This document shows positions 1 through 64,000 of a DNA stretch of 64,000 nucleotides, in pieces. Within the stretch, counting starts at the first letter, position 1; each line of letters begins with the position of its first letter. The notes beneath the pieces are model-generated. The model had not been told where the DNA came from. It ran no database searches and was given only the letters and a program-made list of their open reading frames with translations. Position numbers and translations under genes: made by a program. Source of the stretch: Blastobasis lacticolella (lineage: Eukaryota; Arthropoda; Insecta; Lepidoptera; Blastobasidae); contig LR990048.1 of NCBI GenBank assembly GCA_905147135.1, forward strand, positions 13,500,563-13,564,562, written 5' to 3'.

Positions 1-179
1 ATTTAAAATTATTAATACTATCACTACTTTCACTTGAGGGACAAGTACAGTGTTTGAAAGATGTGGAAAACGGCAACAGGTTCTTGATTTGCAAATCCTG
101 GGTAGTTATCCTGGATTCTGAATTACACCTCTTTTTAGGCGTCTTGAATTTTAGCTTATACTCATAAAGCTGTTTGTTT

Positions 180-603
180 ATTTGTGCATGCACAAGTCCG
201 ATCCTGCATGTAGTACTGCTGCCATCTCTGGGGTGGATCAGCCAAATACCAACTGGCCGCTTTGGATTGAGTGGAAGAAGATAATTTGTAACCCGCAATT
301 GATTGAGGCTAAGCTGCAGAGCCTCGAGCGTCGGCGTAAGGTTGCGCGTCTGTCGGTCTTCTACAGGTTGCATTTCGGAGAGTTGCGAAACAGTTACACG
401 AACTCATTCCGCCGGCCCCTATCCGCCATTAGGCGACGCGATCCGGGCGAGCGCTTGATCCTTATGTCGTGGATCTTCCAGCTGTCCGCATGAGCCGCTT
501 TGGTTCAGCCTTTATAATGCGTATCCGGACATACGCAAAGTCATCGGTATGGTGAAACAAGCTGGCCTACTCGATAAGTTTGTGAAAAACAACCAATTTA
601 AGA
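180..603 (+). pseudogene. Decayed 3' end of a non-LTR retrotransposon ORF2 (reverse transcriptase C-terminus)
   Basis: The translation from about 300 reads SLERRRKVARLSVFYRLHFG, a pattern typical of the C-terminal end of insect non-LTR ORF2 proteins. After a frameshift near 400 the next frame continues with HELIPPAP, then VVDLPAVRMSRFGSAF, and is broken by an in-frame stop near 430. No poly-A tail or target-site duplication was seen. It is a dead relic unrelated in position to any other element here. The LINE clade cannot be fixed from this short end. Confidence 0.6.
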
Positions 604-3600
604 AACCTGAATAATTTGATAATTTTCCAAAACCTCAGTCATGAATGTGTTAAAATCTTGATTCTATGTTACAATGTTTATGTTTATTGTTTGTACTGTT
701 ATTCTCGGAGTGAAAATTGCTTACATCATGCTAAAGTTGTATGTCTGATTTATTATGTAATACACAGAGAAAAAAAATTATGTAATACCTGTCGGTAGAG
801 TGCGCGCCAGATAACTAGACTCGAGACTGATGACATGAACGGTGAATGGAACTGGAGACAGCCATAAAGTTGTTGTCGCTGACTGTCTGTTAAATGTAGT
901 TAGCGAGTCGTTATCTTGCGAACACTAGTATACACGTAGTAAGTAGCTAGAAGAAACATTTTTTGTGTTATGGGAGGCTTTTGTCATCGATTGATTATTT
1001 GCTTTGTGTAAATTGCTAAGATGTTTTTACGATTTATGACGGATATAGTGACAGACTGTACCCGTTCAATGCTTGTGGTGCCGACCCGAACATGGTATAA
1101 GGACAGCGGGATTGCGATTGGATTTAGTCGTAAGTGAATTCACAAAGTCAATACCTAAACAAATAGGCCGGTGGAAGGTACTGTAACCTTACAATACAGG
1201 TCATCCTAGTGTAAGGGACAGTGCTCACATGGGTTGGGTACATTATTTCATACCTACAACCTATAAAATCAAATTCATAGAAAAAAGACTGTGGATGGCT
1301 CCAAGACAGGCGTTTCCGGACTTGTTATATGTACAGTATTACAGATGGCAGCCGACAATATTTACAACATTTTGCTAACAGGAAGATTTTCTGTGACATA
1401 AAAGACAAATTGGAACTTTGTCGCATTCGATGGAGACTCAGCATTTAAAAGCTGGATTCCATATTTTGATTTTTGTGTACAGTGTATGTTAGTGGTGGAA
1501 AATTTTGAATTTAAATATATTAGTAATATAAGTAAGCTTCGGCTTAACGAAGTACTTATCTATTTAAAAGATATCTCTAACATCATAGATATAACGTTCA
1601 ATCTCTAGCGTCATAGGTATAAGGTTCATTGTTTTCGTATCAGTCCGTAAACTGGATTGAAACTGTCTGCAACTACAAACAACTTCTACACCGCTTCAGC
1701 GCTATGTCTACCACAGGGTACATACAAACGTTACCGGCATATACGGCCGAACAAACCCATTTGCCAATGAAAAGCAAACACAGGTACCTGAGGTTACCGC
1801 TGCACCAAAGTTATGGCAGAGCATGCATAATTTGCACTGAAACAAGAACATCTTCCACCAAGTCCAAGACAGATTCTCAATAATTAACATCTTGGAATTG
1901 ATTTTGTCAGGTAGGAAAACGTGTTTGAGAATTTGTCTGATTTTTTCCAGCACCTTTGGGCAAATTTTGTGACGATTTTCAAGATTATTTTCGGGATTAC
2001 ATTATCAGGACGGTTGGTGACGACACGGATGTATTATTATTTAAAATTAATTAATCATTCAAAAGTATCTTGGAGATATAAATCATATATATAATTTGAT
2101 TATATCAACAATAGTATATAATAGTTAATCTAAGTTTTATATCTATAAACATAAAAATCAATTGCCACATGTATAGATTTTTTTGTTGCGTTCGTAATTG
2201 TAAGGTTTATATGAAATAAACTTTAAGGGAAATCGAGTTTTGAACTTAATGCGTCTGAAAACTGCAGGGGTCACCAGTAGAGAATAAAAAAAGGTGTTTC
2301 AACGATAAAAAAGTTTCACCTAAGATAAATAATAATCAAACAAACATGACTACCGAAGCCACAGAATATCCGAAGCTACGAATCGAAACATTCAAAAATC
2401 CTGTTCATATGTTGCCGTATCCTAAGTAAATTTGATTCTCAGCCAGAGTAAAATGCTCTTGGAGCTTGTCTCTACCAAAATTTGTGGAGCCAATGAAATA
2501 CACGTGAATTTTATATTTCTACTTTGAAACTTACTTTGTCGTGTTCAAGAATATCTCGAGCATTTCGGGAAGAAATACGACTATTTGCTTTTCCCACGTC
2601 AACATTTTGAACTTTTCAGTTGATTTCAACGTAATAGTGATTGATCCGGGCTGAAATCAGAGAAATCAAGGCTTTAATTACCAACCCACATTTAGATACT
2701 GCGGCACATTGCTTGTGTGAATCATGAAGGAGCTGTCCAAACGGAGGGCGAGGGCTTAAATTACCATGCAAATGGAATTTGTAGCGGCGCGTTATATCTC
2801 CACCACATATCTTTAATAACCATAAATCCAACAATCGTAACAGTCCATCATTTATAGTGCAGAAAAAACGAGGTACGCCTACGGTTTGGTGAAGCAGCAA
2901 GGATTTCATTCCATTTGACGCGGTCGAACGAATTAGCTAAACTAAACAGTGTAGATGAGATTGTTAGTCGGGATAAAATAGGGAATTAAAAGGAAAAATC
3001 GCCCGTCCGTCCGTGGAAATGGGCCCGACGTGCGATCTCCGTTGCGGGTTTTCTAAAAACAAAGTCACTTTGCCGCTGTTGCGCGGTTTACCTCGTAGTT
3101 ATGTAGCTGAACAGCTTTATACGGTACCAAGGAGGCAAATAATTATACGACCCACCTTCGGGGTGTCGTAGCGTATTACTTTTACAGTTTCGGGTCTACG
3201 TACTCGCCACAGGTGCGATCAGGAGCGATTATGAGGTCCTACTATTATCCTCTGGACCCAAGCGAACCTCACCTGCACGCGGCTCCCTTCTGAAAGATGG
3301 ACCAGGCTCTGGTGAACCAGCCTAACAGTTTGTGCGGGCCTGATAGCAGTTGCCGCACGTAACAAGCCAAAACCACCACAAAACTTTCATTTCCTGTTTC
3401 AGTAAATCTGAAAACGCTTTTCTAGTAGAATAGCGGACCCTGGCAGGCAGATCCGCTAGCCGCTGAGCCGTGATTTACCGTGAGTGCCTAAATCTCATAT
3501 GCAACCCACCAGCCAAATCTGAAGGCTGTAACGCACGTGGCCAGCGACGTCATTGATAAAAAAGGGCTTTTAATTTAATGTTACCCAACAAGCTGCTCTA

Positions 3601-4150
3601 TCACAGGCTACCCTAAATGATCGAACAGGTAAATTTAATTCATAAATAAATGAGTGACCTAGACTAAGCACAAGTATTTTTGTCTAAAGGCATTATCTAT
3701 CCAGCAGTGCACACGGCTAGCGTCCGGTTTAGAACGACCCGTACCGATAATCCGCTTTTAACCAGATCCTACCGGTAACGCTGTCTGGAATATCTCGTGG
3801 GAACAAAGGTGGGACACCAAGGGTAAATATATCTTCCTAAGTATAATGCACTAAAGCTGTTTAATTATTACTTACAAAATCGAATATTTCTCTTATCAAT
3901 TGCTATTTCTCGTATGTATACTTAAACCATAAACGATAAATTATTTCATGATGGTATGATATGCTATACTATCTCGGAAAGTCCATTTGATTATGGATGT
4001 GTGCGTAAGCTAGATAGCGCTCGTCAGTCAATTATATCCAGTCCGAGCCAAATGCCATGACGGCTCAATCCATACCGGAGTGGCGGAATGCAGTAATCAC
4101 TTTTCCATAATATCCACCCCGGAATGCAGATCGCAATGTTAAAGACCGAA
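604..4150. other. No gene recognised (intergenic, 3' of the kinase gene)
   Basis: AT-rich sequence with short open stretches (for example around 1629-1883 and 2616-2909) that show no recognisable domain, start context or splice structure. The stretch around 3000-3600 is more GC-balanced and may be an old repeat, but I do not recognise it. Confidence 0.4.
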
Positions 4151-4169
4151 AAAGTAAATAAAAAAATAA

Positions 4170-4415
4170 ATGTGCTTGGACAAATTCACACAGCACCATC
4201 TAGCCTCAAAGTAAGCAAAACTTGTGTTATGGGTGATAGGTAACTGATAACCTACTTATATACTTTTTTTAAATACATACTTTTTATACAGACTACACCC
4301 AGATCTGTAACAGATAATAAAATTCATCATTTCGATTTCTGCTCGGCCGGGAATCGAACCCGGGACCTCTGCGTGGCGACCGGCATGGTAAGCAACTGAA
4401 TCACTCCGATCGTCA
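4170..4415 (-). repeat. tRNA-headed SINE (family A), minus-strand copy
   Basis: Read on the minus strand, a tRNA-like head (4350-4415) contains a B-box-like GGTTCGAT motif ('gggaatcgaacccgggacc' on plus). A body follows, ending near 'ggacaaattcacacagcacc' on the plus strand. The same head and tail occur in opposite orientation at 5064-5335, and the tail alone recurs at 24930-24995. This is a dispersed element rather than a functional tRNA gene. Confidence 0.75.
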
Positions 4416-5063
4416 AAACTAAACGCTGCCCGTCTTCTGATCTACGTTACTAGATCGATAGTAAGCCTCTTAAGAATCGATACGGCACCCATTAAGTAAA
4501 CAGTAATTGCTAAATATGGCCACCACATGGCCAAATAGAAGCTTTACTATATAAAGCACATTATACCGGCGATATACACGGTGTTTGATACGAGTCATTT
4601 GCAGTATGGCTCATTTGTAATAGCCGGACAAAGCCCAACACGCGCCGTCAATGGACGCCGCTGTGACCCACTGAATTGTTATGCCAGTCTTTACAACTAC
4701 ATCCCCTAGACACATACGGTCCTCTGAATTGATATATTGTTTGGACCCCTGCCTTCCCTAAGAAAGGTTTTTAATTATTCTGTCATTGGGAAGGTGACGC
4801 TGATGCTCTTTAACTTGGTTTATGAAACGAGTTAAGTGTTTGGAAAAAAATCAAGATGTAAAGGGCTGAAAGTTTGAAAAAAAAAAAGCATCTAGTCTTA
4901 CAAGTTAATGCAGGACCTAGAAAAATTAAAGGAGGTCTACTGAGTGCGAGGAAAATTGGAGGAAAAATTTATAATTATTGTAATTAATCTTTTTCTAGCT
5001 AAGGCTCAGTTTCCTCTAGGGGTAAGGTTCTTTTTTATTGTTGTATACTTAATTTGTTGCAGA
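4416..5063. other. No gene recognised between the inverted SINE copies
   Basis: AT-rich spacer between two oppositely oriented family A SINEs. It has a purine-rich run near 4840-4980 and no coding signal. Confidence 0.4.
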
Positions 5064-5335
5064 CGACCTGAGTGGTTCAGTTGGGTAACATCCGGTCCGG
5101 CCTAACGGCCAAACAGCCGGTCTCCCACGCAGAGGTCCCAGGTTTGATTCCCGGCCGGGCATATATTGAAATGAGGAATTTTTATTTCTGTTACGGGTCT
5201 GAGTGTTGTTTGTGTAATTAGTATATATTTAAAATATATATGTAATTAGTTTATCAGTTTTCTGGCACCCATAACACTACCTTTACTTACTTTGGGGCTA
5301 GATGCCACTGTGTGAATGATTTTTTTGTATTTATC
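5064..5335 (+). repeat. tRNA-headed SINE (family A), plus-strand copy
   Basis: Starts with a tRNA-like head ('gagtggttcagttggg' then 'ggtttgattcccggccggg') and runs into the same body and tail as the copy at 4170-4415, reading towards 'gatgccactgtgtgaatga'. The head has an extra insertion relative to a cloverleaf, so it would not fold as a working tRNA. Confidence 0.75.
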
Positions 5336-5504
5336 AATTACATTCTTTGAAAATAGAGTTGCAAGCAGAATTAAATTGTGAAAAAATCAATAAAGTTTCA
5401 GTATATTTTGGTTTTTCTATCTACTTAAAATATTTACGAACACACATTGAGAGTAGATCTCGTCCACAGAGTTGTGCTTGCTAATCTGACTACGAATATC
5501 ATAT

Positions 5505-5532
5505 TAATAAATAAATAAATAAATAAATAAAT
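5505..5532. repeat. (AAAT)n microsatellite
   Basis: A run of about seven ATAA/AAAT units followed directly by its complement 'atttattta', giving a small AT palindrome. Confidence 0.8.
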
Positions 5533-5535
5533 TTA

Positions 5536-6139
5536 TTTATTCAAATAAAATTAATCTAAAATTACAAGTTAGTTAAAAATTACAACATACCTACTTTTAG
5601 TTAATGGGTACAAATAAAATAAAGGCTACATATTTGCAACTCTTGCACAAATAATAATAGGTACTTAATTCTAGTTATTGATAGTTTGGATACCTAAACT
5701 AAGTAAATGATTTACTTGTATCTTAGGCATCCATAATAATCCATAATATAAGTAGAATGAACATCTAAATCCGTGTGTAGCGTTTATCCCAACAGCATGC
5801 AGCTGGTAGGAGTCTACGTCGGCTTGGTGATAAATCGTCCAAAAACAATAGCACGGCCGGCCGGTGCCTATACGTCGCGGCATCGGACATACATAAATCA
5901 GGTGGTTTACTAACAGGCTTGCGCCGTATTGTATGCTGGGCGACAGCCCAAAATTGATACTCTAACGTACAATGAAAACGACCAAAGGGTCAAAAGGAGG
6001 ATTTGTCAAACGTACCTAATCCTGTAGCAAGAGGCCAAAAAGATAAAATCTGAGTTAATAATGTAAGGATTTTGGTGATTAGTTGCGTATTGCCTGACGG
6101 AGTAGAGTTTACAAGCGTGTGGCACCAAGCCATGTTTTG
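5536..6139. other. No gene recognised
   Basis: AT-rich sequence left of the SINE/LINE nest. A short minus-strand open frame at 5671-5883 has no recognisable domain. Confidence 0.4.
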
Positions 6140-6256
6140 ACTTCGGTTTTCGGAGAGGCAGGGCATAGCGGGGTATCCCGTTCGAAATACCTCCTTACAG
6201 AATACCGCAGCTAAACAACACTCTCTTAAATAGTATTGTGTTTCTGTCGGTAAGTA
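6140..6256 (+). repeat. SINE family B, 5' part, interrupted by the Jockey-like LINE
   Basis: The segment 'cagggcatagcggggtatc' through 'tagtattgtgtttctg' matches the start of the SINE at 19085-19440. The remaining part of that SINE resumes at 11526 on the far side of the LINE, so one element has been split by the LINE insertion. Confidence 0.8.
6245..6256. repeat. Target-site duplication of the LINE, left copy
   Basis: The 12-bp string TGTCGGTAAGTA occurs here and again at 11526-11537, directly after the poly-A tail, as a target-site duplication made by target-primed reverse transcription should. Confidence 0.9.
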
Positions 6257-6733
6257 CAGTATCCGTTTTGGCTTCGTAGCGCACCCCCGCGTCGCTCGTT
6301 GCCAGCTCGCTTCCGTTTTGCTTACGTATTTCGCAAGTTTTCGCGCGCGTTCACTTCGCGTTGCGAGCCCGCGTCCCGCTGAGCGTAACGAATTATAGTT
6401 ACGTTCATTCAGAGACGTAGTTTCTTGTTACCGATTCGTCGGTAACACAAAGCTGCGTTTCTGCCGCGTTGAGTTGGTGGATACTTAACGGTGACAACTA
6501 AGCCAACTAGCGTTGCCCCGGTGCGCTGTTAAGGCCCCTCAGGTCTTAGCGAAACCGGACGTCCCGATCCCATTGCACTTGGGCCTGCCCAAGGGTGACG
6601 GATAGCGGCATATCCATTAGGGATAGCCGCTCCACCGACCCCCTCTCCCCTCTCCCCCCTGCCTCGCGCAGGGAGGACGCCCCGCGTCTCTCGGTCCCTC
6701 GTCGACATCTCTCGTCCCTCTTCTCGCCTCCCA

Positions 6734-8320
6734 ATGGCGACGGTCTCGGTGGAGGATTTCGCCGCTCAGGCGGTGAAATTGCTCCTCCGAGCAAATCTAG
6801 GCCAGGACAACTACGTCGTACGTAGTTACCTGGCGTCAGTGGGGAGTGCCCCTCAGGCCCCCCGCGAGCCCTCTGAGGACATGGAGTTTGAGGACTCCGT
6901 GTCCCAGGTCTCAGCGCCGCCCTCCCGCAAGAGGGCGGCTTCTCTGTCCGGGGACGACTCTTCGTCCTCGACCACCGTGACGGGAACTCTTTCCGTCACC
7001 CCCGTCCCACCCTCTGCGGCCGAGCTCGACGGATTCGAGCTCGTCGCTAAATCTAAGCGGCACCGAAAGCGGGCCGCCCGCTCAGTGTCCGAGGCCTCGT
7101 CCGAGGCCGCCGCGCCCGCCCCGGTCGCGGTCGCGGTTCTCTCTAGCCCCGCGTCCCCCGACTCGAGCGTGACTGCTGCCGCTCGCGAGACCGCGCCGTC
7201 TGGCCCTAAGCCAGTAGCGCGTTTTGCCCCCCCTGCCCCGTCTAAAGCCAAGCCCCCGCCCCCTGTTTTCCTTAGGGAAAAGTCCAAGTGGGAGTTAGTC
7301 TCCCGTCTCTGCGCGGAACAGCGCGTCCGCTATACCCGTGCCTCAAACACGGGTATAGCCGTTAAGATTGACGTCGAGTCGATCGACGACTTCAGGAGCC
7401 TTACTAGGCTCCTAGCCCACAACAAAATAGGTTACCACACCTACGCCCTCCCTGAGGAGCGTAAGGTGCGTGCGGTACTCCGTGGAGTGCCGCACGAGCT
7501 TTCCAATGAGGCCATTCTCATGGACCTCAAGTCCAAAGATTTCCCCGCCGAGGCTGTACACAAGATGTACAGCCGGTCCGGCAAACAATTTCCCATGGCG
7601 CTGGTGGTGCTTTCCAACACCACCGGTGCCAGGACTATATTCCGGGGAGGCTTCACGGTCTGTGGGCTCTCCGGAATCAAAGTCGAGGCCCCGCATAAAC
7701 GCGGTTCCCCAGGGCAGTGCCATCGCTGCCAATTTTATGGCCACGCGTCGGCCAACTGCTCGGCCCCGCCGCGCTGTGTCAAGTGCGGCGAAGGCCACAC
7801 TGCCAAGGAGTGCGCGCGTACGCGCGACTCCACCACCCCTCCCTTCTGTTGCAATTGTGGCCAATCTGGCCACACTGCAAACTACAGGGGTTGCCCGCGC
7901 GCCCCTCGTCCCCGCACTTCCGCGCCAAAGCCCACTAAGGGCAAAGGCGCAAATCCCTCTGCGCCGAAGCCCGCTAAGGGCAAAGGTGCAAGGCCGCCGC
8001 CGCCTTCAGCGACAGTGGCCCACTATCCCCCCCTCAAGGCCAAAGGGCCCCCCCCGAGCGCGGCTCCAGCCGCAGCTTGGGGCCCGCCCAAGGCCCCGGG
8101 GCCGAAGGCTCCCCCCACCACCTCTCCCCCCAAGGCCATCAGCCACCAGCCCCCGCCCTCTTCTTTGGCGGAGGATATGCATTACATATCCTCCATTCTT
8201 GCGTCCGTCAACATTGACGAGATCCCCGTCCTGGCACGCAAACTGCGTAACGCCTCCACCCAGCTCGAGCGTTTAGACGCACTTGTCGAGCATTACTCCC
8301 TCGTCCAGGCCCTAAAGTAA
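6734..8320 (+). CDS. LINE ORF1: Gag-like nucleic-acid-binding protein with three zinc knuckles
   Basis: A 528-residue protein that should bind the element's RNA into ribonucleoprotein particles and chaperone target-primed reverse transcription. The N-terminal third is Ser/Pro/Ala-rich and low in complexity. A middle region (about 185-325) resembles the folded RNA-binding part of insect LINE Gags. Three CCHC-type knuckles lie at residues 329-387: CHRCQFYGHASANC, CVKCGEGHTAKEC and a third starting CCNCGQSGH. A Pro/Lys-rich tract follows, then a C-terminal helix-like segment. The start is the ATG in CCAATGG, the first in a long open frame. The stop overlaps the ATG of ORF2 in TAATG. Strong GC bias at third positions explains the many shadow frames here. 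Confidence 0.92.
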   Translation: MATVSVEDFAAQAVKLLLRANLGQDNYVVRSYLASVGSAPQAPREPSEDMEFEDSVSQVSAPPSRKRAASLSGDDSSSSTTVTGTLSVTPVPPSAAELDGFELVAKSKRHRKRAARSVSEASSEAAAPAPVAVAVLSSPASPDSSVTAAARETAPSGPKPVARFAPPAPSKAKPPPPVFLREKSKWELVSRLCAEQRVRYTRASNTGIAVKIDVESIDDFRSLTRLLAHNKIGYHTYALPEERKVRAVLRGVPHELSNEAILMDLKSKDFPAEAVHKMYSRSGKQFPMALVVLSNTTGARTIFRGGFTVCGLSGIKVEAPHKRGSPGQCHRCQFYGHASANCSAPPRCVKCGEGHTAKECARTRDSTTPPFCCNCGQSGHTANYRGCPRAPRPRTSAPKPTKGKGANPSAPKPAKGKGARPPPPSATVAHYPPLKAKGPPPSAAPAAAWGPPKAPGPKAPPTTSPPKAISHQPPPSSLAEDMHYISSILASVNIDEIPVLARKLRNASTQLERLDALVEHYSLVQALK

Positions 8321-11250
8321 TGCCCCAGGCGCTTCACGCCACACCCCCCACTCCCGCCAGTGTCGGCACCGGTCGCATGAGGCCGGGTGGGGTTTCGCTT
8401 GTTTCTTTTAATGTGCGCAGTCTACGCACAAACATCTCCGAACTTAGGACGTTCGTTAGGAGCAGGGAGCTCGACCTACTTCTCCTTCAGGAGACTTGGC
8501 TCAAGCCTTCGATCCAGAAGGGTATTTCGATCCCCGGCTTCTCCCTTGTCAGGGATGACAGGTCCCCCACCGCGTCATCGCGTGGTGGAGGAACTGCCAT
8601 TTACTACAAGAGATCGCTTCATTGCTCCCCTCTTCCAACTCCAACTCTCTCGAGTATGGAGGCCTCCGTAGTGCAGCTAGGCATGACAGGACATCCGTCC
8701 CTGATCATAGCCTCTGTCTACATCCCCGCCGGCTCCCTGCCACTCAAAAGCGACTTCGAAGCGCTTCTCTCGCTAGGCGACTCTGTTATTATGTTCGGAG
8801 ATTTCAACTCCAAACATACCGACTGGACGTGTTCCTCCACCAACACGAGCGGTGTCCACTTAATGGACATCGTTCGGTCTCTCGACCTAGACGTGTATTG
8901 CCCCCTCTCCCCTACCCACTACCCAGACAGAGTGGATCACCGTCCCGATGTACTGGACTTTGCGATAGTGAAGGGCGTGTCGCTCACCCTCCGGTCGATC
9001 GACACCCTCGACGACTTAGGCTCCGACCACCGTCCAGTCTCCCTAGTACTAGGCTCCCCCACCCCTATCTCTCCCCCACTGCCGCGAACTTTCACGAAGT
9101 GGGAAGGATTCAAAGAGTCCATGGCGGCCGTCATGGACGCGCCCGACTCGCCGCTCGCTTTTTCATCCGACTACTTCGATAGTCCGGATAAAATCGACGC
9201 TGCGGTAGCCTCGTTAACGTCCCACATTCGGTCAGCGTTGAAGGACAACGAAGTGGTGGCCCCTGTCGTTAATCGGCAGGGACTCCCACTCGAAGTTCGA
9301 AACCTGATCAAAGCCAAAAACGCAGCCCTCCGGAGGGCCGCACTCTATCCGACCCCAGAGTACAGACGCACTGCGAACCGACTTCAGCGGGCAGTGCGAG
9401 CACGTCTCGACGAAATGAGGAACTCCCAATGGGGGGACCTCATGCAGACGATTTCCCCGTCCCATCAAGCGTACTACAAAGTGGCGAAAGCCCTTCGTAC
9501 AGACGCCAGAGTCTCCATCCCTCCTCTTGTTCGCCCAGACGGCACAATTGCGTTTGCGGACACCGAGAAAGCCGAATGCTTTGCAGATAGCATTGCTTCA
9601 CAATGCTCCCCTAGCACCATGGAGTGCGACCCCGGTCACGTGCGTGCGGTGGAAGACGAAGTCCGTCAAAAGACCTCGCTCCCTCCCACCACGGACCCTG
9701 TCACAGTGTCCCCCGACGACATCCACTCCTTCATCAAGGGTCTCAAATCTAACAAAGCGCCGGGCGCGGATGGAATTTCCAACCAAGCGCTTAAGTACCT
9801 CCCCGAGCAGGTGCTTACTTTGTTAGCGATCATTTTTAATGCTTGCTTTGACCATTGCCACTTTCCGACCGCGTGGAAAGAAGCCATAGTCATAGGCATT
9901 CCCAAACCGGGAAAGCCGTTAAATGTAGCGTCATCCCACCGCCCGATAAGCCTCCTCAAGGCATTAGGGAAGTTATTCGAGAGAGTAGTGCTCTCTCGAA
10001 TGAAAGAACATCTCTTCAAAGACGATGTTCTTATTCCCCATCAATTCGGCTTTCGTCCCAAACACAATTGCCCCAGACAAGTCCATCGTATAGTAGAATA
10101 CATCCTCAATGGATTCTACCCAAAGAGAGAAAAGACGGTCGCAGTCTTCTACGACGTCGCCAAGGCCTTCGACAAAGTCTGGCACGAAGGCCTTGTTTAC
10201 AAGCTATACAAGCTTGGTCTCTCCGATCGACTCGTCCGACTAGTAGCGTCCTATTTAAAACACCGTACCTTTCGGTTCAGACACGAAGGTACTTTGTCTT
10301 CCCCACGTCAACTGAAGGCCGGCGTCCCGCAAGGCTCTGTACTCTCTCCCCTACTCTATATATCGTACACGAACGATATTCCCGTCCCCGACAACGGGGT
10401 GCAACTGTCCCTTTTCGCCGACGACACGGCAATCTACGCCAAAGGGCGAAGGCCACCCATGGCAAAGCTCCAAAAGGCGGTGAACAAGCTCGAAGCTTGG
10501 TTCAAACTGTGGCGCATCGAAGTGAATCCGGAGAAGAGCTCCGCGGTTTGCTTCGATGTTAAGCGCAGACGGGGTGACAGCGACCCCCCTCCCCTCCGCA
10601 TGCAAGGGAAACTAGTTCCCTGGCAGCGCGCTGTAAAATATCTAGGCGTCACGCTTGACAAAAGGCTCACTTTCCGGCCCCATGTCGAAAGAGTGTGCCG
10701 CACCGCCCGTTTCTACCTGGGTCGCCTCAACAGTATGTTGGGTCGATTCAGTAAAATGTCCCTCAGGAACAAGCGAACCCTCTACAAGGTGTGCATTCGA
10801 CCGGTGTTGACATACGCCTCCCCCGTCTTCGCTCACGCGAGCTCCCACGTCACTAAGAAACTGCAAATTGTGCAGAACATCTTCTGCCGTAGGGCAACGG
10901 CGGCTCCATGGTACGTCCGCAATGCGGACCTACACCGTGACATGGACCTGCCTACCCTGCAGCAGTTTCTTAGAACGCTCTCCGAGACCTTTTTCAAGGC
11001 CGCGGAGGAGCACCCCAACCCGCTCGTGCGAGAGGCAGCAGCCTACGCTCCCCGCCCGGTCTCCGGCCACGTGGTACGGAGACCGAGACACGTCCTCGCG
11101 GATCCCCCCGACGAACTGTCGAGCGCCCTGAACCTCCTCCTGGAGGCTCAGGACGACTCGACAGAGCCCCCCCATGCCGTTTCAGCGGCCCCCGTAGGCC
11201 CCCAATCCCAATCCACAGCAGCGGGACCCCCTTCTGGGGTTTCGCTATAA
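8320..11250 (+). CDS. LINE ORF2: AP-type endonuclease plus reverse transcriptase
   Basis: A 976-residue protein that nicks the target DNA and copies element RNA into it. The exonuclease/endonuclease/phosphatase domain covers about residues 25-245: SFNVRSL, QETWL at 57-61, GDFNSKHTDW at 160-169 and SDHRPV near 235. The RT spans roughly 470-760: KAPGADGISN, HRPISLL, QFGFRPKHN, YDVAKAFDKVW, GVPQGSVLSPLL and the catalytic FADD at 699-702. A thumb and C-terminal region follow with no RNase H, matching Jockey-clade proteins in order and length. All catalytic motifs look intact. Translation probably depends on termination-reinitiation, because its ATG shares one base with the TAA of ORF1. Confidence 0.95.
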   Translation: MPQALHATPPTPASVGTGRMRPGGVSLVSFNVRSLRTNISELRTFVRSRELDLLLLQETWLKPSIQKGISIPGFSLVRDDRSPTASSRGGGTAIYYKRSLHCSPLPTPTLSSMEASVVQLGMTGHPSLIIASVYIPAGSLPLKSDFEALLSLGDSVIMFGDFNSKHTDWTCSSTNTSGVHLMDIVRSLDLDVYCPLSPTHYPDRVDHRPDVLDFAIVKGVSLTLRSIDTLDDLGSDHRPVSLVLGSPTPISPPLPRTFTKWEGFKESMAAVMDAPDSPLAFSSDYFDSPDKIDAAVASLTSHIRSALKDNEVVAPVVNRQGLPLEVRNLIKAKNAALRRAALYPTPEYRRTANRLQRAVRARLDEMRNSQWGDLMQTISPSHQAYYKVAKALRTDARVSIPPLVRPDGTIAFADTEKAECFADSIASQCSPSTMECDPGHVRAVEDEVRQKTSLPPTTDPVTVSPDDIHSFIKGLKSNKAPGADGISNQALKYLPEQVLTLLAIIFNACFDHCHFPTAWKEAIVIGIPKPGKPLNVASSHRPISLLKALGKLFERVVLSRMKEHLFKDDVLIPHQFGFRPKHNCPRQVHRIVEYILNGFYPKREKTVAVFYDVAKAFDKVWHEGLVYKLYKLGLSDRLVRLVASYLKHRTFRFRHEGTLSSPRQLKAGVPQGSVLSPLLYISYTNDIPVPDNGVQLSLFADDTAIYAKGRRPPMAKLQKAVNKLEAWFKLWRIEVNPEKSSAVCFDVKRRRGDSDPPPLRMQGKLVPWQRAVKYLGVTLDKRLTFRPHVERVCRTARFYLGRLNSMLGRFSKMSLRNKRTLYKVCIRPVLTYASPVFAHASSHVTKKLQIVQNIFCRRATAAPWYVRNADLHRDMDLPTLQQFLRTLSETFFKAAEEHPNPLVREAAAYAPRPVSGHVVRRPRHVLADPPDELSSALNLLLEAQDDSTEPPHAVSAAPVGPQSQSTAAGPPSGVSL

Positions 11251-11525
11251 ATTCTCCAGCGTATGCTCCGTAAGGAGTGACGTTGAGCGCACCCCGTCCC
11301 TACGGGGTGTAGCATCCGATGAAACCTGAAAGGCCCTTATGGCTACAGGTGCTTCCAGGGGGTGTTTAGTACGTATGCGCCTAGGTTCTTTTGGCGAGTC
11401 GTGCATAACCAGTCCGGCCGGCCGGCTGGGATACTCATGAGAGTTCACCTCCTCCCTCCCAACCGCATTACCGGAGGGTGCCCATTTCCTTTGCGTTGGG
11501 CAAAAAAAAAAAAAAAAAAAAAAAA
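11251..11525 (+). other. LINE 3' UTR and poly-A tail
   Basis: The roughly 250-nt 3' UTR ends in 24 consecutive A residues (11502-11525), followed at once by the right target-site duplication. No AATAAA signal was seen immediately before the tail. Confidence 0.85.
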
Positions 11526-11737
11526 TGTCGGTAAGTAATTGTTTCTGTCGAAGATTTGGGGAACCGTGGCTTTGGCAGTGGAGGGGCATTTGCCTTTTTG
11601 CTGTCAGAGCAACGTGTTATAGAGGTGGGCAACGCATAGGCGATACTCTTGGTGTTGCTAATGTCTATAGGTAGTGGTGACCACTTTCCATCAGGTGGCC
11701 CGCTTGCCTGTTTGCCTACCATATGAAAAAAGAAAAA
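11526..11737 (+). repeat. SINE family B, 3' part, after the LINE insertion
   Basis: Begins with the right copy of the 12-bp duplication and continues with 'gatttggggaaccgtggc', 'gtgaccactttccatcagg' and 'cccgcttgcctgtttgcc', ending near an A-rich tail. It pairs with 6140-6256 to form one SINE and matches 19085-19440. Confidence 0.85.
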
Positions 11738-12225
11738 AAAGTATTCCGTGATTTTTCCACAGAACGACATGATTTACATTTTTTAAATTTTAATTATTTT
11801 TCATTCATTAATTCTATGTCTACATTTATTTAAAGGAGGAAACACTAAGATATGGATATTATCTATACTGCCCAGGTTTGCTAGCCTGCACTACACCGAG
11901 TGTTGTATCCCCCATCGCCCAGTTGGTGCAAGTTCATCGTACAGTCTAACAGTTCGACAGCCTGAACACAGACAAGTACACGCGTTGCAGCTTGCATTTG
12001 AACGTTGCATAAACTTACACGTTGGCAGGTATCTGTTCTGTCCGACTAATTTATTTATTCATACGTTCGCTCGTACTGACAGGTATTACGAAGATGAAGA
12101 ATAGACGAAGAATACGAGATAGGTAGAACCAATAACAAGTAGGTAACTAGGTAGTTAAGATTTAGGTATTCTTATGATAGGAGTTAATCGGGAACTACAT
12201 TGGTATTGCAAACGTCCATAGGCTG
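11738..12225. other. No gene recognised
   Basis: Mixed AT-rich sequence downstream of the SINE. Nothing coding or repeated within the window was recognised. Confidence 0.35.
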
Positions 12226-12295
12226 CGGTGACTGCTTACCATCAGGCAGGCCGCAAGCTTGTTTGCCACCTTAGTGGTATAAAAAAAAAAAAACA
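12226..12295 (+). repeat. SINE 3' tail fragment
   Basis: The string 'gactgcttaccatcaggcagg' (as 'gtgactgcttaccatcaggc'), then 'gcttgtttgccacc' and a 12-A run. It is related to the tail at 40450-40505, which follows a LINE protein end. Confidence 0.65.
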
Positions 12296-12554
12296 TGATA
12301 AGTGATACCTACCTAAGGCCGCGACGTACGTTGTATGGTAGACCGATTTCTATATTTTCCAGTTCAAAATTGTGATAGGTACCTGTCCGTTTCATTTCAA
12401 TTCGAATTACACACGACATTGGTATAAAAAAAATACCCTGCCATAGTAATTACCCAAATTCCTTTAATATACTCATTGCTTGGGCAATGTGGTCTCGTAG
12501 TTCTAGGTCCAGCGACTCCAGCGATTTCGGTTGTAGCCACCGGTTGTCAAATTT

Positions 12555-12650
12555 TTTTTTTTTTTTGACTAGCCAGGTATTTGACCGCCACCTCACCTGG
12601 TGGTAAGTGACGATGCGGCCGATGATGGATGATGATGACATTCCACTTTT
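12555..12650 (-). repeat. SINE-like 3' end fragment (third family)
   Basis: The T-rich run, then 'gactagccaggtatttgacc' and 'cacctcacctggtggtaag', is a reverse-complement relative of 59285-59330 ('gagatggcggtcaaatgctg') and of 28145-28195. A dispersed tail sequence with a GATGATGAT end. Confidence 0.5.
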
Positions 12651-13029
12651 ACACGTTATTACCAAACATGTACTATGTCTCGTCATTGCGACAAATATCA
12701 AACACCGAACGAGCTATTTAATAAACAACAAAACGGGCTTTAAGCCATAAAACGTTATGGCGAATATCCGCACTATTCATATTCCACTTTTTATGGGGGA
12801 CGGACATATCTTTGTGTTTCTAGGGTTTTATGTGACGACCTTCGTGCTACGTTTTCGGGAACGACGACCCACAAAATTCGTTCCCGGTTTACGTCTTTAT
12901 AATTTAGTTTGTTTATGTAACGCCGGCTTATATCCGGTTATAACTCTATTTTATTTTTTATGTCATCTTCCTGCAACCGTTACGCTCATCTTTGTAAGTA
13001 GTAATACCATATTAGGTGTATCATCGTCA

Positions 13030-13230
13030 TAGCCTACAACAGACTTAGGGCCTCTCCCACGAAAGGTTATTGCCATAATCTGCCATAATGCAAATCACAT
13101 TGCTTGAGAGTTGGAGATAGCAATAAAAATATAACAATGGAAAACGCTGCTGCCCATTTTCCAGCCTACGGAGCCTAAGATTAGACGCCTTGTACGACAC
13201 CCACGAGACACCACACGGTTAGTTTACAAT
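13030..13230 (+). repeat. SINE family D fragment
   Basis: The 'gacttagggcctctcccacg', 'ggttattgccataatctgcc' and 'gctgctgcccattttccagc' blocks recur at 17915-18140, 53715-53950 and, reversed, at 61365-61490. Confidence 0.7.
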
Positions 13231-13723
13231 TAGGTACTCCTTCTGTGAACAGTGTACCTAAGGCCTAATCTAAGCAATGTTAGGTAGTAGGTAATGCAAA
13301 ATATTTCTTTTATTTTATATCAATGACGTGTGTAATTCGAGAAAATGGCTCAATTTAAACTGAAAGGAATAGAAAAGAAATGGAAAAGGAATGACTTTGA
13401 CTGTAGGTACTACCTATATAAAATTAGCCCAACCTATGAAAATCGTTGGCCACATGTACGGCAGCTACAAGAACACTCCCAAGTAAACTATCCTCTTCTT
13501 GATTAAAATGACAACTCGCTGATGATGATATCGGTAGCAGGCGTCTCGCCGGACAGCTTACGCATCTGGTCAACCTAGCTGGCCTTCTACCTAGATAACC
13601 TCGTATACTGTGTTCGTACCAACCTACTTCGCGCGGGGGATGTCAAATTCCTTGTCTTTGTCTGGAACGATTAACGATGGCAAGCTCAGAAAAAAGTTTT
13701 AGCGCATGCTAAAGATAATCAAA
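13231..13723. other. No gene recognised
   Basis: AT-rich spacer without coding signal. Confidence 0.35.
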
Positions 13724-13941
13724 GGTGGCCTCACGTTCATGCCGACTGTCAATTAGCATAGCAATAATAGGCATGACCAGGCCCATTTAGATTTGACTCC
13801 GTCCATTTTGGTTTGGTTCCGCTTATTTGGCGGGTATTTCAAATTTCTTCCAACGCGCGGTCAGTTTCCTTGACAAGCTTATTTTTATCATGCCACGTGT
13901 CATGCCAACTGACAGTCGGCATGAAGGTGAGTGGCCACCGT
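13724..13941. mobile_element. Foldback MITE
   Basis: The left end 'aaggtggcctcacgttcatg' and right end 'catgaaggtgagtggccacc' are imperfect inverted complements. They share a core 'catgccgactgtca' on the left against 'tgacagtcggcatg' on the right. About 150 bp of non-coding DNA lies between. No transposase; target duplication not resolved. Confidence 0.6.
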
Positions 13942-14104
13942 AAGATTTATGTCGGATTCTGAAGTAGTTTAGTGCATTTAAGTTAATTTTGTTAGAACTT
14001 AGAGAGTGAGATTCTAGTAAAGGGATGTTAGTATTACGTCGGATCAGTAATATATTAAATTCAGAACTATGCAACCTACAGGCGAAGACATTTAGAATAA
14101 TAAT

Positions 14105-14680
14105 ATCTACGCTTTCCTGTAGTTTTTTAACGATTTGTAGCGTTCATCTCTGAACGCGTCCCGTATGCACCCACTTATGTTTCGGGACACCCCGTCTATC
14201 GGTCAGGCGACAGTCTGCTTTTGGCACTCGAGCTGCCACCACTGTGTTTACAACTTTGTAACGTAACATAATATAACTTAATTGTGACCGTGTTACGTAT
14301 ACTTATTATACAAGTCATTTCTAACATCGTGGTTTTATTAAGTGAATACTCCACTTTACAACACAATAAAAAGAGTTAGAAGATCTCTCTATATAACATC
14401 AAATCCCTAAAGATTCAATACGGATTAATTGGCGTTAATTTTAATTCCATTTGTTGTTCATTTCAGTCTATCACTTAAGTAGCGTTAGATTAGATATTTA
14501 CTTGAAAACTAAGTAGCACCTAACTTTAAATTTCATTTTTGCAAAATCGGTGACAGATAATGGTTACGTATTATTATAGAATATATTTTTACTTACCTGT
14601 AACATACTGCAGCAGATTTGAAGAGGAACTAAATGTGGTATAAACAACAATATTTTCTCTAAAAATATCGGTACAATTTA
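14105..14680. other. No gene recognised
   Basis: AT-rich sequence between the MITE and the RTE fragment. No coding or repeat signal recognised. Confidence 0.35.
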
Positions 14681-14685
14681 GGTAC

Positions 14686-15012
14686 TGCTCGGAGTCTCAT
14701 TACGCGATCGAATCAGGAATAAGGAGATCCGCAAGCGAAGCGAACTTAAGTTACCGACGTAGCCCGAAGGATTGGCAAGCTTAACTCCAGTTGGCAGGGC
14801 ACATAGGCAGCAGAACAAATGGTCGATGTGGCAGGAAAGGTCTTGACCAAAGTGGCGACCACGTTCCGGAAGACGCAGCGTGGGTAGGGCTCCTACTAGG
14901 TGGACGATCTGGTAAAACTCGCAGGTACGAGCTGGATGCGGAAGGCACAGGACCGGCCTTTGTAGCCAGCAGTGGGCGTCATCCGGCTTATATGACGATG
15001 ATGATGATCCCC
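14686..15012 (+). pseudogene. 3' fragment of an RTE-type LINE
   Basis: Shares its sequence with the end of the RTE reading frame at 49350-49675. 'gagatccgcaagcgaa' matches in both. The last coding block 'cagcagtgggcgtc' leads into a short ATGATG tail, as RTE elements have. Several indels break the frame. The shadow frames on both strands here are not genes. Confidence 0.75.
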
Positions 15013-16460
15013 TAAGAGGGTAAAATAGTCGGTGGAAGTTCACAATTCCGGTTGTCCAGTAAATGCATTCGAACGAAACGCACATCCGAAACCGTTGGGT
15101 CTACAGGCTTCAAATTTTGTGCGGAGATTTCATATACGACGTATGTAGCTACTTAGAAAAGATCTTTGGAAATTTATCCCCTGAATCTAAGAAGTAGGTA
15201 AGTAATTCAACGTTAACCTGACTAATCTAATGAATGAGGTATCAGTTTACTGCGAGAAGTATAATAAAACGAGAATTTCTTGCAACATTCAACTTTTAAT
15301 TTATAAACAATCAACAGAACCACACGGTTAACCTGATAGCATTAATACGTTATTCGTAGGTACAACACTTTAATCACCAATCTTTGGCAAGTACATTATT
15401 ACGCAATAGAAAACCACACATTGCCAAATGTTTTTCATTCGATGGAATACTGGAAAGAATTGCAGAAAAATATCATTATAAGAAGATACAAATGTGATCA
15501 AATCAATTTAGTGGTTACCATTTAATTCATGAGCAAGTACATGTGTGATTTCAATCGTCAGATATGCAAGATTCGTTAAAATCATTTCAGGACATCTCTA
15601 AGTCCCTTTGGAGGTTATTTACGCCTAAATGACCATCACTCAAAGAGGTATCCAAAAATACACAATCTAACTTACGATTCAAACTGTAAACATGATTTAC
15701 AAAATGAAATTGGTGTGCATCATTTGTCTAGAATGAAAATAAGTATCTAAACACAAACTGGCAACTCCATTAACTTACTTATTTACAATAAATAAACAAG
15801 ATTGAACACCCAACGACGGTGTCAAACTTAAGACTATTTTAATCAACTTGAAAGCAAGCCTCAGAATGAATCTAGAAATATTACAGATCTTTGCCTTTTC
15901 ATAACTAGAACAAGAAGGGATTCTGATAAAGGCGAAAGCAAAGAGTATTGTTTGTTTTATGAAATAATTTGTAAGATTCATTCACTATAATTTTTATGAT
16001 ACTAAGCAAAACCTGCGTATCTAATACTTCATTTTTAAATTCAGCTCTGCGCAAAATTAAAATAAATAATATTACATGAGATCACACGTACAGAAAATCG
16101 AATATTGTTTGAATCTCGCCAATGTAAAGATGAATGTCTAGTGATATGTAATATTATAAGCTCCAGAAGAAATCCTAGCTGCAATTGCATAAAATAGCCT
16201 CGCATGATATGTGCCTTGAGCATCCATGGTAACAGATTATACAACACGATTACAGTAAATAACAAATTATATTTAATAAACGCTAAAACTTATCCAAAAC
16301 TGTATCGCTTAACATTATGTACACTAACATTGCACTTCCTTCTGCCTTCAGACTTCGAACATGTATTTCCAAAATATACAAAAAGAAAAATTATTTTAAA
16401 CAATAATCCTATAAATTCATTGTAACTTTGTCATTTCAGTATATCTACTTAACCTACCCA
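15013..16460. other. Region just downstream of the kinase gene; no independent gene recognised
   Basis: AT-rich and rather free of the repeats seen elsewhere. If a poly-A site further away than the one at 16462-16467 is used, part of this would be extended 3' UTR on the minus strand. The short open frames (15775-15981, 16041-16265, 16204-16425) have no recognisable domain. Confidence 0.35.
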
Positions 16461-16461
16461 T

Positions 16462-16467
16462 TTTATT
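16462..16467 (-). terminator. Candidate poly-A signal of the kinase gene
   Basis: TTTATT on plus reads AATAAA on minus, about 350 nt after the stop codon at 16817. It is the first canonical hexamer I noticed after the stop. Transcript evidence would be needed to choose among alternatives. Confidence 0.35.
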
Positions 16468-16816
16468 TAAACATGTAATTCTGAACGATTCAGTTCAAAC
16501 AGTTAAATATTTTCACATAAAGCATTCGAATACAAGATCTCGTCCTATATTTGGCATACGATGGCTTACATTCAAAACACAATGGAATGATTTTAACATT
16601 ATGCTGATTAATATTTGGACAATCTTTGGCACTATAAACTTACGCTAAAGAAGTCTCACAGTTAGAACCAAAGACGTTTAGATACGTCGCATCGCTTTCT
16701 CCTGCCTACGCTAACGTCTTAAGTCACGGTTTACGAGAGTTCGACTAGGGAGTCATCACTGTCACCGAGTGCCCCGGGTGCCGGTGCACGGCAGGTCCGG
16801 TGGGGTGGGTCGTCGG

Positions 16817-17000
16817 TCATACGTCGTTGGTCTCGATGTTGATGGGGTCGGACTTCTCGGCGCACTTCCGGACGGCGTCGAGGATGGTGGCGACGCGGCG
16901 GTCGAGCGCGGCGAGGTGCGGCTCCCACAGCACGGGCGCCACCGGGTCCAGGCGCAGCGTCGCGCGCAGCGACGTCGACAGCGACACCCCCGTGTGGTAC
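16817..17000 (-). CDS. Kinase exon 10 (residues 443/444-503, stop)
   Basis: The acceptor is CCCTCGTCAG before 17000. The frame reads [15 protein letters not shown], then [15 protein letters not shown] and IETNDV, with stop TGA at 16819-16817. This is the C-terminal helical end of the kinase lobe, GC-rich and unlike the flanks. The longer minus-strand frame at 16731-17021 is an out-of-frame shadow of this exon. Confidence 0.9.
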
Positions 17001-19407
17001 CTGACGAGGGGGTAACACCAATTTACCTCCTGGATATTTGTTTTAAGCGAAATGACACTGAGCTATGTACATTAGTTGAATACTAACCGATTTATAGTTA
17101 TAATTTAAATTAGTAATTGTTACGAGTCATTGTTATTGTGCTTTAATTAAATATATTAGTGTAGTAATATACCTATTGTACATCTGTATGAGACAGATAT
17201 TTACTGCTGATCGAATGACAAATACATATTTTTTCACCTATGTAACACACAGTAAAAACAATAAAGATTTTTATGATTTATTTATTTATGATGCCCTTAC
17301 TTTTCAATTTTAGCCGGTACTATCAAAATATTTTGCAAAATTTGTTAGTACTTTTTGGATGATGTTCTTTCTTACAAGTAGCGGATTGCGTTTTGCAGAC
17401 TTTTGTATTATAAGCGGGATAGGCGGACGCGTTTCCACCGCTGCAAATCGTTTTAGCTAACATCTTTAAGCGGCGTACCAAGAGCGTCGGTGGCCGAGCG
17501 GTTAGCGTATGCAACTCGTAAGCCAAAGGTCCCGGGTTCGAATTCCGCTCCGGCCATGTACCAATGACTGTTTTCTGAGTTTAGTTGAATACTAACTGAT
17601 GCTCTTCCGGTGAGGGAAAACATCACGATGAAACCTGCACATTTAGGCGACTGGATATGTAACCATGATCCAATCTGGTCAGGTTCCCCCGGTCAGGAAC
17701 ATGGAGGTCAGATGACAGTCGCTCCACTGTAATCATCTGATCTGCCAAATCCTGGATCATGGTCAAGGCCCGTGCGGCCCCCCACGGGCCCTCGTGCGCG
17801 AAAGCACAACCGGGACATGAACGCCAAGATGATGATATTTCTTTTAAACTAAACTCGTGTTATTTACATATATTATTCACACGTATGGTACGTCGCGTGT
17901 GAGTCCCGTTTCATTATCACAGCCCATAACAGTCAACTGCAGGACTTAGGGCCTTCCCCACGAAAGGGGAGGTTATTGCCATAATCTCCGCGCTTGGCAG
18001 GCGAGTTAGAGATCGCAGTTTTATAAATATAACAATGGAAAATGCTGCTGCCCATTTTCTAGCCTAAGGAGACTCTAGATATTTTGTTTCGAAAACATTA
18101 ATCGCCTTATACGATACCCACGAGTGTATAGGGAGTCCTGTTTAATATTATTTTCTGGATTTTAGGATTATTATACAATCAAGAGTTAAGAAGTTTAGAA
18201 TTACAGCCAGTTTAAATGAGCCTAGGCTTTATTTGATTTTATTGTATTTACTTAAGGAAAACCAACAACCATGATTACAATATTAAATAATACTGGCAGC
18301 ACAGAGCCAATTATAGGTTTCCACCGATAACGAAACTGGATAAACGAATACCTACATACTAATGAACTAATAACTATATGTCTACAATTTCAAACTTTAA
18401 CTAAATAAATATTATGTCGAAGTAATACTTGAGTATGCTACGGAATATGCAATCATCCCTTTCGATTTACAAGTGCCTCACTAGAAGACTTCTTAGAGGC
18501 AGAATATCTTAGAGGCAGACCAGAAAGGAGCAGAAAAGAGGCGACAGCGGTTTTCTTGTGCACTCGGCGCTGCGATCACCAATTTCTATCTGCTATATGC
18601 AGCCTACACAGCTGTGGCACGGCGTACCCAGCAGTGGGCATCAATTAACTGTTAAGGTAATTCAATAAAAATCCTGTACGAGAATTGGTTTTTATGCCAC
18701 ATTGTTATGATATGACGGACTATAATGAAACTATTAAAGACTTTTGGCAATGGATATCTTAGGGATCACAAAGATCCGCTAGGGCTAAGGCTAGTTCAAT
18801 AGTCTCGAGAGCGGATTAGCATCCCGATCCGACCTAAAAACAAATTTATGCTGGTTTCTTTTAGTAGTAAAATAACTATTCTAGCACTAGAGAGTAACCT
18901 AACCTACCATACCCTGTAGGATAAGCTATGAAGCTTCGTCCGTACGTAACAGTGCATTAAGTTTGAGTTTTTAAGAGATATATCAGAGGTCTCCTTAGAG
19001 GTCGGCAACGCATTGCTAGCACCCCTGGTGTTGCTGATGTCCATAGGCGGCGATGACCACTTTCCATCAGGTGGTTTTAAGAGAGGTAGGGCATAGCGGG
19101 GTATCTCGTTCGAATTGGAGCCGCCCGACTGGGGAAGTACCTCCACCTTACAGAATATCGCAGCTAAATAATACTCTTTTAAATAGTATTGTGTTTCTGC
19201 CGGTGAGTAAGGTTTCCAGTGCTCCATGGGGTGGGGATTTGGGGAACCGTGGCTTTGGCAGTGGAGTGGCATTTGCTTTTTGCTGCCAGAGCAACGTGTT
19301 ATAGAGGTGGGCAACGCATTAGCGATACTCTTGGTGTTGCTAATGTCTATAGGCAGTGGTGACCACTTTCCATCAGGTGGCCCGCTTGCCTGTTTGCCTA
19401 CCGTATG

Positions 19408-19438
<31 letters not shown>

Positions 19439-22400
19439 GGTGGCCCGCACGCCTGTTTGTCTGCCGTATTACATAAAATAAAAACCTAACTCACTACTCT
19501 GTGGGATAAGCTATGAAGTTTTAAATCCGCTATTGTACGTAACTATGCATAAAGTAAATAAAGAATACTGACTTGAGCAGCGTGGCGAGCGTGGTGTGCC
19601 TGACGATGCAGCACTGCAGCAGCGGCGCGAGGATGCTGAGCTCGTCGTGGAACGCCTTCCCGAACGCGCGGCCCTGGTCCAGGTGCAGCGTGAACGTCTC
19701 GTTGCCGAACATCCTGGGGAAGGCGGGTATTGAGCCAGGGTACAGGAAAGGCATGAGCCATTTAATCTCAGGCCTCACAGTGACTGCAAGCGGTTCTTCA
19801 ATTTTTTCACCTGCAATCTAATATTTTTTTTATACTACCAAGCTGGCAACCAGTGGCAAACAAGCTTACGGCCTGCCTGATGTATGAATTGTAGATGTTA
19901 TGGGCGACAGTTACCACTTACCATCAGGTGGGCTGTCTGCTTATTTGTCCCTATGTAGCTTAATAAAAGGAGAGGTTAGAGCAATTGGTGCAATGTGGGT
20001 GCTTTAGCTTGACACCTAGCGAGCATACGTTAAGCAGCTACTCATATGATGGACAGTGGTTCCGACTAATACCAATACTTTTGCTTCGCGGTTTGTAAAG
20101 ATGGCAAAACCAGAGGACTAAGTTAGTTAATGTATGTAGACAGCCTAATGTCTTTACCAGTTACGCAATCATATTACTGAGACTGGCGATCTTGACCAAA
20201 AACCCCAAATAATCACAATAATCAGTACGTGTAAATTTGACAAATAATAATTAGCTCACTATGTCTCTCTCAGCTTCCTTCTTTCTTCATACCTTCTGCT
20301 AGCTCCTCTTCTTCCTTAGCAAAACTTATGGGTTTAAAGACACCCATGAAACCTTGTTAGTACTCACTTGAAAGTCTCGTAGTGATGTCGGTCCATGTTC
20401 CCTGTCAGGAAGTCGAAGATGCACATATCGATGAGGTCGAGCAACCGCCGCCCCGAGTCGTAGGGCGGCGTCGTCCGCACCTACAGACAGACATATTCGC
20501 ACATAAAGTACTGTATGTTGGGTGTATGTGTCTTTGTCTACTTATGCGCTTAATACACATGCCTAAATTCAGTAACTAAATTCAGAAACAAAAAACATGA
20601 GAGCAAAACAAAATGGAATGTATTGCTCATTGAATAAGGTCCATTTTTGTATCTCGGATTTTTGAAAAGCGGTGATGAGTGATACAAAAATGGACCTTAT
20701 TCTATGAGCAATACATTTTGCTCTCACGCTTTTTGTTTCTGAATTTAGGCATGTGTAATAAGCGCATTATCTACTGCGTATGTTTGTTGGAGGTTGACCA
20801 AAGTCTTCCGCTGAGAACCCTGAGATTGGTGTTCAACCACTCGGGTCTCAGATTGAATTTCGGGAGCCAATTGGCATCCCGTAACGATATTTTTTTTACT
20901 TTACTGCCTACCTACATCATCATCCATCTGTCCTTATCCCACTGGGTTGGATTTCTACCATTTAACCATATCACTCGTCAGTCCATCCAACTTTGACTTC
21001 TGCTGATTTAAGCACCCACATTCAGAAACCTCACAGTGCGCGCAAACGCACAAGGTTAAAGCTGAGTTTGAGTTTCGAACGGCACTAAGCGTCCGTAAAA
21101 ATGAACGGCACGGTGTATTTATATTATAACTACGTACAAGGGACCAAGTTTGAATTCAGGCGCGGAAAAAGGAGCCCTTTAACCTAATGGTGTATTTATA
21201 ATAGTAAAGCTCAAGACAAAAAATGTTTCCGAAAACGGAGAATAGTCTCATATCTGTCATATTTCCCCAAAGAGGGCTATCGTTTTTGTGCTCAGCAGTT
21301 GGCACAACTGTCGGGGTGTTGTCACTGTAAAAATAACGTGGTCCTATTGGCTGAATTATAACCAATATTTAGACAACAGAGCTTACTCGCTAGTGGTGCC
21401 ATCTAGTGGAATTTTGATAGTGCGGAAGCTCCCATTGATTTTATTTATTTATTTATTTGTGTCAATAGAAAACAGATAACTTACCGTATCACAATAATCT
21501 GAGCTCAACTCCCATTGAGCTTTTCTGCGCTTGTGGTAGGATCTTCTCCAAGGATGGCGCCATACCTGCACATGATAACTGCGTGTTATTTACAAACTCT
21601 TATTATATATTTTTAATATACTTTCATGGGGTGCCAATTAGCGCCAGAGACTGTTTAACCAGTCTCAGGGTGGCCAGCGGACGACATTGGTCAACATTAT
21701 ACATGGTTTTATAAAAACATACTATCACAAATTACCTTCGAAATTAATTCATTATAATACTGGCCATTCTCCATTATTCCACTTATTTATATTGCAATCA
21801 TTTCCAGGCGATTTTATCAGTGTGAATCAAACATTTAATTTCTCCAAGAATAATTTGTAAAACTGTATTTTTTCGGTTTTCGTGAAATATTTATTTACGT
21901 ATTTGTTCCTTATACTAACTTACCCATAGCCCTATACTATCCGACACATCCCTACTCTATCCCACTCTACCCTACTCTACACTACGCTACCTCTACCCTA
22001 CCCTACCCTTCCCCTATCTACTAAAGTTTTCTTGCATACAAACCTTGCGCTGACAATTACATATACAACAAAAAATATTTAGGCAAATATTTACGGCAAA
22101 CTATATAACTATATAACATACATCGGCAAATTGATTATTATTCAAATAGAAGAGTGTGTATATGATCAACCACTCCAAGATGAAGGCTAACAAGAGCAAA
22201 AAAGGATGTTATTAAGCTAGTGATACCTTTCTTTCGGCCACATCCGGCGACGGCAGGAACGCGGCGAAGCTACCTTCCAGCATATCCGGGTTGCCGCAAA
22301 TCGCGTGCCCGGTATCGCAGTAGTAGGAACATTTCCCATGGAAGCAGAAGTTGTTCGCCGGAGATACGAAGAAGGTCTTGAGGATATCGCCCTCGGTGAC

Positions 22401-25400
22401 GTCGTAGATCTCGGTAGTCATGTTCAGCACTCGGCCCACGACCGGCATGGCGCGTCGGAAGCCAAGGATCCTGTGAGCAGTGATTCAGGTTATGAGGCCC
22501 ATTTTAGGAAGGGAATAATGATTGCTTTGATTATTTTAAATGTGAACACGTATTATAAAATAGAGAGGAACTGAAATTCAGTTGTCTAATGATCTTATGT
22601 ATACCTACATCATTATGCAAGTAGGTATGTATTAAGTTCACCTACCTATTAGTTATGCTTAGCAGTTTGATTGGAGGAGGCGCAAGTCCATCAGTGGACT
22701 TGTTAAATGACGATGATGATTTGATAAAGAGTAAAATGATTACTGTTACGAATACCATGCGGCATGTGCCAACTACGAGTAAATACTGTATTATTAAACT
22801 ACCTATATTGGTGTTCTAAACGGTAAAATATAGGCTACGGCTTATGCGCTTATGTAATTGACGCCTGGCTAAATTCAGAAGTAAAATGGGTGAGAGAAAT
22901 TCAAAGTGAAATTTATTGCTCATAGAATAAGGTCCATTTCTGTATCACAACTTTTGAAAAGCTGAGCATCTAACACGATATAAGTGACACAAAAAATCGA
23001 CGTAGGAGTAATACATACCACTTTGATTTGCTCTCACGCCGACTGAATTTAGTCAAATGTAATAAGCGCATTAGGTTGGAAAAATTCGTTTAGTTATTCA
23101 CGCGTGTAGGGGAAAAATTTACGTGTTGGAGGGGCGCCTGATAGTAGGCGGGTCGTACAGATGTTCGTTACAGTAGCGTTTAAAACCGGAAAAGTGCGAG
23201 TATTGTCGGCAAACCAACAAAAATGCATATTTTTTTTTTAAATTGGAGTTGGCAATACGGCTCTTTGTGTAAAAATTCAGTTTACCAACCGCAAATAAGA
23301 AAAATACTTGCTCCTAAGAAATCCATCTGGTCTATTCATCCAAAATCAATACAATCTGGTCAGGTTCCCTTGGCAGCGGGTTACCGAGGTCAGATGGTAG
23401 TCGTTCCACTGTAATTACTAGATTGCCAAATCCTGGATCATGGTCAAGGCGGACCCCGGGCCCTCGTTCTCGAGAGCACAACCGGGACATTAACGCCAAG
23501 ATGATATATATATTTTTTATACTTGCTCCTAGGAAAATCCGTCTTGAGTATCTGAGAGACAGACGTAGAACAGAGTGCTCCTATAGGGATTAACTTTTTA
23601 CTTTGAGGTTTGGAACCATAAAATAGAAAGAAGTCTAATAAAAAAGAATGTAATGTTTTAAACGATCGCGTTTATTATCACACATTTTAATGGTATGTTC
23701 CGGGTTTCCTACCGCGTACATTTGTTAAAGAATAGCCCGATATTTCGACGCAGTTGCATGCATCATGGTCACGGGACGAGGTATCTTTGCTTATTTGCGG
23801 TTGGTAAACTGAATTTTTCACATAAGGAGCCGTTTTGTCAACTGCAATATTTTTTATAAAATGTGCATTTTTGTTAGTTCGCCGACAATACCATGTAATA
23901 ATGTGACCATGTGCGGTGTGATACAAAGTCATACCCAGCATTATTCTGTAGTTTCGCGCATTCAAACAAAGTTTACACGTGCACTTAGATTTAGGTGCAT
24001 TAACAATTCACTGGGAATTTTCTCTGAACACTAAGTTGGACGCACGGACCGCAAATAAGCATGCGAAACGAATCGATACTCCGTGTAGTGGGATGGCGTA
24101 ATCTAAATGCACATTGTCCAAATACTTCACCTGTCCAGAGGTAGGCTATCTCTGACTGCCGTTCAAGGCAGAAATGCTAGCGTGATAGTCGAAACTAGAA
24201 ACGATTTGCCGAGGTATCCTTGTTTGAGCATACCTACCTTTTCCAAAGCGTTTCCTCCTTTTCTTTCCATTCCGTAGTCTAACGTGTTCCTATGTTTGTC
24301 TATCTGAACGCGACAATGTGAGAAACTGTTAGAAGTTGCTACACAGATTTGCGAATTTTGCCAATAGTTACACATTATACGAAGTGTTGCACGAGGTTTG
24401 TAGGCATAGAACAATAATTAATAAAACGCGCAAAATTAACAATATTGAGATTTTAACTATTAAATTTACTATTTACAACACATAAACAGGTACCTATAAA
24501 TAAGCGTCGTGTGACTAGTTGCACATTGAATGAGATATAATTCTCTTCCGCTAACGAACTTTAGGTATTTATAATAAGAGAAGAGATATTCAATTTGTTT
24601 TTGTACGGTGCGAGTTCCTCGTTTTTTCTTCCTTACTTAGTATGTCACGCCTGAAGTTTGCGCAATAGGGATCATTAATTTAATGAATGAACAATCGAAT
24701 AATAAACATAAATAATCGAAAACCAGTGTAAATATAGTCTTGACTTGAGGCTGGGAAGGCATTGACGAGTAGTATAACATTGATGTAGCGTTATATTCTG
24801 TTAAGTTAGAATAGGTATTATGCCTAGATAGGATAGGCGGAGATCCGCCAGACGATTCTTTCCTACTTTAACGTTACGCTGAATTTGCTAAATCACTAAT
24901 AATAATAAATAAATAAATAATTTGTGGACAAATTCACACAGCGCCATCTAGCCGCAAACTAAGCAAAGCTTGTACTATGGGTGCTAGAACTGCACCATTT
25001 TTATAAATCTTTGTACTAATATAACCTGAGTAAGAGCATAGTCTCGCCGAATGAAGGCACATCATTACGCCGGTGTCTTGTAAACTAGCTAAGTAAAAAT
25101 ATTATGATTTGATACGTTTAAAAAAGCGGCGTTATAATTATTAAACTTCAAATTCTTTTGAACAAGTTCAAATGGATTTATTTATGCTGCATCATGCTCT
25201 TTTCAAAGGCTGGGATTGAGATCGAAGCATTCAGTCTAAGTCCCCTTTGCCTTACAGCTGCATCTTACAAAGATCTATGCATAACAGTTGTAGGTAGAAG
25301 TAGGTATTGTACGCGAACCAAAGATTTTGACTTCGCAAACAATATTGTAGTACTGTACTTTTGTTCAATAGTACAAATACAGACAACCGCATGCCCGAGA

Positions 25401-28400
25401 AACTATAATTTGCATAACATATTACTAAACACGAACTCTACATCGTAGCATTTGTTCCCCTACACGCATAAATAAATGAACGAATTTTTCCGACCGTTCC
25501 CAGTAGTCAAACGCGGATCCAGTGTTGTGGCTACTATGGGCATGTCCACAACTATACTATTGTCCCAGCTTTTAAGAGCTACCTAAAATGGTAAAAATTG
25601 GGAGCTGCGATTGCTTGTTCAATTATATTAGTTCCTCTTATTGCGAACACTCCAGCTGGATCAGCAGAAAATGGCCGCAATGTCCATTATAGTCTAGTCA
25701 ATTAAATGTTCGTACAAAACTGTAAACTTGTGCTTAACGTAGGTACATTACATATAAAGTATCGCTTTACGTTTTCTGGCCAGTATCAGTCAAGGTAAGT
25801 ATAGCTCGCACTTGGACGATTTTTAGGGGCGGGATCCCCGCCTGCCGCTAGTCTCACTAAATAGTCTAATCAGTTGTACTAATGCGAATTTTCTTCTCAA
25901 TATACCTACTACAAAGACTATTCGGAACTTTGTTTCCAGTTGAATGTCCCGTGGTTATCAGCGGAACTACAAAAACATTTCTAAGTATATAGACAAGCTA
26001 GAAACGACAGCGACGCTCCTCATCGGTACTAAACGTTGAAACCCTTTGTAGTTTAACATAGTAATACTCTAAATTCGTTCATTTCACACAAGCTCAGAAA
26101 TAAATAAATATCAAAAAGATGCAAACATACTGCAAGAAGGAGCTTTTGGTACACCGCTTAAAGATGTTAGCTAAAAAGAGTTGCAGTGGTGGAAACGTGT
26201 CCGCCTAGCCCGTTTATAAAACAAAAGTCTGCAAGAGGCAATCCACTACTTGTTAGAAAGAACATCATCCAAAAATTCTAACAAATTTTGCAAAATATTT
26301 TGATAGTACCGGCTAAAACTGAAAACTAATTTAATTTTATAGAGCGCTTTAGTCTTATCTTTTAATTACCTTAGACACACTACACGACCGTTACTACAGT
26401 TGTTATTGAAGCTTGAAAATCTAAATTTCGGTTCAAATGACATAAAAGCTTGATTTTCAGGTTTCAAGAACAACTCTTGTGACTGTCGTATAGCTTAAGT
26501 AAAATGCATGCTGTCGCAATTGTTGATTATGTTGGCAACGTTGCAATGTTGGTACTTTTGTATGGGCCTTGAATTGGAATTTGTAAGGTAATTTTGGTCT
26601 CCTTTGTATGGATTTAGATTGACCGTAGCGAACAATAACTAGTATCTATCACTACCTACACTGGGTAGTCATAGCCGTACCATTAGGCGGTCAAATGACT
26701 GGCTAAAAATATTTTATAAAATCAATACCATTTTAAGACATACCTGTCCAAATGAAATGCGGCGATCTCTGCATTATGCCGCTCGTAGTCCGAAAAGTAG
26801 AAGTGGTTGGGCAGCGTCTGCACGTCTCGCGCGAACCTGGCGACCAAAACGACGGCAGTTAAGAGAATATGCTGAATTAAACCTCATATTATACGCACGA
26901 GCATCGTAGCGGGTTCGAGTCGTAAGCGAAATGTGCCGAGTTAAATCCTCAGTGTCATCATTTCCAATGACGTTTTTCTGAACTATGTAGTGTTCAACGA
27001 ATCTTAGTTAAGCGCTAGCTCTTACAGCGAGGGAAAACATCGTGATGAAACCAAGCATATATTTAATAGACAGAGCTAAATACCCAACAGGAATTTTCCC
27101 TTTTCCAATTTACGGAAGTGTCGGCCGCTATGACAGTAGTAGTCTTCTAAGTCCTGTTAATACGGAAGGGATTGGCGTTATATTCTACTCCGCCTGCTGG
27201 ACACCATAAGATTCAACGACTCATAAATATTCATAAATCCTCGTTTAGTTAAAGGGACAGTGAAGGACTTAAGTTCTTATAAAGTATACCTTTTGTATCC
27301 GATCCATGTGTTCCTTCTCCTTTCAAAGCTAATGATTTGGTAAAGTTCCAAATATTGAAACCATTCCGCCCAGAACGCGCCACTAACTTAACTCCCTAAC
27401 TTTTAGCCATTTGACCGAACTGAACTGTATCACCGCCCATTAATCAGTCTCAGAAACATCTCGAACTTATGGAACAAGTGTCAGCGGAATTGCTAACTAT
27501 ACTTTGTAAAAACTTTCTGGAGTAAGAGTACTTTAAGTAGTCTAGTGGCATACGGATCGTACTTTCTCACATTTACTCACAATTGAGTAAATTAAATCAA
27601 CTGTGTACCGTTTTGTTTATTTAAGGCGCCAAAGATCCGTCATCGGCATCAGCCTAGTTGTAAATCAGTTGGGCAGAATGCGCTCTTCTACTAGGAAAGC
27701 GCTCTAAAACGGTATCCTACCAGAATCCTAAGTTAAAAAACTGTGGTGAGGCGCCAGAGATTTCCTGGCAAATTTTTTGTCTAAAAGGAACCTACACAAT
27801 AGCTAGTGACGTAAGCTAAATTTGAATCCGGATTAAAGATAACTTAGGATATGGTTACGACACTGGGAAAAGCTTACAACTAGCCACAATCCCCTGTTAA
27901 ATGTAGCTCATCCAACCACTGCGCACTTTCTTGCCCATTGTTCTTTGACTTATAAAAAAACACAACCTAATCGCTCGTTAACTCAGTACAGTAACATTTA
28001 ATCAATAAACAATACTCTGGCTTTAGTGAAAATCCATAGGTCTTGTCAAATAGGTAAGTACAAAACGGAAACATTTCCTTTCGTTCTTTTTAATTTGCTT
28101 CCTTTAACATAAATCTACATCTTCGACCTCATCGTCGCTTTCCATCAGGTGAGTTGAGGTCAAATGCAAGCCTATTATTTATTTAAAAAAAATACTAATT
28201 CTGTGTCAGCGACACTAACGGACTTTAACTATCAAGTAAAAGTAGTGAAAGTGCTGCAAATAAGTGTGCAGAATCGATCACCTGATAGGTATATACTAAA
28301 ATCCCGCTGCTCGTCACAGACGCAGTCTGGATGTGATAACGCGCGATGTTCCGAGATAGAGCACGGACTTGGCTCGCTCTTCGGCCATCGATCATGCGAA

Positions 28401-31400
28401 CGACAGTGATAACATATCGAGATAATATCAGGACTTATCCTGTATACTTTCTTTTCGATACATTTTTTAATTACAGGTTTTAAACCATGGGTGTATTTGT
28501 GATACATTGGTATGCCAAAAAATGAGCTAATTAAATAATGTTAATATGTCTCTGAAGTCACCCAAGTTTAAAAAAATTGTCTTTAATTTAAAGGTAAAAT
28601 AAAACGCAAACTCGGGTCGAATTATTGTCAACCTCTAACCTAATATCAATTTATCTTTGTAAAATTGAATTAATCTTATTTTAAGCAATTTTAACATAAT
28701 AACTTGGACAGTCTGGAAACCCAAGCCAGAAAGGTATCCGTGACAAGAATTGAATGTGACTGAAACAAATCCATAAAGAGCAATATCAAATATCAACTCT
28801 CTAGACCTTTGCCCTTCGCTACGCGATATGTTGCATTGAAAAACGGCGAGAGGAAACATTAATTCCATTTGCGACAGAATGAATTTTAAACATTTGTGTA
28901 ATGACACGAATGGGGTGCTTTATCAATTCGTTGGAACAAAACGATTAAAGTGGGGTCTTAAATCGTGAATCTGGTTAGATAGCGCCCGACCCGTAATATA
29001 TGGCATCGGATGTCACTGGATTTATTGGGTACGGCCACCTCGCAGCGGAATAGTTTTAAAAAGGATCCACTTCGAGGTTTAGCCGCCGGTCATGTGTTAT
29101 GCACGACGGCGGTCGTTTCAAACGATATTAATGGGCAGTGACTTGTGATTGCAGTGTCGCCTATAGACAATAGTAACAAGATTCATGAGTTTTAATTGAT
29201 AGGGATATATGAAGAGAAGCCTGTAGTGGGAGTAGACTTGAGCTGAAATAAAACGGGTGTTACCCCTTCAAAGAGAGGACAAATTAGGAAAGAATATATT
29301 GAGTTTAATTACATAAAAACTTATTTTAGTAAGACATCGTCATTTCATGACAATTCCAAACCATTAGCATTTTTCATTTTTTGTGAATTCGGTTATAATG
29401 TTGCTCATGGTCCCAACAGGCATTCCAGAAAAGTTGTGTCAGGAAAGATGTGTACTTTTGAAAGCTTAAACTCTTTAAAAGTAAAAAAGAAATTAGTTAT
29501 ATCGTTGTGAAGATCAGTCTGGCATCATTTAATACAAAAATATATACATCGGGAGAGAACAACATGATGTCATAGCGGGAGGCGCTATGACGCCATAGAC
29601 CGCGGAAATGAGCACTGAAAATATAGCGTCGTGCGGGTGCCGTACAGTACAACTCGCGCAAGCATCAAATCTTCTTGTTGGATTTGAACGAAAGAACTAA
29701 ATGTAATCGATTATAACTAAAAGATAATTTAAAGGTAAAAAAATAATGATTGACTTATTAAAAACATGAGCACGTAGAAACGGCGACACCGAAACTAAGA
29801 AAAAATATATATATATTTAAGGGATTTATTCCCGATTGCGACCGACCAAAACCACTTACAGATGTGGAGAGACAACGGTTTCATCGTTTAAGAAAGAAAG
29901 AAGCCCAAAAGAACAGCACCAGTTTAAACCAGGTTGGCGAAAATACCGAGGAGCGAATCCGAAAGTTGACTATTTCTACTTCGCAGCCATCTACATCCTC
30001 CGTTCTTTTTCTCTAGTGTTCTTGTAAAATAAACAAAACATGAAGCCAGTGTATCCAAACATACGAACTTGTCCGTACCGATACGGATAATAAAGGTATA
30101 ATTCATGATAAGATATTTGCTGGATTAATTCGAATTCCTATATTGAGAAAACAAACAGTTATACAATGTTGTTTACAAGTGGAATTAGCCACGAAAGTAC
30201 CAGCAGCGTAATCCACATATTACTTTAACTGGCTAGGGTGGGTTTGAAGCGTAGTTAACTTCGCTCAAACTAATTTCAATAAAAGCGTAAGAAAGTGGAG
30301 CGGCATGGTCGCTTTAACGTGATCAAACTCGCTAAATAAATATTTAAAAAATATATATTAGGTACTTCGTCAACTAACTTTAAATCACAGATAAAAGTAG
30401 CGCATACGGCCAGCAAGGGTATCTATCGGCTGTCACGTAATTTATCGCACCCCAGAGGCCATTGCGATCTAGTAGGGCTCTTGATATGTCGTCGTCGGGA
30501 TAACCCCTTGAGTCTATAATTTTCCAGGCAAAACTACGGACGAGAGCCACTTACTAGTCCTACCTTAAATTGTCTCCATTGCTATGGATATCCTTAGCTT
30601 AATGTTACTTTTCTTTTATATACCTACAGCGAAGATTTAAAACTATTTTCTTAAGAAATTTAAATTTTTAACGATGTAGCATTATTGTAATTCACTTCCA
30701 CCAAGTCGCTAAATCTATTATGTTTTCGCAAATTTATAAACGAATTTAGTGAATAGAATGAAACACTGGCGCGCAAACATCGTGTCCCTATGCTATTCTA
30801 AAGTGTGTGCAACATTTTTATACGATTGACAAACATCCAATAGTAAAAACTTTTACATTTATAGCGTTAACTAGTGGCATAGAATATATCGAAGCTCGTA
30901 TGTTAATCGGTAAAGATATATTCGTCGTAAGTTGTCAGGGCTTACGTATAAGCTTCTATATGATATCCCTGTGATCGGTAAAAGGGGAAAGTGTAAAAGT
31001 GAAGAGTTGAAATGGCTGCCGTCCCGCGCCGCGAGAGCGCCGCCAATTCCCGCGAGGTGATTTTGGATATTCCTTCCATACCCTTTGTCTTGACGAAAAT
31101 TTTATTTGATATCCTTTCAAGTACAACCTATTTACAATGCTCAGCGGTACCATTGGTTGACTTATACAATACGGACTGATGCTTCAAATTAATATTCCTC
31201 GATACTTATAAGTACTTATATAGACTCTTGAGAACGAACTTAATTGGCGTCTAATAAAATTTGCAATAACAGAAATAGACTTTGAAAAGCCTACAGCTCT
31301 GAGGTAACCACAGTTACAATTGTTTAGAAACCTATAGAAGTTAAATCGACTGCAAATTTAAGTCCTCGAACATAAGTTGCTGTTGGAGAGGTTTGAAAAC

Positions 31401-34400
31401 ATCTATTTTGTATTGACAATCGTATTGAGTGGAATACACAATTCATTCCTAACAATAGTGGTAGCGCAAAAGAAGTTACAGGAAACTCGGCACTGCTTAC
31501 CCACTTTAATAACACTTGTAGTCGCGAACAAGCAAGCCGCTAAGCCGATCGTGCGAAAGAACCCGCTAACTTTCGAGAACAGAATGTTATAGAACGAACA
31601 CACTCGAGCAAAGTAAGGCCAACAAGGCGACAAACAAGTCCAGACAGTCCTTTCAGGGCCACGCGAAACTAACACCGCTGCTCTTGAGCGCCGAACATAA
31701 TCTACGTAAAATATTTTGTTAGAAACTGAAAAAGTTATGCTACACAATTTAATCCAGTCTCATTTTCGTAAATTGATGAAAATCTAAATTCTTGAATTCG
31801 CTAAAACGATAGAGAGAATAGAAAATTACATTACCATACTATTGGATGTAATCTTTAGCAGGTCTTAGACTAAAAATAATCCATCCCACAATAATTGGAT
31901 CGAGGGGAACCTCGTCTGATTCAGCCCCTTCCCCTTTCTATGTCAAGGGGAGTCTACCCTCGGCATCGACGTAATACAGGTTACGTCATTAACGAACTTT
32001 ATATATTTTTATTTATCGCTTTATAAATGTGTACAACTTACCTCCTCGGTTTGAAGAGCGCTTGAATACCGTTCGGGTAGTCGATGATAAGTTTAAGCTG
32101 CGTGCCACCCTCTTTTTGCTCTGTCAAAGATAATTGGATCAATTAATACACCACAACAAGGAACTAGTACACCACAACAAGGAACAAGTACACCACAAGC
32201 CTACACTGATTTGTAATCAGTATAGGCTTGGCGTTAATGTCCCGGTTGTGCCTCGCGAACGAGGGCCCGGGATCCACCTTGACCATGATCCAGGATTTGG
32301 CAGATCAGGTTATTACTGTGGAGCGACTGCCATCTGACCTCCGTGACCCTGCTACCAGGGGAACCCGACCAGATTGGAGCATGGTTACACATAAAGTCGC
32401 CTAAATGAACAGGTTTCATCATTATGTTTTCCCTCACCGTAAGAGCATCGGTTAGTATTCAACTAATGTACATAACTCAGTGGCCCTAGAAAAGAGTCAG
32501 GCAGTGGGATTCGAACCCTCTACCTACCGTTAGCACTGGCTACCGACGCCGCGTAATTTGATATATATTATTTAGCATTATGAATTTCAGAAAGTCGAAA
32601 TAATTTTAATTGAATTTAGAAATAGTGGTGCAGAAGTCTTTCTGACAATGAAATCCATTAAGCGCTTTAAATATTAAAGTCCAATCTGAGGTAAAGGGGT
32701 GATATTTGTTGTGGCACTATTGTCCGGCGGACCGCGGACCCGCAACTGATTGCAGACCCGACTTCATCTAATATACATACACCTTTCCTTTGTATAGACG
32801 CAGGTGGCTGTGTGTAGTGTGTTATAGGAATCCGACAGTGGGTTTAGTCGAATATGTTTGGAATTTACAAACAGAATTTCTGAAAATTTATGAATTATTT
32901 ACAGTTCAATGACGTCAAATAGAGGTTATTTATCCATGTTTCTTTTGCTTCACAATAGATTGTAGATTAAACTAGTCTCGGCTGGCAACTTCATAATAAT
33001 TTATTACGCAAATGTCGCTCGAAAATATAAGCGAGTTAAGCGAATTGGGAGTAAATTAAGAATTGAATTTCTAATCAACTAGTTCTCCCACTGTGAAGTA
33101 AATTATCAATGTTGTAACAGATTAGTTAGGTAGGCAGGTATACTTGTAGGGGCTACAGAATACAGTAGCAAGTACGTATCCGTTTATAGTGTGGGTAGTA
33201 AAGGTCCGGCCGTCTGAAGGTAATTGCTTTCCTAAGTTCGATCAACGCAACACTGAATATTTTATATTCTAATTAACATGCCTTCTATCTTTTTGAAGGG
33301 GTATCGAATAATACCTTTTAAATCGCTATTACGTTATGTCTTGCCTATTTATGGACCTGTTTACTAGGTTTTTACATTCTTCCGCAGTGTCAGGTTAATT
33401 TAAGTCGTTGTTTATAGGAAGATTATGTGATCATCGCCGTCAACTCACTATTTTCGTACAAAAGACGAGTAAATTTGCTTGTGTCTATCCACAGTACGAC
33501 AATAAAGATAAAACCAGATTTTTGTTTCTCGCTTTAATAATTGATAGAGGTAATAATCTTAATAATCTTTTGAGCAGTTTTTATTGTGTCTAACACGAGA
33601 TGAGGAAAACGTTAAAAATTCTAGATATATAATGTAACGTTTTAAGAATCTTGATTATTCATTTCAGGCAACAAGGTATTTCAAATTGGTATAATATAGG
33701 ACTACATTGGTTTATCCTCGTCAAGAGAAAATAGTTACCTACGCCTAAATTTTTGAAAACAGTCTACTTCCACAAAACCCTACCTTAATTATCTAAATAA
33801 CGATCGAATGTCGATCCAATTTCAAAGGTCAATGCTACGTTATAACCCTATATCCAAAATTCTAAACTAGCTTTTTCACTAGTAGCGTACACTACGCCCC
33901 CATTTTTGCTCAAATCCAAATATCCTTATCGGTGCAGCTGCTCCCGAGTACGCTTATTCAACAGCGTTAAATTTATATTCATATAGAGGTAGATTGCAAT
34001 ACTCACCAGCATGCAGAACTGGCAATGTCGCCATGTCTTTGAGCACGGCGTCCACCAGAGGCTCGGCATCCTCATAAAGCTCGTGCTGCGCGATTTTCAG
34101 CTGGAACCTCTCCAGGTTTGACGCGTTCAAGCTGGATGGACGACATGTAGTTAAGCCTTATGACTGCATTATTTGAACGTTAGAAACGTTGAATGTTTCC
34201 ATTTTAACGGAATCGTCAATACGGGCTGTTTAAAAATTTAGAATACCCTCCATAAAGTTCAACAGGGGATTGATACGGCTGGTGTTGTTTATGATGATTA
34301 TCAGTATCTTATTATTTTACGTTAGAGAGAGAAAAATAAAGTTGGTGATAATATTGTTGGGGCCATCCTATCTAACCTATCCCTATTTCTCTGGGCATAA

Positions 34401-37400
34401 GCCAATCTCACCTGCTTATGGTCCCCAGTTGACATCGAACTAGGCTCTGATCTGACTTTTCTCTAAGGGGTTGTGCGGGTCGGATGGTTATAGCCGCATG
34501 TAAAAAGCCAACTCTTCTAGTAGTACTTGAGAAGAGCAGACCCTTCCAGAAGTCGGGATTGACCGATAGGATGATGATGACAAAGGTCATCAGGTGATAT
34601 TGTAAATATTTTGGTGATAATAATTGATATAGTGTAGTGTCCCAGTATAAATTGCACCAACCCCTTCGTCTTAATGAGGGTTTAATATTTGAAACGCTAA
34701 CCATATACAATATCTGTAGACTAGAAGTAAATGGGCAGTACCATTTTCTGATGAGCATTTTCAACCCTTATCTTCGACCCGCCTACCAAGCGTGAAGAGT
34801 ATGGCTCTCTCTACTAATGTGGATGAGGCTCAAGTCAGGCTGTTTATATGTGATGTGTGAGTTTGAACTTACCTTATATGACTACAAGAGAAATTGACAA
34901 TAACAATTAAAATGTGTAACGCAACTACAACAAAATTATACTGTGGGTAGGTAGGTGGCCAGTAAATTCGTGGCATATCAGAAGTGAACATAGAAAACGG
35001 TGCATAAATCTCGTCCTTGATTCACATACTTAGCGGCATATTCGTGATGCTGGTCGTTAACGCGGAGATTTACATGGAAGATTTTCGTGCGGACGCGCGG
35101 CGGCGGCGTGTTGGTTTTGGCTGCGTGGAACACATAGGTGGACGTGATTTGCTTACTAGCGGCGCCTGAGTCTCGGGCGACACGGCGCGCCCCGCAACTG
35201 AATACTAAGGAGCCTACGTGTAACGTTCCCGATTTGTGGCATGCTCCGATAACCTGCATTTAGAAATCAAGCCGCCAGCTACTATAAAATTTATAGACTC
35301 TCTTTCGACGTGATTGTGCGCGCCAGGTGGAAATGCAAACTCGCCATTGTGAAGGCGCGACGAATCGACGCAATTCACGACCGAAAGCTCAGGAACACGC
35401 AATTTAGACTAATACCACGCATGGGGACAAACCACAACAATGCGCTTACAATATAGCAAAGCGCAAAGCTGTGCCACATTCACATGAATAAGGCAATTTC
35501 GAAAAGAATATTGTATGTCTCACAAAATGTATTCTGTTCCTATATGATACAAGAATTTGCCCGTAAAGGGTCTCATCATATCGTGGACGGGCTTGAAGAA
35601 GCCTTTATGAATTCATTCCATTTAGTTTTATTGTCAAGGACCCGCGCCTATCTCGGCAGGACCCGTAACAGGATTTTAAATAAGATTCCTTCTGAAATTT
35701 GCCTCACAAGATAAAGAAAGGTCGCCCCTCTTCCAAGGAGAATCGGCCCGTCGTAGTAAGTAGTATGATATTATGATCCTTTTTTATGCTCGTGTATCAA
35801 ACGAAACATCCTTTGAAAACGTTATACGTAGAGGGAACGACTTGTACTATGTATTCTTTTCATTCCTTTCATAAAGCTCCTGTGAGGATTGTCCTAATAT
35901 TTGCTTTAGAGAAATTACGTCAACCGCTCGAGACCGGCCGCTGGCGACCTGTTTGATTTTGATGCATAGTTCAGAGCCCCACGCCGCCGCTGCCTCCGCC
36001 CATGAAACACAACTTTGTAGGGCACAATCTGCAATTTGGCAGCTGGCGCCGCGCGCAGCGTTCAGTTTTTGACATTCATAATGAGGCTATTCGCAGCAAG
36101 TGGCGATTGCGCGGAAAATGATTCCAGTCGTCGCGGCGCGTGGTTCACGTTATCAAAGTTTAATAGCAGTAATAACAACGAAGTAACTAACAATTTAATT
36201 TGGCGACTCGCGGCGCGGTACATAAATTGTACTTGTGGATGTCAGCTGTCGGCAACTTCGGAAATTTCCCTTGTAATGTCCTTTTCGCGCCGTTTTTCGC
36301 GGAACAATTTTAATTAATATTTCTTAACGGACGAATATTCTTGTTATTCCGTACATTTACATTGTGCGTAATGCGCTTTGTTTAAATAACTGCTGGTTTT
36401 TATTCGGGGAACTTGCTTTTACAGCTATTATAGTCCTTAATTAAATTCTGCCCCGAAGAAAATTAATTTCTGAAATAATAAAAACATAACCAAGTGAGTT
36501 CTTTAGGGGTTCGATTTGTTTATTCAAAACCAACTCACTTTTGTACAAAGCCGCCATTATGCAAGTTCTTGACAATACATATGTAGGTAGGTACAATTTA
36601 TTGTACCTACCAGGGAACTTATACCTATCAAAATGGTTAGCAGTCACAGAAATTAAAATTCTTATTTTGATGTGTAGGTAGAGTGCGCATCGGTAACGTG
36701 CCGGGCGTTTGTGCAAGCTGTGTCCGTATTGCGATAGTACCTACGTTTATGTACCTACGCTGGATGGTCCACATGCGTCATCCCCTAAATACTTAGTAAT
36801 GGGCAATTTAGTACAATTGATTATGTATTTTATTGGTTTGCGTTGTATAGAGCAGATGTTATGAGTTTAATTATTCACGAAACTTTTAACAAACAAACCA
36901 TTCCTAGTTAATCTTAAGTTAACAATTGCATAACTAAGTACCAGATGACACACTTCCTATGTGGAAAACAACGCAACCGCTAGCTATTAATTAAATTAAA
37001 ATATTTGTTTGTTACAGTTTATTTGATTTACATGATCCTTTACATGAGTCATTGCATTCTATCGAGTGCGGTGGTTTGTTGGATTCCGATTAGAGTTTCG
37101 TCCATTGAGTAGGTAGGTATGAGACGAACCTAATGCACTTACTACGATTCTACGATATAAACTAGGATTCAGGGATGTCGCGCGTTACGCGAGCACTATG
37201 TTAGCTAATATATAAAAAGCACGTCGTTTCTATCATTCGGACTTTGTCATGGAAACGTTCAAGAGATATATTTCACTTCAGAGACAGACAACACATTGGT
37301 AACTCCCTTGCTGTTGCTGATGTCCATAGGCGGCGATTACCATTTTCCATCAGGTGGCCCGCTTGCTTATGTATCTGCCGTATAATATAAAAACAAATCA

Positions 37401-40400
37401 CAAAACATATAACTCGTACACACCTCGGCTCTAAGTCCTCCATCTCCCCAATAGTGGGGTTCTCCGGCCTCAGCACGTTCAGGTCCTTATGCGGTGTTAT
37501 CACGACCAGGTGGCTCTCCAGCTTCCCCTGGAGCTGGGCCATGATGATCCTTTGCAGGTCCTCGTATTTGTCAGCTGGAGGCGCAGCTGTCCGGAGGTCC
37601 GTCTCCCCGCCGCTGGTCTCGCTCGGCGCTGACTGCTCGTACTCTCGGGAGCCATTGCTGCCGTTGCTGTGGACAAAATATTTGAAATTAGAATGGGGTT
37701 TATTTAGTTTATTAATTATTTAATATTATTAAGATTGTAAATGCGAAAGTTGTTAGGATGTTTGTTACTCCTTCCCGCGAAAAGTATTGAACGGATTTCA
37801 ATTTATTTTTATTTATTTTAATCAGGTAGTAAACAGTCATGTTACATTGCATGAATTTTCCAATTATATACAACTACCCTAAATGCCAATTCTTATAGCA
37901 CAGAATAAACTTTGATGAAATTTGGCCGTAATCTAGCTTTAAACCAGAACAGCACATATACTATAGACTATTTATCCCGAAATTCAATGTCGTTCCCAAG
38001 TGAACTGGTCCGGAACGCTAAAACACTAAATTTTACGCAGACGAAGTCACGGGCAAAAGCTAGAATTATAATCGGCTCACGAGGCTGTTAAACCAGCCTC
38101 AGGCTCCCCATCAGAAGACCTTGGGCAACCTTGCTTCGACAATTGTAGGTAAATGTCCTAATTGGCAACGGTCGTGCCACGGGCGGTTTTGAGGTCTCCT
38201 ATTTTGGTCAGGCAAGCCCGTCGTATGACCGACCGTTGGCAACTAGGACAGCGCCTTGGGAGGCACACCAATATAGTGCCGACCTCGATGCGGTGCGGAA
38301 GTTCGAATAGCCTTTTATTTATTTAATTATAAATTAGTTTCCTAAATAAATTGTAAAAGAAAAATTTTTTTTTGAAAATCTAGTACCTAGGACGAAAAAA
38401 TGGCACCTAGTACGTACTCCAATCGAACCTTTATCCAAAAAACCAACCTCTTTCACTCAGAGTATCAGTAATTTCCTAGTCACCAGTAATCTAATAAAAT
38501 CGTTATGGATGGTATATTTGAGTATAAACCTACTACAAACAGATTTGAAAAAAGGTAGGTAAATTGGTTTTATTGTTATTGAAAAAGCTTTTAAGAAGAT
38601 GATGTTCATTTGTCACAGTTAATTAAATTCAGCCCACTGCTTTTGATAAATATCAGTGTAAAATGAGAACAATTATTTTGAGTAGCAATTACGAAAGTTT
38701 TGAAGGTAGATAAAACAGTTAAAACTGAACGGGAAGCTTAAATTATTTGCCGTCCATAAATGATTTAAGCTAGTCCAGGACGCCGTCACAGGCTAGTCAT
38801 AGAATTTGACTATATACATAGGTACAAGTGATAGCAAATAGTAGGTAGCTAAACATAATAACTGTATCTAGGTTGCTTTTTTGCTATATCTTTAAATGTC
38901 GTTCAATATTTTATATTAATTTTGTTTTACAAGAGCAATCCGAGTTTCTTTACCCGCCAAGTGGTCACGTGAAAAGAAAACTAATTAACTTTGATCTTAC
39001 TGTCTTCCATATTTCGATGAAGTGTTTCGTATGTACGCCCCCCTTTGGAACGCCAAGTTAAACTTGACGGACTTTAGGTATACCTAATGGATCTGGATGC
39101 AGAGCGTAAACTCTTCATACTCAACTTAATGCTTTTTAGATAACATCAAGTAGTGTCAAGTCCACCAGTGGGCTGCCACGGGCTGTTGCTGTTAATGGTA
39201 TCCACAGAATAAAAACTAAAAATTCTTTATTACGTAAAATAATAACTATTTTGATATTGCTAAGAATAAAGTAACTGTATGATGTACTGGGAACGTGGCA
39301 CAAAATAATATGTACTTAATTCGATTTTTTCAATAAACTGATTTGTATTTGTAAGTAATTAACGACAAACAATAGAACCTTACCGCCGAGGGAGTTGGAC
39401 ATTTGCTCTAACAGACGGTTGAATGAAACAAGCGTTATAGCTTTCGACAGGCTGATTCCCCAGCAGTTATTAAATATAAGTAAGGGTTTCTTTTAGCTAT
39501 TATTATCTACTTTATATAAAAAAAATTGTAATACTTAATGGATAGGGGTCCTGTGCCGTCATGTACCGATGACTCTTTTCTGATATTAGATTTTATATAC
39601 ATTAGATGAACATTAACCGATGCTCTTACGGTGAGGGAAAACATCGTGATGAAGCCTGCACATTCAGAGGACTGAGTGTGTAACCATGATCCAATCTTTT
39701 CAGGTTTCCCTGGTAGCAGGATCACGGAGCTCCACTGTAATTACCTGATCTGCCAAATCCTGGATTATGGTCAAGGCGGACCTCGGACTTTCGTGCGTGA
39801 AAGCAAAACCGGGACATTATTAAAGCAAGATATTCCACAGTTTGATATAATGTACCTATTTCAGAAGTGAATATCTCGCCTAAACAGCACGCTAGAATAA
39901 TTACAACACAAGTACCTTAGGAAAGCCCCGGAGACAACGTTTTTGCGTAGTATTAAGTACAAGCTGATATAAATCTAGTGTCTATTGACTTACTATTGTC
40001 ATAATATTAACTTTTAATCGGCATTGTGCATTGTACACTAAATCACATGCACCTTGGCAGACATTGCACGTGTATAACCATTAAAAAGCCATGCAAAATT
40101 AGATGTTATACTTAATTAAGTGTAACATTCGAAATTCACACTTTAATAGATACTTTTATTTTATTAGTAAATTTTCTGCGCGCGATTGGATGTAGTATTT
40201 CTCTTTGGTTTGCCATAATTTGTTGACGTTTAATAAGCTAATAATTAATACTTATTGATTGAGAGATTGAATTTCTGGAGCCAAATTGGTCGCGCACTGT
40301 GCGGTTCCAAAGGAACTTTCTTCCACGCACACTAACGTTGTGGAATGAACTACCTGGAGAGGCTTATCCTGAAGAGTACAACTTGGAGTTCTTCAAGAAA

Positions 40401-43400
40401 GGGTTGAAAAGGTTTTTACAGGGTCGGCAACGCGTGGTTGATCGTCTATAGGCTGGGGTGACTGCTTACCATCAGGCAAGCCGTAAGCTTATTTCCCACA
40501 TTAGAGGAAAAAGTTTTTTTTTGGAAATTTACATTGATACAATAATTTTAATGTCATTAAATGCAATCCAATGCATCTCTGTTTATACGATGCTAATATT
40601 GAACTTGCTTAGTGGATTGTCCCAGCTATTGGCCCCGTGTAAATGGTTCTTTAGTTCACTTCCAAGCATCGCGATCGCTACGCGCAGCTCCAGCGTCGCA
40701 GCAACGACACTAACACCGCTGGGTACCGATTCTGGTGTGTAATGCAGTTGTTATTATGTTGCAATGTAACTGTGATGTTACTATAACTACGTCGAGGTAT
40801 CGAGTCAGTCCCAGCATCATCCCAGTTAAATTGCAGTTAAATCGTTGACAGAATTGAAGGCAGTTTGACAACTAAGAAAGATGCAACTTAGTAATTAATT
40901 AATTTATTTATTTATTGGAGTACCAACAGCCATATAAAACCATAATGCAACTAAAGTAGCAGAAAACGAATTGTGGAAAAGTTCGAACTCATAAAAGTTG
41001 CAACTCAACATCCGTCATTTGAATAACAATCACACGATTGACATGCGATGCAATTGTAATGTTACTGCAACTAAGACGATTTCCGTACCAGAATCGAAGC
41101 CCTGGAGCCACCAACTAATTCCAAATTTGATTAATTCAAACATTCAAATTTAAACACTGTAAAAGCTCAACATCTTTTTTGTAGCTTTTTTACTCTACTC
41201 TCGCTACTCTAATAGACTCCTAGTACCTAGCTTCCCGTCAACAAAAGGTCAAAATCAATCAAAATCAAAATTTCTTTATTTAGTAGGAAATTGAAATATA
41301 TATCTCTTTCAATCGTCATATGGGATTGTAATAGGCAAGTGGGACGGTTGGCCGCCCCAGAGCCAAAGCACATCCACCCTACGCCGATAACAGCGACACG
41401 TGCGGCCGTAGCCGCCAGCGCGTTAGGTATAACCCGCGTCACAAATGAAGAGACTAGTCAAATGATAGTGGAGGGGATTTCGTACAGGTAATCTTATGGA
41501 GCGCAAGTCAAACCACGTGACCCGCCAAGTCTCTTCTTATTTGACACTAGCTATAATGCGCGAGAGTCGATCATCGTTGCCGGAGTTGCGCGTCACTATC
41601 GCGATCCTCAGAAGTGGACCTTTGGTATTTCATTTAGCAACTACATATCACATAAAAAGAGTACGTAGATGTGATCATTATTTACAAAATCAATCAATGA
41701 CTGCTTTTCGCGGTGAACGTATAAAAATACGTTTATAATAAAAATTAAGCATTTGTAATAAATGCAGAGAGGAGGAGAGGAAATTTTGTTGTAGAGTAAA
41801 TTTTCAAGCTTAAATAGTCCAGGAGCAGCCAACTTGAACAGTGTTAATTAACCGCATTTGTGAGCCGAAATGAAGTGAGATGTCCAAATTATTTCGACGC
41901 AATTCTGGTTGGCTCGTATCTATTCTATCTACCTTCTTTTCAAGGTTTCGTAGGAAAAAGCATCGAATGCATATTCTATTTATTTCAAATTACATCAAGT
42001 TACTCGTTATTAGGTAATTATTTAGATCTTTGATAAATTGTTACTATGTAGGATAAATGCTGGAGCTGCAAGGACGTCACTCGCTTGGCACTGAATTCGC
42101 TAAAAACAGCTATGGTCGGTCTTTCAAAAATTAAGATATCCGTAGCTGAACTAAGGTCTGAGACATGGGTTATACAGAATAGCATCTGAAGTGGCAATAA
42201 CCTGGCCATACTAGATCGCAGAACCGACGATTAAATGAATAAACATAATTCATTCTGGTCAGGTTCCCCTGTTAAACAGGGCCACGGAGGTTAGATGGCA
42301 GTCGCTTCATTGTAATTCAAAATTACCTGAATTGTAATTACCTGAATTGTAATTACCTGATCTGTCAAAATCGTGGATTATGGTCAAGGTGAATCCCTGG
42401 CCCTCGTACGAGAGTACAACCGGTGTTATGATTACATTGGAGAACCGATAGCCGAGGAAGCCAGTGGCGACCATCGACCTACAAGATGGGGTGACGACCT
42501 TGATGATCGATGGATTCAAAGTCCATCGCAGTAGAATTCGTGGTAAGTCCAGCAAAGGACGGCTGGCGATATTGCCAATTTCACAATTGATTGCTATAAT
42601 ACAGCTACTGTATAGTAGCACCAAGCGATAACTTAATCGTTTATGGATGCTAATGGATTATTAATTATATTGCCCGTTTTAGAGGCTAGATCCATGAACG
42701 GAGCGCTCAATAATTTCGACAATGCAGCCAGACAGGCTATTGAATCAAAATAATTTAACCATTGACATGTTGTTGCTCACTTTAGTTTTCGGTAACGAAA
42801 TTATGTAGTATAATAGGATCCTGATTAGTCCGTATTGACTGACAGTGGTAAAAATTATAAAGTGTGGATATGGCAATATCAATTGGAAAATCTGTCATTG
42901 TCAGTCGTTGTTAGTCTTTCTTGTAAATATTCAGTTATTTGGTCACTAATATTATCTTGAACTTGTACTGTTAGTTTGTCTAAATTATTAATCATGCAGA
43001 AAATTATCTCCCGCACTTCCTTTTAATTGTTTTGCCCATAATTTAATAATATTTTTATAACTCACGAAAATAAACAATCCTATAGAAATCAAATTGTTTG
43101 TTATGACTTTTATGAATGACGTTCTATGACGTTTTAAAAACTTGGCATAAGTTGCCATACAGAGATTGTTTTGTTAATTTTTTTTTTAATATGCGTTGCG
43201 GACTTAATCTATTAATTTTAGTGGTCTGTGGAATTATTTTGTGCTATCTGAGTACAATTGGGCGGTTTGTGTCTTGTATATCGTAAAAGTCACCTTTTCA
43301 TAATTACGATAATCAGGGTAATCTAAGATGATAATAGTAGCTGCATAAATTGTAAATTTGAAGACTTATAATATTAGTTGAAAAAAATGCTTTTATTCTC

Positions 43401-46400
43401 TTGGCTTTATACGTATTTTTATTATGGCAGGCTTACTGCACCAATTGAGCGAATGCTCTGAGAACATTAATTCGATTGGTGTAATGTAAAAAAGTTAGAG
43501 CATTTCTATATTCATTGTTCATTGCATTTCTGAGATGAAACTGAGAGGGACTGCTGTAGATATATCTATGCTACAACAGGAAAGTTTTCGATCTCGAAAG
43601 TTAGTGACATATAAATATATATAAATATATGTGTAGCGAATTTAATTTTTGAATAAATTATTTACTATTTAGATATAAGTGTAAAACAATTTGCGAATAA
43701 AGATGATAGTGTATAGCTTTTTACGATTAGAATTAAAATTGTGAACAGATGAGGCCCAATTATATTTAATATAAGGGAAAATATTCACAGAACAACAGCA
43801 GAGTAGGTAAAGAAAATAAAAACTCGTTAAACCCGTATGAAGAGGGAATTTTTTGGGAAATACAATATATGAGCACAAAATTATCCTTATCGACCGTAAC
43901 ATTTCAGATATAAATAATTTCTTCGTGTATCGATATTGTAACTTTATACCTAACTATAAGATAAAATAATTATAACTATAAAATAACGAATACTGGGAAT
44001 TTCAAAGCGATAAGCCCATAACCAATTGTTGATTGACGAATGTCTTCTTGATTAAATAAACAATTCTGGAATACCCAGTAATGAGGTCATGATGGTTAAT
44101 TTCATTTTCAATAAGTAATAAAGATATCGGCACTTGTTCACTTCAAATATCGTTGGTACCTACAAATTTGGATCGACAGTGTGCCTATTTTACTATCGGT
44201 CAACATTGACCTGTGAACTGGGATTTTCCCAGAATATCACAATAATATTGCCAACGTTTAAAGAATAGCTATTACAGTATGATATAATATGGACCTATTT
44301 TACCTAGAGCTATGGTCACTACAGGAAAAATAAAATTAATTATTCATACAATACCGTTTTCAAACCACGTCCCGAGCCACAACGACCAATTGTGAGTGAG
44401 TAATTTGGTCCTAGTAGCCCAAGATAAACTATAATGAACTATAAACTCTCCATTAGCTAAATACTTATCAGCTTTTAGGTTTATTATCGTTTTTCTACGT
44501 CAATTGCTATCAATTCATTTTAATATTTTGAGTTGCAAGGATGATATTAAAAAGTGTGTAGAAGGAGGGAGTAATAAAAAATTATTAATATGTTAATTAA
44601 ATAACTTTAATTTAAGGTAAAACACTTATAATAATTATAACAATCTCAATACTGAAAAACTAGTCTTAAAAATAAATTACAATATGAATACTATGCTTTT
44701 TTAGAAGCTAATTTAACATATTCTAAAATTGTAAGATAACAAAATACATAATAAGTGGACAAAGATAAGCAGTTGTTTCTTTGCTTGCGGAGATCTCTTA
44801 CTACTGTTGCTAGATCGATCGTCGAACTCTCATTGTATCTCGATATGCTGATGTCTAGAGCGCAGAAAGCTCCTGTGCGATTTAATCCAGCAGAGCAGTG
44901 GACCACCATAGGAGGAAAGTTGGAACTCTTGTTATCAAACTCCACATGTGCTTGAGCCTTTCTGACTTTGAGAACAAAGTTAAGAAAGTTTGATCGGCTT
45001 TGAGGCACGCTTTTATGAGGCCAATCGGTGTAAGTGAAGTGTGTGAGGTCTAATGAGTCTCCACTGTCGTCTGTCATCCGTAGCTTGGTCACTATATGGT
45101 CACAAAAGGTCTTTACTTTCTTTGTTTCAATGATGAAGTCACCGAACCACACTGTCCTTCCTTTCTTCGGGTCCCAGTACTGGTAACAGACTTCCTGTTC
45201 TTCTTCGTGTGTTTTTGTCAACATAACGATAACTCTGGATTGATATCCAAACACCATTTTCCAAAAATCTTCGGCTGTTGACTGAAGTGGGCCCTGACAG
45301 CACAAATACTTGCCTCGAGTTTTGTACCCGTTGACGTGATTGGCGTTAATATAGTCGCTTTCTCCGTTTTCTGCTGGTAAGATCACTCTGTTATGATCAA
45401 AACAAGGTAAAAACCAGTATCTATTTTTCAAAATATTTTCTTCCTTCATCGATATGCTGCAACTGTACTCAACTTTTTCGTCTAATATTCTCCGTTGTTC
45501 TTGTTCGAGGATCTTGATTATTCTTTCTTCATTGTAACTAACGCCAGATTCTTTTTTCGTAGAAATCCCACCCATTTTTAAAAATTTATTTTCACAGGAT
45601 GAGAGTCCTTGTTTCGACTGAAGATCAGTATCGACTGAAAATATTATACTGATCGTGACACATTTATACTAATGAATTTCAGCATTAATATTAACTTTTT
45701 CCTCCCTGAATGAACAATTTAACCAATATGACGCACGAGGTTTCAGTTTATTGAGTTTGATATTTATTTCAACATCATTAAAAATTAATTTTATCTATAA
45801 AAATTCCCATGTGGTTAATTAACAAGCCTATCAGTGAGTTCAAATGTTATCATGAACTTCTTTTCCTTTAAAAACCTTACAAATTACAATCAAAACCCTT
45901 TATTTGGAGTTTAGGAAACTAAAGCGATGATATGGAGCATCATGTTTCAGTATATGAAATTAACTATTTCTTATATTATTTAACATTACTAATTTTCAAG
46001 TAATACTTCCTCTACAGGAAGTGAATCACCATAATGTAGTTAACTTTAGGCAGTCAAAGGACCAATATAAATAGGATTTCTCTATGAATTGTATCATAAC
46101 TTTATTTTTGATTGTACGAACAGTACCTTTGATTTTTTTTCTGATTTTTGAAAGAAAAATTTAAAAAGAGGAAGGGTGTAATTGTATCGAAAGCTCTGCA
46201 AAAGATAAGACAGGTGAACAAAGACTCTATCAGCCAAGCAGAGAATTAAGTTTTTTGTTACAACGTATGACATAAATTCGTTATAAACAATATGAAGTAA
46301 TGTAGATTGGTAACGTCCCATATGGAGCACGCGGTAATTCGGACGGCGATAACATTTAACCTATGGGAAAACCCGCGATAGAAAGTATTTTTGTTTATGA

Positions 46401-49400
46401 ATCCCTCTATATCAGCCGACTATATAAGAGTCTTCCAGTAGGAAGCAGTATTATTGCGATTCGGGACTTCAAGAAGTGACATCTTACTCTCTCTAAAAAT
46501 GGATTCTGATAAATTAAACGACACATTCGGTCCAGATCCTACAAGCAGAAACTATACGATATTCCATTTGATTGCTAAATCTGACTGTCACGATATTTTG
46601 GATAGAATATATAACCATTCTGGAGATAAAGACTTTCAGCACATACTAAAACTCAAGGATGACGACGGAAACACGTGTCTCCATACTGTCGTAAGGTGCC
46701 GAAGTGGAAGTGATGCTGACGATATGATATCGTTGATGGTAGCTATGGGAGCAGACTTGAATGCCCAGGATAATGCAGGAGACACTGTTTTGCATAAAGC
46801 AGTGAAAAAGGGGGACCACAAGCTGGTAGAAGGATTAGTAGAGATGCACGCCGATAAAGACATTAATAATGAAGATGGATTGACGGCTTATCAAATTGCT
46901 GAGCAAAACAATGATGAAGAAATAATGAAGATGCTTATAATGAAGATTGAAGAAAATAATAGTTCTGGATGTTTAGTAAGCCCGTTTAACTTAAGTGAAA
47001 TTCTAGGTTTTCTATCAAATTCAACAGATTAACTACTTTTATTTTTGCTTGTGAATTGTGCAAGCTTTGATTTTATAAGCCATAGTTTTTAAGTGTTTTA
47101 TTAAATGGGTGAATTGTAAGGGTGAATGATAATTGTAATTAGAATGTATAAGTTTTAAATGATTATAATCTTTTACCCTTATAAATTTATCTGTATAAAT
47201 TTTGCGTGGGCATAAACGGATGTCCTTTGGTTAACCAGTACCTAAAGTTCTTATCAACGAACACTGAGGGAAACCAACCCGTAACTATGATTCAGAATGG
47301 GTACTTTTGATAGGAATTGTCACTGCAATTTTCTCAAAATAAAACGATGCGCATGTCTCTCGTTTTAGGTCTTTGAAAAAATAAAAACAGGGTTACATAT
47401 TAAATCCTTAATTTCATTAGGTGTTTAAAAAAATTTTTTACAAATTCCTTACATAACTTTGGTATCTTTAGTTTATTTATAAAATACAATCACACTAGAA
47501 ATTACATAAATCTTATACTAACTTATCTTATGACTGAATTTATTCTTAAAAAATATTAATAATAATACCATCAGTCGTGATAAGTATAAGGATGCAGAGA
47601 AATTTCAGTTTTTTTATCTAAAATCCAATATCTTTTTCTAAATTATGTTTTACTTAACTTTTTAAGTACTATTCGATCTTACAATGAAATGTTCTTAGAA
47701 CTACGTTTACATTTTACGGGCAAAGACACATACTTAATGAATCTTCAAATTAAACAAATTTAGTTAATAAAAAAATTCATGTTTTGTTTATTTTAAGTTT
47801 ACAATAAATATTTTTTTCTGTTTAGGTTATTTTATTATTTTTTATTTAACTGTCAAACGTGATAGTTCCTCCAAATCACTTAGAGCTAACACACATATGA
47901 GTAATTAAATTTTTCAAGGATTCTTTGTTGGTAAAAAATACAAATACGCTCAATATTTCAGCACTAAATATCAAAAATTTATTTAATACACAACCAGAAG
48001 ATCACTATTAAAAAAATTAAAATTTTGAGTTAAAATACTATAGATAAAGATCACAAATCAATAGTCATAATTTCCGTGAGCCCTTAGTTCAAACATGATA
48101 TCAATTTTAAAAAACTATAGCAGGAAAAAGACTTCACTAACTTATAAATAGTTCCATTTACAAGATCTTATTAATGAGCAACCGACTGGAGGCAAAAGAA
48201 ATAAGATTTGACCTGAGCCTGATCCCAGCATTGAAAAACCCGAATGTTAAATAATAGGATGATAAAAATATTACTAAGCGGCAAATATCTTGAGGAAAAA
48301 AGGTTCCAAAAAGAATCACTTTGTAGGGTTTTGAACGTGCTGAATGACACACAATTTTGCAGTTAAAAAAAAATTTCTTTAAATTTACAAATTTAATTGG
48401 TTTGAAATTTTAACTTTCAACATCGAAATTATCCCTGTACAAACTCACTGTTAGTGAAAAGGTATTCCTGACAATGTAATAATTACAGTGCCATTCGTCT
48501 ATGCAGATATGTTCCATGTGTCACATTTTACGATAAGATTCTAGTTATTAAATTTTTTTTTAAATTGGTCTATACAAGTTTATTTTTAAAATATTGAATG
48601 AAGTCGAGTCGAAGTCGAGATTGAACACTTTTAAGAACATTATATAATTATAACGTTTAATATTGAAATCTTGGACTGGACTATCGATATATCGAAGCAT
48701 TGAAGTGTTTGTACAAAAACGCCACTATGTCAGTTCGTCTCCAGGACAAGACCACAGAACCTATTCAGCTGCAGCGAGGTGTTAGACAAGGTGATGTCAT
48801 ATCTCCGAAGTTGTTTACCGCTGCACTGGAGGATATCTTTAGGCTTCTGGACTGGGACGGACTTGGCATCAATATTAACGGCGAGTACCTCACGCACCTC
48901 AGATTTGCTGACGATATCGTAGTCATGGCTGAAACCCTGGAAGACTTGGGCAAAATGCTCGATGACCTCTGTAGTGCCTCTCAACAAGTAGGTCTTAAAA
49001 TGAACATGGACAAGACGAAAATTATGTCGAATGTCCATGTTGTGCCTACTCCAGTGACAGTTGGAGGCACTCCACTTGAAGTTGTTGACGACTATACATA
49101 CCTAGGACAAATAGTCCGGCTAGGTAGGTCCAATTTCGAGAAAGAGGTCAATCGACGAATCCAACTCGGTTGGGCAGCGTTCGGGAAGCTACGCCACATA
49201 TTTTCGTCCCAATTACCGCAGTGTCTCAAGACGAAGGTCTTTGACCAATGTGTGTTGCCAGTGATGACTTACGGAGCTGAAACGTGGCCACTCACTATGG
49301 GCCTTATAAGAAAGCTAACTGTTACCCAAAGGGCAATGGAAAGAGCTATGCTCGGAGTTTCTTTGCGCGATCGAGTCAGAAATGAGGAGATCCGCAAGCG

Positions 49401-52400
49401 AACCAAGGTCACCGACATAGCTCTAAGGATTGCCAGACTGAAGTGGCAGTGGGCAGGGCACATAGCTCGAAGAACAGATGGCCGATGGGGCAGTAAAGTT
49501 CTCGAGTGGCGACCACGTATCGGTAGACGCAGCGTGGGTAGGCCTCCTACAAGGTGGACCGACGACCTGGTAAGGATCGCAGGTACCAGCTGGATGCGGA
49601 AAGCACAGGACCGGTCTTTGTGGAGATCTCTGGGGGAGGCCTATGCCCAGCAGTGGGCGTCTTCTGGCTGATATGATGAATAGTGAAATGGTTTAAACTA
49701 AGAGTAATTTTGTTTTTTTAAGCCTAACGTACCTAATTTTAACTTGTTAATTGTTTATTTTACAACACTAGAAAGTTACTAGAATAACATTCAAATTGGC
49801 TAGATAGACAAAAAGTTAATGTTAATGCTTTAAAATGTTATATTCGTTACCCATCTCAACTGGATTTTGATTTGAACTCGAATGAACTCTGACGTCTCCT
49901 AGTGTTTGGGCGTAAATTAAAAAGACATTACGGTGCAGTACGTAAACGTATTAGATACCTATACATAATGTTACAATATAACTACTACACGTGTACCAGT
50001 CTATCTACAGTTTGAGATGTTTTTATAACCTCCACAGATGAAAGGATTCAGATTTGCTACAGAGATTATTTGAATCTGGGAGCCGTATCCATAGGAAGCT
50101 TTCAATGCTTTCAAGCTTTCAACGAAGATTTCATGAAGTCCGAAACTAAATAAACAAAAACTACAATTGACATTTTAAATGTACGATTTTTACAAAATAA
50201 TTTAAACGTAAATAAACCCTAATGGAAAATAACTTTAATGCATTAGAGTGCAAACGTCAATGCGATTGTCAATTATTAAGTTAATTGCAATTTATGTAAT
50301 ACTTAATTGGTCGTTTACCTTAATTGACATAAATATTGTCGATCGCAATTGATCGTTAGCGCTATCCCTAACACTTCGTAGTACACTATGCAGGACAAGA
50401 GTCTAATTTTGTCAATAACAAAAACCAGTCTGAGGCGCTTGCTAACAAAAAAAAGACCACTTTATAGCTAAATATGTAACACGGAAAAGAATCGCTTAAC
50501 CTAAAAATTTTGTTCACACACTCACAATCACCACACATACCCTTTTATGTCATACGGTAGGCAAAACCTGACGGAAAGTGGTCACCGCTGCCGATAGACA
50601 TTAGCAACATCAGCGGTATCGCCAATGCGTTGCCCACCTCCATAACACGTTGTTCTGGTAGCAAAAAGGCAAATGCCCCTCCACTGCTAAAGCCGCAGAT
50701 CCCCAATTCCCCACCCCGTGGAATACTGGAAACGTTACTCACCGACGTTACGTTAAAGGCACTTTTTAAAGATTTAGTTTTAAATCTTTGTCAGCGTGAA
50801 CGATATGCATTTATTTATTAGTTCATTCCACAGCAGTTAAATATAGCATATAAAATTATGGTATATCTACTTATATGTTGTATATTATGCACATACTTTT
50901 AACACTCTAGTGTCAATAGTTATCTACTAAGTTAAACTAAAACAAACAGACATAGCGAATCTATAAGGGTGCCTAGTTTTACTACGGAAAGCAGACAAAG
51001 AACAGACCATGTACAGACATCGCCAGTGGCCAGCGTATTTAATTTACCTATTAGCGGTATGACGTAGGTATTCAATAAAGTATTTTTGACCGATATGTCA
51101 AGCAGCGATAGAAACATAAAATTTTGCACAGAGGTATAGGTAATTTTTATTTACAAAATACCGCAAATGACTTAAGTAAATACTAACAAATTAAATTGAA
51201 TGACACTTGACAATTTACAATTTATATATTTATACACATTTGACAATTTATTTTAGAATATTGATGTATATGTAATGTCTTAAATTTTTTTTTATATTCG
51301 CCTTACCGATTTGAGTAATAAAAATAGGTAGATATCTATTATTGTTAAAGTGATCTCCTATTATTTTAGTATTCCAATCTCAAGACTCTCTTACGCAATA
51401 TCTATTTTGATAGCTATTTGAACAGGTTTATTTTTGGGCAGTACCTACCATCACAGAACGATAATCATTTTGCATTTTAGCTACTATGACTACTAAATAC
51501 TAGTTTTTGCAAGCAATTTGCAATTTGCCTACAATCTAGGTAATCATTTTCGCTTCTTTCGGAGTCACAAGTTGTAGTATGTAAACGACGACGCGCATGT
51601 AGGTAAATATTTTGACAGTTAGTCACGCACCGGTCTACGTAAGAAAGTACATACAGTAAGTATGTATAATTGAAACAAGATGACGTGTTATGACTATCAT
51701 CCATCAGTTACCGGGAACATATCTTGATTTACAATGTTTACCGGTTACGGAAAATCTCAAAGACACGTAGGTATCTATAGGTCATCGGCCTAGATCATCA
51801 TCATCATCGTGGCGTTAATGTTCCGGTTGTGCTCACAAGCGCGAAGGCCCGGGGTCCGACTTGACCATGATCCAGGATTTGACTATCAGAAAATTACAGT
51901 GGAGCGACTGCCATCTGATCTCCGTGACCCTGCTACCAGGGGAACCTGACCAGTTTGGATCATGGTTACAAATTCAGTTGCCCGAATTTGCAGGTTTTAT
52001 CACGATGTCATCGGCCTAGATATCACTCCATTATTGCGGCAACTATAACATCATCTTCCTCGCAGTCAATTAAGGCTTCTGCCAGGGTCGCTTGCCTACT
52101 CTTTTCCTCGACTGCCCCCGGTCTTGGGTATCCACGCGTCGTAAGCCGTTGGCTCTCGGATCCGACTCAGCGATGTCAACCCATCGCTTCTTGGGCCTCC
52201 CGCGGAACCTCTTTCTGATACAGGCAGCTTATGTATATATTCCCCTACTTTCAAGCCATCACATTGTCATGACCACACATTAACAGCTCGCAATAGTTTA
52301 CAAAACTTGAGCCTTCTCCACATACGTGGAAAGTTTTGCCACAATCTTCATGCTTGGCAGGCGCTCCTGCTCATTTCATGGTCCACGGAGGAACTAGTTA

Positions 52401-55400
52401 GTGTGACTTTGAGATATTAGTCGCCCGTAATTTTGTAATGTAAAACGAACGTCATGTGAAATGAGATCCCTGAAGAGGATTTCCCTGGTGATTACAACAT
52501 GAAGTTCGTCAAGAAATTTAGGAATACGATGTTTCCATTCCGATATTTCCTCCGTAAAAGCACTTGGCATACTTGTAATTAATACATCAAAGGATGAAAA
52601 CGTCAAAATCATTTATGTTATATAAATAAATAAATTGGTAAAGGAATAAAATCGGTACAACCCAAAAAATATCGAATCTCTTTGTTACCATACCAAAAAA
52701 GCAGCTAAATCTGGCATTGCCATTTCTATAGCGACGGAACTAGCCACTTTGTCACCACGGCACCAACAACCAGAGCCAGGCTGAGTCCCTAGAGGGACAG
52801 GGACAGGTATAACTATTAATTAAATTTCAAATTAAACATTTCTACAACCTACTCTAAAAACGAACCTATTCTACATAATTTCGCAATGTTGCAGTTATCG
52901 CAGAAATATTGCATAACCGAATTTCACTCGAATGCAATCATGAGCAAAAGCTAGAATACAAATAAAATCAATTGTAGATGATACCTACGAAGGCTACGCT
53001 GATAGCAGCTAAGTACCCACCTAATCCACAATTTAAGAATTATATCAAAGAATGGGATATTAATAGCCTGCAAAGACAAACAATCACATAATAAATATTG
53101 GGCTTTAGTAACAAATACTGATATACTATCGAGCGAATTTATCTAATAAATGTATAGATTATTTGATAAACGCTAAGAGAGAATGCGCCAAAATTAGTCA
53201 TAAAGCAACTTATCTGGGTATTAGAGTTTATCTAGATGAGAAATTTTGTGATAATGCTAATAAACAGGTACATTATGTTTTGTACAAATTAAGAGATAAG
53301 GTAACAGAAACTTCCAAATTGCTATAACTAAAGCTTATCATATATCCCTCGTTGATGATGATAATAGATAGTGCCATATTTTTATGTGTAGATATTTACC
53401 ACCTAGTAATTAATCGTTTAACATTGTAAGTACCTACGTATAGTAATATTTTTACGCCAAAGAACATTATCTAAAAAGTACCAAAAAATGTAGAAAGTGC
53501 CGGCCAAAAACTGCCGTTTTGATAGGACACTTCATTTTGAACAATTTTATTACCTCGAACTACGACGATCCGACCGATCCGATCATCACATACAATTATT
53601 ACTAGAGTTGATAATGAAGATAAAAAATCTAGAATTAGATTACAAACATAGAAAAGCTAGATTTTCTGGTTTCAAGAACAACTCTAGCAATTGTCATACC
53701 TGTAGCTTAACCCATCATCATGACAGCCCATAACAGTCCACTGCAGGACTTAGGGCCTCTCTCGCGAAAGGAGGTTATTGCCAAAATGTCCATGCTTGGC
53801 AGGCGGGTTGGAGATCGCAGTGTTGATAACGCTGCTGTCCATTTTTCATCCTACCTACTCTAGACCTTTTGCCTCGAAAACATTAGTGGCCTAAACCCCC
53901 GGAGGGTAAGGCGTTGGTGCTATTCGACTCTGCTGAACACCACACGGTCGATTGCTATCTCATATAATAAGAAATTTTTAAGGATAATATATCTTAATAG
54001 ATGAAATAATTTTATTGGCCGGCACTTTTAACTTTTGGTACTTTTTGTATGGACCGTGAATCCTTATAATAATAGATACTTAATTTATGTATTTCATCTT
54101 ATCTAAATCACGATGCAATTCAAATTTCACATTCGTAAAAGAGTTTAAAATTCGATATTTTTCGAAGTTAACACAGGTTGTGCGTTCACAGAACTCATAA
54201 TGGAAACATCACTCGAACGCTACGAATGATACGACCAGTCAAATCCAAGTTCGTATACGATTTTAGCTTTCAAAATTATAAAGATACGAAATAAAACTGA
54301 AAGGAGACTGGGCAATCGCGCCGCACGATATCAAAATCGGTCAGGCAGTTTTGAGAAAAAGGCATTCATTTCTTATACTTGTATGACAAGTGCAGTATTC
54401 TTTGAACCAGCAGCGACTTGGTTACGGGGTATAGGTTGAGCACCTTCAGCTATGTTCTTATGTCGCACTACATCAAAATCGGACCCGGCAGTTTCGAGAA
54501 AAAAGCATTTATTTATCATATGTTTGTATAGCAATTTCCGTATTCTTTGAACCAGCAGCGACATGTTTACGGAGTATAGGTTGAGGACCTTAAGCTAGGT
54601 TTTTATGCTGCACGACATCAAAATCGGTCCCTGCAGTTTCGAGACAAAAGCATTCTTTTGTCACACTTGTATGACAAGTTACGTATATACATAGCATCAG
54701 GTGTTCAACCCTTATACTGTAACGATAACTTCATCGGTTCATAGTTAAGGGCACTTCCCACACAAAATGTGCCAAGTAAATATGTTTTTTTTTTAAGAAT
54801 TGCCGGTCAGATTTTGATTCCCTTCTCTACAAGGATGTATTTGAGGGTGCTAAATGTAAATACTATACCGATGTTGTTATTTGGCCATAGTCCACTTCCC
54901 CTACATACTAACCCAGTCTCCTTTAGTTAGTACTGCATTGCATTAACCTTAGTTATTTTTGGGCTGATAAATTAAAACCACCATTACCCCTCGGGAAGCA
55001 TTTTCTCGAATTCGCATCGAATGCAGTGTCTCTCTTAAAAGAAACTAGCGATCCACCCCAGTTTCGCATGAGCGCAATTAGCTCCCGATCCCGTGTAATC
55101 CCATGGGGATACGGAACATAAAGTAACCAATGTTACTTCTGGATAATGTAGCTTTCTATGGGTGAAAGAATTTCTAAAATGGGCTAAATGGTTTTTAAGA
55201 TATACCCGCTCCGACTTCGTACGGGTTTTCTCGGGGTTACTCTGTTATAGATGGAGTGACGATATGCGAAACGCTGCGGGTGGAGTAGTATATGCTGATG
55301 ATGATGATGAATATGCGCATAAATAAATATAAATACATATAAATCTTACGGTGGCCTAGTGTGGGGGTCCGACTCGTAAGCGAGAGGTCCCAGGTTCTAA

Positions 55401-58400
55401 TCTCATAGCCGCCATGTACCAATGACTCCTTCCTGTGTAATATATAGGTAAACACTACCTTATGCTCTAGAAAGAAAACATCGTAAAGAAACCTACACAT
55501 TATCATGGTCAAGGCAGAGCCCGGGCCCTCAGGCATAAGAGTACAACCGGGACATTGACGTCAAGATGATTATTTATACAAAACCTTACGGAAGAAATTA
55601 TCTAAATGACAGTTAAAACTGCTTTAAAATCCATTGCGTAGCTTTAAGCAAAAGATTTAACGTACATACAGAGCGTCAGACAGCGGGCAGCGATAAACAA
55701 ACAAACAAAGCGACAAACAATAAAATCTTTTTTATTTATAATATTAGTATATATAGATTGCACTTCCCGTGAGCCACTTTATATGTAAAATGTGAATAAA
55801 TTATAAATAATCAAGTTCAAAGCACCAAAAACCCGCGGCCAAACAAAAGGAGCCCTACATTACGAATCGAATAAATATTGTCTTCTTCAGTAGATCAGTG
55901 TTCAAACAAGCAAGTATTTGTGTCCTCGGAGATACCAGACGGTTATCACCCAAGACTGTCAAACGGACAAACATACGAAGTGATAACGGCTTAGATAAAC
56001 ATTTATACATATTACGTAGCACCAATTTACGTATACAGTATGGAAAGTGATTGAGCATCGAAAAATATACAATAACGTATGATTTCTGTTTTTTTGGATC
56101 ATTGGATGTTCTTACCTTACATTTAGCATTTAAGTCAGGAGTTCCTTGCCTCAACCGGCGTAAATATATGAAATGAATGTGGAAGAAGCAAAAGAGGTTT
56201 TTCAGAATCGTAACTGGTGACATTGGATCGTCTCTGCCTACAACTAGTAACAGACGTTTTGTTTTGGCTTGAGCCGACCAACCGTCAGTTGCAGTTGATA
56301 TTAATCCTTACGCAGTATAAAATAAAGTGGTTTTGGGTGCGGTGGACGTGGTCCGACGTCCGACCAAGGTCGGCTCGCTCGCGCATCCGAATTAATCTAA
56401 ATCGACTTTATTCTGTACACTGTAAGGATTAGTATTGACTACAACTGACGGTTGGTCGGCTCCAGCCAAATCGGAGCATCTGATACGTCTACGGAATGCT
56501 ATATGATAGGTTCCTACTTAATGATTAACGAAAACTATTAGGAACTTAGTAAGGTCAGTCTTATGTTACGCCCTGTATAGTCTAAAATTACTATATTATT
56601 TGATTAAAAATCATAATGTAATTTAAACATTGCCATTAATGTTTTAGGACAATAACTAGGTACCATCAGCTAATTTTCAAACTAATGTAGACTACTTTAG
56701 CGACACAAGGCTTAGAAACGTATTAACTAGCTTCTATTCAGGAGCTACTACGATCTAAGAACAGAAGAAATCACACACAAATATTCAATAACATCAAACT
56801 CTTAGCAGCTGTTATTTTTTATCCACGTTGGACAGAACGTGTGTATCAAAGTTGTCATACAACTTGATACTCACAAAGCAACTTCATCTAAACATATAGG
56901 ATACTTAACCATGACATATGATTATAAAATTTGGCAAGAATTAAGGTCTTACACCACAAGTCAAGGCAAAAGAAAAGAAATTGGTAAGTTGTACATATAT
57001 CACATATAAATACGTATGCATATTTTTCATACAATTTCCTAAGTAAAGGATGCTTTACCTATTCCCTACCTACATACCCCATACTATTTCCGAACAAACT
57101 CCCAAAATTTCTTTAAAATCGTAATTTTGCATTTACACTATTTACCATTAAATTCGTCTTTTATTTTATTTATCTTAAATATAATCATAAAAATAATTTT
57201 ATACCTTCATACTTTAAACATATTAATAGAACTAAATCATAATCATTATATTTAAAATTTATAATAAGAATACTAAGGACCGAATGCAGCGAAGCCTTTT
57301 TAGGAAGGGTTATGTGTTAGACCTGTATCTTTGATACAGTTTGATTCAGATTCAGTTTTTGTTATTGTTTTTTGTAAGGGAGAAGTACGTTGTGAGAACC
57401 GAGATGACTGGATTGAATGGAAGAAAGAGACATATCACGTGGCAGTTGGCACGTGGCAGTTTTAATATTCCTCGCGATTCTCCGCTATTTCACCCGTTTG
57501 CAATTTGTAACTCTTCTACCAATTAACTATCAATCAATATTGTTGTTTTCCCGAAAATAAAACTACCCTAACTACCGCCTATAACAGTCCACATCTGCTA
57601 CTGAACGTCCTCCATTCAGTGGAGGGCTTTGCCTTAAATAGCAGGTACCTTTAGGTACCCTATGACACATGAGATAGTAATAACAAAGCTTCCTATTAGT
57701 GAATCCGTTCAGAAGTTACGAAAACGGCTAGCGGTCCCTTGCGGTTTTCATTCGCATTTAATCCGGCTACTTTTCCGGGACATAAAGTACCCGATGACAC
57801 TCGGGAAAAATGTAGCTTCTTATTAGTAAAATAATGTTTAAAATCACTTTTCAGTTGTTTCGGAGTTCTTGGTTTATCGCGTTCGGACAGATTGACAGAC
57901 GCTGTGCGGGGACCTTGTTTTATTATAGGTTTATATGAGGGATGGCCAAGAGGTCGCCCGCGAAGGCGATTTAGATAGCCTGCGAGAGTTAATTAAAATA
58001 AATGGAACATTTTGAAAAAATCACTTTGTTTTAAAATAGGACAGGACAAGGTTTTACTAAACTGAATTATTGTGCCGTCTTGGATTTGTAAATCCATCGT
58101 CCAAATCAAACCAGCACAGATGAGCCTCGTTGATCTTATCCGCCATTACTTGGAAACTTATCACAAAAATGTTTAATAGTATCTCTCTTGTAAACTGCAT
58201 TCGATCATAAAAAATATTTTGACCACTAGTAGACCACACAGGTCAAAAGTTTGGCCACCCCTTGTATAGATAGAATTATAATTTTATTCTAAGAAAACTT
58301 ATGTTGATAATACAAAGTGGTACCGTCTGCATGTGCTCGTGTCTCGTGTTAACAAACAACTTATACTATGACGCCAACTCTGAAATCGCGAAAACAAAAT

Positions 58401-60268
58401 CAGCTGTTTCATACAATTTGGTAGAATTTTAAATTTTGTGTGAAACAGCTGATTTGAGATTTTTCGCGATTTCAGAGTTGGTGGCATAGTAAAAGTTATT
58501 TGTTATCACTAGCACATGTATCGGCCCCTCAAGTATTATCAATTTGAGTCCACCCAGTATATTTATAAATATATAGATTAGTAATATTGGTAATTCGTAC
58601 ATATTTTATATCAGAATTAGTAGACGGTGCTTATTGCTTATCGTATTGTGTTTCGTAAATTCATGTAAAACATATCGCGTTCCACAGAATTATCGGGACG
58701 TTGCTGAGACGGTATAGTAACTTTAGAAACAACAGCGATAATTATATTGCAATACCTATAGTTTTGATAAACTAGGTCGCTACATTTTAACAGTCAGCTA
58801 AGTAATAATATAACTACTCGCAAAAATTAACATGTTACTTAGCTACTTATTTATAATAGTCTATAATGCAATTATTAGTAACCTATATTATTGAAGGACA
58901 CGCACAGAACGCAATAAAGTAGCTGTCGCTATAAAGTAGCTTAACAGTCCAAGGTGCGAACGTAATACCTATACCTACTATGACCCCTATGGCCAGCACG
59001 GGGGTAGAATTCCACCTGAATCAATGGATTATTTTAAAGCCACAAATCGTAAGCCGATGCACGTCTGAGAATGAACACAACACATGCGAGATGTAACCAT
59101 ATGTGACTTGAATTGGGAGAAGTCCGATTAGTTCCATACTATAGGTATGATGATAGCTATGAGATAATTTTATTGGCAATTTATTTTTCTTTTTCCAGTA
59201 ATGATAAAATATCGATTTGTTTTTCCATTTCTTTTTATTGTATTTATGTATGACCTCCAAGTCACTTGTGCTGAGACGGTCACACAGGTGAGATGGCGGT
59301 CAAATGCTGGCTAGCCTGATAAAAAAAAATATTATAATATCTAGTTGACAATAATTGTTATTATTTATTATTGTATCCCAGCTTATATAATCACAAAGCA
59401 ATCCTAGGCCACCTATGCGCAGTAACTACCTACGGTACCGTTCGACAGATAGTGATTAACCAAATAACAGCTAAACTCAAACAAGTTGGTAATTGTTAAG
59501 TCGTTAACTATTACTTAGGAAAGGTTTAGAGGTAATTAGAACAATAATGTGTATGATTTATAGCAGCAGGACGCTATCGGTGAGCCGTGCGTTGAATTTT
59601 TGATAAGATAATGCCAATTAAAGGTCAGGTACCTACTTTTCACTGGTGTTAATATATTTAAAAAACGTAATCAAGAAATGGAACTGTGTAAAAATGTTTT
59701 AATTCTATAATAATCAAGTCTGTTACGACTATTTTGTTACCGTATTACAGCAGAATAATTACTTATGGGTACGTGGACCACGTCTTGTGGATATATTAAT
59801 CGAATTTCTGAATGAAACTAACTAACTTTCAATGTTTTGCATCTAAATACCTACTTATCGTATCTAAAACTATTTGCATTTTAATAGATAATATTAATAA
59901 TATAATAAGAGTAATATTGACTTTAAATAAGTCCATTCGCGATTATTCGTGCACATAAACCCGAACGCATTTACCGAAAACTACGCAGTAAACTGAGTCA
60001 AATACATACCCGGAGCACCACCAGCACACAACACTACACAACACAGCACCATCACCCACCTTTTCTGCAGGAACCGCTTCCGGAACTCGATGTAGGCGGA
60101 CCGTCCTTTATCCGCCTCATCGGAGATCTTGACTCGTCCGTGCAGCGGCACTCTGTGTCCGGAGATCCCGTAGTCCATTTGGAGGTCCACGACGAGCATG
60201 AGCGTGAAGAGGACGAGGAACGCGCTCACGGCTAGCGCGAGGCGCTCTTTCAGCTTCATGTTGAGCAT
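16817..60268 (-). CDS. FAM20C-type secretory-pathway Ser/Thr kinase, ten coding exons (gene-level entry)
   Basis: Joined exons (60268-60060, 37666-37424, 34131-34007, 32120-32042, 26836-26744, 22470-22227, 21565-21485, 20480-20368, 19713-19573, 17000-16817) give 1512 nt, a 503-residue protein plus stop. All nine junctions are GT-AG and in phase. FAM20C kinases phosphorylate Ser-x-Glu sites on secreted proteins in the Golgi. Visible: an uncleaved signal anchor (about 10-29), glycine-rich GGTQLKL (197-203), ALFKP with Lys216, [20 protein letters not shown] in exon 5, the Cys-rich insert [10 protein letters not shown] (292-301), GNMDRHH with catalytic-loop Asp388 and LDQG with metal-binding Asp408. 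The Cys insert and NMDRHH separate it from most kinases, and the sequence is closer to FAM20C than to the xylose kinase FAM20B. Drosophila's likely counterpart is CG31145. Intron 1 hosts the bracovirus-like insertion. Confidence 0.93.
17310..17482 (+). repeat. Dispersed repeat, copy 1 of an inverted pair
   Basis: 'ccggtactatcaaaatattt', 'ggatgatgttctttcttac' and 'aacatctttaagcggcgtac' occur in reverse complement at 26149-26329. The pair brackets exons 6 to 9. The family is unrecognised. Confidence 0.65.
17484..17846 (+). repeat. tRNA-headed SINE (family C), near full-length copy
   Basis: The tRNA-like head at 17484-17556 has 'gtcggtggccgagcggttag' (box A-like) and 'ggtcccgggttcgaattcc' (box B-like). 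The body contains 'gatgctcttccggtgaggg', 'ctggtcaggttcccccgg' and 'tcctggatcatggtcaagg', ending in 'accgggacatgaacgcc' and GATGATGAT. This is the best copy of a family also present at 23345-23500, 26905-27060, 32230-32552, 39560-39822, 42245-42425, 51812-52010 and 55350-55572. It is tRNA-derived, not a working tRNA. Confidence 0.85.
17915..18140 (+). repeat. SINE family D copy
   Basis: 'cagcccataacagtcaactg', 'gacttagggccttccccacg' and 'gctgctgcccattttctagc' match the other family D copies listed at 13030-13230. Confidence 0.75.
18141..18975. other. Intron 9 spacer, no gene recognised
   Basis: AT-rich. An RTE-like 3' end may survive near 18600-18650 ('acccagcagtgggcatc'), but it is too decayed to define. 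Confidence 0.4.
18980..19075 (+). repeat. SINE family B 3' fragment
   Basis: 'gaggtcggcaacgcattgc' to 'gaccactttccatcaggtgg', matching the 3' part of the adjacent full copy. The two lie in direct tandem orientation. Confidence 0.7.
19085..19440 (+). repeat. SINE family B, near full-length copy with poly-A tail
   Basis: Runs from 'ggtagggcatagcggggtat' to 'gcccgcttgcctgtttgcc', followed by about 28 A residues (19411-19438). It shows what the LINE-split copy at 6140-6256 plus 11526-11737 looked like before insertion. Confidence 0.85.
19573..19713 (-). CDS. Kinase exon 9 (residues 396/397-442), metal-binding Asp
   Basis: Acceptor CTTCCCCAG before 19713, donor AA|GTCAGT after 19573. Encodes [18 protein letters not shown], then [14 protein letters not shown]. 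Asp408 in LDQG is the FAM20 equivalent of the DFG aspartate, 20 residues after Asp388 of GNMDRHH. The usual FAM20C form at this place is LDNG, so Asn is replaced by Gln here. Confidence 0.93.
19840..19965 (+). repeat. SINE 3'-end fragment
   Basis: 'ctaccaagctggcaaccag', 'gcctgcctgatgtatgaatt' and 'ttaccatcaggtgggctg' form a tail related to other CATCAGGTGG-ending elements in the window. Confidence 0.5.
20368..20480 (-). CDS. Kinase exon 8 (residues 359-395/396), catalytic loop
   Basis: Acceptor TGTCTGTAG before 20480, donor AA|GTGAGT after 20368. Encodes [17 protein letters not shown] and [11 protein letters not shown], the diagnostic FAM20 catalytic loop with Asp388. The motif is complete. 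Confidence 0.95.
20543..20769. mobile_element. Palindromic MITE (family P), copy 1
   Basis: Two arms of about 100 bp. The left contains 'tgcgcttaatacacatgcct' and 'aataaggtccatttttgtat'. The right contains 'atacaaaaatggaccttatt' and 'aggcatgtgtaataagcgca'. They fold into an almost perfect hairpin with a loop of about 30 nt. A diverged sister copy lies at 22845-23073. Confidence 0.85.
20770..21484. other. Intron 7 remainder, no gene recognised
   Basis: AT-rich intron sequence between the MITE and exon 7. No coding signal. Confidence 0.4.
21485..21565 (-). CDS. Kinase exon 7 (residues 332-358)
   Basis: Acceptor CATGTGCAG before 21565, donor ACG|GTAAGT after 21485. 81 nt, phase 0 on both sides. 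Encodes [20 protein letters not shown] and SSDYCDT, the family's [18 protein letters not shown] block. Confidence 0.92.
21940..22025. repeat. Degenerate CCCTA/CTCTA low-complexity tract
   Basis: A pyrimidine-rich run with repeated 'ctaccctac' and 'ctctaccctac' units lies in intron 6. It is not a clean TTAGG/CCTAA insect telomere array. Confidence 0.6.
22227..22470 (-). CDS. Kinase exon 6 (residues 250/251-331), Cys-rich insert
   Basis: Acceptor CTGCTCACAG before 22470, donor AAG|GTATCA after 22227. Encodes [20 protein letters not shown], then [20 protein letters not shown] and EGSFAAFLP. Cys292, 297, 301 and 308 are the conserved disulfide cysteines of the FAM20 kinase lobe. NMT at 266-268 is a possible N-glycosylation site. 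Confidence 0.95.
22660..22720 (+). repeat. RTE-like 3' tail relic
   Basis: 'ggcgcaagtccatcagtgg' then 'gacgatgatgatttgat', resembling the end of an RTE LINE with a GATGAT tail. Very short. Confidence 0.4.
22845..23073. mobile_element. Palindromic MITE (family P), copy 2
   Basis: The same ends ('tatgcgcttatgtaattg' and 'tcaaatgtaataagcgca') and internal 'gctcatagaataaggtcca' as copy 1 at 20543-20769. It is more diverged, with arms no longer a perfect hairpin. The two copies lie about 2.3 kb apart, on either side of exons 7 and 6. Confidence 0.75.
23345..23500 (+). repeat. SINE family C 3' fragment, nested in the TIR element
   Basis: 'caatctggtcaggttccc', 'tcctggatcatggtcaagg' and 'gcacaaccgggacattaacg' match the copy at 17484-17846. 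Its position inside the TIR element shows it arrived later. Confidence 0.8.
24925..24998 (-). repeat. SINE family A tail fragment
   Basis: 'ggacaaattcacacagcgcc' and 'atctagccgcaaactaagc' match the body end of the copy at 4170-4415, in the same orientation. Confidence 0.65.
25492..26148. other. Intron 5 spacer, no gene recognised
   Basis: AT-rich intron sequence without recognised repeats or coding signal. Confidence 0.4.
26149..26329 (-). repeat. Dispersed repeat, copy 2 of an inverted pair
   Basis: Reverse-complement relative of 17310-17482 ('gtacaccgcttaaagatgtt', 'gaaagaacatcatccaaaaa', 'aaatattttgatagtaccgg'). Confidence 0.65.
26400..26510 (+). repeat. Fragment related to the GTACCAAAA TIR element
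   Basis: 'caggtttcaagaacaactct' and the following 'gactgtcgtatagctta' resemble 'tggtttcaagaacaactct' and 'gtcatacctgtagctta' at 53670-53710. Probably the same DNA-transposon family, but too short to be sure. Confidence 0.4.
26744..26836 (-). CDS. Kinase exon 5 (residues 219/220-249/250)
   Basis: Acceptor TGGTCGCCAG before 26836, donor AG|GTATGT after 26744. Encodes [19 protein letters not shown] and [11 protein letters not shown], the strongly conserved FAM20 block with the Glu of the N-lobe salt bridge. Confidence 0.94.
26905..27060 (+). repeat. SINE family C 5' remnant
   Basis: 'gggttcgagtcgtaagcgaa' is a box-B-like head relic. 'gctcttacagcgagggaaaa' and 'catcgtgatgaaacc' match the family C body. 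The 3' half is lost. Confidence 0.55.
27061..32041. other. Intron 4 (most of it), no gene recognised
   Basis: Nearly 5 kb with no recognisable coding frame on either strand. A short SINE-like tail lies at 28145-28195. A more GC-balanced stretch at 28980-29150 ('ttagccgccggtcatgtg') and another near 29560-29650 stand out against the AT background and could be regulatory or old repeats. Confidence 0.45.
32042..32120 (-). CDS. Kinase exon 4 (residues 193-218/219), glycine-rich loop and ALFKP lysine
   Basis: Acceptor CTTTGACAG before 32120, donor AG|GTAAGT after 32042. Encodes [19 protein letters not shown] and [15 protein letters not shown] forms the nucleotide-binding loop, and Lys216 lies in the family's ALFKP segment. 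Confidence 0.93.
32138..32198 (+). repeat. 21-bp tandem repeat beside the exon 4 acceptor
   Basis: Three imperfect units of 'acaccacaacaaggaacta', 18-78 nt upstream (minus strand) of the exon 4 acceptor. It overlaps where the branch point and polypyrimidine tract would sit. Confidence 0.7.
32230..32552 (-). repeat. SINE family C, near full-length minus-strand copy
   Basis: On minus it runs from a tRNA-like head (plus 'gggattcgaaccctctacc') through the family body to the end (plus 'ggcgttaatgtcccggttg'). It is oriented like the kinase gene. Confidence 0.85.
32553..34006. other. Intron 3 remainder, no gene recognised
   Basis: AT-rich, with no recognised repeat or coding signal. Confidence 0.4.
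34007..34131 (-). CDS. Kinase exon 3 (residues 151-192/193)
   Basis: Acceptor TCCATCCAG before 34131, donor CTG|GTGAGT after 34007. Encodes [20 protein letters not shown] and [14 protein letters not shown]. This is the helical N-terminal segment leading into the kinase fold. NAS at 153-155 is a possible N-glycosylation site. Confidence 0.88.
34370..34585 (+). repeat. RTE/SINE-like 3' end with GATGATGAT tail
   Basis: 'ggttgtgcgggtcggatgg' and 'cttccagaagtcgggattg' followed by 'aggatgatgatgacaaagg'. A GAT-repeat tail after a GC-balanced segment is characteristic of RTE-mobilised repeats. Family not identified. Confidence 0.4.
34586..37285. other. Intron 2 remainder; two GC-rich islands, no gene recognised
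   Basis: Most is AT-rich. Two islands (about 35060-35200 and 35920-36240) are GC-rich with CpG-containing runs ('gcggacgcgcggcggcggc', 'ggcagctggcgccgcgcgc'), unlike the rest of the intron. No conserved protein is apparent in their frames. They could be enhancers, an alternative promoter, or transposon remains. Confidence 0.4.
37290..37390 (+). repeat. SINE family B 3' fragment next to the exon 2 donor
   Basis: 'gctgatgtccataggcggcg' and 'cattttccatcaggtggccc' match the family B tail. It starts only about 30 nt into intron 2 from the donor. Confidence 0.7.
37424..37666 (-). CDS. Kinase exon 2 (residues 70/71-150/151)
   Basis: Acceptor TTTTGTCCACAG before 37666, donor CCGAG|GTGTGT after 37424. 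Encodes a linker [11 protein letters not shown] with two possible N-glycosylation sites, then [18 protein letters not shown] and [17 protein letters not shown]. This luminal stem is less conserved than the kinase lobe, but it is in phase with both neighbours. Confidence 0.85.
37736..38066 (+). repeat. Degraded dispersed element ending 'gacgaagtcacgggcaaaag'
   Basis: Starts 'tgtaaatgcgaaagttgtt' and ends 'cgcagacgaagtcacgggc', the paired ends of a very common lepidopteran non-autonomous repeat. Related relics appear near 57690-57860 and 55640-55760. Superfamily not assigned here. Confidence 0.5.
38090..38310. repeat. Unclassified GC-balanced repeat with internal inverted segment
   Basis: 'ctaattggcaacggtcg' and 'cgaccgttggcaactagg' are inverted complements 60-70 bp apart within a GC-balanced block. 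Likely a foldback or SINE remnant. Confidence 0.4.
38311..39545. other. Intron 1 spacer, no gene recognised
   Basis: AT-rich, without recognisable coding frame. Confidence 0.4.
39560..39822 (+). repeat. SINE family C copy (5' end lost)
   Basis: 'atgtaccgatgactctttt', 'gctcttacggtgagggaaaa', 'tcctggattatggtcaagg' and 'accgggacattattaaa' follow the family C order. Confidence 0.8.
40285..40505 (+). pseudogene. Non-LTR retrotransposon ORF2 C-terminal fragment with SINE-like tail
   Basis: One frame reads [19 protein letters not shown], then [13 protein letters not shown], the common C-terminal end of a lepidopteran non-LTR reverse transcriptase. It is followed by 'gtgactgcttaccatcaggc', the tail shared with 12226-12295. 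This links that tail to a LINE. Truncated at the 5' end. Confidence 0.65.
40506..42240. other. Intron 1 spacer, no gene recognised
   Basis: Contains a GC-balanced stretch (about 41330-41640) with short open frames (41291-41491, 41496-41738). A T-rich 'aaaatcaaaatttctttatt' block before it looks like a mobile-element tail. No domain recognised. Confidence 0.4.
42245..42425 (+). repeat. SINE family C fragment; last recognised host repeat left of the bracovirus-like genes
   Basis: 'cattctggtcaggttcccc' and 'tcgtggattatggtcaagg' match family C. A short internal tandem (about 17 bp, 'ttgtaattacctgaa' three times) lies at 42315-42360. It gives an outer left limit for the foreign insertion. Confidence 0.75.
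42430..44680. other. Left flank of the bracovirus-like genes, AT-rich, no gene recognised
   Basis: Very AT-rich, with no host SINE or MITE recognised in 2.2 kb, in contrast to the rest of the intron. Short frames such as 43669-43902 are not recognisable. Part may be foreign non-coding DNA, which is abundant in bracovirus segments. The junction could not be placed by eye. Confidence 0.4.
44691..45575 (-). CDS. Bracovirus-type protein tyrosine phosphatase (PTP), intronless
   Basis: 294 residues, one classical PTP domain filling the protein, with no signal peptide or membrane segment. Bracovirus PTPs are made in parasitised caterpillars and are thought to disturb haemocyte behaviour and host signalling. 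Seen: pTyr loop KNRY (50-53), [11 protein letters not shown] (74-84), [12 protein letters not shown] (94-105), TDWPH (183-187) and the P-loop [10 protein letters not shown] (226-235) with nucleophile Cys227 and Arg233. Oddities: the general-acid Asp of WPD is His, and the Q-loop ([10 protein letters not shown]) lacks both usual glutamines, so activity may be poor. Single exon, small size and motif set fit bracovirus PTPs rather than multi-exon insect PTPs. It is in the same strand as the host kinase gene and divergent from the ankyrin gene. The frame is uninterrupted. Confidence 0.88.
   Translation of the reverse strand: MGGISTKKESGVSYNEERIIKILEQEQRRILDEKVEYSCSISMKEENILKNRYWFLPCFDHNRVILPAENGESDYINANHVNGYKTRGKYLCCQGPLQSTAEDFWKMVFGYQSRVIVMLTKTHEEEQEVCYQYWDPKKGRTVWFGDFIIETKKVKTFCDHIVTKLRMTDDSGDSLDLTHFTYTDWPHKSVPQSRSNFLNFVLKVRKAQAHVEFDNKSSNFPPMVVHCSAGLNRTGAFCALDISISRYNESSTIDLATVVRDLRKQRNNCLSLSTYYVFCYLTILEYVKLASKKA
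45636..45668 (-). promoter_or_regulatory. Candidate core promoter of the PTP gene
   Basis: On minus, TATAAAT starts at 45668 and an arthropod-type initiator TTCAGT has its A at 45636, a spacing of 32 nt. This would give a 60-nt 5' leader before the ATG at 45575. Pattern match only. Confidence 0.5.
45670..46420. other. Divergent intergenic region between PTP and ankyrin genes
   Basis: About 750 bp of AT-rich DNA between two outward-facing candidate promoters. No coding frame of note (46094-46330 is low complexity). No host SINE is recognised within it. Confidence 0.5.
46421..46450 (+). promoter_or_regulatory. Candidate core promoter of the ankyrin gene
   Basis: TATATAAG starts at 46421 and a CAGT initiator has its A at 46447, a spacing of 26 nt. 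The leader to the ATG at 46499 would be about 52 nt. Pattern match only, but spacing is canonical. Confidence 0.55.
46499..47032 (+). CDS. Bracovirus-type ankyrin-repeat protein (IkB-like, 'vankyrin'), intronless
   Basis: 177 residues with about four ankyrin repeats: [14 protein letters not shown] (21-34, first and weak), [12 protein letters not shown] (54-65), [12 protein letters not shown] (91-102) and [11 protein letters not shown] (124-134). Polydnavirus vankyrins resemble IkB but lack its N-terminal phosphorylation/degradation sites and C-terminal PEST region. They can hold NF-kB factors inactive and dampen insect immunity. Here too no DSGxxS-type degron is seen and the C-terminus is short (to residue 177). 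Start: the ATG at 46499. The frame is open upstream to 46454 but has no ATG there, and that would sit on the putative start site. Intact frame, own TATA box, and divergent from the PTP gene support a shared origin. Confidence 0.86.
   Translation: MDSDKLNDTFGPDPTSRNYTIFHLIAKSDCHDILDRIYNHSGDKDFQHILKLKDDDGNTCLHTVVRCRSGSDADDMISLMVAMGADLNAQDNAGDTVLHKAVKKGDHKLVEGLVEMHADKDINNEDGLTAYQIAEQNNDEEIMKMLIMKIEENNSSGCLVSPFNLSEILGFLSNSTD
47336..47344 (+). terminator. Candidate poly-A signal after the ankyrin gene
   Basis: AAATAAAAC about 305 nt after the stop codon at 47032. Other A-rich sites exist nearby, so this is only a candidate. Confidence 0.3.
47345..48665. other. Right flank of the bracovirus-like genes, very AT-rich, no gene recognised
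   Basis: About 1.3 kb with no host repeat and no recognisable frame up to the RTE fragment. A minus-strand frame at 48158-48352 shows no domain. Composition is similar to the left flank at 42430-44680. It may belong to the same foreign segment. Confidence 0.4.
48670..49685 (+). mobile_element. 5'-truncated RTE-type LINE with a long open reverse-transcriptase frame
   Basis: The frame from about 48672 reads [15 protein letters not shown], then [30 protein letters not shown] (catalytic Asp pair at about 48910-48915), YTYLGQIV and the lepidopteran RTE end [10 protein letters not shown], stopping at 49669-49671. A short GATATGATGA tail follows. It lacks the endonuclease and first RT motifs, so it is dead on arrival, yet about 1 kb of frame is unbroken, indicating a young insertion. 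The first ATG is at 48727, but no protein is expected. Its relatives include 14686-15012. No clear target duplication was found. Confidence 0.85.
49686..50520. other. AT-rich spacer right of the RTE, no gene recognised
   Basis: Compositionally like the sequence left of the RTE and free of recognised host SINEs. It may be the far part of the foreign segment or ordinary intron. Confidence 0.35.
50525..50735 (-). repeat. SINE family B, minus-strand copy; first host repeat right of the bracovirus-like region
   Basis: Plus-strand 'gtcatacggtaggcaaaacc', 'gtggtcaccgctgccgatag' and 'cataacacgttgttctggta' are the reverse complement of the family B body. It gives an outer right limit for the foreign insertion. 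Confidence 0.8.
50736..51810. other. Intron 1 spacer, no gene recognised
   Basis: AT-rich. No recognised repeat or frame. Confidence 0.4.
51812..52010 (-). repeat. SINE family C 3' part, minus-strand copy
   Basis: 'ggcgttaatgttccggttg', 'ccatgatccaggatttgac' and 'aggggaacctgaccagtttg' are the reverse complement of the family C body end. Confidence 0.8.
52011..53478. other. Intron 1 spacer with possible LINE scraps
   Basis: A decayed LINE C-terminal scrap may lie at 52470-52520 ([13 protein letters not shown], compare 40341-40420). The GC-balanced piece at 52060-52220 is a likely repeat of unknown family. No gene. Confidence 0.35.
53479..54042. mobile_element. TIR DNA element (GTACCAAAA family) carrying a nested SINE
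   Basis: The left end 'gtaccaaaaaatgtagaaag' then 'tgccggcc', and the right end 'ggccggcacttttaacttt' then 'tggtac', form imperfect inverted repeats. The interior is non-coding. A family D SINE occupies about 53715-53950, so the element was there first. Confidence 0.65.
53715..53950 (+). repeat. SINE family D copy nested in the GTACCAAAA element
   Basis: 'cagcccataacagtccactg' and 'gttattgccaaaatgtccat' match the family D order seen at 17915-18140. Confidence 0.75.
54331..54685. repeat. Tandem repeat, 142-145 bp unit, about 2.5 copies
   Basis: Units start with TCAAAATCGG at 54331, 54473 and 54618. Each contains 'cagtttcgagaaaaaagcat' or a close variant, and the first two also contain 'gtattctttgaaccagcagc'. 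The copies differ by substitutions and small indels. No frame is shared. Confidence 0.85.
54686..55345. other. Intron 1 spacer with a short RTE-like scrap
   Basis: 'agatggagtgacgatatgcg' and 'atgctgatgatgatgatg' (55250-55310) look like a decayed RTE end with its GAT tail. The stretch 55010-55215 resembles a common dispersed repeat ('ataatgtagctttctatggg'). Confidence 0.4.
55350..55572 (+). repeat. SINE family C copy with internal deletion
   Basis: tRNA-like head ('ggtggcctagtgtgggggtc', 'gaggtcccaggttctaatc') followed by a shortened body and 'gtacaaccgggacattgacg', then GATGATTAT. Confidence 0.75.
55573..56260. other. Intron 1 spacer, no gene recognised
   Basis: Contains the end of a common repeat ('ttatttataatattagtat', 55730-55755). 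The minus-strand frame at 55855-56223 is not recognisable. Confidence 0.4.
56264..56470. mobile_element. Foldback MITE with about 65-bp terminal inverted repeats
   Basis: The left arm starts 'ttggcttgagccgaccaacc' and the right arm ends 'ggttggtcggctccagccaa'. The arms also share 'cgtcagttgcagttga' and 'aatccttac' in inverted form. The roughly 75-bp centre is GC-rich. No coding content. Confidence 0.8.
56471..58350. other. Intron 1 spacer with decayed repeats, no gene recognised
   Basis: 'ccggctacttttccgggac' and 'gatgacactcgggaaaaatg' (57760-57815) belong to a common lepidopteran repeat related to 37736-38066. 57570-57640 may be a scrap of SINE family D. No coding frame. Confidence 0.4.
58354..58503. 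mobile_element. Foldback MITE, near-perfect hairpin
   Basis: The left arm contains 'gccaactctgaaatcgcga' and 'aatcagctgtttcataca'. The right arm contains 'tgtgaaacagctgattt' and 'tcgcgatttcagagttgg'. The loop is only about 20 bp. No coding content. Confidence 0.8.
58504..60059. other. 5' end of intron 1, no gene recognised
   Basis: AT-rich, with one SINE-like tail at 59285-59330 ('gagatggcggtcaaatgctg'). First-intron regulatory elements are possible, but none is identifiable by eye. Confidence 0.4.
60060..60268 (-). CDS. Kinase exon 1: start codon and signal anchor (residues 1-69/70)
   Basis: Encodes [20 protein letters not shown] then [14 protein letters not shown], a type II signal anchor with basic residues before it. 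[10 protein letters not shown] ends the exon at donor AAAAG|GTGGGT. Two in-frame ATGs (60268 and 60259) could start it. The second has the MKLK context seen in FAM20 proteins. It is GC-rich. The longer minus-strand frame at 60117-60353 is an out-of-frame shadow. Confidence 0.88.
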
Positions 60269-60312
60269 GGTGCGCGCGGTGTGGGTGCGCGGCGGGCCGC
60301 CACTGCGCGCAT
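60256..60312 (-). promoter_or_regulatory. Upstream ORF overlapping the kinase start
   Basis: An ATG at 60312-60310 opens an 18-codon frame in a different phase from the CDS. It passes the first kinase ATG (60268) and stops at TGA 60258-60256, which overlaps the second kinase ATG (60259) as ATGA. It would suppress the first start and could allow reinitiation at the second. Confidence 0.5.
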
Positions 60313-60404
60313 GGTCCGGCGCGGGCGTCGGCGAGCGCTTTTCGCGCGCGCAAGTCGCGCCGCGCCGCCGCCGCCGCCAGCGCGCGCGGGCCCAGACGCG
60401 GAGC
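60269..60404 (-). other. GC-rich 5' UTR of the kinase gene, with a likely splice acceptor at its start
   Basis: A CpG-dense leader of about 136 nt. Just upstream (minus sense) a pyrimidine-rich run 'acccctccctccgcccgcag' ends at 60405 in a strong-looking acceptor. The leader therefore probably starts as an internal exon, with a further non-coding first exon at higher coordinates. Confidence 0.5.
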
Positions 60405-61360
60405 CTGCGGGCGGAGGGAGGGGTTACGGGTTGCTTTTTTGGTTGTAAGTGTGTGTGAAGTTGTAGGTGGTAGGGTTGATTGGTGAAAGTTTTGGTATCT
60501 ATTATAGCTATTTAAAAATACTAAAAATTATAAATATTTTTGGTTTTTTTTTGTATGTTGAATGTGTATTCTACGCGTGAATGCGTGTGAATAAAAAAGG
60601 GATACATACAATCAAGAATTTAGATAAGCTGTAAGTCTTCAAAATAAAATATTGTAAAAATGTCAAGGTTAGATGCAAAAGCTAAACACAGAAACTGTCC
60701 GCCCGATTAAAGATAATTGTTAGCTTAGTTTACTTAGATTTAATTAGGGATGTAGGTAACTAAAGTTTCATAACTTTTTGTCTTTTTAAAAGTACTGAAT
60801 GTGGGGATGGTTACTCGTAAATATGTTGGTTCGGTTTAATCGCCTACCTATTTTGTTTAATTAAAATAATATTTAAATCTTACCTAAGTACCAATAACAT
60901 AAAATTTAAAAAGAAAAAACCTTTTTTTTTTCAATTTTATTCTGCGTTTTATGTAGCAACACCGGAAGGATGTAGTATTCTGTGACAGAATTCGAATGCC
61001 GCCGACAATGCGACATGGATAAGAAGCAACGTGACGGAAAAAGAAACGAACACGTCCCGATTATGAAATAAGAATAATGATGTTTCGGAAAAGGACCTAG
61101 CGCCCTTCATTAGCAGGCCTTCAAGAACCTAGCTAATTCTTTCATGGAATTATGATTCTTGTCAAATATGTCAACACCAAAGCCAGTACCAAAGTTAGAC
61201 AATATAAACCTACTAATTTTAAATGGTGTACAATAACGAAGACGGCTTAATAAGGTGATAAGGACTACTCAACAGCATCGAGTTATATTTCCTCTATATA
61301 TTTTAATATTGCCCGTAAAATAAATTTAGTATGCTAATTTTTCCGCAATCTGTTAAAGTA
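60405..61360. other. Upstream of the first coding exon, no gene recognised
   Basis: AT-rich. Probably intron 0 or promoter-distal sequence. No TATA box or further exon could be supported. Confidence 0.35.
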
Positions 61361-61364
61361 ACCT

Positions 61365-61490
61365 CCAGTCGTGGTACCCCTTTACTGCGATCTCCAACCC
61401 GCTTGCCAAGCGTGGAAATTATGGCAATAACATTCCCTCTCCTGAGACAGGCCCTTAGTCCTGCTGTGAACTGTTATGGACTGTGATGAC
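61365..61490 (-). repeat. SINE family D, minus-strand fragment
   Basis: 'gcgatctccaacccgcttgc' and 'gtcctgctgtgaactgttat' are the reverse complement of the family D body seen at 17915-18140. Confidence 0.7.
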
Positions 61491-61650
61491 GATGGAAGTA
61501 CAATTTAGCTTCAAGAAAGTCTGTGCCAACTATTTTCAGCCGCATAAAAACTCATTGTTGATAAAACTCTTCGTTGGTCCTAAAACACTGTAGAGATTTA
61601 TGAGTATTACGGTATTACCCGATCAAATTAAAAATGCATGTTCAGTGAGG

Positions 61651-62793
61651 TATGTACTAGACTGGTTGCCAAAAGTTTTTAGCCAACGGCTTGTTATACA
61701 CCGTATTGTTTTAATTTTTGTATCGTTTAGAGGCAAATTTTATTACAAACTCCTTGGCCAAAAATCATTAGCCGGCAACTTTTGGTTACTTTTTTATCGA
61801 TTATTAAAAATAACATGTCTCAACAAAATAACAAGAATCAACCCCTACGACGGTGGTAACGCAGGAAGCATTTTGTTGTAAGATTTATTATTATAATAAA
61901 TATGGGTTAACGTTTATAGAATCACATGAAAATTTTATCAGCCCCTTTGGAGAATTGTCCCTTGCCTATGCTATTGTCGTTTGTTGATTTTATGACTTTA
62001 AACGAGGTCAGAGCGACCATGAACCTTAAACATGAACCTAGACCAGGGCAGCCGCCAAAGTCAGTCACTCCAGAAAACGTCATCAGGGTATAGTCGCTGA
62101 TAAAAGAATGTCAAAATATTACTAGCTGTAAGATTCAGTATGAAATATAGTTTCAAACCCATGTAGCTTTTATCATTTTTATGGACCGAATTGGCACAAG
62201 TAACTTTCTGCTCTTCTCAAAGAAAGGAGGCTATTAATGGAGATACAACCTTCCTAACCTTATGAAGTTCATGAAAAGTGGTGGAAACTACCTGGGATCT
62301 AATCCTCATTTCACCCTGAATCTCATGCTTGTTAATGTTGTGATATTTCTCTCATAACGACTTCACCCTGATGACGTTTTCTGAAGTGACGGCAGTTGGC
62401 GGTTGCCTTAGTCTAGGTTCATGTTTGAGGTCGCCCTGACCACGTTTAAACTTATAAAATCAATAAATGACAATATCATGTGATAGAAGCAATTCACTAA
62501 ATTCGCTAATTAAATTTTCAAGTGATTTTTTATACGTTAACCCTAATAATATAATTATAGTACGTATGCCACGAAATGTTTCCCATATTACCAAAATAGT
62601 ATGAAATTGTATAAACAGACATGTGTTTTATTAAATTCGATAAAAAAATAAGTAATGGCTATTGATTTTTACCAAGGAGTTTGCAATAAAATTTGCCTTT
62701 AAATGATACCAAAATTAAAACAATAGCACGTATAACAAGCCGTTGGCTAAAAACTTTTGGAACAGCCAACGTACATACTTAAATGGGGTATCA
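61651..62793. mobile_element. Two mariner-like 5' halves in tail-to-tail inverted arrangement
   Basis: Arms of about 440 bp (61651-62093 and 62365-62793) are diverged inverted copies. They share the outer 'aaaagtttttagccaacgg' and 'cggcttgttatac', and inner blocks near 'gggttaacgt'. The left arm encodes EPRPGQPPKSVTPENVIRV (62034-62090), the helix-turn-helix region of a mariner-type transposase, then an in-frame stop. The right arm encodes the same region (PPTAVTSENVIR) on minus. No catalytic domain remains. The centre of symmetry is near 62225. Confidence 0.7.
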
Positions 62794-64000
62794 TTAAGTG
62801 CGTAATAGTAAAGTAAAAAGTACGCGTACGTAATATCCTGGATGATGAACATCCAAGTTACGAGCAAGTGTGATAAAAAGAGTTTTTACTTACAATTACG
62901 TTTTTCACTTTACGAAAACATAATATCTGTATGAATTTCATTTTGTTTTTATAGCACAATTTTTGTATATTAACGACTATTTTATCGAAAATATTAAGTA
63001 TTATCTTATCCTATCTACAGACAAAAAACTAAAACAGAATTTTATCTACAATCAGTTAAATAAAAACGTGACACCCAACACAATACATAAACAAAAAAAC
63101 TCAAGGTTATCGCTTTCATAAATAAGTGAGATGACCTCATTAATTACTAAGACAATACAAGTTTATTAGGGTTTCATAAAACATGATATAGTTCCACCAT
63201 GTCCATCTGTATGTCTGTCCTAAAGTCAGAGAGTAATAGTAGGCACCTAGTTTACTGTTTATTAGAAGACAGATGAAATGGATGGTATCTACATCTCATC
63301 AACGGTGGTTGTGATGGCATAGATTGTGATGGAGAAGAGCCAATGTCTCTTCTGAGGTCTTAGGGACCGTTTGTGAGCAAGGGAACGTCGAACGTCGGGA
63401 ACGTGTTGGATGGAATCAAGTGGAGTATTTGGTATTGTGGTGTAGCAGTCCCTTGGTGGGTGCAGTAGGTACTCTACTCCATATGGGAAGGAACCTGTGC
63501 TGTGTGTAGAAGTAGTCGGTGTCCCAGTGAGAAATTCCGCTTTGTTTGAAAAGCCCTTGCAAATAGCAAAGACTTCAAACAGTTTTCCAACAACTTCTTA
63601 ATAAGCTTTTTATACAAAAATGTAATCTACCTGATTACCTACATCTACACTACTTGAATCGTCTTCTAATATTACTAACTTACAATAAAGAGGAGAAGTA
63701 TAATATTTTGAATGTTAAAAGTAATCTTTGACACTACTGAAATGATTAAGAAAATTCTTTCTTTCATAGGAAGCTCCATGATTCCCGAGTATGAAGATAC
63801 TCGATACTCTAGAGGGTAGGTTGCATCGTGGTATCGTGAGAAAAATGCAGAATCGTTGCCATTTTGAAGAAGCTGCCATGGTTCATGACCGAGGACAGAT
63901 CGGATCAGAACAATGAAACACGTTTGTTGCTTGGCAACATAAAGGCGCGAATTAGCAGTATCAAGCGTCGTCGGCGACGCAATTTGCGTCCGCCACGAAG
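62794..64000. other. Distal upstream region, no gene recognised
   Basis: AT-rich with a GC-balanced piece at 63270-63560 that may be a repeat. The last 60 bases become GC-richer ('tcgtcggcgacgcaatttgc') and run off the window, so a feature may begin beyond the edge. Confidence 0.35.

Follow-up and report, generated by a model that had tools for sequence, protein, structure and literature searches.

Two intronless genes in the moth Blastobasis lacticolella, a bracovirus-type PTP gene and an ankyrin-repeat gene, are carried as cargo by a 4.86-kb element that has sharp boundaries and inverted ends, and near-identical copies of this element lie at many other sites in the genome. We give a probability of roughly 0.6 to the interpretation that these copies arose by recurrent germline integration of parasitoid-wasp bracovirus circles; re-mobilization inside the moth is a serious rival. 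The window analyzed is a stretch of 64,000 nucleotides, and all positions refer to it.

Two intact genes and their host locus

44691-45575, minus strand: bracovirus-type PTP gene, an intronless single ORF of 294 aa
46499-47032, plus strand: ankyrin-repeat gene, an intronless single open frame of 177 aa
45648-45668, minus strand: possible PTP core promoter by motif match (TATAAA at 45668, TCAGT at 45652)
46421-46427, plus strand: possible TATA box of the ankyrin gene by motif match
22215-22484, minus strand: exon of the host FAM20C-type kinase gene (Pfam, E 1.5e-19; FAM20-family chains in PDB, E to 6e-32)
~42251-42423: host repeat adjoining the insertion, with further copies within the window
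48670-49671, plus strand: host reverse-transcriptase fragment, an ORF with RVT_1, outside the element

The preliminary description of this DNA had claimed two intact intronless genes, and both were confirmed by their ORFs and Pfam matches. The PTP matched Y_phosphatase (E 4e-70) and contains a [10 protein letters not shown] loop, with WPH replacing WPD. The ankyrin protein matched Ank_2 (E 8e-15); its frame as listed begins with TTG at 46454, and the first ATG is at 46499. Homologues in Cydia pomonella share 83% (PTP) and 78% (ankyrin) identity, which places both ORFs beyond chance. Both ORFs lie upstream of the FAM20C exon, and they had been assigned to intron 1 of that gene. The exon itself is FAM20C by Pfam and PDB, but the two putative flanking exons (~37.4-37.7 and 60.1-60.3 kb), assigned by eye, had no Pfam match, and a PDB search with the former returned no match.

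The genes are carried by an element with sharp inverted ends

43576-48438: integrated bracovirus-type element of family 1, ~4.86 kb; similarity to other copies ends sharply on both sides
43573-43575: left target-site duplication, ACA
48439-48441: right target-site duplication, the same three bases ACA
43576-43603, plus strand: left inverted end (ACAGG...), matching the right end at 22 of 28 positions counted by eye
48411-48438, minus strand: right inverted end, whose reverse complement starts ACAGG...
43711-43747, plus strand: WIM-like block whose AGCT, at 43715, is 139 nt inside the left end

The interval originally delimited, 44691-47032, spans both genes, but the inserted unit proved to be larger. 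Three loci (L031 on C15, L032 on C3 and L033 on C21) matched the entire element at 99.9-100% and had unrelated flanks, L031 being identical to the window's copy throughout. When loci with 1.5-kb flanks were aligned, 22 of the 29 other loci matched from 43571-43576 onward; in the remaining seven the left end was not seen in one piece. A perfect 3-bp duplication bordered every family-1 copy in which both ends were found (15 of 15, from 19 tried); the other four lacked the right end at the predicted place, and one of them (C17) was truncated. The one family-2 copy with both ends found had TTT on either side. So regular a 3-bp duplication points to a staggered, DDE-type cut and away from the tyrosine recombinases responsible for excising circles in wasps.

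The ends resembled the published HIM words weakly, matching the 8-mer at 7, 7, 7 and 6 of 8 positions and the 5-mer at 3 of 5 in all four cases. In HIM-mediated integration the J1 and J2 motifs (8+5 nt) form the ends, and about 40-70 bp lying between them would be lost. A HIM scan with a spacer of up to 12 gave no match of at least 12/13; with a spacer of up to 8, the best score was 10 at the left end (shuffles, 9-12) and 11, a value without shuffle control, at the right. All 37 nt of the WIM-like block recur unchanged in family 2 and 31 of the 37 in another family, the third; the best site elsewhere in the window agrees at 24 of 37. The block lies 139 nt from the end in family 1 and 174 nt in family 2. 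The comparison used the block found in these families rather than a published WIM sequence; AGCT alone recurs in the element. The WIM of a circularized segment is described as AGCT plus conserved following bases (PMC4169385), at a WIM-HIM distance of 128-472 nt in 16 of 19 CvBV circles (PMC8460044). The block looks like the scar of a circularized bracovirus segment.

The PTP groups with bracovirus PTPs

In a PTP tree of 25 rows including 10 outgroup rows, for which P0012 was dropped and 10 of the remaining listed homologues were kept, the window's PTP formed a clade with two C. pomonella proteins (support 100/100) inside the bracovirus group (100/100), away from cellular PTPs. The phylogeny separates it from ordinary insect PTPs. 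Its best structural match in BFVD was a Microplitis mediator bracovirus PTP (49% identity; model pLDDT 72.6); among the best 50 matches, other named bracovirus or Toxoneuron proteins had 18-36% identity and named GfV and AsIV ichnovirus proteins 14-32%. In the protein search, no PTP from a named wasp or bracovirus exceeded 61% amino acid identity. Because banchine wasps attack tortricids, we considered whether the PTP came from a banchine ichnovirus; the main grounds for rejecting this were the tree and the match to a bracovirus protein at 49%. Bracovirus PTPs are described as intronless (PMC3573978).

Sequence searches with the ankyrin protein recovered no viral relative, bracoviruses included, and IMG/VR scans with both proteins gave no relative. 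With a poor structure model (pLDDT 51.6), the best two of 586 weak BFVD matches of the ankyrin protein were an Ichnoviriform fugitivi vankyrin (E 1.7e-3) and an unnamed AsIV ORF (E 2.5e-3).

Related copies are dispersed through the moth genome

A search of the moth's own 577-Mb genome found at least 34 long PTP copies of family 1 at ≥92% identity on 19 contigs, 18 of them at 100% (rounded), and at least 38 of family 2 at 75-78% on 20 contigs. Together there are at least 72 long copies on 27 contigs (12.6-35.4 Mb where size is shown); shorter PTP matches were excluded, and these totals are lower bounds. The family-2 copy mapped end to end (n = 1) is 12.8 kb long and carries additional PTP and ankyrin genes. 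The window's ankyrin gene shares 28-49% identity with those of families 2 and 3. Near-complete family-1 copies (20 of the 30 retrieved, counting that of the window) differ by 0-1.5% over 3.5 kb. The FAM20C intron is one target among many, and the single capture initially proposed is not supported; a single domesticated insertion was likewise dropped after this search. That bracovirus-type segment DNA is present in the moth germline, as had been suggested, is borne out by the PTP tree, the BFVD match, the dispersed copies, the sharp ends and the duplications.

Selection differs between and within families

Between families, dN/dS was 0.20 for the PTP and 0.23 for the ankyrin gene, indicating purifying selection. 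Among 28 family-1 copies, some of them partial and with the window's own (L009) removed, pN/pS was 0.79 and three stop codons were found, indicating that these copies change nearly neutrally. L016 was removed from the pN/pS and SNP tests as a segmental duplicate, its left flank being the same as that of L013. The intact genes had been read as a hint of selection at the locus; since family-1 copies gather near-neutral changes and stop codons, young age probably explains why the genes of the window copy are still intact.

In 16 young copies, 5 of 28 SNP pairs were incompatible, compared with a mean of 0.149 when a clonal coalescent was simulated (P = 0.0125), and in all 19 near-complete copies (of 29 aligned) 52 of 253 pairs were. 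These pairs suggest that the source probably recombined, although gene conversion among the copies could also have produced them.

Discussion

We propose that the PTP-ankyrin pair was the cargo of a circularized bracovirus segment from a parasitoid wasp. The circle would have opened at its HIM-like inverted ends and entered the germline DNA of the moth through a staggered cut, with duplication of 3 bp. Several segment types would have been inserted again and again, drawn from a wasp virus population still evolving under selection, and the moth would carry many insertions of several types because insertion recurred over time. In the wasp's host, the PTP, which has lost the WPD aspartate and may for that reason act as a trap, is predicted to bind phosphotyrosine proteins, and the ankyrin protein is predicted to act as an NF-kB inhibitor. 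Copies in the moth decay near-neutrally. Against recurrent capture stand the failure to find a close named PTP, the weak match to the HIM words, the failure to recover a bracovirus ankyrin relative by sequence and the ichnovirus identity of the ankyrin protein's two best weak fold matches. The exactness of the ends found here also counts against it, as the junctions of somatic insertions are spread over 2-12 bp (PMC8549517).

A tentative view, which we hold at somewhat less than even odds, is that bracovirus segments behave as quasi-transposons: a DDE-type enzyme would use the circle ends, leaving 3-bp duplications and about a hundred insertions, which would be either a dated archive of virulence genes or self-spreading elements. 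In the main rival explanation, one or a few captured segments have become transposons, re-mobilized in the germline by some transposase or integrase that recognizes the inverted ends. We consider this less likely than recurrent capture, but much agrees with it: the inverted ends and fixed-length duplication, the identity of L031 with the window copy, an age spread of 0 to ~5% difference, and the short family being a colinear, internally deleted relative of the 12.8-kb family. In addition, L017 and L018, at different sites, have one nonsense mutation in common, which is natural for within-genome copying and speaks against recurrent capture. However, the family-1 element has no stop-to-stop frame above 94 aa other than the PTP and ankyrin genes, and eight family-2 ORFs scanned contained no transposase domain (six matched only phosphatase or ankyrin models and two had no match). 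The cargo genes held dN/dS near 0.2 between families, and the WIM, of use in the wasp only, is conserved in three families. Nor was a swarm of short derivatives seen: a left-end search gave at least 40 matches, those listed all covering the full 300 bp, compared with the at least 34 long PTP copies plus fragments.

Retention of a domesticated gene pair by selection in the moth is improbable. Homologues exist in C. pomonella, sites that are invariant in bracoviruses are avoided by the differences between window and Cydia (P = 0.0006), and neutral decay simulated to the observed divergence left frames stop-free in only 4% (PTP) and 17% (ankyrin) of runs, fewer if indels were assumed. This constraint, however, may predate capture and have acted in the wasp virus, and the moth copies show near-neutral changes and stops. 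Moreover, both Cydia PTPs are about equidistant from family 2 (77%), and one C. pomonella PTP is reported on a 23.4-Mb contig and the ankyrin gene on a 0.5-Mb contig, perhaps of different assemblies. Still less credible is an assembly chimera or DNA from a parasitized larva: identical copies could in principle be fresh integrations, but the number and spread of long copies, their duplications and the older copies with stops argue otherwise, and somatic insertions, which vary between cells, would not be expected to assemble. Ordinary insect PTP and ankyrin genes, suggested by the generic Pfam domains, are practically dismissed by the lack of introns, the PTP tree and the dispersed copies with duplications.

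The genome may record many insertions rather than one useful borrowed gene pair. If captures were repeated, one moth genome would document a parasitoid's virus like a fossil archive, complete with population variation and age, and wasp-to-moth germline transfer would be frequent rather than accidental; if the copies instead spread inside the moth, segments of a virus can become transposons. In addition, the regular 3-bp duplication makes the integration chemistry testable.

Comparison with known systems

Non-autonomous TIR DNA transposons have inverted ends, a fixed target-site duplication and dispersed near-identical copies. The moth element shares these features but differs in its bracovirus cargo and WIM-like block, and no matching transposase was found in the eight scanned family-2 ORFs. 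Heisserer et al. (2023) reportedly found recurrent polydnavirus germline integrations among 124 lepidopteran species, very probably the same phenomenon. Chevignon et al. (2018) are said to have shown integration of Cotesia congregata bracovirus circles, with PTP and ankyrin genes, into the hemocytes of Manduca, a case alike in cargo pairing and integration, although somatic.

HIM-mediated integration in parasitized caterpillars, as described in PMC8460044 and PMC8549517, likewise involves PTP- and ankyrin-rich circles (in CvBV, 31 of 33 PTP genes and all five ankyrin genes are on HIM circles), inverted-repeat ends and usually a WIM nearby. It is somatic there, whereas the moth copies are heritable and number dozens for two segment types; they also differ in having a 3-bp duplication wherever both ends were found and in matching the 8+5 motif loosely. 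Bracovirus genes described in lepidopteran genomes (PMC4574769, PMC5704228) are also wasp-virus DNA in moth germlines, but those accounts concern genes, BEN for example, that are domesticated or in decay, and the terms PTP and ankyrin were absent from the main text of PMC4574769; here, a PTP and an ankyrin gene occur at high copy with no sign of domestication. A literature search of titles and abstract openings, with subscription journals mostly outside its range, found no report of these moth copies. The phenomenon is of a known kind, and its scale and regularity are unusual.

Gene pair and its relatives

The preliminary description had placed two intact, intronless bracovirus-type genes in intron 1 of a FAM20C-type kinase gene. 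The features are:

44691-45575, minus strand: PTP open reading frame, 294 aa, without introns
46499-47032, plus strand: ankyrin open reading frame, 177 aa, without introns
22215-22484: exon of the FAM20C-type kinase (host gene), assignment secure

Both genes were confirmed as single open frames. The location stood in part: the kinase exon is secure, but the exons on which the designation 'intron 1' depends were assigned by eye only. GC content was 0.318 over 42424-48620 versus 0.388 in the remaining window, with 6-12 kb excluded. At 6599-11250 lies a GC-rich non-LTR retrotransposon. Of its two long ORFs, one (572 aa) contains PRE_C2HC and the other (998 aa) an endonuclease plus a reverse transcriptase.

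In the protein database search, the closest PTP matches were two Cydia pomonella proteins (83% and 76%), followed by a stick-insect protein (62%) and unnamed proteins (55-64%); Glyptapanteles, Cotesia and Microplitis proteins matched at 49-61%. In a 25-row tree, the PTP of the window and the two Cydia rows formed a clade (support 100/100) nested in the bracovirus group (100/100), confirming the PTP as bracovirus-type; Microplitis lay outside the others (87/90). The best BFVD match was the Microplitis mediator bracovirus PTP (49% identity). Among the best 50 BFVD matches listed, named GfV and AsIV proteins reached 14-32%, and other named bracovirus proteins were also low. In the stick insect Bacillus rossius, a PTP on a contig of 53.8 Mb (database row P0003) clustered with bracovirus PTPs of Glyptapanteles and an unnamed protein (fork 83/86), and is possibly a bracovirus gene in a non-lepidopteran. 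The database model of one Cydia pomonella protein (row P0001) starts 34 residues farther upstream. The extra N-terminal stretch aligns with the TATA/initiator region of the window (45576-45668; 22 of 31 residues identical), so the model may have translated part of a promoter.

For the ankyrin protein, two database searches found no relative beyond a homologue in Cydia (78%), a single weak match in a metagenome and, at the lax cut-off of the second search, one butterfly protein (E = 0.57). A fold search used a model of poor quality (pLDDT 51.6). Its 586 matches were all weak (none reached E = 0.001), and the top two were a vankyrin and an unnamed ORF, both from ichnoviruses. The viral origin of this gene is argued mainly from linkage, namely its PTP neighbor in the same element and the related ank genes beside PTPs in other families.

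Element families in the moth genome

The moth's own assembly (577 Mb, 45 contigs) was searched with the PTP, and 133 of 907 candidates were scored. Among the matches listed, at least 34 family-1 copies on 19 contigs had ≥92% identity over ≥267 residues (18 at 100%, rounded, two of which carry a stop), and at least 38 family-2 copies on 20 contigs had 75-78%. These numbers do not support the single capture at one locus proposed earlier. Further PTP/ank families, near 51% and 36-38% PTP identity, have several copies each on contigs 2, 16, 20, 25, 17, 8 and others. The ankyrin protein had 151 matches, and the left 300 bp of the element at least 40 among the matches listed, each full-length at 96-100% identity. 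Among the matches listed, contig 8 was frequent and clustered for ank, and held 7 of 72 long PTP rows, equaled by contig 21 (7). At G000:C3:18310650-18311474 (contig 3), a PTP match with one stop lies inside a 623-aa open frame and may be fused to other sequence.

Of 29 loci compared with the window's own, 22 have alignments to it that begin at 43571-43576; in the other 7, the fetched sequence does not show the left end as a single continuous piece. Three longer loci align up to 48438 and then stop. The ends are imperfect inverted repeats starting ACAGG. Both were located in 15 of 19 family-1 copies tried, and in all 15 they were flanked by a perfect 3-bp duplication, whose sequence varied. 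On contig 22, a family-2 copy (15370915-15383757, 12,843 bp) has ends of the same kind, flanked on both sides by TTT. It carries two ank genes, the 78% PTP and two more complete PTP ORFs, along with PTP fragments. Family 1 matches this copy colinearly in patches and lacks large parts of it. Of five other family-2 copies, three had a left end where one was predicted and none had a right end at the expected place, so family-2 lengths are either variable or mispredicted.

Origin of the copies: repeated capture versus re-mobilisation

We favor repeated capture of wasp-virus segments, with a probability of about 0.6. The 16 young copies differ by a mean of 0.19%, and 5 of 28 site pairs among them were incompatible (simulated clonal coalescent mean 0.149, P = 0.0125). 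The recombining source suggested by these pairs fits a wasp population, although gene conversion could mimic it. Re-mobilisation of segments inside the moth is less likely but a serious rival. Loci L017 and L018, two sites with different target duplications, have one nonsense change in common and also share their remaining two differences from the window (3.5 kb compared), as expected from within-genome copying, but a wasp null allele captured twice would also explain this. The element ends are exact wherever located, and the regular 3-bp duplications suit any DDE-type enzyme.

Selection and predicted activity

Between families 1 and 2, dN/dS was 0.20 (PTP) and 0.23 (ank); between two family-2 PTPs it was 0.34. 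In 28 of 30 fetched family-1 copies (the window's own and one segmental duplicate excluded), counting each distinct codon difference from the window gave a pN/pS of 0.79, with three stops. The between-family ratios together with these family-1 values indicate that the genes diverged under constraint and that the copies in the moth are decaying almost without it; the intactness of the genes in this copy, previously put down to either recency or selection, probably reflects its young age. The simplest reading places the constraint in the wasp virus, although the moth may have a working source copy that selection maintains. Cydia-window differences avoid constrained sites (P = 0.0006), and simulated neutral decay left no stop in 4% (PTP) and 17% (ank) of runs. 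Both tests fit constraint in the wasp virus equally well, leaving domestication unproven.

The PTP retains [10 protein letters not shown] and has WPH in place of the WPD of active enzymes; by eye, the aspartate was absent in 16 of 16 proteins of PTP alignment A1. An excerpt of PMC3573978 links aspartate loss in PTPs with substrate trapping, considers activity possibly retained in those bracovirus PTPs whose cysteine motif is preserved, and names two as proven phosphatases. Bracovirus Ank proteins bind NF-kB (excerpt of PMC3359993). Putative core-promoter motifs were matched upstream of both genes.

Comparison with bracovirus circles

A literature search of titles and abstract openings found no earlier report of such a copy number, of several segment families in a single genome or of uniform 3-bp duplications. 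Heisserer et al. 2023 is reportedly the most relevant paper on the subject. It is established that bracovirus circles integrate into host-cell DNA and that moth genomes contain bracovirus DNA, according to excerpts of PMC4574769, PMC8549517 and PMC8460044.

A 37-nt block around AGCT is identical in families 1 and 2, with much of the adjacent sequence different. The third family shares 31 of the 37 nt, and the rest of the window at most 24. The region of loci L047 and L069, among the further PTP/ank families, has its own WIM-like block. Bracovirus circles retain one WIM (circularisation scar) with AGCT, followed in MdBV by 31 conserved bases (excerpt of PMC4169385). This likeness in sequence suggests that the element comes from a circularised bracovirus segment. 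Resemblance of the element ends to the published HIM (site of opening for host integration) is loose, with 7, 7, 7 and 6 of 8 for the 8-mer and 3 of 5 for the 5-mer, the two words being scored separately. The AGCT block and the left end are separated by 139 nt in family 1 and by 174 nt in family 2, compared with a WIM-HIM distance of 128-472 nt in 16 of 19 CvBV circles (excerpt of PMC8460044).
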